Origin: Toxorhynchites rutilus septentrionalis | Taxonomy: Eukaryota > Arthropoda > Insecta > Diptera > Culicidae | Length of the DNA stretch: 64,000 nucleotides | Direction: 5' to 3' | Assembly: GCF_029784135.1 (NCBI RefSeq) | Contig: NC_073746.1 | Span: 241,732,307-241,796,306 of the forward strand | Shown here: positions 1-64,000 of the stretch, piece after piece | How the letters are laid out: the number at the start of each line of letters is the position of its first letter | How positions within the stretch are numbered: position 1 is the first letter of the stretch | Position numbers and translations under genes: made by a program | Notes under the pieces: model-generated | What the model was told of the DNA's origin: nothing | The model's database searches: none | What the model saw: only the letters and a program-made list of their open reading frames with translations

Positions 1-977
1 CCACTCAGTTTTTTTGTTTTTTTATGACTTGACTACAGTTGATACTCATTATCATTTCTTTTACTTCTATTGTTCTATATGTTGTGTTCAAACGACTGTT
101 TGTTAATATATAGTGTTTGTAAATCAAGTAAAAAGATGTGAGGATTTTACATATTCTTTTGTCTATCTTTCCCTATCATATTTCTTTTTTCATTAAGACA
201 TCATAAAATCAGATGAATAAATAAACGAATAAATAAATAAATACATAAACTCTGTCCCTTGACCTGTGCTAAACCTACAACCGTACCTGGACACTTCTGA
301 TCCTTCAACAAATTGCACGGTCATGTCATACACTTCAGAATTTTTCAGACTCTAAGGTGCGAAAAGAGTTAGTGATCCACAACTTCAAGCGACACCTTCC
401 GAGTGAAAAAGCGCCGTGTTCTATGGAATGGTTCCAATTTAGAAAACTTAGTACTCGTGGTTTTGAAAAAAAACCATTTCGAACGCCCTCGATGCCGCCT
501 TCCTCTGGGTTTGTCACCAAAGCAGTTTGTATACAGAACAAACTTTTTTCTTCTGCTACATGCTGCCGTTTTGCGATTGCGTTTGCCACTCGCCACTCGC
601 TGCAACTGCCTGTTGTTGTCTTGATGTCCACCGAACCGAATGTGTTCTGTTCTGAATGCGGGTTTTCTTATCGTCGCGAGCAGCTTTGCCAGCCAACTCG
701 ATCACTTCGGCGGCCGAAACTATATAACGCCGACTAGGTGGACTGGTGCCCTGGTACTCCTAACGCGCTCGACCTAGCTACCTAGCTACCCTTGCGGAGC
801 AATTGGCGAATACACCTACGGGGAATTGCAGACCAACACGGTTCGAACGGGATTTTGCCTTTCCTTTCACTTTTCTCCTTTGCCATGTCCAGACATGGCT
901 GCTTGTGTTGGTTTGTTGATGTGATGTGATGCGAAACGATGTGGTGGACGGTTTGGATGAGAATGATCGTTACGGCA
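1..977. other. Gene-free AT-rich stretch, probably ASCC3 intron
   Basis: No coding exon or recognisable repeat is seen here. There is a short (AAAT)n run near 215-246. A more GC-rich block at about 350-730 has open frames on both strands, but none looks like a known protein. The ASCC3 exon at 6912-8744 ends in a good splice donor, and no continuation is found at lower coordinates, so this stretch is inferred to be intron. Confidence 0.5.
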
Positions 978-988
978 GCGGAGCGGGG

Positions 989-1140
989 GGTGGAGGAGGC
1001 GATCTGGCGTAGTGGTAACATTCATGCCTCTCACGCTAAAGGTCACGAGTTCAATTCTCACTCCCGACATTCTTCCAAAAATGGAAGTAAAAAGTCAAAT
1101 GAGTTGAAAATCACTATAATACAGATAAAAAAAAAAAAAA
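989..1140 (+). mobile_element. tRNA-derived SINE with target site duplication
   Basis: A short element of about 150 bp begins with a tRNA-like head. TGGCGTAGTGG at 1005-1015 fits pol III box A (TRGYNNANNNG), and AGTTCAATTCT near 1049-1059 fits box B. It ends in a run of 15 or so A residues up to 1140. An 11-bp direct repeat GCGGAGCGGGG flanks it at 978-988 and 1141-1151, as expected for target-primed insertion by a LINE. It is not a tRNA gene: the body runs on past the box B region into a non-tRNA tail. Both pol III boxes match consensus, so it may still be transcribed. Confidence 0.85.
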
Positions 1141-1151
1141 GCGGAGCGGGG

Positions 1152-1530
1152 ATTCTTAAGCTGACTGGCTGGCTCGAGAATTACGCATGTGTGAGACTGC
1201 GACCAATGTTTCGTCCATTTTTTTTCTTTTTCCTTTCCAATCGTGCTTCATTGTATTTCGCTGCTGCTCTGGTTGCCCGTTTTGGTCGGTACGATTTGAG
1301 GAGCACAAAATAGACCAATCAAAAATGGGCACATAGTGCATTTGGACAATGCTTGATATTTCACAATTAATCAATTATTTATCTCAAGAAAAATGAAATG
1401 TTATTCGTTATGATAGATGCGTAGATATATTTCCTATCAATTGATGCAAAAACCTTTGCGATCTATTGCGTTTCAAATCTTGCATTTTTTCCTACTTGTT
1501 CAGTGCCTAGATTTTCATTTCACCCCCTAT
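1152..1530. other. Nothing recognised
   Basis: AT-rich sequence with no exon or repeat structure that I can name. Confidence 0.4.
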
Positions 1531-1532
1531 AT

Positions 1533-1825
1533 CTTCCGGTTAGACGTAGTCCTACGTCAAAACGGTCCGAGGTGACCGATTCCGGCAAATCGGCTGACTT
1601 CGTTTTCTGCGATGCCACTGCGTCCGGGAACCCACATGAGTACAGTGTTGGGTAATAGGCCTGACAACTCCGCCTGCGAATGACGGATATCAATAATAGC
1701 ATGTCCGAATAAGACCCTGTCATTATTGAGAAACCGGAGCAGTGGGTCCAAAGACCCAAAAAAGTAGGACGGTTGTAATAGCTGTTATCCATGGTTATTA
1801 TGGAAAAAAATGGTAAGGGGTTGTA
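1533..1825 (-). mobile_element. Non-LTR retrotransposon fragment, RNase H-like domain
   Basis: The minus strand from about 1751 to 1557 reads as an RNase H-like stretch: VLFGHAIIDIRHSQAEL, then VLMWVPGRSGIAENEVSR, close to the WVPGHxGIxGNExAD signature of RNase H in R1/I/LOA-group non-LTR elements. Catalytic residues beyond this are not visible, and the fragment is cut at both ends. The palindrome-like motif GACGTAGTCCTACGTC lies at its left edge, and GACGTAGTTCTACGTC recurs near 3965 and 31677. The hAT element at 1834 is inserted into this repeat block. Confidence 0.55.
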
Positions 1826-1833
1826 TCTAGGAC

Positions 1834-2983
1834 TAGAGATGTGCCATCCGCTCATGAGCTGTTCATTCGAATCGCTTCATCATAGTGAGTGGATTCGGAT
1901 CGGCTCGCAATCAAAACAACGCAGCTCATCAGCTCATTACGGAGCTGGAGAGCTGATGAGCTGTTTAGCTGATGAGCTGCTGAGCTGTTGAGCTGATGAG
2001 CTTCTGAGCTGATGAGCTGCTGAGCTGCTGAGCTGTTGAGCTGATGAGCTGCTGAGCTGTTGAGCTGATGAGCTGCTGAGCTGTTGAGCTGTTGAGCTGC
2101 TGAGCTGTTGAGCTGATGAGCTGCATAGCTGTGGAGCGCAAAAGCAGTAGAGAGTGTGAATTTTGTGACGCCGAAGAATTTTTCGTCTCCCGCGCTTTAT
2201 GATATGACGTCAGTTTGGTTTCGTGTGTCTCTCTTCGTTCTTTAGCTTTAGCAGAGATGCCAGAGAGCAAAAAGGTTTTTGTTTTGAAGATATTCAATCG
2301 TTCCATTAAATTTTTCTTACATCGCCAAACAAAATAAAAAAAATTATGATATGCTTGTAAATGGAATTACTATATTATATTGTTATTTAAACATGACTGT
2401 TCAAACGCATAAATTTATTTCCGCGTGCTGAATCAAAACAATTCAGAAAACTACCCGCCATAAATGCTGATGATTGATAATGGTCCTTTTGTTACCTTTG
2501 TCATGGCGAAGAATTGCTTCTCGTTGCGCCCATTAATGGATTTATTTTTATATCCTTGGATGTTTTATCAAAGTCAAAGTTTGACAAAGTTTTATCAAAA
2601 AACGTTGTCTCAGCCAATATTTCTGAAGGTATTTTATTTGGCTACTGCTGGTTCTTCTGTTGTTTAAGTTCAGCATATCCTAAGCATCTTCTATGGTGGA
2701 TTTCAGCATTCAATATTTGTTGTATATTATATTATTAGAATCCATATGAAATTTAGTTTGTGTACAAACTACAAAAAAGTGTTACAAATTAAATTCGTTT
2801 ATTTTTTTGATTTCCGTCTATTAAGAAAATGAACACTATAAAATGTCCCATGGTAGTTATGCAATTGTGTGGACAGCCGCAAAATTCAATTGAGCTGAAG
2901 AGCTGTTCCGAATGAGCAGCTCACTTGTATGAGCTGGACGGCTCTGAGCCTCTCACCATGATGAGCTGATTTGCCCATCTCTA
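1834..2983 (+). mobile_element. Non-autonomous hAT-like element, copy 1
   Basis: The element starts TAGAGATGTGCCATCC and ends GGGCAAATC-type (reverse strand) with CATCTCTA, giving terminal inverted repeats TAGAGATGKGC. It is flanked by an exact 8-bp duplication TCTAGGAC at 1826-1833 and 2984-2991, the hAT hallmark. No transposase is present. Both subterminal regions are dense in GAGCTG/CAGCTC motifs, and on the left they have grown into a tandem array (separate entry). Related to copy 2 at 17600-18351, which lies in the opposite orientation. Confidence 0.85.
1937..2128 (+). repeat. GAGCTG minisatellite inside hAT copy 1
   Basis: About 25 head-to-tail copies of 7-8 bp units of the type GAGCTGNT (mixtures of GAGCTGATGAGCTGCT and GAGCTGTT). 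The unit is the same as the scattered subterminal motif of the element, so it looks like local expansion of a subterminal repeat. Confidence 0.85.
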
Positions 2984-2991
2984 TCTAGGAC

Positions 2992-3990
2992 ACGACCGCG
3001 TATTTTCGATGTAGAACTACGCAATTATATTATTAAAACCACTTGTTTACCACTTCTAATATGATTTTAGAATGCATCGAAATTTTGGTAATAGATTATG
3101 TTCTTCGTTACAAATAAATTTGATGAACGTCCTTTTACGTTTGATATGATGCCTAGGACTACCAAAATATGTGAAACGATCATTGTATTTTATAATCCCT
3201 TTCTAAAATTATTGCATTTCTCATGTTTACGTAGTTCTCGAACCGCGCAAGTTCATTCACCTCTAGTATCTGGAATGACGATTTTCCCAGGCTTCTTAAT
3301 TTGAAAGTACGTTTTAGGAAAAAATAATCCGGTCTGCACAACGACAAGCGAGTACAAAAGTACCCCCGACTTGCATGTGTTTGCAAAGCTGATTCCCCCA
3401 GACACATTGATTTTGAAGTCCGTGTTAGGGAAACACAGCTCGGTGGGAACAAAAATACTCCTGACTTGCATGTATATTTGCAGAGCGGATTTCCACAGGT
3501 ACATCGATTTTGAAGTCTGTGTTGGGGAAACCGTAAATCGGGCCAATCAAAACTTGGCAGTTAGGGCGTTTAAATAACGCTTGTAATATAGTTATTCAAT
3601 TGTTCATCTTATGAAAAACAATATTTTATTAATTGTGATAGACGCGTCAAAAATTGATGCAAACATCTTTTCGATCTGTTATGAAATGTTCGAGTTATAA
3701 GCATTCGAAACACGGGTAGGGTTAGCAAACAAATCGGCAGAACAAATGTTCTTCCTGGAAAACTGAAAGTTCTTCCAGTTTTCATGAATTTAAACCGTTT
3801 GAGATTAGTGAATTGTAATGTATAGCATATCAAACAAATCTTAGAGAATTTCCGATTCGTTTGGTATGCAAATCATGAGAATTTGTTCACAGTGAAAATA
3901 GTTATTAACGTTAACTTTATTTCATAAAAACGTGACCTGTTTTCTGATTTGACACCCTTCCTGAAAGACGTAGTTCTACGTCAAAAGCAA
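2992..3990. repeat. Dispersed repeat, relative of 30677-31697
   Basis: It begins with ACGACCGCGTATTTTCGATG then GTAGAACTACGC, and ends with GACGTAGTTCTACGTC near 3965-3980. The last 250 bp (from about 3740) match 31441-31692 closely. Inside it at about 3281-3545 are roughly three imperfect 95-bp tandem units; two of them start GACTTGCATGT at 3368 and 3463. It resembles an untranslated or promoter segment of a non-LTR retroelement, but that is inference. Confidence 0.6.
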
Positions 3991-4148
3991 TGGATAAACC
4001 CCTAAGCTAAGGTGTGACGCGACCCGTGCCGAGGGATCGTTAACAGAGCCTGTGGAACACCAGGGTACCCTCCACAGTATCGCCCTTACTGCATTAAGCC
4101 GGTCATGATGCAGCGGACCTTCTTTACTGCGAGACTCGTGGGACTTCT

Positions 4149-4490
4149 ATGGATAATCCATATCCAAATGAACAAAATGAGCGGTTAAAACTAACGCAGA
4201 ACACTAAGGTTTTGCACATAAATCTCCATCATGCTAAAGCAGCGTCGAGCGTGCTGTCTAGGAGGTTTATCAAAGACGCTATGGATTTAGCTTTAATTAA
4301 AGAGCCTTGGGTCCACAAAGGAAAAATACTTGGTATTCATACTGGTTCAAACAAGTTATTCTACTAGCATGACTCCCCAAGAACTGCTGTCCTAGCAAAA
4401 GCAAATATTAAACACTTTCCTATAACTGAGTTCATTAAACGAGACATCGTCGCGATCAGAGTTGAGATACCGAGCTGCACAGTCCTGATA
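4149..4490 (+). pseudogene. LOA/Lian-type endonuclease fragment, N-terminal half
   Basis: The plus strand reads VLHINLHHAKAASSVLSRRF then ALIKEPWV, the start of the apurinic-type endonuclease domain of LOA/Lian-group non-LTR retrotransposons. An in-frame stop at 4365-4367 breaks it. The same frame then continues with SPRTAVLAKANIKHFPITEF and RDIVAIRVEIPSCT. Homology stops near 4490, where the next part of the same domain appears on the other strand. Confidence 0.7.
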
Positions 4491-4790
4491 GCGTTTATAA
4501 ACGTTGGTTCATTGCCTACAATGGCAATGTCAATGTTGTTTGAAGGGAGAAATTCTAAAAAACATTCACCTCGACTGTTTATGTCAGTACTACAAAGTTT
4601 GATGAGCGTTGGCAACACAGCCAATGAGGAAGTCTTTGTTGATTTCTCTGCAATAATTTACGAACGCCGCAACCTCTTGGAGAGATGCCTCAGGTACGTC
4701 GCCAGGCAAATAAACCAACGCAGTTATTATGTCAGATCTGACGCCTGGCGGCTTGTACCCATGGGTGTTTGGATCTAGTCGATGGCATCA
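4490..4790 (-). pseudogene. LOA-type endonuclease fragment, C-terminal half (inverted)
   Basis: Read from 4790 down to 4490 the minus strand gives PPGVRSDIITALVYLPGD, EINKDFLIGCVANAHQTL, STDINSRGECFLEF and VGNEPTFINA. These are the middle and end of the same endonuclease family (GxDANAHHxLWGSxDxNxRG and NVGNEPTF motifs). Stops and a D-to-V change in the GCDANAH motif show it is dead. It directly follows the N-terminal half on the opposite strand, so the element carries an inversion. Confidence 0.65.
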
Positions 4791-4879
4791 CTGACATTCG
4801 CCGAATCGGATACCCCGAGCAGTTTGGAAATAGCTTTCAAAAGATTCAAACGGGTGGCACAGCTCTTCTTAACTACGAT

Positions 4880-5720
4880 CAATAACATCTCCAAGGATCT
4901 TTATCGTTTTCCAGCGAAGGATATAGTTTTTGTATAGTTGAACCTTGGAGTTGGGATCCTGACGTTTGTCGTTGCATATCACCATATGGCCGCTCTTCTG
5001 CACCGACAGTCTGCATCCTCTCTTGGCCGCCTACCGACCGATTGGTAACTGCTTGTATCTTGATGAGTGGAATCCTGTAGGTGTCACAAACTGCTATCAG
5101 AAGAATGTTGTCCTCGTAGACGAACACAAAGGCTCAACTAGGCAGGACCTGGAATAAGCTACTCATGGCGACGAGAAAGAATGTAACGGGAAGAACAGAA
5201 CGTGGAGGTACTCCTGTCTCTTTGTAGAAGTTCTTGATGAAATGAAGTATTAGTCTGTTGTACGGCTTTTCCAGGTCCAGTGCTACCATCTCCATGAGCT
5301 AGCGGTTCATGTTGGATTCGGCTATCACGTCTCCAAGAGTTCCGAAGTAGTTGGTGGTGCCCATATTGGGTTGGAAGGCGAACTAACGATAGTCCAATTT
5401 CCTGTTTTCAAGCAGAAAAGTGGCCAGACGTCTGTTCGCCATTTTTCCAGCATCTTCGATGGACAGAAGATCAAGGACATTGGACGGATGCCTTTTTACT
5501 TTGGCCGAACGTAGGTATGGGAATTATTGTGTCTCCAACCCTCGTGGAATTCGAGTGTACTCCACAGGTCGTTAAAGATGCTGAGAAGGACGGACTATCC
5601 AAGCAGGGACAGCTGTTTCAGCTTCTTATAGCCGATACCGTCATGGTTGGTTGACTCACCTTTGGCCGAACGTAGGGCGACGGAAATTTTTTCTCTATGG
5701 TGAAGTTTTGGCTGAGAACA
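4880..5720 (-). pseudogene. Degenerate non-LTR reverse transcriptase
   Basis: On the minus strand from about 5720 to 4880, separated by stops and frame changes, one reads NRKLDYR then FAFQPNMGTTNYFGTLGD, MVALDLEKPYNRLILHF (compare ALDLxKAYDRV) and FVYEDNILLIAV, a corrupted YADDxxLIA catalytic box. This order and spacing fit an I/Jockey-group reverse transcriptase. It is probably a different element from the LOA endonuclease next to it. Confidence 0.65.
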
Positions 5721-6110
5721 TTATCGGAACGACTCACCGGAACCACAAAGTAGCTGACCGAAGAGAAAAGCTTCCTGTCGACCGATGAAATCGGGATCTC
5801 ATTCGGAGGTGGAGAGTGTTATACCGTCCATTGGAAGAATGGGATGTTGGCTTCTCTTCCCATTCAGCGTGTTCAGAGATCTCTGACGGATGTCCTTAGG
5901 TGGATGGATATGCGGGAATTCGGGTTTTCTTTTATTCAAGGACGTTGCATTTGTAGTTCGATTTCCAGGCTGGGCGGTACGAAGTACTGGTATGGACGGC
6001 GAGGGTGTTTTTGCAAGCCTGTCGTTTAGTTCGTTGGATTCTATGTCGGAGTCAGAGAAAATAGCCGAGCTGGAGTTTTGTGTCCTTACCTTCGTTGTGG
6101 TTTGTGGAGA

Positions 6111-6350
6111 TCAAGTGGATTTGACCGCCGGCCGGGGGGAAGTAGGGGTATTTATAAAGAAGGAAGGGCTGAAATGAGCGATTAGTGTTATCCCGGATTT
6201 TTCGGTCCTTTTTGTTTCTGTCAATAATGACATAGCTTTCGACATCTCCTTTTGCTGTAGAGTAATGATTTTGTCCTTCTGGGCCAATCGTTGTTCCGTG
6301 GCCGCTAGTGTGTCGTCGATTTTATCCACCAGAGACTTGATCATTTTCAT
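6111..6350 (-). pseudogene. Possible retroelement ORF1 coiled-coil piece
   Basis: A 79-codon minus-strand frame is rich in charged heptad-like sequence (IKSLVDKIDDTLAATEQRL, then KDKIITLQQKEMSKAM). It lies just upstream, in the minus direction, of the reverse transcriptase remnant, where an ORF1 coiled coil would be expected. No zinc knuckle is seen, so the call rests on position and composition only. Confidence 0.3.
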
Positions 6351-6911
6351 GTCTTTCTTTCGGTTGTTGTAAGCTGCTTGAAGGTTTTATCACGTGAGTC
6401 GCGGCGGTATTTGTGATTCTGTGTTTCTTAGCGATGAATCCATGAGTAATGTATTCTTCATTGTAAGTGCACAATTTTTTCGTGGATGATGGTAAATCAC
6501 GGTTAAAAATTGCATTTTTTCATTGAATACATTCATCCAAAAAGTCTATTTGCTAATAGTGGATCAAAATTCCAACATGCTGGAGAGAGCTCAAATAGAT
6601 TGAGTCATTTTAACGTTTACGGTGCACAGGCAACTTCTCAACACACTCTAAAAATTGGTTTAGTTGATACAAAGGCGCATTTTGAAATTAAATAAGAAGG
6701 AAGCTAACGAAAAAAAAAGTTGGAAAGAATTCAAAGATGCAATGTAAAACATCAAACCTTTCATTTTAGAAAACAAATTATCAAATTGCGCATACAAATA
6801 AAGAACATAAAACACGAAATTAAGATATGTCTGTTGTCCGTATTTAGACAGTTTACCCCATATTTTCTCATTTTCAGCCTCCAATAGAACTTTGTGTAAT
6901 TGGATACCTAC

Positions 6912-9470
6912 CTTAATAATTCCATCAGCGAAATATTTTTCCACCAGATTTCGATCCTGTCGCAGCATCCCAGCATGATGCATGGCCAGCCCACTCATGA
7001 ACAGTTCCACCAGCTGCTTGTTTCTGCTCTTCGAAATCGCCTTCATCGCGTTCCCATACTCCGGATTGCTTTCCGGAGTGAGCAACTGCGAGTGTCCTTT
7101 CTGTTGGGCGAACTCCTTGATGACGGTGGCCGTTCGTACAGTTGCGTTTCGAGCATGAACAAACACCATGACCTGATGACCCTGGCGCACCATATCGATA
7201 CAGCGATCATAGCAAATCGTGTCCATATCGGACAACTGCTGGAGCGCCTTGAGCGACTTGACACCGATGAAATCCGTGCTAAGCGGAACCGGTCGGAAGC
7301 GCGAATCGAAAAAGAACAAACCGATCATTGGGTTTACCCTGAGGAATCGGGCAACATCAATATAGTTTGGAAGAGTAGCTGACAGGCCAACTATTCGAAT
7401 CATGCTCTGCGATGATTCCACCAGACGGAGTGTGCGAGCTACCAATGCTTCCACCACTGGTCCACGTTCACCGTGCAACAGGTGAACTTCATCGATGATG
7501 AGAAGCTTCACGAGACTGATGAAAGCGACATCGCCAGCACCTTTCCTAGTGACAACATCCCACTTTTCAGGAGTGGTGACAATCATCTGTGTCTGTTGCA
7601 TTTCCGTTTTTGTCAACTGCATATCGCCAGTGAGCTCTCTTACCGCAATGCCAAGCGGTTGTAATCGTTTGCCAAAATTGCTAGTCATTTCGGCAGCCAA
7701 CGCTTTCATCGGGGCAACATAAACAATTTTGAACTGATCACGATGGATCACTCCTTGGTCCACAAATTGTCGAATTGTGTTAACTATGGTTAACATTGCC
7801 ACGTTTGTCTTACCTGCACCGGTAGGGGCACAAATCAGCAAATTTTCATTGCTGTGATAAGCAGCAGAATAAACAACTGTCTGGATCCGATTTAGCTCTT
7901 TGCAACCTTTGAAGGCTATCTGTCCTATCTCGTCTAAAGAGTTGGTTTGAATTCTGTTTTCTCCTATGGATAAAGACGGCGGATCGGTTGCCGGAATTTT
8001 GACCTCCTCAAACATCTTGGTATCATTTCTTTCCACATTGTCCGGTAGCATTAATTTTCCACCAGCAATAAATCCTACATGGGACTTAGCTTCGCTATAT
8101 GAATCGTACACGTTAGTATATTTGACTTGTTTCGGTGGCCTCGGTGCCATCGTTCTCGGCGGCTTGTCATCCAAAATTGGCGCCATTTGGGCCGCCATTA
8201 ACAGACTCTGCTGATAGTTCAGTCTCAATTTCAGTGGGTCCAATTCTTCTTCCTCTTCATCGACACCACCGACGGAATTTAAAAATTTCTTCAGTTTCTT
8301 TTCCTCCTTGTTGACCTGCTTCCGAAGTTGCTTCTCCGATTCGGACTGTATCATGACTGGCATCAGATATGAGGGTGCATGTTGCATTGCTTCCAGCTTT
8401 TTCACAGCTTTCTCTTTAAAAACATTTATCTGTGCCATAGCCTTAACTTTTTCAATAACCTGCTTTCGGTTCTGCAACAACTCTTCGATCAATTCAAACT
8501 TGTCGAAGCCAAGCAAATCAAATAAATCATTTTGAAGCTCATCGTTTGATTTTGCCGATTTTAGAAGATCAACTAAGCTATCAATCATCTCCGCCGGCAT
8601 TTGTTTCGCCAACCACGATCGCGTGTGTTTCTCTTCCGCTGATTGGGAAGAACATGGCTCCGGTTGCGGATGTGATTTGCTGTCATACTTCATCGAGAAT
8701 GCAATCGTGGATTTGTTCTCCGATGGAAGGGCTGGGGAAAGATCCTACAAAATAGAATTTTAGTAGAAGATAAGCGTGACCATCATTATAAATACCGATA
8801 GTAAACTGAAGTCGTGATTGAAGCCATCTGGCATATTGCAATTTACGTGGGATCCCCAAAGAGATTTAGATCCATCTGCTTCTGTGTGTTTCTCTGATTC
8901 CTCTAGAAATTTTCGACAATCCTCGTTGAGATGTGAACTTATTTCACTCACAAGCTGAAATATTAACATCAATTTGGATCTAATGTAAACAGGACTGGAC
9001 CAGGACTTCATACCACAAACATTTTATTGATGAGTCCATTCGGAACTTGACCGAACATTTTTTTAAGACGTGAGGTGTGCTTCATCATAACAATCTTCTG
9101 GTCCAAAAACAATCGTAGGATAAAGATTGCCGCTTCGTCCACCAGCACAGCATTCTCTTCGTTTCCCAGCATATCGCGACAGTGATTCCATAAATTGCGC
9201 AAATTGTTCGTTACCATTGCCGATTCTTTGGCTTCCATCTGTTTGCTTATGTACACTTTGAATTCCTTCCATGAAACTCCACTGAAATGGAACGGAGGGA
9301 AGTTGGAACGAAATCTGAGTGAATCTAATAAAAACAATTCACCTTCTAGCCTCCTGGTTGCGGAAAATATGTAGTGCTGGCCTATCCTCAGGCCGGTTAA
9401 CGAGCTCCCGGCGAATATCCAGATCCGTGTTGACTCTCACCGATCGAGACAGCTTTGGCAAATCAGACAT
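6912..9470 (-). CDS. ASCC3: ASCC3-like Ski2-family RNA/DNA helicase, 5' part
   Basis: Orthologue of activating signal cointegrator 1 complex subunit 3 (Drosophila obe/CG5205), a large two-cassette Ski2-like helicase of the ASCC/ribosome quality trigger complex that also aids DNA alkylation repair. Coding exons on the minus strand: 9470-9343, 9281-9014, 8954-8796 and 8744-6912, with consensus splice sites and phases that join to 796 codons. The start at 9470 gives MSDLPKLSRSVRV. The fourth exon holds Walker A APTGAGKT (about residues 491-498), TTPEKWDVVTRK, DEVH (603-606), GLSATLPN (638-645) and MVFVHARNAT. It ends at GIIKV-type sequence just before motif V, at donor AAG|GTAGGT. The rest of cassette 1 and all of cassette 2 are not found at lower coordinates, so the gene must continue left of the window or be truncated. 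Reading on without splicing gives stop-terminated junk. Confidence 0.93.
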
Positions 9471-12400
9471 GTTCACTGATAACAGGATTTTGTTCAAGTG
9501 TCCGAAAATATTTCACAATATGACACCAATGGAATAATTTCGAACCGGAAAACTAGAGATCTTTCAATACAACCCAATACAATCTGCTGTGGGGTGAATA
9601 CCGGTGGATCGAAAACTGAACACTAGATTTTCAGAATAAATTTCCAATAATACTCTACGTGTAATAAATTAGAAAAACAGGATTTTATTTTATAGTCAAC
9701 CGTCCTTCCGAATTGCAAACGCTGATTTGCGATTGACTGAATGAGACTGAGCATATGCGATGAAATGTCATCACATTGTGATTGATGGCGAATTTTAACT
9801 AATTTGGGGTGCGTTCTGAGTGTTCAATAGGTGCAGGGGTTAGACATAAATTGAATATAGGCTACCCAAAATCAAAATCAATATGGCGTCATTTGTTTAT
9901 CAACATATCATTTACGAGGATTGAAATCGAAAAATGCGTTGCTTTATTCTAACTGCATGAGCGATTTTCATATTTCGGTTTTACATGGAGGTGTTCACAT
10001 TTAACATGGAGTTTAAAGTTAGCCACTATTCGACTATATAACCGGACCGAGTTGTAAACAACAGTAATTGATAGAACCAAAATGTCAGTAAACCGCGCAA
10101 TATTGGGTACACTGGCAATATGAGAGATTTGACGTTTTAGTCGAACCCCTGAATAGGTGCACTCCAAGGCGCCTCTATATATACCAGGTGAAACAATCAT
10201 ATGAAATGCACTTTCAGCCATATTGGAATTGCTGTCGGTATTGTTTACAAACAGCATCAGAACGCTGCCGGCGGCTCTCTACAAACTGCTGCGACGCTTA
10301 AGTGCGATTCACATACAACATACACGTCACGTTCACGTCCCGTCACGTCACGATACGTCAATGATTCTACCATGCAATTCTCATGAAAACATTCACATAC
10401 ACCAGCAACGTAACGACCCGTCAGCATACGTTCAACGAAAACGACCGGCAGGGTTTGTAGAAAAGAATTATTGACGGAGACGGACGGCTCGTTTGGTTTT
10501 TGTCTTGGCTTTGTGTCTCGGCTTTTGTTTTGATTTGGTTATACAGTAATTTACATCTACATCGACATTAAGCTAATTGAACAGATCTGTGATGCAACAC
10601 GTTTAATTAGACATTTTTACCTCTAGTTGGACATTTTTGTAAACATTGAGTTCGGGGCCCAAATTATGGCCCCACATTGAAAGTCGCCACCAGTCGCAAA
10701 TGTCCAACTACTGGTCAAAACCGACTCCAATGCGACACTGAGTGGTACCCCAGCATATCGCTTTATAAGTAACTTACTGTATTTTTTATGCCAACATATC
10801 TCTTAGCTCCAAATTTCGGAGTGAAAATCATTCGCGACTAGTTGAAAGAATCATTCTATTTATTATTATTATTGCATAAGGGTCGGACTACGGGGTTTAA
10901 GCATTTAAATAATTGAATTTAATGATTCTCATTGAATTTTTCAAAATTTAGAACTGATTCTAGGCATGCAGATTTGAAAGAGGGCATTGCAATTTAAAAT
11001 TGTTGTAGGTGGCGACACCATGAATAAAATTAAATAAATCATTCGTTTGGCATTTGACGTGACGGTGCTGGTGGAAGCATTGACTGCATGTGTGAATTGG
11101 TGGAGACGTTGACGGAACGTAGACGTTCTTCTCCGTAACGTGCTATGTGAATCGCACATTATTCGAACGATGCCTACTTTGTTCGGCTTTCGCGAATTTA
11201 TCTGAAAAAGACGGGATGATTTTATAGAATTTCATTCTCATCCAGTTCATCCACTACTCTCGCATGTGAAAATGCAAAAAAGGCGTATCCTACCAATAAC
11301 AAAACAAACAACCCCCGCTCCACAAACCGTAATACCCATCTCATTGAAGTGATGATGTTGCTTCACCTGTTATACATTTATACAAGCGCCTTGGGTGCAC
11401 TCAAGGAGCTGGAATTGACAGGTGGTTCGTTTTCGACAGTATGAGGATAAGGCATGGAAGATGCGAGAGGGGATGAAAAATGACAGCGACTATTTTTGTT
11501 TATAAACAAACCAGGTCCAAATTTTATGCTACATAGCGTTTTCTGCACACCAACAATTACCTACGCTGGACCGGTTTCAATCGAACTAGCTGTTGTGTCC
11601 CGCACGATCAGGTGAGTCTCCAGCTGAAGCAGCAGTCGTCGGGAAACGACATGCCTGGATATCCAAACCGTACCGTTGCGCTCACTCAATTGTAATGGGT
11701 CGTCAACGACTAATGTGATCAAAGCGAATGGAACTAGGAGCAGTACGGTACAAGCCCAACGGTAGTGGCTCTTTCATATACCCACTAGCACAGCTCCCAC
11801 AATCGCTGAATTGCCAATCCCAGCAGCAACGGCAACAACCCTCACGTCCCGTAAAACAGCAATGAAGACAATAACTTGCAGCAGTCACCGAAACACAACA
11901 ATGATGCCAACAGCGTAAACAAACAAACACATAGTGGTATGCATTCTTCATTGCATGCCATTTGTTATCCTCTTTCTCGGAAACGCTAGCCGTTCATTTG
12001 GCCGCTGTCAATTCGAACTCAAGTAATGGCTGAACAGCAATTCTGACATAACGTTCCACCTTATTATACCGCCTTGGGTGCACTCCCGAAATGCAAAATG
12101 AAAGGTAGGATGATTTTTAAATCTGTGACGACACAGATTTTGTTTATGCATGTTACTTTTCTTATAATAGTCCTCTTTATAGGAAAAGTGTTGTTATTAA
12201 AAGCAAAAATAAGCAGATGAAATGAACGAATTGAATTTAATTGACTCCGTATGACCTAGATTGAGACGAAAAGTTTTCCGCTTGTGTCTTAGTTTTAGAC
12301 GAATGAAGTGTTTAGCACTCTAATTTTGAAAAAAGTAATTACATCTAGGCGGCGCTGCGGTGAAAGTGATGATGGTTTTAAATTTTGCCATGTGAACTTA

Positions 12401-15189
12401 TGGAAGGTTTGTAGTTCTTTCCATAAATTACGATGTTATAATCATAAAAGATTATTTGATTGCGATGAGTTTGGAAGAAATTTAATTCTGTGCAATTTTA
12501 TGTATAACATGTTATTCATTTACCTCTTTCAGTAGTGAAAACTATAAAAATGTTGACAATGGTTGAATTAAAGAAGGAAATTCGAGAGCATAATCAAACA
12601 CAAGTAGAAAAATGCACGATTCGTGCATGTGAGAACTACCTTGGAAAGCCCGGAAGTAAAATATACGTGATTTGTTTTTGAGTTTTAGGTTACATTAGCA
12701 TCATTTTCTTAGTTCAAAAACAAAATCCAGATGTCTCACCGATCGTTTACGTTTTGCGTTAGATCGCCAATTGCTGACAAGAGAAAAACTTCCATGAAGT
12801 TGCTCTAAAATCCAAACATAGTAGACATTAGAATACTATTTCTGATATAAGAAGAAATCATAGAAAAAATAAACATTTTAGTTCGTGACATGTTCTGTTT
12901 TTTATAATGCGAAAAATATATTTTGGAAATATGTAATTAGTTTCTGTATATTCTCTTTCAAATTTATTCGCTGACACACTCAATGTTGTAACATTTGAGT
13001 AACTGACTTGTATGCCTGATATGTGAACTTCCAATCTTCCAGGCTACTAATACAATCAATTTTTAACACAACCAAAACCCGTGAATCTTACCACCTTCTA
13101 TTTTTCATCTCGGTGCACTCCCATGAGCAGGATTATTAGGTGGAGCAGATGGCAGAATTTGCGAACGTAGTGTGCATGATAGCATGCGCCGCCATAGCTA
13201 CTTTTCACATTGTGACGTCAATTTTTGTGTTTACAATCAATTGTTTGTTTTAATGTTTTAATCAATTAAAAATAGATCTTTTCGTGGAGTTCCCACTAAA
13301 TACGCGTATAATGCGACATTGTGCAGTGGCTATTTTTTAAATTAAATCTGGAGTGATATTTTTGTGTGTCATTTTCACTCTCTCACCTTCATAGAAACCG
13401 TTGTATTCTTCAGGAAAGAGATAAAAACGGCTTCTATATTACTAGTTTTTTATTCTATGACTTCCAAATACAGAATGAAATGAAAAGCGCTGGTGTCATC
13501 CTTTTATAGCCGTGGTTGCCAGGTGATTTGAGAAAAATAGTTTACAATTAAGCACTATTTCATTGAAAATTCTACTATTTCCGAGGACTTAGAATACGAC
13601 TATTCTATGGACGTTTTTGCTCCATAAATGATGGAAATAAGTCACAATATAATTATCATATATTAAAAAAAAATTAGTTACAAGATTTCATGAGCATTTT
13701 GGATCATGACATTATCAAATTGTGAGTTATTGAAATATTGTTTCGTTTCTTCCATATAAATTCCATATTGAATGCAAATAATGACGACACAATATTTTGT
13801 TTGCCAATACAAATATGTCCTGCTTACTGCTCCACCTCATATGTACTCATTGGGTCGGTTCTATCCATCATCGTTTGGCTTTGAGTGTGTTGCTTGTTTT
13901 CGTTGCGCGAAACATAGGGTGCTCATACACTGTTTGACCAAGGCGCCTAGAAGTATATCCTAAGGTGGGCCAACTTGCTAAAACCACTCTTCAGCCATCT
14001 TGGAAGTCTACTGTGTTTTGTTTGTAAACAAAACACAATACGCTAGTGCCGAAGCTCGCTCCTGATCAGTCTGTCTCTTTCACGCTACAAGCAATTAATT
14101 CCCCTTCTGCTTTCTTCCGTACTGTTCTCATATACCGCTCCCTTAACCAACATAGTGACGAAACGGCCTCACCTAGTACCATAGACCCGTCTTGTGTTTG
14201 ACCAATTCCAAATATTTGACTATTTTATATATTCGACACAAAACACGACAAGCAAATATTTAATACGTGTTTGCTTAAACTTTTTTAGATCAATTTGTCA
14301 AACCATGTAGTGATGTACGTTAAATATTTCAGTCGATTTTTTTGTATTTTTGATGTTAGCCTGTTTATTACTGTTGATAATTGAGGATTGGCAAACAAAG
14401 TGACAAGTGGCAAATAAAACTGCCGAAAAGGATACCAGTTTTTTTTGTTATAATTTTTTTTTTATTATAATTTTTTTCATTCATTTCCAAATCAGTGGAA
14501 ATCTGTGTAATATGTATTTTCTATCTAAATTGTTCAGGTGAGTTTGTCACTCTTTTTATTTGGTTAACCCCAACGAAAAATTTCAATGAATTTGAGGCCT
14601 GAGATACATTGAAAAAAAAGAGCATAACGGATCAATCTGTGCACCTGGCATTCATGCCCTAAAGAAAACATTAGTGAACATTTCGCAATAATGCTGAAAG
14701 GTAAGTTTGATATTTTCCATATTAGATTATTTTGTTATTTCAAAATTGATTTATATTTCAGATCATTACGGTTAGAAATTTCTGGATGGTCAAATAGAGC
14801 GAGGGGAAAAACAACAAAATTTGTGGAGAAATGCAATCTGGAAGCAGTCTTCAGAATGCAACTCGGTGCTGACGCGCAACAAGATATATGTACCCAGTTG
14901 GGCTCCCACTCCTTGTGCACACATGCGCTCTGGTGAATGAGCACGCTCCCAAACACAGATGAAATGTTTGGTTGTCAGCGCCGTTCTTATGCCCAGTTTG
15001 AAGCTGCGTTTTACGCAGAAATTTGCACCGTACTTGCGCCGTATTTCTATACTGCGCGCTTGAATCTGGATTGCTCTCTCTGTCGAGGTATTTTTCTTCA
15101 CACAAGCGTATACGGTTCAAACGGGTGCGCTGTTGTTTTTATGCTTTGCTTAGAACGAACGAAGACAAAGCGGGCGCTAGAATTTGATA

Positions 15190-15190
<1 letters not shown>
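9471..15190. other. Gene-free intergenic region with TE debris
   Basis: No exon was found between the ASCC3 start and the spectrin pseudogene. A motif of the type GCGCCTTGGGTGCACTC recurs at about 10163 (inverted), 11393, 12073 and, shortened, 13115; a related CCAAGGCGCCTAGAAGTAT lies at 13938. These look like ends of several short TIR elements or pieces of one family. Sequence at about 14200-14300 and 17400-17560 shares TCAAATATTTGAC-type repeats. Otherwise AT-rich. Confidence 0.5.
10163..11405. mobile_element. Possible TIR element bounded by GTGCACTC repeats
   Basis: The left edge GGTGCACTCCAAGGCGCC and right edge GCGCCTTGGGTGCACTC are inverted copies of one another with one or two differences. 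I could not find a convincing target site duplication, and the same motif occurs three more times downstream, so the pairing is uncertain. Confidence 0.3.

Positions 15191-15226
<36 letters not shown>
15191..15226. repeat. (GT)n microsatellite
   Basis: About 17 GT dinucleotides in a row preceded by GTAT and followed by ATAAAA. Confidence 0.95.
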
Positions 15227-15227
<1 letters not shown>

Positions 15228-15442
15228 AAATAAGAAGCGTATCACACAAGTGAGAAGAAATGTTTAGTATCTGAGTTCTGCGCCGGGTACATTTTTCGCT
15301 GTCGTACTTATGAATTTTGTGCTCTTCGCACCAAGAGAGGATACGAGTTTTCTTTGAGTGCGCACTGATAAAAATTAAACTCAAGCGCAGCGCTGCGTTT
15401 GTTTTCTGGACTGTCTGGTAGTGCTGCACGCTGCAATTCAAA

Positions 15443-16798
15443 ATGAGGGCAAACAAGCAAAAACCGTACACACCTAAGGAGGGAAAAATGATTTTCGACG
15501 TCAACAAAGCCTGGAAGCGTTTGGAGAAATCTGATCACGAACGAGAGATGACCTTTCGACAGGAGAAGCTCGAACACCTGGCTTCTCGTTTCAACCGCAA
15601 GGCAATCATGAGAGAAACCTGGCTTTCGGAATGTTAACGTCTGGTCAGTACCGATAATTTCGGATTCAATCTGGCAGCAGTGGAAGCAGTTGCCAAGAAG
15701 CATGAGGCTCTCGAGACCGACATTTTTGCCTACGAAGAGCGTGTTCAGGCTGTGTGGCCGTCTCGAACGAGTTGGAAGTTGAACGTTACCGTGATATGAA
15801 GCGAATTGCAGTTCGCAAAGAAAATGTGTTGCGACCTTGAAACTACTTGCTGGAGCTGCTGTGTGCTAGAAGAATGCAAATGGAGTTCTCCATTCAGTTG
15901 CAGCAAAACTTCCAGAAAATGATCTACACCTTGGACTCGATAGAGGAAAAAAGCAGCGGCTGTTGACCGACGACTATGGCAATCTGATGGGGGTGGAAGA
16001 TTTATAAATACACAACTTCTGAATGTGCAACGGATAATGGTAATACGATACATTGGTTAGCACACCGGAAGTTCTGTTGAACGACATCGACATCGACGAC
16101 GTTTTGCAGCGCGGAACGGTTCACTCTGAGCAGGACATCAAAACACAAAACTTATCGGTGCTTTAGCAAAAGCATAAAAAATGCACTACATACTTGAATT
16201 GAAAGTTCCGTTACGTGAAGGGCGCCGTAGCTGGTATTATTATTATAGTTTTTGTGTTGTATTTCTGGGTTATTTAATATCATCGGAATAGTCGATAAAC
16301 AACAAAAATATTCATGACCGTTACTCGAAGGGAGCACAAAATGGTAGTAAAATAAAATTGGAAGTGTTATCATTTGCCCAAATTGTAATTCACAGGGTGA
16401 ATTGAATTGAATTAATGAAAGAGAAAGTGTTAGTTATACGTTTCATTTAGAAGTTTTTTCCTAAAAATACGCTCTTCTTATCTGGTGCGGCATTGTGTAG
16501 ATTTAGTCTGATTCATTTTCACGTCGAAGCCGATATCAATATGCTCGGTGAGCAGGTCAAGCAAGTCTTACAGAACTCGCAGAAGTTCTTGGGTGATGAA
16601 GAAGAATGTTATAAGCCGTGTGATCCTTCCATCATTTTCGATCGTGTCCTGCGATTGGAAGACGCTTACGCCGAGCTGTGCAAATTGATTGCAAAGTTGT
16701 GGCAATTCGGTATGGCTGATGAGGAAAATTGGATCAGGGATAAGGAACAAATCGTGTCTACGATCGTGGCAGATGCTGTGGTTATGGAACCTCTTTAA
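15443..16798 (+). pseudogene. beta-Spec: Broken beta-spectrin fragment
   Basis: Beta-spectrin is the actin-binding, alpha-spectrin-pairing rod of the membrane skeleton. The plus strand begins [19 protein letters not shown], the linker after the CH domains. It runs through [32 protein letters not shown] and [16 protein letters not shown], and after a frame change LLELLCARRMQMEFSIQLQQ and LLTDDYG. About 500 bp further on, VEADINMLGEQVKQVLQNS, KPCDPSIIFDRVLRLEDAY and GMADEENWI continue into the next repeat. Breaks: stop TAA in place of a Gln codon at about 15636, a frameshift near 15755, stop TGA for a Trp codon near 15837, further stops, and an interruption at 16010-16520. The conserved blocks are colinear without typical introns, so it may be a retrocopy or part of a duplicated exon. 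It lies far from any intact spectrin exon. Confidence 0.88.
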
Positions 16799-16829
16799 TT
16801 ATGCTGCAGTGGCCAGAGCTACTGTTATT

Positions 16830-17260
16830 CGCATTAACGGTATTGAGCTTCGTTTACGAGTTTAGGAGAGCGTCAAAGATGATAATTGCTCTTCAGGCGG
16901 AATGATCACGTTTTTTATATTCAAATTAAGAATGGAAATTAACTTCTCCGTATCAAACTAGTATTCTATTTGAATTAAAAACACTTTTGTTGCAGTTAGT
17001 GAAAAAATTCATACGAAAGTTGTTAATAAAGATAATTTTACATTATAATGAAAAATTTCAATAAAAATGTTGGAGAAGCATAGACAGATAGTTAAATAAG
17101 AGTCAGGAATACGTGTTTTAATTAATCAAATAACATGATATAGAAATTTTAATTTTAATTTTAACATTTTAAAGCAAGCTTCGTGCTTTTTAATCTGATA
17201 GAGATTACATTATCGAATTTGAGACCCAAAAAAAGGTCGCCACCAGACGTCGACACTGTA
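16830..17260 (+). repeat. Diverged copy of hAT interior (shared core)
   Basis: The sequence from TATTGAGCTTCGTTTACGAG through GAGCGTCAAAGATGATAATT, AATTAACTTCTCCGTATC and on to GAGACCCAAAAAAAGGTCGC matches, with about 20-25% differences by eye, the reverse complement of the interior of hAT copy 2 (17720-18080). No terminal repeats or TSD remain visible. Confidence 0.6.
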
Positions 17261-17599
17261 CCAGTCATGAAGCTATTTTCATCTATAAATATTTTCTTGT
17301 TTAAAAAATTACAGTGGACGCTGACAAAATACTATCCGAATCGACAAACAGTGTACTATGTGCTAACCGTGTTTGTCATTCATTCCAAATCGCTTTATTT
17401 CGTCAAAGAGTTTTATGTCAAATTTTTGACAAAAACAAATACGAGTAATTATGGTTGTAAAAAATTTTGTCCAACATCAAATTTGTACTAAATTTTGACC
17501 AAATTTTTTTTTGTCAAAAAGTGTCAAATATTTGACCTCCGGTCAAACAGCGTACGGCCACCTTGAGATACCACTGTGAAGGCGATATTCAGTGGAGAC

Positions 17600-18351
17600 T
17601 AGAGGTGTGCAAATCAGCTCATCATGATGAACAGCTCTGATCATATCAGCTCATCTAAATGAGCTGTTCTTTATGAACAGCTCTTCAGCTCAGTTGTCAG
17701 TGCCGACTTTCAATTTGGGTCCCAAACTCGATAGCCACGAAGCCAGTTTGAAAATGTTAAAATTCAAATGAAATTTTTCACACCATATTATTAATTACTT
17801 GAAACACGTATTCCAGACTATTATTTACAACAGACTCGGCGAGTACAACATTTCCGACATTTTTACTGAGGCTTTACATTACAATAGAAAGTTTTCTTCA
17901 AAAAAAAAAAAAATCTTATGAGATTTTTGCACCGCCTGCAAACAAAGTATTTTTCATTGAAATAGAATACTCATTTGATACACAGAAGTTAATTTTCATT
18001 AATAATTTGAATTTTAAAAACGTGTTCATTCTGCCTGAGAGCCAATTATTATTTTTGGCGCCCCCTAAACTGGTAAACAAAGCTCAATGCCGTCAACGCG
18101 AATATAACAGTTGAAAAAACGAGGGACAAATGAAACTAAACTGATGTCTTAACACGAAGAGCGAGAGACGGTCAGTTCATTTGAATCTTACAGCTCACAC
18201 ACTCTCTTCAATTCTACAGCTCTTTTCTCTCCTTCATCACCATCAAAGTGAGCTGAAGAGCTGTTTGATTTTTTTTGCGAGCTGTTCCGCGTCAACTCAC
18301 TTCAAAGAGTCGATTCTTCGGAACAGCTCATGAGCGGATGGCACATCTCTA
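17600..18351 (-). mobile_element. Non-autonomous hAT-like element, copy 2
   Basis: It starts TAGAGGTGTGCAAATCAGCT and ends GAGCGGATGGCACATCTCTA. The exact 8-bp target duplication GTGGAGAC lies at 17592-17599 and 18352-18359. The end matching the left end of copy 1 is here on the right, so the two copies are in opposite orientation. Subterminal GAGCTG/CAGCTC motifs occur roughly ten times but are not tandemly expanded. There is no ORF. The right end lies 120 bp upstream of the Vps16B start codon, so it may affect that promoter or 5' UTR. Confidence 0.9.
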
Positions 18352-18471
18352 GTGGAGACGCCGTTTGAACCGGATTGCTCGATTTGGCAACATATTATGT
18401 ATTTATTTACATTACATACTCTAATAAGATATATTACTCATCCTTGGCTGTTCCTGAAATTCCTTTTGATA

Positions 18472-20075
18472 ATGATGGAATCTAAAGACGAAGATTATTG
18501 GAACATTTCGGCGAACAAATCGTTCAATTTCGATGAAGACGATGTGCGATAATTGCACTTCCGAATATTACTGTTTAATGGAAGATATGTTGTGTTAACA
18601 GGTGGCTGTTTTAGACGTTCCATGCTTCAACCGACGCAGTTTGTTCGGCGAAGACACCGTATCAGAAGTCAACTTCTCGAATGTGCAAAGTGAGCTTCTA
18701 TTAAATTTCATTATATCGGACGAGAATTTAGCCGCTATTTTGGAAGACCAATCGAGGAATGTCGTCGTGATACCTAAGGGAGTGACTCTAGAGGAAGAGG
18801 TGAAACTATTAAGAAAGAAAGTCCAGGAGACGAGCTTTGCTCCCTCGGTGGGTCCTATAATAGCGAGAATGGTACTGGGAAAGCCTTGCTCGTTGGAAAT
18901 ATTTCGGTCGATGTACGACAAGGAGACGCTGCTGGATGAAGCGATCAGCTCGGGGAATGGGAACGCAATCCTTAAAGTGGTTCTATTTTTGGAGAAAACA
19001 CTGAAGAAGAAACTGTTCTATAGATTACTGCAAACCCGCCAGGAAGCGGTTAATCATTACATAAATTATATGGCAACCCGACTCAAGGTTACTGAGTGTA
19101 CAGATTTATTGGTGTAAGTATATTGGAACCAAGGACTGTTACCGAAAGTTCACTTTTCTTTTGCATTGCAGTTTTCTTGGAAGGCATCATGAAGCAAGCG
19201 TAAGTGGGTATATCCGGGTTGACACACATTGGATCTTATATTATGTCTGTTCTAGCTGTTGCAATTCTCGATTTTTGTTGGAAACATACCAAACATTGAA
19301 TTCAAACGACAAAGATTGAAAAAGATCTATAATGATTACTTTTCGCAGCCTGGTGCGAACACTTTTTACGCTCAACTCGTTGCGAACTACTTGAACCTTC
19401 TAGGTACTTTGCCGATTGCTTTCAACATCCGACCAATGAAGAAAAATGTTCCTTCCAGATTTTCAACAATCCCAGCAACTAACGAACGATCAATCAGTTC
19501 TGGAGATCTTATTTTATATTTGCAGTCGATACAAATGGGGCGACTCATCTGTGCAATCGTATGAGAACCCCTTCAAACTAGCCGAAGCTCATCAGGTATC
19601 GCAATCACAGCTCGAATGGGTTGCGCTGAACGAACGCGCCAAAAGGCAAGCGTGGCTGGATTTCGAGCATATTTTCGAGAAGAAAGCCTGGCTTAATATA
19701 AAGCAAAAGTCCTTTAACATGCACATTCCGATCGATAAGACGATACTGCGATTGTTCTCACTGCATGCACCCGATCCGGTGTTGATTAGTTTTCTCAACA
19801 AAGTGGAAGACCCCGCACGTAGATTAGCCCTAGCGCGGAACGTTAAGTCGAAGAAGGGAATAATCGACGCACTGGTGGGTTTAAAAGACCGAACCGAACT
19901 GGAAAACTATCAAAATACTCTTGCAGCGGGTACCGAAGAGAGATTTTACGCGGAAAATGCGTTAAAAACATTTGTGAGTTACTATCATGACCAGTTCTTA
20001 ATCCGATTTGTTGATGACTATTTCAATTTTCAGAATAACAAATGGAAAAGCGATGCAATCAAGCTGATTAAATGA
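18472..20075 (+). CDS. Vps16B: VIPAS39/SPE-39 homologue (Vps16B)
   Basis: Vps16-related subunit that pairs with the Sec1/Munc18 protein Vps33B (CHEVI complex) in late endosome, lysosome and phagosome trafficking; fly mutants fail to clear bacteria. Exons: 18472-18543, 18602-19113, 19172-19199, 19256-19403, 19459-19973 and 20034-20075, all with GT-AG borders and matching phases, giving 438 aa. Visible family features: NFDEDD acidic start, FGEDTVSEVNF, a charged helix LEEEVKLLRKKVQE, the ARMVLGKPCSLE region, LFYRLLQTRQEAVNHYI, WVALNERAKRQAWLDFEHIF, FEKKAWLN and a C-terminal GLKDRTELENYQNTL helix. Introns are 50-60 bp, as in compact dipteran genes. The last intron is in frame, so unspliced RNA would add 20 residues. 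ATG 18472 is followed at once by a second ATG, so either could be used. An in-frame ATG at 18352 lies inside the hAT target duplication and is unlikely to be the start. The gene is convergent with CutC, 417 bp apart. Confidence 0.93.
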
Positions 20076-20492
20076 ATCTATTTTCAAGGAAAAATAGACA
20101 CAAACTGATTCGTTTCAACGATCTTCACTCGCATCTATCTACATATGGCATTAGTTTCTATTTCTGGGAAGCATGTTTTTATATTACAATAAACAGAGAA
20201 ACAGTTTAATGACAATAAACCATAAAAAAAATCACTATCCTGTGAACAGGGCAACTGAAATGTTTTTTTTTCTATATTTTACTCCGATGTTTTTTAAAAG
20301 TTAAAATATTCAAATAAATGCTTTCATTTAAATTATGTACCTTAAAATTAACTATTCGCCCTGTAATGACGAATCTGTCGAAAAAAAAAAAGATTAATGT
20401 GAAATACTTTCCTACCGAAACATTACACCAATTATTAGAAGTGCGAACGTTTGCTATGTTCATGTAGCTGGAGATGGGAACATAATTTTGTA

Positions 20493-21343
20493 TTACTGTT
20501 CCTTCCATAATCTTATCTGTGCTTTTATTTCTTTGACGATTGCTTCATCACAAATAAGTAAACCTTCACCGTCCGCGGTACTTCCACCCATCGATAGAGC
20601 TCCTGTGTCGACTTTTTTCGTTGATCTAGCAGACGCGTGAATGGCGGAACAATTTGTTCGTTTCACGATTTCTTGAGCATTGCTTGGCGACACTCCCGAT
20701 CCTGGCATTAACGTTAACAACGTACCGGTTTTCTTTAAATAACAAACAATTGCTTACTGTTTAGTACTAATGAACATCTCATTCTTACCAAGCTTATTTC
20801 GTTTGCAACTTTGACGAGCTCAGCTACCGTATACAGAGCTTGCACTGCAGTGCTCTCAAATCCACTGGATAGAACCGTGGTAAATCCCAGGGAAGCTATT
20901 ATTTCAAGGTTGCTTCGCATATTGTTTCTGTCGGTGCAGTCGTACGCCCTATGGAATGTAACAGGTTTTTGGCCTGCCAAAGCTTCCGTTGCAATTAATC
21001 TACAGTTTTCCTCATCAATTTCCCCCGTAACCGTAAGTGCTCCAAAAACGAATCCATCCGCTCCATTCTCCATCAGCAGTCTTAAATCATGCAGCATGAT
21101 CTTCATTTCCGTTGAGCTGTAGCAGAAATCGCTACCCCTGCGACAACGGATCATTGCGTACAGAACCACCGTTGAGGCGTGATTTGTTGCGATGAAATTT
21201 TTCACCTCGCGCAGCAGTCCAACGGAAGGCGTTAGACCACCCTCACTGAGCGCTGCGCAGAGCTCCAGTCGATCGGCACCGCCTCGAATCGCAGCTACGG
21301 CGGATTCGAAAGAATCAACGCAGATTTCTAACAGTGGAATCAT
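20493..21343 (-). CDS. CUTC: Copper homeostasis protein CutC homologue
   Basis: CutC-family TIM barrel, a Cu(I)-binding protein implicated in copper tolerance in bacteria and animals; its exact activity is unsettled. Two exons, 21343-20789 and 20732-20493, flank a 56-bp intron (donor GTAAGA, acceptor AAAG); together 264 aa, close to the usual 250-275. Motifs in order: LEICVDSFESA, GADRLELCAALSEGGLTPS, YAMIRCRRGSDFCYS, MENGADGFVFGAL, KPVTFHRAYDC, TVLSSGFES and LMPGSGVSPSN across the second exon. The conserved Glu-Cys and His-Arg positions of the barrel are present. The ATG opens directly with MIPLLEICV, as in relatives. The last residues are KAQIRLWKEQ. It is convergent with Vps16B. Confidence 0.95.
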
Positions 21344-21419
21344 GCTGTAACGAAAATGATTTCTGATTATAAATTCTCGAAATCAAGCATAGAAATTAAC
21401 GAGTATTAAACATGAATTA

Positions 21420-21903
21420 CTAAGCTGAAGCAACTGCTGAACACAGGTGCAAGCAAATCAGATTATTGTTGTGTGGGTGTATCTTTCGTACCCGAGAGTA
21501 AACGTTTTCTACGGCACTACCAATCCAATCCGATCGCATTTCATTGAGCAATTTATGATGAATAATGTCACACTTCACCATGCACATCAAAGTTCGGTTC
21601 ACAGCCTTCAATATTTGTGGGCAAAGATTAAGTTCCGAAATACATTGCTCGGGACTTAAACGAATAAGTTGAATAAACTTTGGTTTACAGATTTCCTGCT
21701 TATACAGCGTTACCTCGCCAGTTTGTTGAACGAATAAAATAATTTCACAGCACAGAATACAGTTTTTACAACGGTAGGCAACAAGCCAATAGATTTAAAA
21801 CTCTCGACCTAAGAGCTGCTTGAAATCCGCTTTGGCGTATATTTCATCATTCATTATGACGCAATCAAACTTGGTCAACAAAAACGAGTACAATTCACGC
21901 GCC
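21420..21903 (-). pseudogene. Unrecognised minus-strand ORF, interrupted once
   Basis: One minus-strand frame runs from the edge of a MITE fragment (21904) to a stop at 21420, with a single internal TAA at 21795-21797. The parts read ARELYSFLLTKFDCVIMND up to QLLGREF, then YWLVAYRCKNCILCCEII, KPKFIQLIRLSPEQC and ending LHLCSAVASA. It looks protein-like: Cys-rich, hydrophobic blocks, dipteran codon use. I do not recognise a family. It ends 76 bp upstream of the CutC start, on the same strand. It could be the last exon of a host gene whose stop codon is real or a read error, or a decayed gene cut by the MITE. Confidence 0.4.
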
Positions 21904-22064
21904 GTCACCTAGAAATACTCTTTCATGTGACAATCGTCACATATATTTGAGAGCGGGAATACGGTGAGAGTACATTAAAATGAGATTTCTCACGACATAC
22001 GCCTGGTGAAATCGCGTGACATACATGACAATTGTCACCTCACGCGCCACGCAGAATCAGGCCG
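21904..22064 (-). mobile_element. One-ended fragment of the CGGCCTGATTCT MITE
   Basis: Closely matches the right end of the elements at 33398-34578 (inverted) and 57621-59727: GTCACCTAGAAAT, ACAATCGTCAC, GCATACGCCTGGTG-like sequence and the terminus GCAGAATCAGGCCG. The other end is missing. Confidence 0.75.
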
Positions 22065-23164
22065 CACCATATTCAAAACAGTTCTAATGTGTCGAATCGA
22101 TCGACTGTTTTTGAACTGTCTTTGGGAAACCTTCTCTATTTCACCCCCAATCCGGCTATTGATGTCATCCGCGATCGCCATTTTGAAGACTTTAAATCCT
22201 ATACGACACATTATTTTTATTTTAATACTAATTGACCGGACAAAAGTTGTTCTACCATATAAATTATTTCAAGAGAATATTTTGGTTAGTAAGAAAAATA
22301 ACGAATATATTCTAAGAGAGTATAATTTTATAAATAAATTATACTCTTAATTAATTATAAATTTTATCACACTCATTCGTGTTTTCGTACGAAAGTATGC
22401 CTCATTCGTATCCTTGATTTCGTATGAAGCAAATCTACCCATTCGATCTTTCGAACATCGTTCGTTCGAAAGAATTGTCCTATCCTCGTTTTCGTACGAG
22501 TTGTTTTTTCGCCTGTCAGTCAAACGCTACTTTTGAGTTGCGAATCAGACCAAACGTGGAAGAAAATTTAATCGATGTTTATGTTTTTGTGGTTTATCTT
22601 AATAATGTGGTATTAGAAAATATTTCTACTCTATCCCCATTCTATTGATCTAATGTTTATTTTAATTACGGTGGAAATTGCTATAGAAGCAGAAAAAAAG
22701 GAATAGATAAGTTTTCATCAAAACATTCTAACTCTAAAAACTATTTCGAAACAGAACCCAAATAGAACAATGTAAGTAAACAAGTGTTTTCAAATAACAT
22801 TGAATGATTGTATTCCCATTGTACTTTTTAGGTCAACACAGTCGAAAACCTGAAGCAACAATAAATATCAATACACCCGAATAGCAGAACCAAATGAAAA
22901 ATTTTCGTAATACTTCGAATCTGAGTTTGAAGCTAGTTTACATGAATCAAATATAAACAAAAATGCAAAAAATGCGTATTTCGAACGTAGTCTCACATGA
23001 GTTCTTGATACTTTTAGTTACGGTAGACATCAAACGCAAGGACAGTCTTCTGTAAGTTGGAATACATGATATTGGAAAAATCTCTTACGCAATCATAAAA
23101 TTCACAGAAATAATAAACACAGAATAAAAATTATTAATGAAATTTCACTTCTCTATATAAAACG
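22065..23164. other. Nothing recognised
   Basis: AT-rich. Several near-palindromes built on TTTCGTACGA/TTCGTTCGAA occur at 22375-22505. No coding exon is supported. Confidence 0.4.
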
Positions 23165-23165
23165 A

Positions 23166-23199
<34 letters not shown>

Positions 23200-23203
23200 A
23201 TAT
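23165..23203. repeat. (TCTA)n microsatellite
   Basis: About eight TCTA units running into TATATATA, at the 5' border of the Helitron array. Confidence 0.9.
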
Positions 23204-25750
23204 ATAAAAATGGAGTGATGTCTGTCTGTCTGTCTGATTCTTATAGACTCGGAAACTACTGAACCGATCGACATGAAAATTGGTATGTAGGGGTTTTTGG
23301 GGCCGGGGAAGGTTTTCGTGATATTTTGATACCCCTCCCCCCTCTCTAAGGGGAGGCTGCCATACAAATGAAACACAAATTTCTTCATTACTCGGAAATT
23401 AACCAAGCAAACGAAACCAAAGTTGGCATGTGAAAGTTTTAGGGTGCAATAAATGTTTCTATGATGGTTAGACAGTCCTTCCCCCACTCAAAGGGGTGGG
23501 GGGGGGCCTGGCATACAAATGAAACACAAATTTCTGCATTACTCGAGAATTAATCAAGCAAATGAAACCAAATTTGACATGTGGAGGTTTTAGGATGCAA
23601 TAAATGTTTCTATGGTGATAAGATACTCCTTCCCCCTCTCTTAGAGGGGGCTGCCATACAAATGAAACACAATTTTTTGCATTACTCGGAAATTAATCAA
23701 TCAAACGAAACCAAAGTTGGCATGTGAAAGTTTTAGGGTGCAATAAATGTTTCTATGATGGTTAGACAGTCCTTCCCCCACTCAAAGGGGGGGCTGCCAT
23801 ACAAATGAAACACAAATTTCTGCATTACTCGAGAATTAATCAAGCAAATGAAACCAAATTTGGCATGTGGAGGTTTTAGGATGCAATAAATGTTTCTATG
23901 GTGTTAAGATACTCCTTCCCCCTCTCTTAGAGGGGGCTGCCGTACAAATAAAACACAAATTTCTGCATTACTCGAGAATTAATCAAGTAAATGGGCGGGA
24001 CGAAGTTTGCCGGATTAGCTAGTATATATTAAAAATGGATTTTTGTCTGTCTGTCTGTCTGTCTGATTCTTATGGACTCGGAAACTACCGAACCGATCGA
24101 CATGAAAATTGATATGTGGTGGTTTTTGTGGCCGGGGAAGGTTTTCATAATAGTTTGAGACCCTTCCCCCCTCTCTAAGGGGGGGCTGTCATACAAATGA
24201 AACACAAATTTCTACAGTACTCGAGAATTATTCAGGCAAATGAAACCAAATTAGGCATATTGAGGTTTTAGGATGCAATAAATGTTTCTATGGTGATAAG
24301 ATACTCCTTCCCCCTCTCTTAGAGGGGGCTGCCATACAAATGAAACACAATTTTTTGCATTACCCGAGAATTAATCAAGCAAATTAAACCAAATTTGGCA
24401 TGTGCAGGTTTTAGGGTGCAATAAATGATTCTATGGTGGTTAGATACTCCTCCCTCCTCTCTAAGGGGGGCTGCCATACAAATGAAACACAAATTTCTGC
24501 ATTACTCGAGAATTAATAAACAAATGAAACCAAATTTGGCATGTGCAGGTTTTAGGGTGCAATAAATGATTCTATGGTGGTTAGATACTCCTCCCTCCTC
24601 TCTAAGGGGGGCTGCCATACAAATGAAACACAAATTTCTGCATTACTCGAGAATTAATCAAGTAAATGGGCGGGACGAAGTTTGCCGGATTAGCTAGTAT
24701 ATATTAAAAATGGATTTTTGTCTGTCTGTCTGTCTGTCTGATTCTTATGGACTCGGAAACTACCGAACCGATCGACATGAAAATTGATATGTGGTGGTTT
24801 TTGTGGCCGGGGAAGGTTTTCATAATAGTTTGAGACCCTTCCCCCCTCTCTAAGGGGGGGCTGTCATACAAATGAAACACAAATTTCTACAGTACTCGAG
24901 AATTATTCAGGCAAATGAAACCAAATTAGGCATATTGAGGTTTTAGGGTGCAATAAATGTTTCTATGGGGGTTATACTCTCCACCTCCCTCTCTAAGGGG
25001 GGGGCTGCCATACAAATGAAACACAAATTTCTACATTACTCGAAAACTAATCAAGCACAATTTGGAATGTGAGGGTTTTTGGGTATGAGAAATGTTTCTA
25101 TAATGGTATGACACCCCTCCCTCCTCTGGCATGGAGAGGTGGTCCCATAAAAATATTACACATATTTCATCCAAAAATATTCCAACCAGACATGACAATT
25201 GAAAATTTTCGGAAACTCTGAAGGAAAAAGGGAAAATTCGGAAAATTAAATGTTCTACAATTACATAGTGACAAGTGCTGTTAGTCCATTTGATGTTTGC
25301 GCTAGCGAAATTGATCTTTGTTCGAAACTGGAAATGGATTTTAACGTGATGATACGCACTCCTATATCTTCTTCTATCTATACCAAAAAAAAAGGATCGC
25401 TGGATGTGTTGATTAGAGCAGAATTCGAGGAAGGAATTATTCGATCTAGGGCTGTCTTCATTCTATCATATTTTCTGTATAAAACATTTATTCTATGTAA
25501 AGGAGAAACATGTTATTTGCAAGTGGTTGAAAAATCTTGAACGAGAATTGTGTCTGAAAATAATTTGATATTATAATGATGAGTTTTGTTAGAAATACTA
25601 AGAATTTTAAAGTAAAAAGTAAATTTATCGGGGACGAATAGAAGATTGGACCCATGAACTTTCTCATAGTAAGAAAACGTGAATGTTTGAAGGTATTGAT
25701 TACAAAAAAAAACAAATTTTGGGCGGGACGAAGTTTGCCGGGTCAACTAG
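23198..25750 (+). mobile_element. Tandem array of non-autonomous Helitrons
   Basis: Three head-to-tail units end at 24022, 24697 and 25750, each with GGGCGGGACGAAGTTTGCCGG followed by CTAG and then T. This is the CTRR-type 3' end of insect Helitrons, which insert between A and T. Each unit starts TATATATAAAAATGG or TATATATTAAAAATGG then TCTGTCTGTCTG and GACTCGGAAACTAC. Inside are many roughly 140-bp repeats of the form CATACAAATGAAACACAAAT ... AAATGTTTCTATGG. Units 2 (675 bp) and 3 begin with about 260 bp that look almost identical. No Rep or helicase ORF is present. Confidence 0.82.
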
Positions 25751-25769
25751 TATTCTATATGAACATAAC

Positions 25770-26120
25770 ATTCCTTAGGATTTGGGCGTATCCATCCAGT
25801 ACAGGGTGCCAACCCTGTACCAGGAAAAGCACCCCCCACGCCATAATGTTCCCGCCTCCTGCTTGAACGTCTTAGTGGTTTATTGTGACATGTAAGCGCA
25901 ATCTATTGGGTCATCCTTCGCAGTCGTTTTCCTTGGGCGTCCAGTCGTTTCGGATTGTTTACGGTCGTGAAGGTCATTAAACACGAATGTTTTCGATCGT
26001 CCCAAGTAGTCTGCGATTTCGCGATGACTGCTGCCTGCGTTGGACATTTTGCGGATAACCATCCGCTGGGTTTCCGTGCGCGAGGAACTGGTCCTAAATT
26101 TTGTCGCACCAGCAGCACTT
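25770..26120 (-). pseudogene. Tc1-like transposase remnant
   Basis: The minus strand from about 26062 gives a Tc1 helix-turn-helix start, MVIRKMSNAGSSHREIADYL, then TGRPRKTTAKDDP. After an internal deletion it jumps to NIMAWGVLFLVQGW, matching the (V/M)WGxFSxxGxG motif around the second catalytic Asp. Most of the DDE core is missing. Confidence 0.65.
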
Positions 26121-27356
26121 TTGACAGCTATCAGTGCGTCTTGCTAAAATGGGTTGCTTTGATTGCGTTAAACTTATGGTTTTCAGAGTTGTCATACTAG
26201 TATAAATGCTCGCCGTTAGGTTTCGCGCATACTATGGGCCCTATTCCATAAAACGAGTCGAGCAATTTGTCTCGTCTCGTCTCGGCTTCAGTCACTGTCG
26301 AGACGAGCAAAATATCCCATTCCAGTACACGAGTTTCATTGAAATGTTTTATTTGGTAGACTGGAAAGACTTCAGTCAGTTTTTCTCGGTATGATCAGTG
26401 CACTATGGTCCAGGAGGTGCATTTAAGTGGAAATTAGCATCAAGAGCTCGACAGTGATTCTCTAGACAAAAACTGTCTTCGACAAAGTTGTTACATATAA
26501 TAGGGCGCTCATTTTAATGTTATCAAAAATAGGGTGACCAAAATTTACGATGAAATAAAAAATCTAACTTTCTTATCTTTATAGATAGATGTAAACATAG
26601 TTCGACAATATTGTAGCCCTGATTATTTCAAGTAACTTTGTGGAACAATATTTCTTTCTATCTCTTCAAATAACCGATATAGCGCTTTTTTCTGTAGATT
26701 GAGTTAGGATTACCATGAAAAAAAAGATTTTTTGCTCTAACTTTTATATGTAAAATTCTACATCAAAACTGTCCTCGAATGACTTTTAGAGCTTTCCAAT
26801 CCACGCATTTTACGGTGCATAACGTGTATGCATCTCAATTTTACTGAAAGTTATTGATGTTTTTTCCCCGAAAACACGAACTTTTCATTTGCTTGTCGTT
26901 CTTTTTGGGGCAAACATAATAAAAAATTATTGATGGCATTTTAAAGAGTACATTTGACTCTACATAAGGTGAAACTTTCAAAAGAGTGTTATTTTTTGTA
27001 TTTGAGTAAATTAAATTTGAAATTATGAGTTTTTGCATATAAATGAACAAGTTGCAATTTTTAAATGCATATAGTAAGCGTAGACTTTAAAGCAGCATCA
27101 CTTCAGTTCAGTCTAATAGCCACTCAACATGGAGGTTCAAAGAAGACACATTGTTGATTTCCTATTTCGGTGGACGAAATATAGAAGACGTTCTACAATT
27201 ATTACGAGAAAAATTTCTGACTATTTTCTTTTTATACAATAAAATATATTTATTTTATAAAAAGAAAAGCGGGGACCGACAAATTATCAAATGCTTCCTG
27301 AAGACGTCCTCCAAGTTTACTTCTCTGTTGAATTTCCTGGCGTGTCGCTCTCTAAA

Positions 27357-28213
27357 CTAGCGGATGCTTTTATTACGGGCAGCTTCTTCGGAAAACATAC
27401 CGATTGGAAGTAGCCCATGTTTGATTAATGCTGCACCGTGCACGAGTAGTTTGTGTACTGTCGGAGAAAGGGCGTACCATCCGTATAAATTATTGTAGAG
27501 TATACGAGTTTCCTCTACATACACTTGATCAGCATGCACATTGATTTGCGCCTTACAATTGATTAATGTCAAAATTACATAAAATTTCTCCAATAACTTC
27601 TTATCCAACCCCGTAATTTCCACAACCGCTTCTCTATTCTCGAAAAATCGACGAGCAACGTTGCCGCAATTCGAGTTTTCTCCTCCTGGGCGTGGTCCAT
27701 TTATATATAATCCCAACTGCTCCTTCAATTCTTCGCAAACGGTTTCTTCCCGTTCTTTGACAATTTGATTCGTTTTGGACACTTTCCAAGCTGGCTGAAA
27801 CGGGAAGAAATCTTAATAAACATTTCCATAGTTCGAATAATTGCGTGAAGCGGTGAAATTCCATACTGGTATTTTTCTGGATCGTCTGTATCTGCTACAG
27901 TTAGCGGCAAGTTGAGTTTTTTACCGCATCTCCTGCAAAAATAACATTTTGCCGAATGTGTCTTTGTTGAGGCATTGACAACTTTGTTGTCAGCCATTGT
28001 GAAGCACATTTTCGTTGTGATAGACACTTTGCCAATTTCAGTTGGAAGCAGTTTTTCAATTTCCGCATTAATTTTTGAAAGATACAGCAAATATATGCGA
28101 GTCTTGATACTCCCGAAGGTAACCATCATCATCTTCATCCAGGAAAACTTGATGATACCTAACAGCAAAAGTGTTATCATGTGAGTTTTATTTATTTTTA
28201 GAATTATATGCAT
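27357..28213 (-). pseudogene. Transib transposase, C-terminal half (RAG1-like)
   Basis: DDE transposase of the Transib/RAG1 core family, which cuts DNA at CACWRTG ends through hairpins. The first frame (28213-27725) has KMCFTMADNKVVNASTKT, then a zinc-binding pair CYFCRRCGKK, YQYGISPLHAIIRTMEMF and KISSRFSQLGK. After a frame change near 27775 the second (27782-27357) has GNVARRFFENREAVVEI, LYGWYALSPTVHKLLVHGA and LPIGMFSEEAARNKS. The last is the block aligning with the catalytic Glu of RAG1 (SEGNESGNK). The frame change sits near CCAG/ACTT sequence and could be a lesion or a small intron. The N-terminal part lies at 31988-32474. Confidence 0.75.
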
Positions 28214-28308
28214 TGAAAATGAAGAATATAAAAAAAGTGTTCTGATATTCTATATTAAATTTGATTAGCAATAAAAAACGAAACTAAACTGAAATCAAAA
28301 AAAAATTA

Positions 28309-30674
28309 CAGTTGAATTTCACTCGTTGGGCTATCTTTAGTTGGGCTTCGATTTAGTTGGGCTCCCGTTCGTTGGGCTATAGCCCAACTAAATCGAAGAC
28401 AAACGTCAATTCTGACAACGTAAAATTTTTTTCGAGGGGCTCGTGGATGGTGTTTTTAGGTTTAAAATAAATTTTAAATGAATCATTTAAATAAATAAAA
28501 TCGAATATTATTCAACAAAAACAATATTTATTTTAAACGTTTCAAACAAAATTAAACAAACCACGTAAATTCATTTTCAACAAAATGGTAGAGTTCTTCA
28601 ACATGCTCGTATTAGCCATTCAACTTCAGTGATTTTCGAACGTAGCGCGTTCAAACGGCATACTTCTGCAACATCATGCTTCATATAGCGAACTAGGCAA
28701 TCAATTGACTTGATTGCATCGCCAAAATCAGGATCTCCGGTACTAGTAATGGAAGTATCAAACGAATTACTTCCATCTTCTGTGTCTACCAACCATTCTT
28801 CTTGCATTTCAGGTTGATCTTTCTTGAGAACTGATGACAAAATCTCGTCATCAGATAACGCTTCACTGGTTACCCAATCTGGATTATGATCAGCATCATA
28901 CACCTGATCTTTGATCCACAGATCAATATCTTGCTCAGATGTTTTTGTTCCTGCCAAACTGTCAATCCTGGACACAAGCGCTTTGAAGTCATCATCGGCC
29001 GCTTTCGAGTCTACATTAACAGCATCCTCCGGCAAACCATCGATCAATTTCTTCCACGAATTACGTATAGTTTTGTCAGATATCTCCTCCCAAGAGGTTG
29101 CCAACCACGAAATACACTGTTGAAGATTAATCTTCTTCAATCGTTCTTCGAAACTAAAGAGGAAAGTACATAAATAAAACCTCAAATAGAATTTGAATTT
29201 AAATTTTGAAAAAGCACAGACGAAAAACTATCGTGCGCATAGTTTTGTGTTTATATTTGGAATTAATTACAAAAAATTAATGTTTAATATTTGGAAATTT
29301 ACCTTAAGTGTTCGTTTTCCAGAATTAATGCGAGCATCAGTTTTCTTTTATACTTTCGCTTGATTGCATTGATGACCGCTTGGTCCATCGGCTGGCATTC
29401 AGCAGTTACATTTGGTGGGAAGTAGATCACTTGAATCAGTCCATCGTCACTCTGTAGAGATTCGTCAACGTCATAATGACTGGTGCAATTATCAAGAACC
29501 AGCAATGCCTTTGGCTCCAATCCTCTCTCGGCCGAAAATTTTCGAACAGCGGGGACAAACTCTTCGTGGAACCATTGACGGAACAACAGTCTGGTCATCC
29601 AAGCCTTTTTGGAATGATTATATGAAACGGGAAGTTCTTCGATGTTGATTCCTCGTGGTTTTGCAGCAGTGCAAATGAAATACAACGGAAGCTTTAGGGA
29701 ACCATCTATGTTGGAGCAAGGCATAAACGTATACCTTGTCTTGTTTTGCTTCCGTCCGCTTGCCACGGTCTCATCACAGGTAACGACAGAGCGTGTGGCT
29801 AGGAGCTTGATGAACAAGGCAGATTCATCTGCATTAAAGACTTGGGATAGTGATAGCTGCATTTCCTGAATCTTCTTCTGTAGAACCTTCTTGAAATTTA
29901 GGTACGCTTCAACGTTTACCGATGCCTATTCTCCTGTTACGGCTTTCACGCGCAATCCAAACCGCTGCTTAAAACGATGCATCCAGCCATCCGAAGCAGA
30001 AAAACCGTGCACCGCATAGAGCCCCCGGTCCTGGAACATCTTAAACAGCAGCTCCGCCTTTGCTTTCAGAATATCCACTGTCAACAAAATGTTGGACTGC
30101 CGCTGCTGTAAAATCCAGATGTAAAGAGCTTCTTCCAGCAAAGGGAACGTCTGCTCTTTCAATGTTTTTCGATTATTTTCACCATATTCCTTGAACTTGT
30201 CCACCGCCTCACGAATTGTTCTTTCTTTTGGATTATTCTCGTGACCGTAGAAGATCCTACGCCGTACTTCTTCCCAAGAAAGTCATGCGTACCACCTCCT
30301 GCTTCAAAATCTTCAATTATGCGAACCTTCTCCACAAGCGTCAGGAAATTGCTCCTCCGTTTCCGGTTAACGTTCGTACTGGATCCTTGCAAACCATCCA
30401 TTTTGAGCCTGGCGATCGAAATGAACGTATATTAAATCTACGCTAATTTTAATATCAAACTTCATTAAGAACTTACCAATTAATCCAACCTAGAACGAAA
30501 CTCAACCACGAATGAAATAAACGTCAGTGGTGTGAAAACTTTTCTGCGTTTCCCATAACAACAAACAATCGGTGTGACCCTCGATCGATTTTCGATTTTG
30601 ACAGTTCAGCCCAACGAGTGAAAGTCTTTCACAAATTGGGCTAAGAGCTTAGTGCAACGAGTGAAATTCGACTG
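28309..30674 (-). mobile_element. Pogo/Tigger-like DNA transposon
   Basis: The ends CAGTTGAATTTCACTCGTTG (left) and CAGTCGAATTTCACTCGTTG (right, reverse strand) form inverted repeats starting CAG. The flanking TA dinucleotides at 28307-28308 and 30675-30676 fit the pogo superfamily. Subterminal TTAGTTGGGCT motifs repeat on the left. It carries one transposase gene on the minus strand and is inserted in the Transib/retroelement block. Confidence 0.85.
28598..30401 (-). pseudogene. Pogo/Jerky-type transposase, lightly damaged
   Basis: The order is as in pogo transposases. An N-terminal CENP-B/psq helix-turn-helix (LVEKVRIIEDFEAGG, KYGVGSSTVTRIIQKKE) at 30401-30210 is followed by a CENPB-type HTH (EEALYIWILQQRQ, ASDGWMHRFKQRFGL) at 30204-29926. 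The DDE catalytic region at 29862-29299 has NADESALF, LLVLDNCTSHYDVDE and PPNVTAECQPMDQAV, with all three acids (DDD) present. A good donor (AAG|GTAAAT near 29302) and acceptor (CTCTTTAG, near 29156) would splice it to an acidic C-terminal exon at 29155-28598. Damage: one frameshift near 30220 (between the first and second HTH) and one stop at 29926-29928. Apart from those two lesions and perhaps minor changes it is whole. Confidence 0.82.
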
Positions 30675-30676
30675 TA

Positions 30677-31697
30677 TAGGAGGTTGTTTCCAAGATACGA
30701 CCGCATTGTTGACGTAGAACTATGCTGTTATTTTATATAAGTCACTTTTTTATACCTTCGGATAGTATTCTATAATGCTGTGACCAACGAAACCCTTATG
30801 ATGACGAAAAACAAACAATGTTAACTGCTTGGAAAAGACTGAATTATGCCACACAGCTTGTACTCTGCTGTAACACCCGTCGATGCAAATTCGCTGATGA
30901 GTTCGTCAAGAGCGACCGCCTTCACCACCAGCGGGGGGAGCTTGATTTTGGTTGCTGCCTGGGTAACGGCGTTTACATTTTCGACCGACGCGCCGAAATC
31001 ATTCGATGACGCTTGCCTCGAAATTTTATTGCCCCTGGCAATGCATTCATTTTTTGCAGGGCTCGAGCCTGCCTTCCATTTCTTCTTTTTCAACACACAC
31101 TACGCGAAGCGTCCAATTTATGACGCGGAAAGAAAAACACACGATACGAATAACGCGAAAAATGAACTGAAAACACCACACGACGATATCCAAGTTGGAT
31201 TACCACTGGTATGGTCCAATCTTAGATCGAAGCGCAGCGAAAGCAAAGTGAACCGGATTGCTCAACAGTCCGATGCCAAATGAAAGTCTGCCTCAGCGAG
31301 ATCCACTGTTTATACTCTAGGCAAGTATTCCCCTTCATTCTTCTACTTTTCCTTTGTTCACGGAGACTTTAAATCCTACGATTTCCCCTTCGTTGGTCGT
31401 CGATAAGTTGCTCGTTCTTGACAGCTCTGTTCGGGAAAGCACACAAATGGACAGAACAAATGTACGGGAAAATGGAAACGCTTAAAGTTTTCATGAATTT
31501 TAACCATTTACAAACCAAGGAATTTTAATGTATAGCATATTAAACAAATCTTAGGGAATTTCCGATTCGTTTAGTATGTAAATCGCCAAAATCCGTTCGC
31601 GGCAACAAAAGTTATTAACGTTAACTTTATTTCATAAAAACGTGACCAGTTTTCTGATCTGGCACCCTTCATGAAAGACGTAGTTCTACGTCAAAAA
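30677..31697. repeat. Retroelement-derived repeat, relative of 2992-3990
   Basis: It begins GGTTGTTTCCAAGATACGAC and ends GACGTAGTTCTACGTC at about 31677-31693. Its last 250 bp match 3740-3985. The minus frame at 31096-30821 (KIKLPPLVVKAVALDEL, LISEFASTGVTAEYK) resembles the gag-like ORF1 of non-LTR elements. Inserted in the Transib. Confidence 0.55.
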
Positions 31698-31987
31698 ATA
31701 GCAAAAACATATTTTGTTCATAATGTTCGCATAGTTTGAGTTATTTTAGGTAGGATTTGTTACTTGTCACAGCCCTATCAATTACCTTCAATTCGACGAA
31801 GAAAAATTTTCAATCAGTCATACTGCTCAAAAGTTATAGTTTTTTGAAAAAAAAATGGCGATTTTATTCACTCTAATTAGGGAAAATGTATTCTAAGGTC
31901 AAAACAATACACGGGTCTAATAAAGAGCTATTCCATAAAAAAGATCTACTTTAGAATATTGACTGTACTAAATTACAACTGAATTGA

Positions 31988-32474
31988 TTAAGAGACATAT
32001 ACAATTACATATATAACCGAAACAAACCTGCTGTGATTTGAGCTTCCATCACAACCCCACTTAACAATTAGACTCAGTTTTTCGATGCTTGTTTTGGTAT
32101 CGTATCTCAAATACTCGAGAATACGTTGAATAGTATGGTCGATCAAACTCTGTAAAGCAACGCTAGCATGTGACGTTTTCATACATATGCCTGAAGAAAT
32201 TGAAAAGAATTGTATTATGTTTAACTATGTTCAAATCATACCAACTTGACGGATAACACAGCTTTTTGGCTTTCACAATCGAATTATATGCAGGGTATAC
32301 ATCGAGCCCCTGTCGTTTTGTCGTCATTCGCACGTTCAAGTATTGTGATTTGCTGAAATCATTCCGGCAAATAAATCCAATCGTTTCTTGTGGGGTAAGA
32401 GCTGTTCTATGCGAGCTTCTTTTAGAACGTCTATTTTTCTTATTAGGCGTTTTCACCAAATTTTCTACAATCAT
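31988..32474 (-). pseudogene. Transib transposase, N-terminal part
   Basis: Two overlapping minus frames. 32474-32163 reads KSQYLNVRMTTKRQGLDVYP then AYNSIVKAKKLCYPS. 32182-31988 reads SLIDHTIQRILEYLRYD, SIEKLSLIVKWGCDGSSNHS. The KWGCDGSSxxS block contains the first catalytic Asp of the Transib/RAG1 family. The frame change between the two frames is near a possible short intron (GTATGA at about 32195). This gives the 5' end of the transposase, just inside the right terminal inverted repeat. Confidence 0.75.
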
Positions 32475-33397
32475 AGCCGAATGACGGGACCAACCAACCC
32501 TGATACTGGAAGCTGTTGCGAAGCCCAGTTCTTCAGCAGAAAATTTTTTGCCCCAAAAAGACGACTAAAAACATCAATAACCTTGAGTAGAATTAAGATA
32601 CATACAAGTTATGCACCGTAAAATACGTGGATTGGATAGCTCTAGAAGTATGTTAGTTAGAGCAAAAAAACCTTTTTTTTTCATGGTAACCCTAACTCAA
32701 CCTAGAGAAAAAGCGCTGTATCGGTTATTTGAAGAGATAGAAAGAATTATTGTTCCACAAAGTTACTTGAAATAACCAGGGCTACAATATTGTCGAACTA
32801 TGTTTACCTCTATCTATAAAGATAAGAAAGTTAGATTTTTTATTTCATCGTAAATTTTGTTCACCCTATTTTTGATAATATAAAAAATGAGCGCTCTATT
32901 ATATGTAACAACTTTGTCGAAGACAGTTTTTGTCTAGAGAATCACTGTCGAGCTCTAGATGCTAATTTCCACTCAAATGCACCTCCTGGACCATAGTGCA
33001 GTGATGTCATGTTTTTGTTTTGAGAAAAACAATAAACAGGTTTAAAATTGTTCAATCGATACTCTTTTCTCAGTGCCAAAATATTTAAAAAACATAACAA
33101 AAAGGAATAAGTTTCATATATTTTTTGCTTTCATTGATATTTTTCCTCGAGCATATCTGCCGTAATCTCGCAAAGTGACGCAAGCGCCAGAGGTAAGAAT
33201 TTTCAGTACGAGACTTTTTGTAAAATTGCATGTATAATCAGCATACATACGCGTACATAACGAAAATTTGATCTGTACAAAATGTGTATTGTTGATGGAA
33301 AAACATTGCCATCGGCTTGATTTTTGAAAAAATGCAGTTTTATTTAAGCTATGCCACCAACGCCAGTTTGTTGTGGAAACAGCAAATTTAAATCGCT

Positions 33398-34578
33398 CGG
33401 CCTTATTCTGCGTGGCGTGTGAGGTGAGATGACAATTGTCACTTATGTCACGCGATTCCACCAGGCGTATGCCGTGAGAAATCTCACTTGAATGAACTCT
33501 CACTTTATTCCCACTCTCAAATATACGTGACGATTGTCACATGAACTGGGATTTCTAGGTGACAATCGTCGACATGTCTTGAGGTGTCGACAGTGCATGA
33601 AAACAAATGAAAAAAGGAAGAGGAATAATAAGTGTTTTTTTGGGTCGTATAGAATCGATAGTAATGGTATTATATGTATCAATAAATTCAATTTATCTTC
33701 AATTTTCACAGTACGAAAGACAAATTGCAAGTAGTTTGTTTTTTTTTGTGAAAGCGGTAGTGAGTCTGTTATTCCTCAATTGGACGAATAAGCACACCGA
33801 AATTATTTTCATTTCATGAAATCTATTTATTTTCTCTAAAATATATCTATCATATGGGTCTTGTGTTTCATCTATCTATCCGCGAGTCATCGTCACCGAA
33901 CTGCATATCCATTTCAGAAGCCGTGGTATATGCCCGAGCCGGAGCCAGAGCAACAATTTAACACTGAGAGTGCAGAGAGCAGCAGCAACTACGACCAAAA
34001 CAAACAAAAATGCTAAACTTTACAGGATGCAATCAACTGTTTCACCAAATCTAAATCAAATACCTGCAAATTCGGCAGAATGTCCTGATACACTAACAAC
34101 AGGCCAGGTTAAATCAGATCTATAGATACGGTACTGACTGCAGCAAAACAAATATCTGACCTCTCTGAGCGAAACAAATAAAATTCTGGGATGCCAGATG
34201 TTTTTTCTCAAATATATGCGATAAAAATCTGAAATATTTGTAAATATGTGCTAATGTCTGACATACTGACCAGCTTCGTTTATCATATGGAATCAATAAT
34301 GTTTTGTCACTATTTTAAATAGCCTGCAGCAGGAATAAAAGGTTGTGATAAAAGTTAAATGTCTGCAAATTCGTGAACACATGTGCGAATGTGTCATCTC
34401 TGATCAGATTTGGCAACCAGCAGAATGAACGCCTTGTCACTTGCTGTTCATCCTCTCACATACATCAAATGAACCTCTCACGGCATCCGAAACGACTGTA
34501 GGAATAGAGTGAGGAGAGTTGCGTGATGGTGATGTGACAATTGTCATCTCACCTCACACGCCGCGTAGAATCAGGCCG
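33398..34578. mobile_element. TIR element with CGGCCTGATTCT ends, copy A
   Basis: Ends CGGCCTTATTCTGCGTGG and (reverse strand) CGGCCTGATTCTACGCGG form about 45-bp inverted repeats that continue through GTGTGAGGTGAGATGACAAT. Exact 3-bp target duplication GCT at 33395-33397 and 34579-34581. No transposase. Several GTGACAATTGTCAC-like palindromes lie near both ends. Interior matches copy B at 57621-59727. Confidence 0.82.
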
Positions 34579-35999
34579 GCTGTTTCCACAACCGATAGGC
34601 GTTCATCCATCAAAGTATGTGAGAAACTGTTTCCAATTATTTTCTCCAACATGCTGCGTTGAGCGGAGCATCAGGGAGAAGAATTCACATACTTTCCCAA
34701 CTTCGTAGCATGAGTCGAGCAGGTTAACGTAGTTGAGAACCCGATTGTAATAATTATGGACAGCACTGATTTTTTCGAATTCAAAATGCAATTGAAACCA
34801 TCCGTGTTAAATAATATAATGCCGTCCGAAATTATCCGAAGTAAAACAGATACAGTTTACGCGAGGATGTTTTGAGTTTTGTTACAAGATGTGTTTAGTT
34901 TCGTTTGGAGCATTTAGAAGAGTGCAGCTGTTCACCAAACCCGACATGTATCCTTCAATCAACACTCAGCTTCAATTTATCCGAAAGAGAAATTGAACAG
35001 GCGTACTCTATCAGAACAAATAAAAATATAACATCGCATCACTATGAAATCACGTCACAACATAGGGAAAATGGCGCTTGCGCCCCATCACAGTGGAAAT
35101 GGCGCTTGCGCCACTCCGTTTTCAAGCTTTCACCTGGTCATTTTTTCACATTTCTGTAAATTTTCACAGTTGTTTGGAAGGATTTGGTATTCTTTATCGA
35201 TCTATAACAAAAAACGTAAAATATCAATGTTGGCGCTTGCGTCACTTTGCGAGATTACGGCAGATATGGTTTCATCACTCAGACGTTTTGTTATTATGGA
35301 TTTATTGGGGACAATGTTTGTTCACCTAATCAACGATTCACCAAGAAAAATTTTAAATCTATATATATATATGCATTTCCAATAAAGTAGTTGTTTTGAA
35401 TTACAAATTTTCATTCAATATGTGAAGACCCTTTCCGTGCCGTGTTAATATATTCAAAACAGTTATCTAGCATCCCTGGATATGAGTTCAATGTTTAGAT
35501 TTGGTTGTGTTGTTTGGAAGAGGTCCATTTGAAAATCTGTAAAATCTTGCAATTACTGAATTGAATTTGATGGTTGCAGTTGAAAACATACATTGCTTAT
35601 GCAATACTAGTTTAGCCGTGAAACAATTTTTGAAGATAAAGGCGGAGCAGAAGAATACCGATGCTTTCAATCAACAAGGTGAACAAACACATCAAACAAA
35701 CTAGACGATTCGACTGATTCATTGACGAGCGCGGCCGAACGGTCGTCGAACCAGACGAGCTACTCGCCTGTTTTTAGTTGAACTCGGCTTCTGGAATATG
35801 AAAACAAACGAGACGAGCGCTCGTCGGCTCGTCTCGTTTTCTGGAATAGGGCCCTATATTTGAATTGGCATTTAGAATTAATTTGATTTTTTTTGCTTTA
35901 GAGTGGTCTTAATGTGTTGTCCGGCTAAAGCTGACACCAATATCAATAACGTTTGCATTAAAAAAATGGACTTTTTCGGATGGTGATAAAACTGAGACA

Positions 36000-37050
36000 A
36001 ATAATTGAGTTTGATAAATTTCCAATGGAAGGTAATTGTGTTAGCTTGCTTGCAACAAAAAAAATCCTACGCCCCTGCGAGCGGACTTCCGGCAGTTAAC
36101 CGGAATATTCGACATGGCGGACGAAAACATGCGTATATTCTCGATGGGACGCAGCTGGAAGACGTTGAGCAAGTTCACCGACTTGGGTACCACATCGATA
36201 TTCAGCCGCTCCATCTCCTCCAACGATCGTTTCGAGTAGTGGGCTGACACCAGATCCGGCCAGAACACCGCGTCTTCGCCTTCTTGATGAACGACGTAAC
36301 TTCCGACAGGCACTTAGTACTATAAATTTGCCGGTTTACTGCTAGCCCGAGTGCTAATAGTAGGAGCGCTTTGGTTTTTTTCTTCTTTTTTAATATTAGG
36401 TTGTGCAGTGTACGAGGTGCACATACATATGAACGAGACGCCACTGGTTAGAATTGTGTTATTTTTTTGGCGAAATGTAAGTCGAGATTTCCGAATTTGC
36501 TTTAATTGTTCTCAAAACCTTCAATCTCAGCTTAGGATCATAAATTCCACTACGACGCGTTCTCTGATCCATCCGAATAACGGTTGTACGTTCTCGGAAA
36601 CGTTCCAGCACACCATTCACGGTAGATTTAGGGCCTGATTCTCGAATACACTTCACGAAGGAAACGAAATGAAATGTATCCGCGATGACAACGGTACGGT
36701 GTCGACACCTGGATACAAAATTAGTTTCCCACTAAAACTCATCATTATAAGATCAAAAGATTATTATACCACATGAAGAAAACAAAGTTTTCCACTCACA
36801 TTGAACACCAGTTTGATACGAAGAAGTTAATTTTCATTAATGATTTTTATTTGAAAAGAGCTCATTCTGCATGAAAACTCATTATTATCTTCGACACTTC
36901 ACTAACTCGTAAAACGTAGTTCAATGGCGCGCCGTTTATTTCGTTTCCATCGTGAAATGTATTCGAGAATCAGGCCCTTAGCCACTTTCACGGTTTCGAT
37001 TTCGCGGTTTAGTACCTGACCACGCCGGATTTTTAATGGGGGTGCCCAAA
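36000..37050 (-). pseudogene. Mariner-type transposase remnant split by a MITE
   Basis: On the minus strand, NREIETVKVA near 37010-36981 is followed, across a 347-bp MITE, by STVNGVLERFRERTT and GIYDPKLRLKVLRTIKAN at 36630-36480. The C-terminal catalytic part VFWPDLVSAHYSKRSLEEM, VPKSVNLLNVFQLRPIE is at 36300-36100. The set fits an ITm (Tc1/mariner, DD37-type) transposase. The central part is missing or scrambled, and frames differ. Confidence 0.7.
36631..36977. mobile_element. Short MITE with GGGCCTGATTCTCG ends
   Basis: Left GGGCCTGATTCTCGAATACA and right (reverse strand) GGGCCTGATTCTCGAATACA are identical over 20 bp. Target duplication TTA at 36628-36630 and 36978-36980. 347 bp, no ORF. 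It is inserted in the mariner remnant. Its interior contains the core shared with hAT copy 2. Confidence 0.88.
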
Positions 37051-37237
37051 ATCAAATTTCTTCTCTTCCATTTATTCTGCACGTTTTCAAAACAAAATTT
37101 TCCTCATAGAAAGATACAGGTTTTTCAAACAATTTGCTGTCAAAAGGTTCCAGATAGGCCTACTACGATCGCTGCTAGAGAATTAACAGTGTTTCCGGAT
37201 TCTAACTGAACACTTAGTTTATTGGCACGACAATCGG

Positions 37238-37600
37238 ATGTTCTTTTTACAGCACCTTCAGACAGTACGTCTGGGTGATAGCCTGCTGCTCGGACACGGC
37301 CGATCTCGAATGAAGCTTCCGCATAAAAATGTCCATTTTGGCCAGGTTAATGCGACCTCCCGATACAAGGCGCGGAATGATGAGGCCACCTTGCTCTCGG
37401 TCTTCCTCTTCAGCTTCTGCTACACTTAACGGTTGCGCAGCACAGTCGGATGACCGAAAGTAGACCTCCGTTCGACGCTCTTGCCTTTCTCCGAAACGGA
37501 GAGGATAATGTAAATGCCGTATATCCGACGGACACACAGTGCCTCACGAAGTCCATCTTCTTTGCTTTGCTCCATCGAGAGCAGTAACTACTAGTTGCTT
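37238..37600 (-). other. Unrecognised GC-richer block with open frames
   Basis: The minus strand reads open from an ATG at about 37574 (MEQSKEDGLREALCVRRIYG, stop near 37427). In another frame it gives EAEEEDREQGGLIIPRL and GRINLAKMDIFMRKL. Base composition is unlike its neighbours, which suggests an old exon, pseudogene or retroelement piece. I could not name a family. Confidence 0.25.
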
Positions 37601-38883
37601 GACTGTTTTCGCCAAGAGTGCTGCAAATGAACTGACAACGTTATCATTTTTCTGTACACATCAAGATTGTTACGATTAGAGATACAGAGGTGGATTCACC
37701 ATGTGATATTCATATTTGGGAGCATGTTCTCTATCAATCATTTCCACAACTTAACCAGTTTTTCGATGTATCGTTTATACTGAACATCTTTTTTTATTAT
37801 TCGACTTTATGCTTTTTTTACTAGATCAATTAAAACTCGTGAAAACTCATTCCGTCTCCGCCACGAGAATGTAGCTCTCATTGGTCTCTGGTAGACACTA
37901 TTTAAGATGCGCTTTTATCTAATATATTTCGTTATGATTTTATAATTCTTCTTGTTTCACCTGCTGGTTATATCTCAATTAGCAAAATATGTGGAAGACA
38001 CCAAAAATCCGTCTTTGCTTTATCATCAAGCGCACAAGTACTGCTGCTGCTGCTGAACTTCGCCATCTCGTTTTGCATTATCATTTGTTAATTTCATCGT
38101 CCGGAAAGGGTAAGTTGTGCCGTTGGTTGTTGTGTGTTTGGTTTTTTCATTTTGTATAATTCGCGAATTTGTTTCTAGCAAAAATGGCTATTTGTGTTTC
38201 TTGTTTTCTAATTTAGAATTGAGTCGTCGGCTTATTATTTTACAATCTTGTTTTTTTCTGCGAGCGAAAAGTTATCTATATATTTTTTTCAAAGTGGTAA
38301 AAATTTATGGATACGACCAAGCCCGGAATTGGGAGCTTGCTCTATGTTGTGTTTTGTTGATGTTGTTTGGTGCATTTTCTTTTTCGTTCAACTTGAGGTT
38401 GAGTAGTCTCACAAGAAAACGGCCAGCGGGGTTTTACCTGATTTGATTTGCTTATATCAGTTTGTTTTATTAGTTTTTTTTTTTGTATAAATTTGTGTTT
38501 ACGATTTTTTCTTCTTGAAATAAATTCAGGGTTTGGAGGTGAAATTTCTTTATCGGTTTGTTTTTCATCGGAAGTACTTGTTCCAGCAGACTTTCCGAAT
38601 ATTGATGCTTTTCTGTACGAGTGGTGAAGTATGGGCGTGTGTGTGTTTCCCCCAAATCGGGAACACGTGCTTTTAAGATTTTGTACACAATGTTAAGAAT
38701 TTTTCGCTGTTTTTTTTTTATGGGGTTTTGTTCTGCTTGATAACCGTTTGTGGTGAGTTTTTATAAGAATAAATACGTTGCATTCTCAATTGCTATATAA
38801 GGTGTGTATGTATGTGTGATTCTTCCTATCGTCCTCACTTGATAAATCGTCAATTTCGTCATTGTATTTATTGATGACTTGAT
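37601..38883 (-). other. Probable kra 3' untranslated/downstream region
   Basis: AT-rich sequence directly 3' of the kra stop codon (38884-38886). No exon or transposon is recognised. Long T tracts and several TTTATT (AATAAA on the minus strand) occur, but I cannot say which is the cleavage signal. Confidence 0.4.
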
Positions 38884-41800
38884 TTAATCCTCTTCTTCAG
38901 ATTCGCTTTCTGTAAAGGTAAAGGAATGGAAAAAATGATTTAGTTCACAATATTTCACCTTATTTATTAGTTTTCCTTAGATTATCATAATTATTCAATG
39001 TACTACTAAAAACGTTTATTGAAGTAACCTAACTTTGAGCTATATTTTATCATATACACAACTAGAGTCCCCGTACACTGCAGACTTTTTTTCAGCCGAT
39101 AGTTTGGTCGGGTTGGGTTGCTAGTGCGCACACCGAGCCAACCAAACAGTCGAGTTGGTAAAGAGTACGCACACTAGCCAACTGTCGGCCGAATATTCTC
39201 GAAAGATTGTATTTAATTTGTGTTTGAGCTATGTATATGGCTCCATACTGATTAAGTCGTTCGACCAATCTATCAGCCGACAAAAGTCTGCAGTGTGCTA
39301 AAAAGTGTGAGCTGGTGGAGTTTATTCCAAATGAACGAATCTAGTGTACTCGGAAAGGCTTCGTTGTTTTTATTCTTCTCCGCATCTCACTACGAACTTC
39401 GATTCACTGCGACTAGGTGCGTAGTTCAAAACACGTTCAAGATATATTTAATAAAAATAGAATAACTTCAGAAAGTTTTTATTTTGTTATCTTGGTCGTT
39501 TTAGTATCATTGTTTCATTGCTTTTAGTTCTGAAAATTTGGAAAGTACTAATAAAACTGTGAAACCAATGAAATTTAATGTAGCCTTGGAAAATTTGGGA
39601 AACGTTGAAGCTTTAACCAACCAGAAGCCCAACTCAAATCGAGGCTGCTCGAGTCATTCCGAAGTTTTAAGATGAATTGGTCGGTCTTAAGTCAGATCGG
39701 ACCATGTGACATTTTTATGATTTCGCGAAAAAAGAGTTTGAAGTTTGGTGCTATAAGGGGTTTTCATTGAGCGTTCAAAACAATTTCGATAAGTTATTTC
39801 AACGTAACCCGTTATTTTCCAAATGTGATAGATGTGGAATGTAGCTTACAAAATGTTTAACCCAATGCAATCAATAATTCGAAACTTTCAATTGTGCGAC
39901 TTGGTCCGCTCTAACTTAACGCCGACCAATTATAAAGCTTAAGTAACATATTGGGTTGGGGAAAAAGAAATGTCGTATATTGTCAATATATGGCAACACT
40001 TAAACATATCTTGTGTTGTGCTTATCGCATCGGGTCATACTATACGGCTATGTAAAGACGACAATCTATGCTACAAGTGTTGTTTTGACAGTGTTGTGAT
40101 TGTCCCTTTCAGTCTCAAGATATAGCGCGTCAAAGATGGAGTCCCCCTAGCAAAAAATTCTCCATATTTTACGTTTTTACTACCTGCGAGGTAAAACCGC
40201 AACGAAGGCGGCCGAAAAAAATCTTGTAGTATATGGACCCGATACTGTAACGATTCGCACAGCACAGCGTTGGTTTGATCGATTTCGTTCTGGTGTAGTG
40301 GCTGTCGAAGATACACCCCGTACTAGTAGGCCAATCGTCGTGGAAACCGATAAAATCGTTTAAATCATTCAAGTAGACCGGCATGTGAGCACTCGCCCGA
40401 TTGGCCAGGAACTGGGTATAGACCATAAAACCGTTTGGAACCATTTGCAGAAGATTGGATTCCAAAAAAAGCTGGATGTATGGGTGCCACACGAGTTGAC
40501 ACAAAAAAATCTTTTAGACCGATTCAACGCCTGCGGTGCACTGCTGAAACGGAACGAACTCGACCCATTTTTGAAGAAGATGGTAACTGGTGATGAAAAG
40601 TGGATCCCGTACGACAACCTAAAGCGAAAATAGTCGTGGTCGAAGCGCGGTGAGCCAGCCCAAACCATCGCCAAGCCCGGATTGACGGCCAGGAATGTTT
40701 TACTGTGTGTTTGGTGGGATTGGAAGGGAATCATCCACTATGAGCTGCTCAACTATGGCCAGACTCTCAACTCGGTCTCTACTGTGAGCAGCTTGACCGT
40801 TTGAAGCAGGCGATTGACCAGAAGCGGCCAGAAATGATCAATAGGAATGGTGTTGTTTTCCACCAGGACAACGCACGGCCTCACACATCTTTGAAGACCC
40901 GCCAGAAGCGCATATTTGACTTAAATTGGATAATTTTAAGTACGTTAAAGTGTCAAATTTCGATCAGAAATACGACATTTCTTTTTCCCCATCCCTATGT
41001 GTGAGGAGATCGTAACGTGGATAAATGTTGAAAAGATCTTCATTTTTCGACCTGTATCGACTCCTTTAACCACCGGTTGGGTAGTAGAGACCCAAAAACT
41101 GGCGGTGAAACAGAATCGCGCATACCTTGTTCTAGCATCAATTTACGACCAGACAGTGACTAGTTTGTTAATTGGTCAAAAGGTCTGGGGTTTACGTGAT
41201 GCCATGTCTCTGTTAGATAATTTAGGAGCAAAGTTATTTACCTTCTTCGGCATTTTGTAGCCATTCGATGAATTTCTTCATCTGATCCAGGAAGTGCATC
41301 TTGCCCTTGTTCGAGTGTCCTTCCTTGTACCACTTGAGGATTGAGTCTTCCGAAACAACCTCGGCTAAAAGGGAAAACAATGCGGAAAACCATAAATCGT
41401 CATGCGAAACTGTAGTTACGTGCAAAGTTTACTTACTCTTGTAAAACAGTAGCACTATCTTCTGGAACGCTTTCATGAAGTTCATGTTCTCGTAGCAAAA
41501 CTCCTGCACCTTGAGCAGCAGCATCATTTCGGCGCGATTGGTTGTGGTGAAAGCTTCGAACAGCTGAGTATACGCGCGCAGGTGCTTCAGAGCCTGCTCT
41601 GCGACAAGTTCCTCCTTCTTGTTCCATTCGCCTAGTGACATCACCGTGGTCCAAACCTGAAGACCAGGAAAAAACCAAATTATGAAGAAGAAGTTGCTAT
41701 GTATTTCAGGGTTTTTCAGGCACATATTAAAATAAAACTTACCAGACCAATGACTTCATGTTCAGGAATGTTTGACTTTACCGACATATCCTTAATGTCG

Positions 41801-44800
41801 GCAATAATATCTTTTGTTGTCTTGTTGTCGTTAATATCATCGATTAACAGCTGAGAATAAATTAGGCAAAAAGAGTCATGTTAGTTTGAAACATTAAGGT
41901 ATTATTTCTGTAGCATATAATTATTTATACTTATTTACTGTTTCAAATCTGACGCATTCAATGGCTGGGCCGACCAATAGAATTCAGTACGATTTAAATT
42001 TTTCTCTATCAGAAACAGCAAAAGCTCATCTTCTAACAAAACGAAAGACGCGCTAACCAAGTCTCTGAATACTAGCATTAAATTGCAGAAGGATCGTCTA
42101 GAGAATGAAACCAATTGTGACAAAGCTTTAGGCTAGTGAACGCTCCATTTTCGCTGTTTATACGCAGAGAAGGATCGTCCACTGAAACAAGTTTGTCAGC
42201 TTCGATGTCGCACATGTTTCCACGCCGGTTGCCCCACCAGAGGGGGATGCCCAACCAGCTCTACTAATGATGTGCTCTTTCATGGTCAGGAATGGTGTAT
42301 GATTGTCTGAACTATTAGAGACCTGCACGGACAACGAGTATCTTCCGGCAGGCACTATGACAGGAACATTTTTTTATTGGCCATCGGACTGAACAACGCC
42401 CATGTGAAGATGCATTTGCTCTGCTTAATAGATGGCCGGAAAACAGATGGTTTCATCTTAAGGACGCCTTTCATCGTTCTACGGTTTTTTTTTCAATATA
42501 ACACATATGTTGGATGTATTTTTTGCATATTTTTCATGAACTCCAAGATTTGGTAGTGAAGAATGTATATACAACCATGTAACAACATTGCTATTGCACA
42601 CAAACGACACCTATCGAAGCATAAGGAGTCGCATTTCGACAGGCTCTAATGAGGTGCGTATCTTGCCTGTTCACAAACAAAAAGGTAATTATTGTTCGTT
42701 TATTCTCACCTGCGTTAATTCGCGTTTCGCTTCTTGGCTCGCCTGAGCCTTATGAAGCTTGAATATGTCCGCAAGCTCTTTCTCGATGAACACCGTCTTC
42801 AGGTATTCCTCACTTCGCTTATTAATCGGCAGAAAAACAAGCAGACGGTTATCGAGGCCACCCTTACGTAGTGCAGCTACCAGCGGCGCAGTGCCTTTCT
42901 CCTGCTTGAAGGTGACGAACACTTCGAGCAGGAACTCGAGTGCAAGACCATCCTTCGTCAGATGCTCGTTGTTCAGCACGAGCAGCACGTGTGGCGGCAC
43001 GGAGTTGTTGGCTATGTGGGGAAGAAGAAGAAATGCCATGAATTTCATTCATCGAAATATATCGAGGATCGATCATGAATATATTGTTCAAGTCTTCATT
43101 GACATCAGATCTCATGCTTTTAAAGTGAAAAATAATGTAAGCAAAAAACTAGAATATTTATTATGGGCACTTGTATAAACTATTCGTGAACCTTCAATTT
43201 GTGGCAATTGTCAAATATCCGGAGATCCTAGTGCCCAGTATCAGCAATATTTTCGATAGCATTTAAAGAAAAAAAAAACAACTCACCAATCCACAAAGCT
43301 GTCATACGAGCAAGCTTGATCCTTTCCAGTGGAGTGAAACCCTTGATGAAGATCAAGATCTTCTTCATTTCCTCCTCAAACATTTTCTCGAGGTACTTGT
43401 ATCGGCGCATAAGCCGCTGGAAGATCTGTAAAAAACAAGTAAAAAAAACCTTAGTGTGTGCCAACGCATTAAAGTCAAAACTTGCGATAAATGATCGTAC
43501 TGTCGGATCACTAGAAAACGTCCAATTCCAAGGCAGGGTAAGGAAATGGCTTCAAGCAAGGGGAATCCATTTTCTGTTGCACCTTTGTCCACACCACACA
43601 AATAGGTCTAACTACATTTGTCTGGCTCTAGCATAGTTAGTGCATAGTTATAAGTTCTGTGTACTTTGCTCAACAGTGTCATCAACGATAGTAGTTTCGA
43701 ATAAGAAAGATTTAGGACAAAGACATAGAACATCTAATTTGTGTTTTGGTTAACTTATATAATGATAGAATTTATTACCCGTAACAACTCCACATATAGT
43801 ATATTAATCAGGGCTGGACAATTTCGAAAATAAAAGATGAAAATGACTTTTTCGCTTCTTCCTTTTTCTTCAACCAGCGTCAATTTCGATTGTGAGTATT
43901 CTCTACTCACACCGAAACATAGATTCTTCAATTTCGTTCTTTTCTGTTGTCCTTTCCGTTGACACTTTCACTTGACAATTGGAACTGCTCGAATGAGTCA
44001 TATACATTCTCATTCGAATGGGCTAAATGTCAGTTTCATTTTGACATGTGAAAGGACGATCGCTGCTTCCAACTGAAAATTTCATTGATTTTCTCTGCTC
44101 TAAACTGGATTGTCCCGGAGCGTATTCCAAAAAAATTAAAAAAGGCATTTTAGTGCATATAAAGTCACGCAAACAGCGCCAGCCACTGATTACGCCAGCT
44201 GGCATGCTTCGCATGCTTCCACATCGTCATTTTCATTAGTTTTAGCGAATACGGTACGAGCTCTATTGAAAATTTAACTACTAATCTTATATTTTACTCA
44301 ACCAACTATCAGTTTATGCTTTTTCTAAACTAAGCTTGATGTATAGCGAACCTGTTCACGAATCAATACGGTGCTCCTATAAGTAATAGATAAGGGTACT
44401 CAGTATCAAACTAAGTAGTCACCCACATTCACCAAAATTCGTGAGCGGTCCGCAACGGATGAGACGCGAAACACGAAAAACTCTTGAGCGGTCCTTAATT
44501 ATGTTAATTTTGTTTCTCATAGAGACAATGAACTGGCAAGCTCAAGAATACGTGTGACCGTCAAAAGAAACTTCTTTGACGAAAAATCCCACGACCAGAA
44601 CGGGACCCGATCCCCGGCATGATAATGTGTGAGGCTAACCATTCGGCCACGGGAGCACTTGGCACATGAGCTAGCTAAATACATAGAAAATCGATGAGTG
44701 TCGATCACGGAAGCGAATGAATGGATGAATCTCTCCGTTAACAAGGAAAAAAACAAAAATAACAGGAAAAAAGAAAAAGAACAGATAGAAGAACAAAAAA

Positions 44801-47800
44801 TAAAGAAATGAACAAAAAAATGAATAGAAAAAAAACGAAGAAAATAATATTTTCAAAAATATAATTAAAAACATAACCCTATTCTGCAAGCTACGAGTGG
44901 ACTTTATATTGTGGAGAACGATTTGTGAACTCTTTGGCGTTCTTGGTTCTCAAACACGAACGAAAGAAAGGTTGGCCATCAAATTGACGACCGATCCAGT
45001 GCGCGTAGAGAAAGAATCGCGTAAAATAGACGAGTATAATGATCTCGGGAAGATGAAGTACGGAAAAGTAGCCAAGCAGTCAACCAGAACGGTAGAAGAG
45101 CTGCTTCTGCTTCTGAACAAAGGGGATCTACATGATCTACCATTAGCGCCATACAAATAGCTTACACCGTTTGAAGCAACGAAATTTTACTATAAACCAA
45201 AAGCAAATATGACAACTAAAACTTATCGAGATGTAACACATTGAGCAAGAAACACGATGACACATTTTCTGTTGTAGTTCCCTGTACCGTATTCATCACA
45301 CCTACCTGTTCATGGTTACGCATCGATTCCATGTCTTCCGGTGCTGCGAATATACAGCAATTGGTGCGAGGTTTCTCGCCATCTTGTGAGATGGATCCTC
45401 CTGGGACTGTTGATGGAATTAACAAAAGAAGAAATTAGTACGTTTTTAATGAGATATCTGAATTCAGGAGACTCACCAAGTAACCCGCCAGCAATTAGTA
45501 TGTCGAATAATACTTCTCCGTAGCGACGATAGTCGAGTTTGTTACCAGCACTGTCTAGAAACTTGGAAATTTGCTCTAAATCTTCTGCTGCTTCGAGACC
45601 TGCAATGACCGCGTCACGGAATCCCGTGGGATCATTCTTCTCTCTTTCATCTGTAATGGCGGTGAAGAAAACCCAATTAGTCAGACGATGATTCAATGCA
45701 TGATTCAAAAGGGGGTAGAAAACTGGGTGGACGTAAGACAATTCAATGAATGTCTTATGGCTTCATTGGGTGTTCTGCGGATGTTGTAATCACACTTGCG
45801 TAACAGCTCAGCGAGCGAAGCCCACGTGTTATTCGATCTAACACAGTTTTCGTTTCATTAGCATTGCTTGTAGCGCTGATTTGATTATTTAGAGAGGGTT
45901 TATTAATCCCCATCCTTCAGGGACAATGTTCGTGACTGTGAGACATTTGCTTCTACCATCTTTATCACATAATACGACTTCAATTTGATGTGAAGAAAAA
46001 CTTCTCTGCGTACGATGACGCAACTGACAACATATGCTGTGCTAAATAAACGCGTAAAAGTTCGTGCTGATATTGAATTTAATTATACATCAAACACGGA
46101 AACTTGCGCGTTAATTGCATTCACAATGGACTCATCAGCAACTGATAAGTTTATCTCTATCCTGACAATATCAGTCGCAGAAAGCGGATCCCTTCCAAAA
46201 TACGCGTAGTTTATCAATCGAAACAAGAACCTCAGTTGACGCTTCCGCACACACATTCATAATTGTTCGTAGTAATCCTAAGAATCTCGTGTTCATCTCT
46301 CTTTTAGCTCGGATCGCCTGGATGCTAGCGTAACCGGGCGGGTGGAGAGATGTTTTGCTCTAGCACTGTGTAAATAAAGACGGAAAGTCCCAGAAGAAAC
46401 GGGGCAACCCATCAGACTGGAAGTGCACCAACAACGGATGTGACGATCTCTGGATTGCACGAAGTGTGTATAGATATGTGTGTGTTTACACAACAAGTGT
46501 GTACTTTACATTATGACTGTACATCCAGCTATTCAGCCATTCCTGGAGGAAATTATCCAGAGAACGACGGGTGGCTGGTGCTGTTGTTTACTCTTAGCAT
46601 GGTGAAAACGAAAGGCCCCAGAAATCGCAGGACGCTTCGGTAGAATATGCTGTTTTTTATTCAATTGCATTCGAAGTAATAGATGATCTGAAATAAAGAT
46701 TTGAACACGTGCAGATGGTTCTCCACAACTGTACACGTGACATTGAACGTGTTAAGGAAACTAGTTTCCCCATATGCAATTAAAAATAACGTGATTTCGA
46801 AGTCATACGCTTCGCACGTTGTCGATATCAAGCGGTGTAACTACAATATTTGCTTTGTATGTCTCCACTACGAGTAACGGGTTTTGTTACGGACAGATGT
46901 TGTTTATGCGTAAAAGCAATAAAGTAGGAAATTCCGTAATAATAAGAGTAGATCATAGGTAAGGTCATATATATTATTGTTAGCTTAGGAAAGCGATGTA
47001 AGCGCTGCAAAAAAGAATAGGCTATAAAAAGCAAGACAAAAATATACGTTTTTAAAAACAAGACCTCCAAGCGAGGTATAGAAATGTTTAGAAAGGACCA
47101 ATGTAAGGCAATTAAAAGATGTAAGAGCTCAAGTGTTTTGTTAGGCTAGAAAACGCTTGTAGTTCGAAATTATTGCCGGTCATAAATTCAGAATGGACGA
47201 ATATTTAGATAGCGTCCGGTAAACAATTTAATGCATGCATCATTTAGGATGCATTTTTATTACCCTTTTCCATCCCTAGCTGCGCTCAGCCAGATACACC
47301 AGCAGGGTGTAATCAAATAAAAGGATGTTATTTTAGAGCGAAGGATGGAAAGGGGAAATCCAAGAATAAGATAGGCGCACCGACGAGGTGCTATAAACTT
47401 AAGGTATTTTCTTAGGGTAGTGCAGCCGTCTCAGACTGCACGTTACCATACGCTAGAAGAAGGGACAAGGAAGGTAGATGATCTAAACAAAACCGATATG
47501 TTATCGGTTTTCAAGAGAGAGAGAGGAGATGTTCCTCGTCATTCTTAGTTTAAGGAACCATGTATATATTGTGAAACTTTTGAATAAATTTTTTAGTATT
47601 GTAACAGAACTCACGCGAAAGCGTTAAAATTTTTCTTTCAATAGAGAAATTTTTCATGGTGGCTCCAGAGAGGAGCAAGTTTTTCCTTTTATTTAAGTAC
47701 AAAATGTGTTAATTTGCGAACTCTTCTCGGCAGTGGATGCCAGAGGTGATGTTCGTGAAATCTTCTCAGCAGTGAATGCGAGAAGTGTGAATTTGTGAAT

Positions 47801-50800
47801 TCTCAAAGGCAGTGGATGCCTAAAAAGTGCATTTCTTTCGTGAATTTTATCAAAAGGCAGTGGATGCCTAAAAAGTGTATTCGTTTCGCGAATTTTCCTA
47901 AGGCAGTGGATGCCTAAAGAGTTTATTATTTTCGCGAATTTTCCTAAGGCAGTGGATGCCTAAAGAGTGTATTATTTTCGCGAACTTTCCTAAGGCAGTG
48001 GATGCCTAAAGAGTGTATTATTTTCGCGAACTTTCCTAAGGCAGTGGATGCCTAAAGAGTGTATTATTTTCGCGAACTTTCCTAAGGCAGTGGATGCCTA
48101 AAGAGTGTATTATTTTCGCGAACTTTCCTAAGGCAGTGGATGCCTAAAGAGTGTATTCTTTTCGCGAACTTTCCTAAGGCAGTGGATGCCTAAAAAGTGT
48201 ATTCGTTTCGCGAATTTTCCTAAGGCAGTGGATGCCTAAAGAGTTTATTATTTTCGCGAATTTTCCTAAGGCAGTGGATGCCTAAAGAGTGTATTATTTT
48301 CGCGAACTTTCCTAAGGCAGTGGATGCCTAAAGAGTGTATTATTTTCGCGAACTTTCCTAAGGCAGTGGATGCCTAAAGAGTGTATTCTTTTCGCGAACT
48401 TTCCTAAGGCAGTGGATGCCTAAAGAGTGTATTCGTTTCGCGAACTTTACTAAAGCAGTGGATGCTATATACACACATAAATATATGTTAATTCAAGTAC
48501 CAGAAGGCAGTTATTATAAATATGACCAACTGCCGCAGCAGCACGTGGTCGTGGAGTTAGAAGCAAGAGGTAGCAGCAGTATCCTCGGCACAATCGGAGA
48601 GACCATCGCTAGAGATACCAGGAACTGTCAACCAGCGGAACCAGAAGCAAGCGGTGGCATTAGATGCAGCAGCACCAGCATTGGCACTATCAGAAGTGAC
48701 AAGAACAATCCGAGCCAGAAGGTTTGGACCACTCAAGAACCAGTCGGCACCAGCAGCAGCAGTAGTATCCCAGCACCAGATGAGTTAATCGAAAAACAGG
48801 TATAGAATTAATCTATATTAAGAATTATAGGGGTTACGATAGCAACCATGGGAGTTTTTAAAATAGGGGCCAAGAGAGCAAAGAAATGATAAAGGAATAA
48901 ATTCGTACGGTCAAGTGAGCCAACATTAAAATATAAACAATAAAATTAGTAGGAATATGGAAAACACATACAAGATGATTACCACTAAATACTTCACACG
49001 TAATGTGAAGGGTCACTGTCACCTATGTCACGAGTCTGATGAGGAACAGATGATTTATTGTTGCGAGTGTGAGCGATGGTTCCACTTGAGTTGCACTAAT
49101 CTAAAGCAAGCCCCTCTAACGGGTGATCGGTGGATCTGTGTCAAATGCACAGATCTAGAATATAATTATTCGAAGAAAGTGCGAATAAGTGACTTAATAG
49201 GAATACTCGCTACTAGCATATATCCTAGTGGGTGGGGAAATTATTATAAGGAGGATATGCCAACCAAGCCGCCTCCATTTAGGGCAATTAGTGAATTGCA
49301 TAGGCGAGTAAATGGCAATTCTGAATCTGAGTTTAGAAACTCAGAGGAATGCCATCAATTAAAAATGCCTCCTCCTTGGAATCCTGATCTAGTTGATTGC
49401 AGGAGGAAAGGTAATGATTCAGATGACAAAGTATTTGAATCATCTAAAGTAACCAGATTAATTGCACCTCCTCCGTGGAACCCTAAGTTGGCTAGGTATA
49501 TGAGGAGGAAAAATGACAATTCATCTGAGTCAGAAGATTCAGATGATGAAGACAAACTTGAAGTGATACAAGTTGAAATGAATGAAAAACTAGGAGATGT
49601 TAGTCCTCAGAGCGGTGAAGATGGCTGCTCATTCCCAGTGAGGAAAGAGCCATTTAAAACCATATCAGTCGCAAAACGCGAATCTGATTATGAGAATAGT
49701 TTGCCCGCAATAGGCAAAACGGGTATCATCACAGATGTATGGGCTGTGATAGAAGAAAATACGAAAACCTCCACAGATAGAGGAATTATGGCGGAAAAGA
49801 AAAAACCATGCGTGATGCATGAAGTCAGGGCGGATGAGATATCTGCAAATAAAGAAATAGCGGATTCCAATAATGGGAACGCTAAAAATTTTAAGATAGA
49901 AAAACTATCTATCAACCTTCAAGATCCAGAATGGGAAAGGCCAGCTACTGGATTAATTAAGAATTCTGTTGCAACAGTGATTGTTGAACAGAAAATAAAA
50001 TACCCAACTGAAAAACGGTTTGAAGAAATAGAACCACCTGTAGCAGTAGAGGAAGTAGTCCTCAGAAATAGAACAAAAATATTAGCAAAATTTTATTTGA
50101 AGACGAAAGCCTGGCGTAAAGGTTTTAAAAAATTCCTTAGAAGTGCAAAGTTCATCCCAAAAATTGGGAGCCAATGTAAAACCAAAAGTGTTATCATCAA
50201 GATGGATGATTCATCACAAGATGCTAACATACAATTTGAAAACTCAACAAATATAGAGATTTGTGTTATTGAGCCTCCGAGGAAGGTAGCGCCAGAAATA
50301 ACACCAAAGGAATTGTTTATAAATGAATCTTCATTTCTTCCAAGGAGAAATAATTCCAACAATAGAAAATCATATTCAGTCGATAATTATAGTATTGGAA
50401 ATCTCGATAAATACTGTACCCCAGATTACCAGTATCCTCGACGTCGTATCAAAAACGACTTCCACACTGTAACCACGAGTTACACTATTGTACCATCATT
50501 AACGAAATATGATGAAGAATATTCTATTTTGCAAAATTTGTGACATGTTGACAATATTTAGTCATAGGGCGACACATATAAAATAATGCGATCGTTATAG
50601 TTAAAAGCCATAGATTCGTATAAAATAGGACTACTTATAATTGAAAATTATGGCTCTGAATATCTTTCAAATCTTTAGAAGACTGTTTCCTAAGTATTAG
50701 GGGCGTCTATTTACCTGTATGACAACGAGAGCAATACATCTTGAGTTAGCGCAAGATATGAGTTCGGATTCTTTCATTATATGTTTCCGCAATTTGCAAA

Positions 50801-53800
50801 ATTATGGCCCAGATAGGGAAATTATTACCGTAGATCAAAACTATAAACTCTCTAATATAGAGGTTGGAAAGTTTGTTTTTCAACGTTTGTAATATGTTGA
50901 TATTCTTTATATCTATATAAAGTATAGAAAATCTTAAGCTTGATAAAATATGAAGACGAAAATCTTAAAATGGAAATTTAACAAAACTGTTAACTGAATT
51001 AATTAGAAAAATATTTTTAGGCAAATGATTTGCTTGAAGTTCAGCAAGTGAGCTGCTGAAAGACTTTAATACAATTTAAGATACAATTGTTTCGTTATAA
51101 AATGGACCCAAGAAAATGATAACTTGTAAGGTCCAAAATATCAATTAGAGCAAAAATGAAGAGACTGTCCGGTCAAGCGTCAAGCATTTGGAATGCTCAA
51201 AACATTACTCTGATGGGTTAAAAGTATAGCAAGTATTCTGCTGAAAAATATACATTGACCACTAAAGAAAAAATTATGGCGCAGCAAGTGATATGCTGAA
51301 GCCAGTTTCTATACGAATGATTGGCTCAAAGCTCAGTAAGTGAATTGCTGAAAGGAGCGATATCAACTGTGAATTAGTTGATGGTAGAAAAAATTAAAAA
51401 TACAGCTATGAAGAATTTGGAAGACTGATTTGTTAGCAAGTGGATTGCTTAACCTTCAGCAAGTGATTTGCTGAAGGGGTCAAAATCAAAAGTTTCTTTT
51501 TTAAGCAAGTGAATTGCTTAAAACTCAGCAAGTGGATTGCTGAGAGTAACAACATCACCAGTAAGTCGGTTGATGAAATACAGCATGTGAGATGCTGAAG
51601 AAAGATTTTTTGAACAAGTGGTTTGCGAAGCTCAGCATGTGAGTTGCTGAGAATATGATCAATGCATTATTCAAATGACTATTAAAAGCATAGCTTCCAG
51701 TCTTAACTGAGGGAAAGATTGGAGATGGTTAACTATACAATGTAGATGACATTATGAGTTATTTGAATACAAGTAACAGGAAAAAAAAAATTGAATGAAA
51801 TTTTTAAATGTATTTCAAAGTATATCACACTATGAGAGCATGAGTTGCATGCATAAAGAAAACGACTTGAAAAAGTTTATGTGAGCTACGATCAGTCGTA
51901 TTATATGATTAGTCGGAACAGTTACATGAGAACTGAGGCTTTAAAATTGGATTTAGTATTCAGAGACAAACTTTAATGTTAATACTTGCTGAAGGAACGG
52001 TAATTGTACTACCAAAAGATTAGCACATTGACTAATTATTTAAAAAGGATGTTTTGAGAAAAACAATATCAGCAATGTAACAAGACAACTAGCAAAAGGA
52101 TGTTGGATTCAAGATTCCTTTCTTGGCAACGAGATAACTTAGCATTAAAATGGAACGTTGTGTTTGATGAAAGAAAATCTTATAAGAGAAAAGAAAATGT
52201 AATTTGCATTTCCTTTAATGGAAAATATTATATAACACTGAATCTCAATGCATAATTTTCCAAAAAGAAACTTGAAGTTAGTTTATATAATTAACGGTTA
52301 TATCAAATTACTAGTGAGAGCAATTATTCGAAATTTACGAATGTTTACGATTAGTTTGCATAACTGTATGCAGAATAAAAATGAAACAAAAAATACTATT
52401 ATTAATAAAACAAATAATAAGTTATGTTTTCTAGTATAAACTTGTAAGTGTAAGTGTAAGGAAAAGATAATAATGTGAGTGAAATCAAATCACACAATAA
52501 AACACAGAATAAAGCGATACAGCTACAGATGGAAATATGTTCAAGCAAATGTATATGATTTAGAACATGTAGAACGACTATCAAAAATTTAAATTAAAAT
52601 GTAGAAAAAAAATGATAATACTGAAGAATTTGGTAAATCTATGGAGTAGATTTACGGGGTCCGGAATGTTACGGACAGATGTTGTTTATGCGTAAAAGCA
52701 ATAAAGTAGGAAATTCCGTAATAATAAGAGTAGATCATAGGTAAGGTCATATATATTATTGTTAGCTTAGGAAAGCGATGTAAGCGCTGCAAAAAAGAAT
52801 AGGCTATAAAAAGCAAGACAAAAATATACGTTTTTAAAAACAAGACCTCCAAGCGAGGTATAGAAATGTTTAGAAAGGACCAATGTAAGGCAATTAAAAG
52901 ATGTAAGAGCTCAAGTGTTTTGTTAGGCTAGAAAACGCTTGTAGTTCGAAATTATTGCCGGTCATAAATTCAGAATGGACGAATATTTAGATAGCGTCCG
53001 GTAAACAATTTAATGCATGCATCATTTAGGATGCATTTTTATTACCCTTTTCCATCCCTAGCTGCGCTCAGCCAGATACACCAGCAGGGTGTAATCAAAT
53101 AAAAGGATGTTATTTTAGAGCGAAGGATGGAAAGGGGAAATCCAAGAATAAGATAGGCGCACCGACGAGGTGCTATAAACTTAAGGTATTTTCTTAGGGT
53201 AGTGCAGCCGTCTCAGACTGCACGTTACCATACGCTAGAAGAAGGGACAAGGAAGGTAGATGATCTAAACAAAACCGATATGTTATCGGTTTTCAAGAGA
53301 GAGAGAGGAGATGTTCCTCGTCATTCTTAGTTTAAGGAACCATGTATATATTGTGAAACTTTTGAATAAATTTTTTAGTATTGTAACAGAACTCACGCGA
53401 AAGCGTTAAAATTTTTCTTTCAATAGAGAAATTTTTCAGGTTTCCTTTCCGAAAAAGTAAAAAAGTTGAGCTCTAGAGTTATGAAGCAAGCGAAAAATCG
53501 GGTTTGGAGATAGAGATATGTCTAGCGATAAAGCATTGTTTGCCTCCACGGAGTATCAAGGAAGAAACAGTATAGAAAGCTTCGGTCGCTAAGTTCGTTG
53601 TACCATAAGTTTCAGTACTACTACAGATTGAATTTGCCGTAGCATACTAGTCGTCATGGATCACGCGTTAATACTTACACCCCACCGTGTAAAGCTAATA
53701 ATTTAAAAATAAAAAAAACATGAACGCAAAGCGGAACAAAACAAACAACATCAATGACGTTGTCGTTTCAAGTATTTTTGACGCCGTGGCGCGATCAAGC

Positions 53801-56800
53801 GATTTCACAAGGACAACTGGGGCACACGATAACGCCTTTCTTGTTTGTTAGAGCCGTTTTTGCATACGATGAAGCTCGCCATCACCGCCTCCGTTTAATG
53901 TATTTCAAATGGATGAAGAGTTACTCTCCTACATCTCACAATATTACGTTAATCCACATTTTGTTCATGAGGGATTGTGATTTTGAAGCGAGTTTCGTTC
54001 CCTTGCATCTATACAAAAATTCAATATCGATGAATATTTCCTCGATGCAAAGCAATTTAATCATTCGATTATACATTTTTTATCGTACCGCCTCTACTAT
54101 ACACAGCTTATGTCTGTCACGACCTTGCGCATCGGATAAATATGGCTTGGAACGCCACGACGTTGTGAAGGATACACAGCTACGCTTCAAAGCGATGGTT
54201 GTGATTTATTCATTGTAAAAAAAGAACATAAAATTGTAATAAATAACCCTGCATGTGTAGACCGAAGGTGAAAATCCAACCTGAGTTAGCAGGCAACATC
54301 TGTTAAACTGTATCTTTTACTTATTCCAAACGTTGGAATTTTTGGTTTATTATCATTGATGGTTTTACGTATGATATTTCACTTGCTCCTTTCACTTCAG
54401 GCTGAAGTGAAATCGGCATATTTTCTCTACGAATGCTAGGGTGCCAATGAATGTATGGAAAAAAAAATATCGGATTTACAGAACCGACCATGTGCATTTT
54501 GTCCTAAAAATGACCTGTGCCAACCTTCTGTTCAATCGGAAATGATTTAGAGGTGCCTCAAAGCGCTCAAAGTTCTGATTTTTTTCACCCTCGAAAATCT
54601 CCCAATTGCAATTTAAGAAAAAATTGAAGCCAAATGTCTTTAAAATGCATGAAACGTCGAGATTTACTGTTATCTAAAAAAAGTTGAATTTTTTTTTTAA
54701 AAGGTACAACGATCGAATGCTAAACAGTTAATTTTTGACGAAAAAAAAATTGAAATGACAATAAATCTCGTTTCATGCAATTAGAGGCGAATGAACTACA
54801 AAGTTTAAAGCCTCTTAAAAACAAAGAAGAAGAAGAAGTTTCATGCTATTTTAAGACATTCGACATCAAACTTTTATTTAAAACCATGATTTCATGTAGG
54901 GGAAGTGGGGGCATAGTGGTCACCCTAAGGAATATGCCCATTTCCGGCGTCCACACGTTTTTCGAAGAATATTATAGTTCAACTCATTGTTGTTCGAGAT
55001 AACAAACGACTTTTATTATAAAAATTCAAAATAGTACATTTTTCATCATTAGAAAAAAAAAGGTGAAAAATCGAACTTTGTTTTTGCTTGGAGGTAAAGT
55101 GGTCACCTAGTGGGGGAAAAGTGGTCACCTAGTGGGGGCAAAGTGGTCACTCTTACATATCAAGCTAAAGAGGATAGATTTTTTTCGTTTTTGCGTTTTT
55201 TTCGTCCAAATTTGTTCAAATCATATTTGATATAGTAGGTACATGTATGAAATAAGCTTGGCCTATTCACCTATAGTCCCAATTTAAATTCTCTCATGTA
55301 TACAAAAAAGTAGTAAGAAACACATAACGTTCCGCATAATTAGGCTTGGTTTAGTTGGAGTGGCATATTTTCCTAGTGCCAAAGCCACAAAAGGAATCTC
55401 TTCAAGAGCAGAATGCGATGAAGCATATCAGCTTTATTAAACAGAACATTGTATGTCGTTATTCATCCATGACCACTTTGCCCCCAAACATCAAAGTGAG
55501 TGCTATGCTAATCAATCGCTGAGATTAAAGAAAATATCTTTTCAGCCCTCCAAGAATATGTGAACAGTCGTCCAAACTGATGATTTGTCTAACATATCAG
55601 ATTGAATAAACTAAATTTCACGAGAAATTCCTTACATACCATGCAGACAGAACTACGGCCGAATGGCTATCGAGAGAGCAATTTCTGTTTTTATTTATAT
55701 TTTGACATGCGACAGCTCTACTGAAGTACAGGGTGACTCAAAAGTCATTAAATGCTTCAAACATAAGGTGATTATCAATACGGCATCTATAGTCAATAGT
55801 TTTAGTACCAAACAAGCAGGTGACCACTTTGCCCCTCATGACCAATTTGCCCCCACTACCCCTAGAGTAAGTTGGGGTGATCTGGGCCACCCCTTTATCT
55901 CGAAAAGTACGGGGGCTTCTGTGGGCTGAATTGATCATACAGGTTTAAAGCTCTGCTTTGGTCTAATTCAGGGATTCTCAAAATGATCGATATCGACCCC
56001 TTGGGGTATGTTACGTGAACCAACTCGATATAGGAATGACTAATATTTTAGTTGAAAATATTATTGTTGAAATTTGTATAAATAATTATTAATTACACTA
56101 GATATTTTATCGTGCAAATTATCATTTCGCATGTCGTCCCGTATGAAAAATCGAGATGGCCATTTTCATTGGCTCTCTAAACCATGGGTCATGCGAAGTC
56201 AATGAAGTATTTTTTTTCAAGTGCATTTTGCTTAAAAAAATATATCTTGCAACTTTTTTCCCTTCGCCACTGTCTGTCAAATGTTTCTCCGATCAAAGAA
56301 ACAAACGTTTTCGTGACTTGGACTTATTTTCTTTACGTTTGTGTCCGAAGCAGAATTTTACTCGAGATAATGGTCAGGGTGATTAAAAATGCGTGCTTCA
56401 GTGAAAGCCTGACCGAATACGAGTGAAAATACTCGCGCAAGTTACCATTGTTTCCCCTCGGATACTTTGGAACACCTTTCCAACAACTAGGTCGATTGTC
56501 GAGCAAGTAGAATACGCCCATCACCAACATGTAGCGCAGATTGTTTTGCCACTATACCCGTAACTACGCTGATTTCATCCGGGAAGATCCTAATCCATGG
56601 AGTGACAACTACATCGCAGAATCTGAGTGTGAAATTCCGATTTTTTTAAAGTCTTGCGAAACTCTAACCATCGGTCTGGGGAAAAGTTAAAACACTAAAA
56701 TGTTGCACGAAACGTGGCGACAGAAAGCTCAGAAATCGAAATTCAATCAGCTGAGCAAGCAGTTCGAAGTTCAATGAAGACCAGATTCAGGAAACATGAT

Positions 56801-59800
56801 AGTCGACGTATGTTTATTCAAGTATTATTCATTGATCCTCATTTTTTGCCTTTTGTGTAATTTGTGTAATTCTTATTTTTGTTCAAATGATGTTTATATA
56901 ACGTCCGAAAACACGTAAATAAAATAAATTTTGGCGAGGAATAAAATTGAATTATAGAGGGGAACTTCGATATAACGTACCATCGATAAAATGTACACAT
57001 TTTCAAAGTCCAATGGAATAATTTTTTTGAATATTGTTTTTCTGAAACAATGAATTATCTGTATTTTGATACTAAAGTTTGTTCTGTACCTTTAACCAAT
57101 CCCGAAGTACAACTGTTTTGTGATTCCAGATTCTAAATGAATCAAATTTTAATCAACAGTACCAAGGGTGAGAAAGGTTGGCTTCGTCTTCTAGTTGAAT
57201 TTATTCATTAATCTTACTCAAACAGCAATACAAAAAAGTAATATTAGCTACGTTTCTGAGCTCTTTATAATGCTTCGATACAACGTACAATTTTGAAAGT
57301 AAAATGTACGTTATATCGAAGTTACCCTGTATTAGTTCAAATTATCTTAATAATACTGAAATGTCAGTTCCTTCCAAAATATCAGCTAGATCTTTCTGAT
57401 TCTGAACGCTAGCAATAATTGATTCAAAAAGGTAGTTCGTTCATGTTGATTAATTTTGATTTATGTTGCCTTTGATAACAATATTTTATCTATGTATTGG
57501 ATCATTCTAAGGAAAGTAACACATTTTCCCCACCTGATTATTGGATCTCTTTTGACATTGCTATTGAATTCTTTTTGCCAACCAATTTGATTCTATCCGC
57601 ATGACCCAGTCCTAAACTATCGGCCTGATTCTACGCGGCCTGTGAGGTGAGATGACAATTGTCACATCACCATCACGCAATTCTCCCCACTCTATTCCTA
57701 CAGTCCTATCGGATGCCGTGAGAGGATGAACTGAATGTGACAAGGTGTTCATTCTGCTGGTTTCCAAATCTCCCAAATCTGATCAGAGATGCCACATTCG
57801 CACGTATGTTCACGAATTTGCTGACATTTTACTTTTGTCACAACCATTTATTCCTGCTTAGTGATCCCCGATTTTTGAAATTAATTGTTCATCCACTAAT
57901 CGAATACTTTTCGGAAGTTTGTTATTCGATACGATTAATCGCTCCAAATAATCGATTAATCGTCACACTGGGAGAAATAATCAGTTAGTGTAAGAAATCA
58001 AAAGAATTTGCCAATTGAATTTCAATATCGTAAACGATCGAAAGTCAGACAGAAGTAAAATACTATACGATAGGAGCGAAACGTGTGAACGATCCTAAGC
58101 TAATAATCTCACCTATCGGAAGCGGGTGCAATAAAACCTGATGCAAGAAATAACGAAAAGGAAAGGGACCAAAAAGATCGTACACATTTCTTATCGCGCT
58201 AGGCTCCGTTGACCTTAGAATGCAGTTATGAGTCAAAGATAAGCTTTAGGCAGAAGTTGCATGTGGTGAAGCACAGATAAGCGATAATAGGTAAAGGAGT
58301 TATATGCAAAGGAGTAAGAACGTATTTAGTTTTCTCTTTCTTTCGCACGTTAGATTTGAATTTAGGATAGAATTAGGATAGAATGAAATTGTATATAAAA
58401 ACCCAAGGTTCTCTGAATAAAGTAAGTAGTCTTTGGAATTGTGTCGTGACGAATACATCCGAAACACCTATTTTCGACTGACTGACGACTGACGAGAGTT
58501 CTTCAGATTCAAGTCTTCCAACGTTCGCAGCAATAATTGTATAATTTGCGCTCGGAGTTCGTGAAGATCTTGTACTCGTTGATCCTCCCGCTTAGTTGGT
58601 ATTCGATAGATTGTCTAGCTCCCGTTCGTTACTCGTTCCGTACGGAATTAGTGCGAAGGCAGTCAGTTCAATTTATTGAAAGGAATCATTCTGATTAGCT
58701 TCCGTTCGTGGCCGGTTCCGTAGGGAATTAGTGCGAAGGCAGTGAATTCAGTTTGTTCGAGGTTAGGCTGATTCTTGCGACGCTTCTACTTCAAATCTGT
58801 AAAGTGCCAATCCAGACTCATTACGGTTGATTCCTTCGCTCAACCGAGTTTGCGCATTGGGCAACTTTTACAGTTAGACTAACATTTCTCATTTGTTAGA
58901 AAGCCATCTGGAATCAAAAAAGGGTTCATTCAACCTGAAAATCAATTATTATCTTTGACGCTCCCCTAAACTCGGAAACGAGGCTCATTTCTAATTGACG
59001 GCATTAAGCTTCTTTTAGAAGTTTAGGAGAGCGTCAAAGATAATGATTGATTTTCAGAATAAAACTGCAGCAGCCGTACGGTTTTTTTGCTCTGGGTATG
59101 GATCGATTAATCGACGTAAATTATTCGTTCGCTTCGATTATTGGTTAATAATTAATAATCGATTTCTGTAGGAAGTATTCGATTAATCGAACGATTATCG
59201 GGGATCACTAGCGCCGGCGTTTACCATAGCTTTTGGAATGGATATGTAGTTCTGTGGTGATGACTCGCGGCTAGATAGATGAAACCCAAGATCCATGTGA
59301 TAAATATATTTAAGAGAAAATAAATTTATTTCATGTAATGGAAATATTTCCGGAGTGCTTGTTCGCCCGATCGAGAAACAACAGATTTCACAAGAATTTT
59401 AAACTACTTGTAAGTCTTCACTCCACTGTGAACATTGAAGATAAATTGATTTTATTGATACATACAATACCTTTACTATCAATTGTTTAAGACCAAAAAC
59501 GACGCTTATTATTTCTCTTCCATTTTTGCGCTGTCGACACCTCAAAACATATCGACGATTGTCACCTAGAAATCCCAGTTCATGTGACAATCGTTAAGTA
59601 GATTTGAGAGCGGGAATACGGTGGGAGTTCATTCAAGTGAGAATCCTCACGGCATACGCCTGGTGGAATTGCGCGATATACGTGACAATTGTCACCACAC
59701 CTCACACGCTGTGTAGAAATCAGGCCGCATATGTTTTACCGGTTTTTTTGCGAAAAATTTTTTCGATATGACAGTAGATCTCGACGTTTCATGCAATTTG

Positions 59801-61592
59801 AACACATTTGAACTCAAAATGTTTTTTTGAAAACCTCAGTTGCAGTTGATATTGAGTGCAGTAGCAATGAGGATACAGATCTCGTGTATTGTTCTCGCGA
59901 AAACAAAAATGAATCATACATTACCCGCCTTCAACCCTTTCTACAAAACCACGAAAGGTAATCGATCCGTCAAGTTACAGCACAAGCTGCGTCATTCGGT
60001 CGAAAACTGAAGAAATTTTGTTCCGAAACGATTGCTATCGACAAGGCCACCCCTTCACACACCCTATTTGGTTCAGATTTTCTGATGCAGTTCTGAGGGG
60101 TTTTGGAACGTTATATTTGGGAGCCATGGAAATGTTATTTTGCTAAGAGATATCGAAAAACTCTTTGAATATTCAGCAACTTTGGTGTTTCAGTGTCGCT
60201 TTAGAAAGTGAGCAATCAACAGTGCAAGTCAATTCTGTGAGAATTTGCGCATTTTTTTGTTTTATTGTTTCGTTCGCACTCCCCACTCAGTGTAAGCATT
60301 TATTCTTCTGCCCTTGTCATTTATTCGCAGGTATCACTTCATAATTAGTAATGAAGGCCAAGGTGAAAGCTAATCAGTGTGTGAATGGAGGAAATGATCA
60401 ACATAGCCTGCAAAACCGTAGTTTCATAACTTGTATACTTGACAAAAATAAAAGAATTCATTAGAAAGAAATGCACATGCTACGGTGAGGGAGAATGAGA
60501 GGAACAATCAAGTTCGGACAAAATATATTAAAGTACAATGCTTAAGTGTAACAACCTTTTTCACTCAATCATTAAAGAAAACCGCTGTGGTTTTCATGAT
60601 GTACTAATTTTGCGATTTCCCAATTCGTTCAATAATAATACCGACACGTTCCTTCGATATACCCATATGGTTTGAGATATGCGGTTTAAACGTTTTTTTC
60701 TCACGTTTCCCGATCTATTAAAAATAGTAAAACTTGAAAAATATCATATTTTAAAGGTTCATGCGATAGTGAGATGTCATCCATATAAATCCATATAGAA
60801 CATGAGGGACCTGATTCTCGAATACACTTCAAGGGGGAAACGAAATGGAGTATATCCGCGATGATGTTGTAAGTTGTCGACATCTGGATACGAAATTAGT
60901 TATCCCCTATTAAAACTATCCTTATAATATAAAATCAACTTCAGATAAAATTTTGGTATAAGATTATTTTACCAAGTGAAGAAACAATGTTTTGATACCG
61001 AGAAGTTAATTTTCATTGATAATTATTATTTGAAAAGTGCTCATTCTGCTTGAGAACCCATTCTTATCCTTTATCCTAATCCTAATGATTTTATCCTAAT
61101 GTACCGTTCATTTCGTGAAGTGTATACGAGAATCAGGGCCGAGATATCGTGTACGCCAATTAAAAAAAAAACTTGTTTCGAAAAAAAACGCATTTGAAGT
61201 TCGTTGTTATGGCCGTACCCGTTTAGATACCGCATCACTAAAATGGCTCTAACTCGGTAAGTAATAGGATTTTTGATAAGTCCATTCTAGGGTATATTCT
61301 TGAATGCCGAAGCTACAGAAATATGAAGGATTTTTTTTTATTTTTCTCAAATTTCTAGACTAGAATACTGCCTTAATTCGCAGTGCTATAGCCCCAGTAC
61401 ACGTGTCTATGCTTTGGCATTCAAACTGCGCACGCTTGATAAGTATGAATTCTTCTTCCAAATGCACCCCGACGCTCTGCAAGCACATGTGCATTACATT
61501 CCAACCTCGTACGGACAAACAGTGCACTTACCCCTTTTCCTGGTCTTGATGCGTTGACCTGATAGTACTGGTCTTTCGGCTTTCTGACTCAT
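38884..61592 (-). CDS. kra: Krasavietz/BZW (eIF5-mimic protein)
   Basis: eIF5-mimic protein (BZW1/BZW2, 5MP), a cytosolic regulator of translation that binds eIF2 and eIF3 through its W2 domain and tightens start codon choice; fly kra also acts in axon guidance and memory. Nine coding exons on the minus strand: 61592-61532, 45650-45477, 45406-45306, 43425-43287, 43011-42710, 41850-41743, 41656-41437, 41364-41242 and 38909-38884. Phases agree throughout and the total is 1254 bp, or 417 aa, matching the roughly 420 aa of relatives. Markers: [92 protein letters not shown]2 box [42 protein letters not shown] and the acidic end [16 protein letters not shown]. Reading through the donor of exon 8 would give an early stop (GGTAAATAA); exon 9 restores the acidic tail. 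Intron 1 is 15,881 bp and packed with transposons. Confidence 0.96.
39951..40997 (+). mobile_element. Mariner element, degenerate
   Basis: Inverted repeats of about 28 bp: TTGGGTTGGGGAAAAAGAAA on the left and TAGGGATGGGGAAAAAGAAA on the right (reverse strand), next to TA. The plus strand reads a mariner transposase with stops: [65 protein letters not shown] (first catalytic Asp), [19 protein letters not shown] and [13 protein letters not shown] (second Asp). At least three in-frame stops and a frameshift; dead. It sits in the last kra intron. Confidence 0.85.
43426..45305. other. kra intron 3 contents
   Basis: This intron holds a hAT-like end CAGGGCTGGACAATTTCG at about 43812 with no partner found, a tRNA-derived SINE (44515-44665) and a plus-strand open frame of 87 codons at 44897-45160. 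That frame ([33 protein letters not shown]) is on the opposite strand to kra. It looks weakly protein-like but belongs to no family I recognise. Confidence 0.4.
44515..44665 (-). mobile_element. Feilai-like tRNA-derived SINE
   Basis: The minus strand starts GCTCCCGTGGCCGAATGGTTAG, in which TGGCCGAATGG fits pol III box A. GGGATCGGGTCCCG follows about 35 bp later as box B. Then TTTTTCGTCAAAGAAGTTTC continues, as in the mosquito Feilai family as I remember it. The 3' border and target duplication are not clear. Confidence 0.7.
45860..46879. other. kra intron 1, nothing recognised
   Basis: No exon or element with clear ends. Several short open frames exist, but none has protein-like features. 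Confidence 0.4.
46885..47656 (+). repeat. 5' LTR
   Basis: 772 bp, TG...CA termini. It contains a TATAAA-like GGCTATAAAAAGC at about 47021 and an AATAAA at about 47583, candidate promoter and polyadenylation signals. Same sequence as 52667-53438 by eye. Confidence 0.92.
47726..48465 (+). repeat. 46-bp tandem repeat array with GTGGA stem-loops
   Basis: Seventeen units; from about 47901 on they repeat every 46 bp. Each has AGGCA-GTGGA-TGCCT (5-bp stem, GTGGA loop) and the palindrome TTCGCGAA. The first two and the last units differ but keep the fold: CTC-GGCA-GTGGA-TGCC-A-GAG at 47726-47745, CTTCTC-A-GCA-GTGAA-TGC-GAGAAG at 47762-47785, and AGCA-GTGGA-TGCT at about 48455. It lies in the leader between the 5' LTR and the ORFs. 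Confidence 0.9.
48416..48805 (+). CDS. Small low-complexity ORF of the LTR element
   Basis: A 129-codon frame whose ATG lies in the last-but-one tandem unit ([11 protein letters not shown]). It continues into unique sequence with [17 protein letters not shown] and Ser-rich runs ([15 protein letters not shown]). There is no known domain. It ends GAA AAA CAG GTA TAG, where CAG|GTATAG could also be a splice donor leading to the PHD ORF downstream, so it may be the first exon of one longer protein. A gag-like role is possible but not shown. Confidence 0.4.
   Translation: MPKECIRFANFTKAVDAIYTHKYMLIQVPEGSYYKYDQLPQQHVVVELEARGSSSILGTIGETIARDTRNCQPAEPEASGGIRCSSTSIGTIRSDKNNPSQKVWTTQEPVGTSSSSSIPAPDELIEKQV
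48957..50543 (+). CDS. PHD-finger protein of the LTR element
   Basis: An uninterrupted 528-codon frame starting [20 protein letters not shown]. Residues 21-64 form a C4HC3 PHD finger: CHLC, CCEC, WFHLSC and WICVKC carry seven Cys and one His in PHD spacing. Such fingers usually read histone H3 tails or act as protein-protein modules. Residues about 103-185 hold a repeated motif PPPFR / PPPWNPDL / PPPWNPKL. An acidic Ser-Asp stretch ([10 protein letters not shown]) follows, then a Lys-rich helix [17 protein letters not shown] near 385-400. The remainder is Asn/Ser/Glu-rich. There is no protease, RT or integrase signature and no CCHC knuckle. Some insect BEL/Pao polyproteins, as I recall, begin with PHD-like fingers, so it may be a gag-region relic with lost pol, or a captured host module. 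The intact frame suggests selection or youth. Confidence 0.8.
   Translation: MENTYKMITTKYFTRNVKGHCHLCHESDEEQMIYCCECERWFHLSCTNLKQAPLTGDRWICVKCTDLEYNYSKKVRISDLIGILATSIYPSGWGNYYKEDMPTKPPPFRAISELHRRVNGNSESEFRNSEECHQLKMPPPWNPDLVDCRRKGNDSDDKVFESSKVTRLIAPPPWNPKLARYMRRKNDNSSESEDSDDEDKLEVIQVEMNEKLGDVSPQSGEDGCSFPVRKEPFKTISVAKRESDYENSLPAIGKTGIITDVWAVIEENTKTSTDRGIMAEKKKPCVMHEVRADEISANKEIADSNNGNAKNFKIEKLSINLQDPEWERPATGLIKNSVATVIVEQKIKYPTEKRFEEIEPPVAVEEVVLRNRTKILAKFYLKTKAWRKGFKKFLRSAKFIPKIGSQCKTKSVIIKMDDSSQDANIQFENSTNIEICVIEPPRKVAPEITPKELFINESSFLPRRNNSNNRKSYSVDNYSIGNLDKYCTPDYQYPRRRIKNDFHTVTTSYTIVPSLTKYDEEYSILQNL
51021..51651 (+). repeat. Second stem-loop array with GTGRN loops
   Basis: At least a dozen scattered hairpins. 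The best are CCTTCAGCAA-GTGAT-TTGCTGAAGG (51453-51477), TTTTAAGCAA-GTGAA-TTGCTTAAAA (51499-51523), CTCAGCAA-GTGGA-TTGCTGAG (51524-51544), CAGCAT-GTGAG-ATGCTG (51581-51597), TCAGTAA-GTGAA-TTGCTGA (51333-51351), TTCAGCA-AGTGAGC-TGCTGAA (51040-51060) and CTCAGCA-TGTGAGT-TGCTGAG (51631-51651). Stems differ from one another yet stay paired. Confidence 0.85.
52667..53438 (+). repeat. 3' LTR
   Basis: 772 bp, TG...CA, followed by the GGTTT target duplication. Preceded by TTTACGGGGTCCGGAA, a weak polypurine tract. Confidence 0.92.
53444..54890. other. kra intron 1, nothing firmly recognised
   Basis: A 154-codon plus frame at 53754-54218 lacks any domain and looks accidental. An inverted pair around GAAACGTCGAGATTTACTGT (about 54650) and AATAAATCTCGTTTCATGC (about 54765) is the trace of a small MITE; a related piece lies at 59775. 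Confidence 0.35.
54899..55862. mobile_element. TA-flanked MITE with GGGGWAGTGGGGGCA ends
   Basis: Left GGGGAAGTGGGGGCATAGTG and right (reverse strand) GGGGTAGTGGGGGCAAATTG form the inverted repeats, with TA on each side (54897-54898 and 55863-55864). AAAGTGGTCACCTAGTGGGG is repeated in tandem at about 55095-55150. No ORF. Confidence 0.7.
56957..57329. mobile_element. Pogo-like MITE, TA-flanked
   Basis: Left GAGGGGAACTTCGATATAAC and right (reverse strand) CAGGGTAACTTCGATATAAC. TA duplications at 56955-56956 and 57330-57331. 373 bp without an ORF. Ends of this type are common in pogo/Tigger relatives. Confidence 0.75.
57989..58872 (+). mobile_element. Solo LTR, 884 bp
   Basis: Starts TGTAAGAAATC, ends CAACTTTTACA, with an exact 5-bp target duplication GTTAG at 57984-57988 and 58873-58877. 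TATA box TATATAAAA at 58392-58400, AATAAA at 58416-58421. Two imperfect copies of a CCGTTCGT...GGAATTAGTGCGAAGGCAGT module follow at about 58620-58745. Unlike the LTRs at 46885 and 52667. Left by recombination between the two LTRs of a lost element. Confidence 0.85.
58935..59057. repeat. Imperfect 38-bp inverted repeat (hairpin)
   Basis: The left arm begins CTGAAAATCAATTATTATCT, and the right arm is its complement with two or three differences, spaced by about 45 bp. The arm sequence (GACGCTCCCCTAAACTC) is also found at 16845-16885, 18035-18075 and 36875-36915. Confidence 0.75.
59728..60806. other. kra intron 1, nothing recognised
   Basis: No exon or complete element. A fragment at 59770-59800 matches the small MITE trace at 54650. 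Confidence 0.4.
60807..61140. mobile_element. Short MITE with GGACCTGATTCTCG ends
   Basis: Left GGACCTGATTCTCGAATACA, right (reverse strand) GGCCCTGATTCTCGTATACA. Target duplication GAG at 60804-60806 and 61141-61143. Same family as 36631-36977. Confidence 0.85.
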
Positions 61593-64000
61593 ACAATAAG
61601 TTACTGCGCTCGTTGAATCACAACGTGGAAGGTGACGACAGTGGCATCAAATGATGAGCAGGAAAAGAAAAAAAAATGAATCAAAACAAAATTTATTATA
61701 GCAACAACTTTCAGAGTAGGACTACTCTTAAGAAAGGGTGAAAAAAGACAGTGACAGAGAGAAAGTATGACAAGGCCCCGATTCCATCACTTCCGCCTCA
61801 TTGACCGACACAAATTTACATTTACATTCTCAGTGCCAACTATGCGAATACCCAATCACTCACTCTTCGCTGACAAGATGCCCCTCGAAAATCGAACAAA
61901 GAAAACGCTCACACCCGGCAATAAAGTGGAGAATGATCCAATGTGGCGAGGCTGCGTGTTACAACCGAGCGGGGGGTAAATCTCTCGTATAACATAGCTA
62001 AGCACAGGCCTGTTTTACTCTGACAGTTTCCCAGCTTTTATCGGGATAACCACGAAAGGAACTGGACACCGAAGTTTTTATTCAATCCGTGGACCACGAC
62101 TGTCATACTAACATTGCACAGGGATGCGGAGATTTTTGCGTTTCCTTTCCTTTGTTGCGGTGGCAAAAAATTAAATCAACGTTAAACTTGCAAAGTGAAA
62201 GTTTTTGTGTCGTTCGCAACGCCGACTTTGCTTATGTGACTGATGAAAAGAGATGTTAAAAAGCAACAGTTCACCGGATTTCTCTTTTTTGAGCAAACAA
62301 AATGCGAGAGTGTGCCCCAAGCAAACATTAAAGACAAGACAAAAGGGCTACTTATAAGTATTTCAATCATTTGACGTTCAGCAAGTTTAACTCTCATATC
62401 CTTGCGGGAACGGATTATGATCACGCACAAGAGTTGTGCATTGAGTGAAGCACTCCAATGAAGGATAGCAAGAGATACCACTCTATTGAATTATCGAGTT
62501 AAAAGAATATCTTTTCAAGTCGGGCTGCATGCTAGATAGCTCAAAATATCGGAAATTATTGCATTGAAATTTAGAGCAGAAATAATAAAATGACGTTAAC
62601 GTTTTATCTGTCGACTACAACTAAAATATTTGCTTTACACTCATGTTGAGATAAATTTAAGTAGGACATTTGTCCTGAACGTATCAATCTGCTGGCCCAT
62701 ATTCGTGTTCTCGTTTCTACAAGGCCGTCGACAGTGTGGCAAAAAAAATCGGTCCATCTGATTCTCCGAATGATCATCAGCAATAATTAAATAACTTTCC
62801 GAAGAACAAATAACTGCTAAACACTTTATCAAATGTTGAGTCCTGCTCCCTACGATGAATACGCGAAACACAGAAAAACGAAGATAAAATGGTGTCTGAT
62901 GAGAGGTGGGTTCACACACCACGCATAACCATCTGCAAAGCAGGTCAGGTCAATGAGGTTGGGGAAATGGAACGTGAGCTAAAATAAAAGTGAGTACGAA
63001 AAAAAAAACAAAAAATATGGTGGTGACATACTTAGCGCTAAACTAAAAGAAAATAAGGAACGAAAGCTTACTTATTTACTGGTTTTCCACAAAAAGCACA
63101 GGTCCGAATTCGTGTAGATTCTTATGTGTTCTTTCCTTCCGGTTGCAGTACAAAAAATAAACTTAACCCAAAAACTAAAATATCACAATTTTTTGGTAGC
63201 ACTAGCAAAAAAAAGTGAAACAAATCTAAGAACTAACTCCTTGTGATGGGGCTGAAAACTTAACGTATTCGAGACTAGGAAACAAATTAGTTAACCAGTA
63301 GAAATAAAACAGAAAGCAAGTTCCGAGAAAAGTACACGGGTCTGCTCCGTCGATCCGCGCGTACGTCAAGAGAATTGAAAACGTGGAAAGTGTCGCGCCA
63401 TTCCGATTCGTCTCTGTACCGCACTTCGACAGCCATCGAATAGAAATTTCTCCTTGGAAGTATGCGTAGGAGTGCACAACTATACACACAGCACCGAAAC
63501 CGTTTCACTCACACACTGAACACCATAGTTCAATTAATGGGATACGGTACACTCCTATACAAACTCACCCATGTTAACGGTAGTCGTCTATCTCAAAAAG
63601 AAGCTATCAAAATTTATGTGAAAAAAAAAAGTTGATCGATGAAGCAAATCCGGAATATTCTCGATTGTATTGGAACTTGGTTGAATCATTTCAATGTTTT
63701 GCCCATAGGTAAGGCGAACTACAAAAAATTAAACATGGACTATCGAAAATGTCGAAATGTTACGAAATTTCTTCGATGATACTTCAACTAATAAAGTGAA
63801 CTGTGATAGGAAAATGATTTTGAAAGTTGGAAAGGACGGCACTTTCCCCAGTTTGCTAACTTTACTTACAGATAATTTGATTTAGAATAACTCGCAGAGA
63901 GCAACTGTGTATATATCTAACGAGGGAAGAAGTCACACAACACAACCGACTACTGCACACACCACGCGATGATTAATGAAAGAACTCCGTCCGCAGTTTC
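61593..64000. other. Upstream region of kra
   Basis: Lies 5' of the kra start codon on the minus strand and should hold its 5' UTR and promoter. No TATA box or first non-coding exon could be placed with confidence, and no other gene or element with ends was seen. Homopolymer A runs occur at 61660, 63000 and 63620. Confidence 0.4.

What the first reader, a model, noticed from the sequence alone, without database searches (positions are those of the whole stretch)
47726..51651. Two arrays of covarying stem-loops with a fixed GTGRN loop
Before and after the PHD ORF, nearly 30 hairpins share a pentaloop of type GTGGA/GTGAA while stem bases change in pairs: AGGCA/TGCCT, AGCA/TGCT, CTTCTCAGCA/TGCGAGAAG, CCTTCAGCAA/TTGCTGAAGG, TTTTAAGCAA/TTGCTTAAAA, CAGCAT/ATGCTG. 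Compensating change with a constant loop points to selection on RNA structure, for example packaging, dimerisation or binding by the element's own protein. The compensation is seen directly; the function is inference.
Basis: partly seen in the sequence, partly recalled or inferred. Interest (0 to 1): 0.88.

Follow-up and report, generated by a model that had tools for sequence, protein, structure and literature searches.

The report
Hairpin arrays shared by mosquito retroelements
A mosquito jumping element and the full-length element that probably supplies its missing proteins both carry rows of small RNA hairpins with nearly the same five-letter tip but different, still-matching stems, which looks like a handle that marks their RNA for packing into particles.

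Summary
The window (Toxorhynchites rutilus) contains a complete 6,554-bp LTR element without gag-pol, with identical 772-bp LTRs and a 5-bp target duplication. 27 GTGRN hairpins lie in two arrays, 17 behind the primer-binding site and 10 downstream of the PHD ORF; four more 3' units have diverged loops. All are on the sense strand. In the 3' region 8 GTG-loop hairpins occur; the largest class of any one loop type in 2000 shuffles is 3.

Relatives in the same genome strengthen it. Elements whose LTR is 99-100% identical over its last ~596 columns, with the same PBS, encode an open PHD-Gag-RT-IN frame (BEL/Pao); their leader, ~74% alike where alignable, has its own GTGGA hairpins. A third family (PHD 61-68% aa) has GTGAT/GTGAC hairpins. 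Of all GTGRN pentamers in five such regions 44 of 78 sit on a stem, against 4 of 766 elsewhere in the window. Across families all six stem pairs change on both sides.

Best reading: a multivalent RNA signal recognised by a protein shared by helper and parasite, most likely for packaging. RNA-structure selection is well supported; packaging and the binding protein are inferred. Thirty other BEL gag loci showed no array.

The parts
46880..46884 (.). target-site duplication GGTTT, left copy
46885..47656 (+). 5' LTR (TG...CA), identical to the 3' LTR
   Evidence: 772 bp, 100%
47657..47676 (+). primer-binding-site region TGGTGGCTCC..., with a GCTCC[AGAGA]GGAGC hairpin; shared with the autonomous class and with three of six third-family loci; tRNA not identified
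47726..48470 (+). 5' hairpin array: 17 hairpins with GTGGA (16) or GTGAA (1) loops; first two and last units diverged, 14 inner units AGGCA[GTGGA]TGCCT at 46-48 bp steps
48416..48805 (+). 129-aa ORF overlapping the array end; no Pfam family above cut-off
48957..50543 (+). PHD-finger ORF (528 aa); open in 9 of 10 further copies read; dN/dS 0.20-0.30 against the third family over the N-terminal part
50701..50892 (+). remnant of the BEL/Pao integrase core; first 33 aa 94% identical to the autonomous element
51013..51655 (+). 3' hairpin array: 10 GTGRN hairpins (51048, 51288, 51340, 51440, 51463, 51509, 51532, 51587, 51618, 51639) plus 4 with diverged loops (51025, 51188, 51233, 51565), 12 of 14 in pairs
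52633..52655 (+). hairpin GTAAATCTA[TGGAG]TAGATTTAC just before the polypurine tract; same stem in the pieces read from all three families
52667..53438 (+). 3' LTR
53439..53443 (.). target-site duplication GGTTT, right copy

Best explanation
The arrays are a multivalent cis-acting RNA signal of a BEL/Pao lineage. Each unit is a short stem of free sequence that presents one loop, GUGGA or GUGAN, on the genomic RNA. The autonomous element (PHD-Gag-RT-IN) carries 6-7 such hairpins between the primer-binding site and gag. The two non-autonomous families lost gag-pol but kept LTR ends, primer-binding site, a PHD protein and the hairpins, and have them in the 3' part too; the window family has enlarged its arrays most. 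Most likely the loops are bound by a protein of the helper, Gag with its CCHC knuckles, so that many weak sites together draw the parasite RNA into the helper's particles. Shown: the hairpins, their strand, the excess of stemmed GTGRN loops, covariation across three families, the gag-pol-coding partner, near-identical LTR parts over different leaders. Inferred: co-packaging, the protein that binds, and that its purpose is packaging.
For: Every GTGRN pentamer counted, paired or not: on a stem in 16 of 23 (window leader), 8 of 11 (window 3'), 6 of 25 (autonomous leader), 9 of 12 (third-family leader), 5 of 7 (third-family 3'), together 44 of 78; rest of the window 3 of 405 sense and 1 of 361 antisense; antisense of the five regions 0 of 6. 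GTG-loop hairpins: 6 of 16 in the autonomous leader, 9 of 14 in the third-family leader, maximum 2 in 1000 shuffles of each; minus strands 0. Alignment of 21 hairpins (20 distinct) from three families: 6 of 6 pairs change on both sides, 29 double-change cells, 86.7% of cells paired; covariation score .592 against .170 in shuffles, 0 of 500 reach it; slid controls .219 or less (rows were chosen for GTGRN loop and pairing, see full report). Partner: frames open for 1000+1000 aa with PHD (cut by the piece, below cut-off), DUF1759, RVT_1, Peptidase_A17, Integrase_H2C2, DUF5641; integrase peptide 94% over 33 aa to the window's remnant. Hairpins in its leader, none in the coding or 3' pieces read. 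LTR: about 596 of 772 columns 99.2% (window) and 100% (L049, L050, L054, L055) identical to the autonomous L128, although leaders are about 74% alike where alignable. Homologous 3' arrays of window and third family: stems 82%, spacers 68% identical (Fisher p = .0007). Inner 5' hairpin 15-mer identical in 93 of 93 units while spacers vary. CCHC motifs in the DUF1759 frame of 28 of 30 other BEL loci, and by eye in the autonomous frame.
Against: No binding or packaging data. 30 BEL gag loci (the best of 3885 candidates, several near-identical, 1.5 kb upstream read) show no such array, one isolated hairpin apart, so it is not a general BEL packaging signal. Homologous 3' hairpins of the window and third family show 0 double-sided compensations, 5 one-sided and 9 broken pairs among 64 aligned pairs, 29 more gapped, and loops are only 75% identical (GTG letters 82%), below the stems. 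One third-family copy (L146/L157) has only 3 leader and 5 3' hairpins, so satellites do not always enlarge the array. Folding the whole 3' array gives low probability to several hairpins because similar arms can cross-pair. The 3' array is absent from the autonomous 3' regions read, which a pure packaging model does not explain. In HIV-1, replacing the GGAG loop did not much affect packaging (PMC7599994 passage). LTR identity could also come from gene conversion.
Confidence: 0.58

Rival explanations
1. The hairpins are bound by the PHD protein itself: the PHD part of the autonomous Gag and the separate PHD ORF of the non-autonomous elements. The parasite's own protein would coat its RNA and act as adaptor to the helper.
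For: A PHD protein is the only ORF over 130 aa in the window element, the third family keeps its homologue, dN/dS is 0.20-0.30 between the two over 72-96 codons; a strongly basic stretch lies near residues 361-420.
Against: PHD fingers are best known as histone-tail readers (recalled; the solved relatives listed are mostly chromatin proteins). Between window subfamilies changes are 7 nonsynonymous to 1 synonymous against 3.9 expected, no sign of constraint. No binding data.
Confidence: 0.2
2. The array binds a host RNA-binding protein and serves export, stability or translation of the unspliced RNA, like retroviral transport elements.
For: Arrays in the 5' leader and, in two families, the 3' part, positions usual for such elements (recalled); multiple copies would add strength.
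Against: No Rfam family matches at gathering threshold in the window; not seen in 30 other BEL loci that need the same host steps; no host protein with this loop preference is known to me.
Confidence: 0.2
3. RNA dimerisation: loops kiss between two genomic RNAs.
For: Hairpin pairs with one constant loop recall the GACG hairpin pair of gammaretroviruses (PMC7599994 reference title; PMC516450 passages).
Against: GUGGA and GUGAN hold no self-complementary dinucleotide, so loop-loop Watson-Crick kissing between like loops is not expected; the stems could still form extended duplexes.
Confidence: 0.07
4. A DNA-level element (insulator or enhancer repeats, as in gypsy) or mere slippage of a palindrome.
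For: Tandem repeats in the UTRs of insect LTR elements can be regulatory DNA (PMC3286476 section 14); 5' copy number varies 11-17 in 9 loci.
Against: Stem letters change in pairs while GTGRN loops on stems are found on the sense strand only, in three families; a DNA-binding site would fix the arms instead.
Confidence: 0.05

Closest known systems
Non-autonomous LTR elements with tandem repeats in Culex quinquefasciatus (Marsano et al. 2012, PMC3286476)
   Same: Mosquito, LTRs, PBS, PPT, mostly 5-bp (some 4-bp or undetermined) target duplications, tandem repeats between LTRs, no gag-pol; one family (cqUNK_43) even has a 46-bp period (section 14 with Table 2 read).
   Different: Those are said to lack coding sequence and a relatable master element; the words hairpin and palindrom- do not occur in the main text. 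Here a PHD ORF and an autonomous partner exist and the repeats are covarying hairpins.
GACG hairpin pair of gammaretroviral leaders
   Same: Hairpins with one constant short loop, linked to packaging and dimerisation (PMC516450 passages; Konings 1992 title only).
   Different: GUGGA/GUGAN pentaloops, many units per element, unrelated element, loop not self-complementary.
HIV-1 nucleocapsid binding to GGAG and GGUG loops
   Same: G-rich loops on leader hairpins bound through exposed guanosines by CCHC knuckles (PMC7599994 passages); the BEL Gag frames have CCHC motifs.
   Different: Tetraloops, single copies, loop replacement there had little effect on packaging; no test of binding here.
Multiple dispersed packaging signals of ssRNA viruses (MS2, STNV, HBV)
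   Same: Many stem-loops, a shared loop motif, coat-protein binding (search listing with abstract starts only).
   Different: There dispersed through the genome; here clustered arrays in untranslated parts of a retroelement.
GNRNA pentaloops (coronavirus s2m, lambda boxB)
   Same: GUGGA fits GNRNA, which folds with a sheared G-A pair and one extruded base (PMC10449227 passages). GUGAN can form GUGA plus one extruded base.
   Different: GUGAU, GUGAG, GUGAC do not fit GNRNA strictly; the fold is a guess.

Membership tests
LTR retroelement, BEL/Pao | two LTRs with TG...CA and 5-bp target duplication | tested here: met
LTR retroelement, BEL/Pao | Pao-type pol (Peptidase_A17, DUF1759 Gag, DUF5641) in the element or its LTR-sharing partner | tested here: met
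   partner pieces L149, L150; window itself keeps only a 63-aa integrase remnant that matches 20 of 20 BEL loci at E 1e-8 to 2e-5 (no non-BEL control) but no Pfam family
Non-autonomous satellite (LARD-like) | no gag-pol, LTR and PBS shared with an autonomous element | tested here: met
   LTR shared over about 596 of 772 columns, U3 start differs
Non-autonomous satellite (LARD-like) | mobilised in trans | not testable with these tools
   young copies (identical LTRs; hairpin pair exact in 76 places) make it likely
Retroviral-type packaging signal | located between PBS and gag of the autonomous RNA | tested here: met
Retroviral-type packaging signal | conserved RNA structure | tested here: met
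   no tree-aware test
Retroviral-type packaging signal | binds Gag/NC and is needed for packaging | not testable with these tools
   bench work
GACG hairpin pair motif | GACG loops | tested here: not met
   loops are GTGRN
Known RNA family (Rfam 15) | match at gathering score | tested here: not met
   0 of 4227 families in the window
GNRNA/boxB-like pentaloop | last loop base A | tested here: inconclusive
   met by the GTGGA hairpins, not by most GTGAN loops

The most novel reading that the evidence does not exclude
This is the first recognisable packaging signal of BEL/Pao elements: a natural counterpart of engineered hairpin arrays, in which one loop on interchangeable stems is read by the PHD-Gag of the autonomous element. 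Satellites compete for the particle; the window family does so by multiplying the sites (about 30 against 6-7 in the helper), while satellites keep a PHD protein under selection as adaptor.
Probability: 0.3. Interest if true: 0.87.

Novelty: new variant of a known kind. Interest (0 to 1): 0.74.

Why it matters
A search for papers holding both 'Bel-Pao' (this spelling) and 'packaging signal' found 0 in the held library, so how BEL/Pao RNAs are selected seems open there. Here loop, stems, helper and two satellite families lie in one genome, so the question can be tested with simple binding and packaging assays. If right, it shows a satellite multiplying a helper's recognition hairpin, and offers a new orthogonal RNA tag.

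Tried and rejected
Patterns for the hairpins in viral contigs: 0, 0 and 47 stretches with one match each, never an array; genome contigs double-hairpin pattern: 0. PHD ORF: 1 homologue at E 0.001 (P0001, same species, 98% over 66% of the query), none for residues 1-160, none in viral contigs. Minus-strand RNA of the 3' array folds even better relative to 20 shuffles (z -6.4 against -4.5; 5' array z -2.5), so folding energy does not decide the strand; loop orientation does. Smaug-type CNGGN loops were considered and rejected: base 1 is G, not C (recalled rule). Other BEL gag loci as a source of the array: 1 isolated hairpin in 30. ARAGORN found no tRNA in the window to name the PBS. Structure prediction of the PHD ORF was not run: only one homologue.

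A test that gave little: of the 7 differences in the 3' array between the window and copies L060-L065, 6 lie outside the listed hairpins (p about .05); position 51371, counted as outside, lies in a further GTGAATT seven-base loop that I did not list as a unit, so it may be 5 of 7. The three changes private to L058, to L061 and L062, and to L063 all fell inside hairpins. Model R1: two of its 17 training rows (51015, 51430) were not found on the sense strand.

Rows dropped: A1 holds all 14 3' units. A2 leaves out the bulged 47772, 51565, 51618 and 11 repeated inner 5' units. A3 keeps only GTGRN rows (drops 51025, 51188, 51233, 51565), leaves out the bulged units of window and autonomous leader and repeated units, and takes one locus each of the autonomous and third families; two of its rows are identical and were counted once.
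Full report
WHERE IT LIES. The window is G000:C3:241732307-241796306 of a 902.6-Mb genome. The only homologue of the PHD ORF found at E 0.001 is a Toxorhynchites rutilus septentrionalis protein, 98% identical over 66% of the query, on a contig of 333,097,027 bases, the same length as contig C3. The finding sits inside one complete LTR element: LTRs 46885-47656 and 52667-53438, 772 bp and 100% identical, target duplication GGTTT, ends TG...CA. Between them lie a 129-aa ORF, a 528-aa PHD ORF (Pfam PHD 6.3e-07) and a 63-aa integrase remnant, but no gag-pol.

THE HAIRPINS. Behind the primer-binding site are 17 hairpins, 14 of them copies of one 46-48-bp unit with AGGCA[GTGGA]TGCCT. After the PHD ORF are 10 GTGRN hairpins and four with diverged loops, 12 of the 14 in pairs. 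Three of the ten have a mismatch next to the loop and 51618 has only three pairs. Two more GTGAT hairpins with 5-bp stems lie in the PHD ORF. Seven spacers of the 3' array show no clear relation to each other (28 of 300 shuffles score as high). Chance does not explain the arrays: 8 GTG-loop hairpins against a largest class of 3 in 2000 shuffles; the minus strand has none of 10; the rest of the window has 1 GTGRN hairpin among 195 on the plus strand. A covariance model built from 17 of them finds 25 sense-strand hits, all in the element (24 at E below .01, the last at .011), besides three antisense mirror hits; outside the element only two weak hits, E .17 and 1.9. Many of the 25 match by construction, and two training rows are missed.

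COVARIATION INSIDE THE WINDOW. For the 14 3' units 83% of cells pair against 77% in shuffles (2 of 500 reach it). Adding five 5' rows to twelve 3' rows gives 92.9% against 71.4%, 0 of 500. This is real but rests on few events, since most 5' units are recent copies.

COPIES. The hairpin pair 51499-51544 occurs exactly in 76 places and once with two changes, none with one or three; the reversed-pattern control is 0. In 10 fetched copies the 3' array differs from the window by 0-8 changes. The 5' array has 11-17 units in 9 loci; the inner hairpin 15-mer is identical in 93 of 93 units while the spacers have 11 forms. The PHD frame is open in 9 of 10 further copies (L116 to L125).

THE PARTNER. The LTR-end plus PBS junction occurs in 181 places, more than twice the count of the 3' pair. 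Of the eight loci returned, L126, L129 and L130 are of the window's kind. L127, L128 and L131-L133 share the LTR at 98.5-99% over its last 597 columns, but their leader aligns only in part, at about 74%. Pieces of one such copy read as open frames of 1000 + 1000 aa with a partial PHD finger (below cut-off, cut by the piece), DUF1759, RVT_1, Peptidase_A17, Integrase_H2C2 and DUF5641: a BEL/Pao element. Its integrase has 94% identity over 33 aa to the window's remnant. Its leader carries 6-7 GGCA[GTGGA]TGCC hairpins plus bulged ones (by eye). None is found in the coding pieces L149 and L150 or in the 3' pieces of three copies. The same leader also repeats an AGTCT-loop hairpin four times.

THE THIRD FAMILY. 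Six extra matches to AAGCAAGTGRNTTGCTT, against 0 + 2 for the control, led to L143-L148: PBS start matched in three of the six (L143, L144, L146), LTR tail 92-94% over 52 bp in four (L143, L144, L146, L148), PHD start 61-68% aa in five. Their leader stretches have 3-15 hairpins with new stems: GGCA[GTGAT]TGCC, TTGACA[GTGAT]TGTCAA, CGGCA[GTGAC]TGCCG, AAAGCAA[GTGAT]TTGCTTT; none on the minus strand. Downstream of the ORF of the L146 copy, L157 has a 3' array 71.6% alike to the window's over 640 bp, with five GTGAN hairpins. That copy has only 3 leader hairpins.

STEMS UNDER GTGRN LOOPS, COUNTED WITHOUT CHOOSING. Every GTGRN pentamer in five regions was tested for a stem: 16 of 23, 8 of 11, 6 of 25, 9 of 12 and 5 of 7, together 44 of 78; antisense 0 of 6. 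The window outside the element gives 3 of 405 and 1 of 361, the element's coding part 2 of 21. In shuffles of the autonomous and third-family leaders GTG loops reach 2 at most, against 6 and 9.

COVARIATION ACROSS FAMILIES. With 21 rows (20 distinct) all six pairs change on both sides; 29 double-change cells against 12.3; score .592 against .170; no shuffle of 500 reaches it, and sliding the partners gives .219 or less. Two cautions: rows were picked for a GTGRN loop and largely for pairing, so loop constancy and part of the pairing in A3 are by choice; and relatedness is not removed by the shuffles. Homologous 3' arrays of the window and L157 show stems 82% and spacers 68% identical (Fisher p .0007). 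Against the reading, the same comparison has 0 double-sided, 5 one-sided and 9 broken pairs of 64, 29 gapped, and loops at 75% (GTG letters 82%). On the other hand the diverged window loop ATGAT at 51025 reads GTGAT in L157. Stemmed loops listed read GTGGA or GTGAN apart from two unrelated-looking ones (GTGTT, GTGTG); where base 4 is G, base 5 was A. The exception is 51618 (GTGGT), whose stem is broken. This would let these loops form a GUGA fold with one base flipped out: a guess.

MECHANISM. Position between PBS and gag in the autonomous element, kept in satellites that have lost Gag and multiplied in the window family, is what a packaging signal used in trans would show. About 596 LTR columns are 100% identical between the autonomous L128 and satellites L049, L050, L054 and L055, while the window copy has another U3 start (55% over 76 aligned positions) joined to a 99.2% identical remainder. 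Such mosaics are expected if both RNAs sit in one particle and reverse transcription switches template; gene conversion could do the same. CCHC motifs lie in the Gag frame of 28 of 30 other BEL loci and, by eye, in the autonomous frame; HIV-1 nucleocapsid reads guanosines in GGAG and GGUG loops, though swapping the GGAG loop had little effect on packaging (PMC7599994, passages). The PHD protein is conserved between satellites at dN/dS .20-.30, so it may be the binder or adaptor instead.

PLACE AMONG KNOWN THINGS. Mosquito LTR elements with tandem repeats and no gag-pol are known (PMC3286476, section 14 read, passages elsewhere), without the words hairpin or palindrome and without a master element. 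Constant-loop hairpins are known from gammaretroviruses (PMC516450, passages). What seems new is the combination: one loop, free stems, 8 to 31 units in the two satellite copies whose both ends were read, and 6-7 in the helper leaders. 30 other BEL gag loci have no array, one isolated hairpin apart, so it looks lineage-specific. On checking I lowered the main confidence slightly (from .60 to .58) because of the loop divergence and the small array of L146.

Noticed in passing
52633-52655; L151 861; L154 1267; L157 1021: A hairpin with stem GTAAATCTA/TAGATTTAC and a varying loop (TGGAG, TGTAG, TGAGG) sits just before the polypurine tract in the pieces read from all three families; possibly a second cis-acting structure.
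   Followed up: partly
48957-50543 and L145, L147, L148: The PHD ORF of non-autonomous elements is conserved between families at dN/dS about 0.2-0.3 over the N-terminal 72-96 codons, unusual for elements without gag-pol.
   Followed up: partly
46885-47060 versus L128, L050: The window copy, L051 and L126 have a different U3 start from the other 13 LTRs read (L129 had no LTR start), joined to a nearly identical remainder: LTR mosaicism.
   Followed up: partly
49812 and 49977: Two GTGAT hairpins with 5-bp stems inside the PHD ORF, perhaps chance: 2 of 21 GTGRN pentamers in 48481-50999 are stemmed.
   Followed up: no
L150 after about residue 700: The autonomous frame runs on past the integrase into a stretch with an RSKR-like site and hydrophobic segment that looks envelope-like by eye; no Pfam family at E 0.01.
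   Followed up: no
G000: BEL/Pao Gag (DUF1759) gives 3885 first-look candidates in this mosquito genome, 150 scored.
   Followed up: no
23328-24668: Tandem arrays of a 141-143/286-bp unit; unrelated to the element.
   Followed up: no
27170: A single TATTTCG[GTGGA]CGAAATA hairpin outside the element; the only GTGRN pentaloop elsewhere in the window with a stem of 5 or more, probably chance.
   Followed up: no
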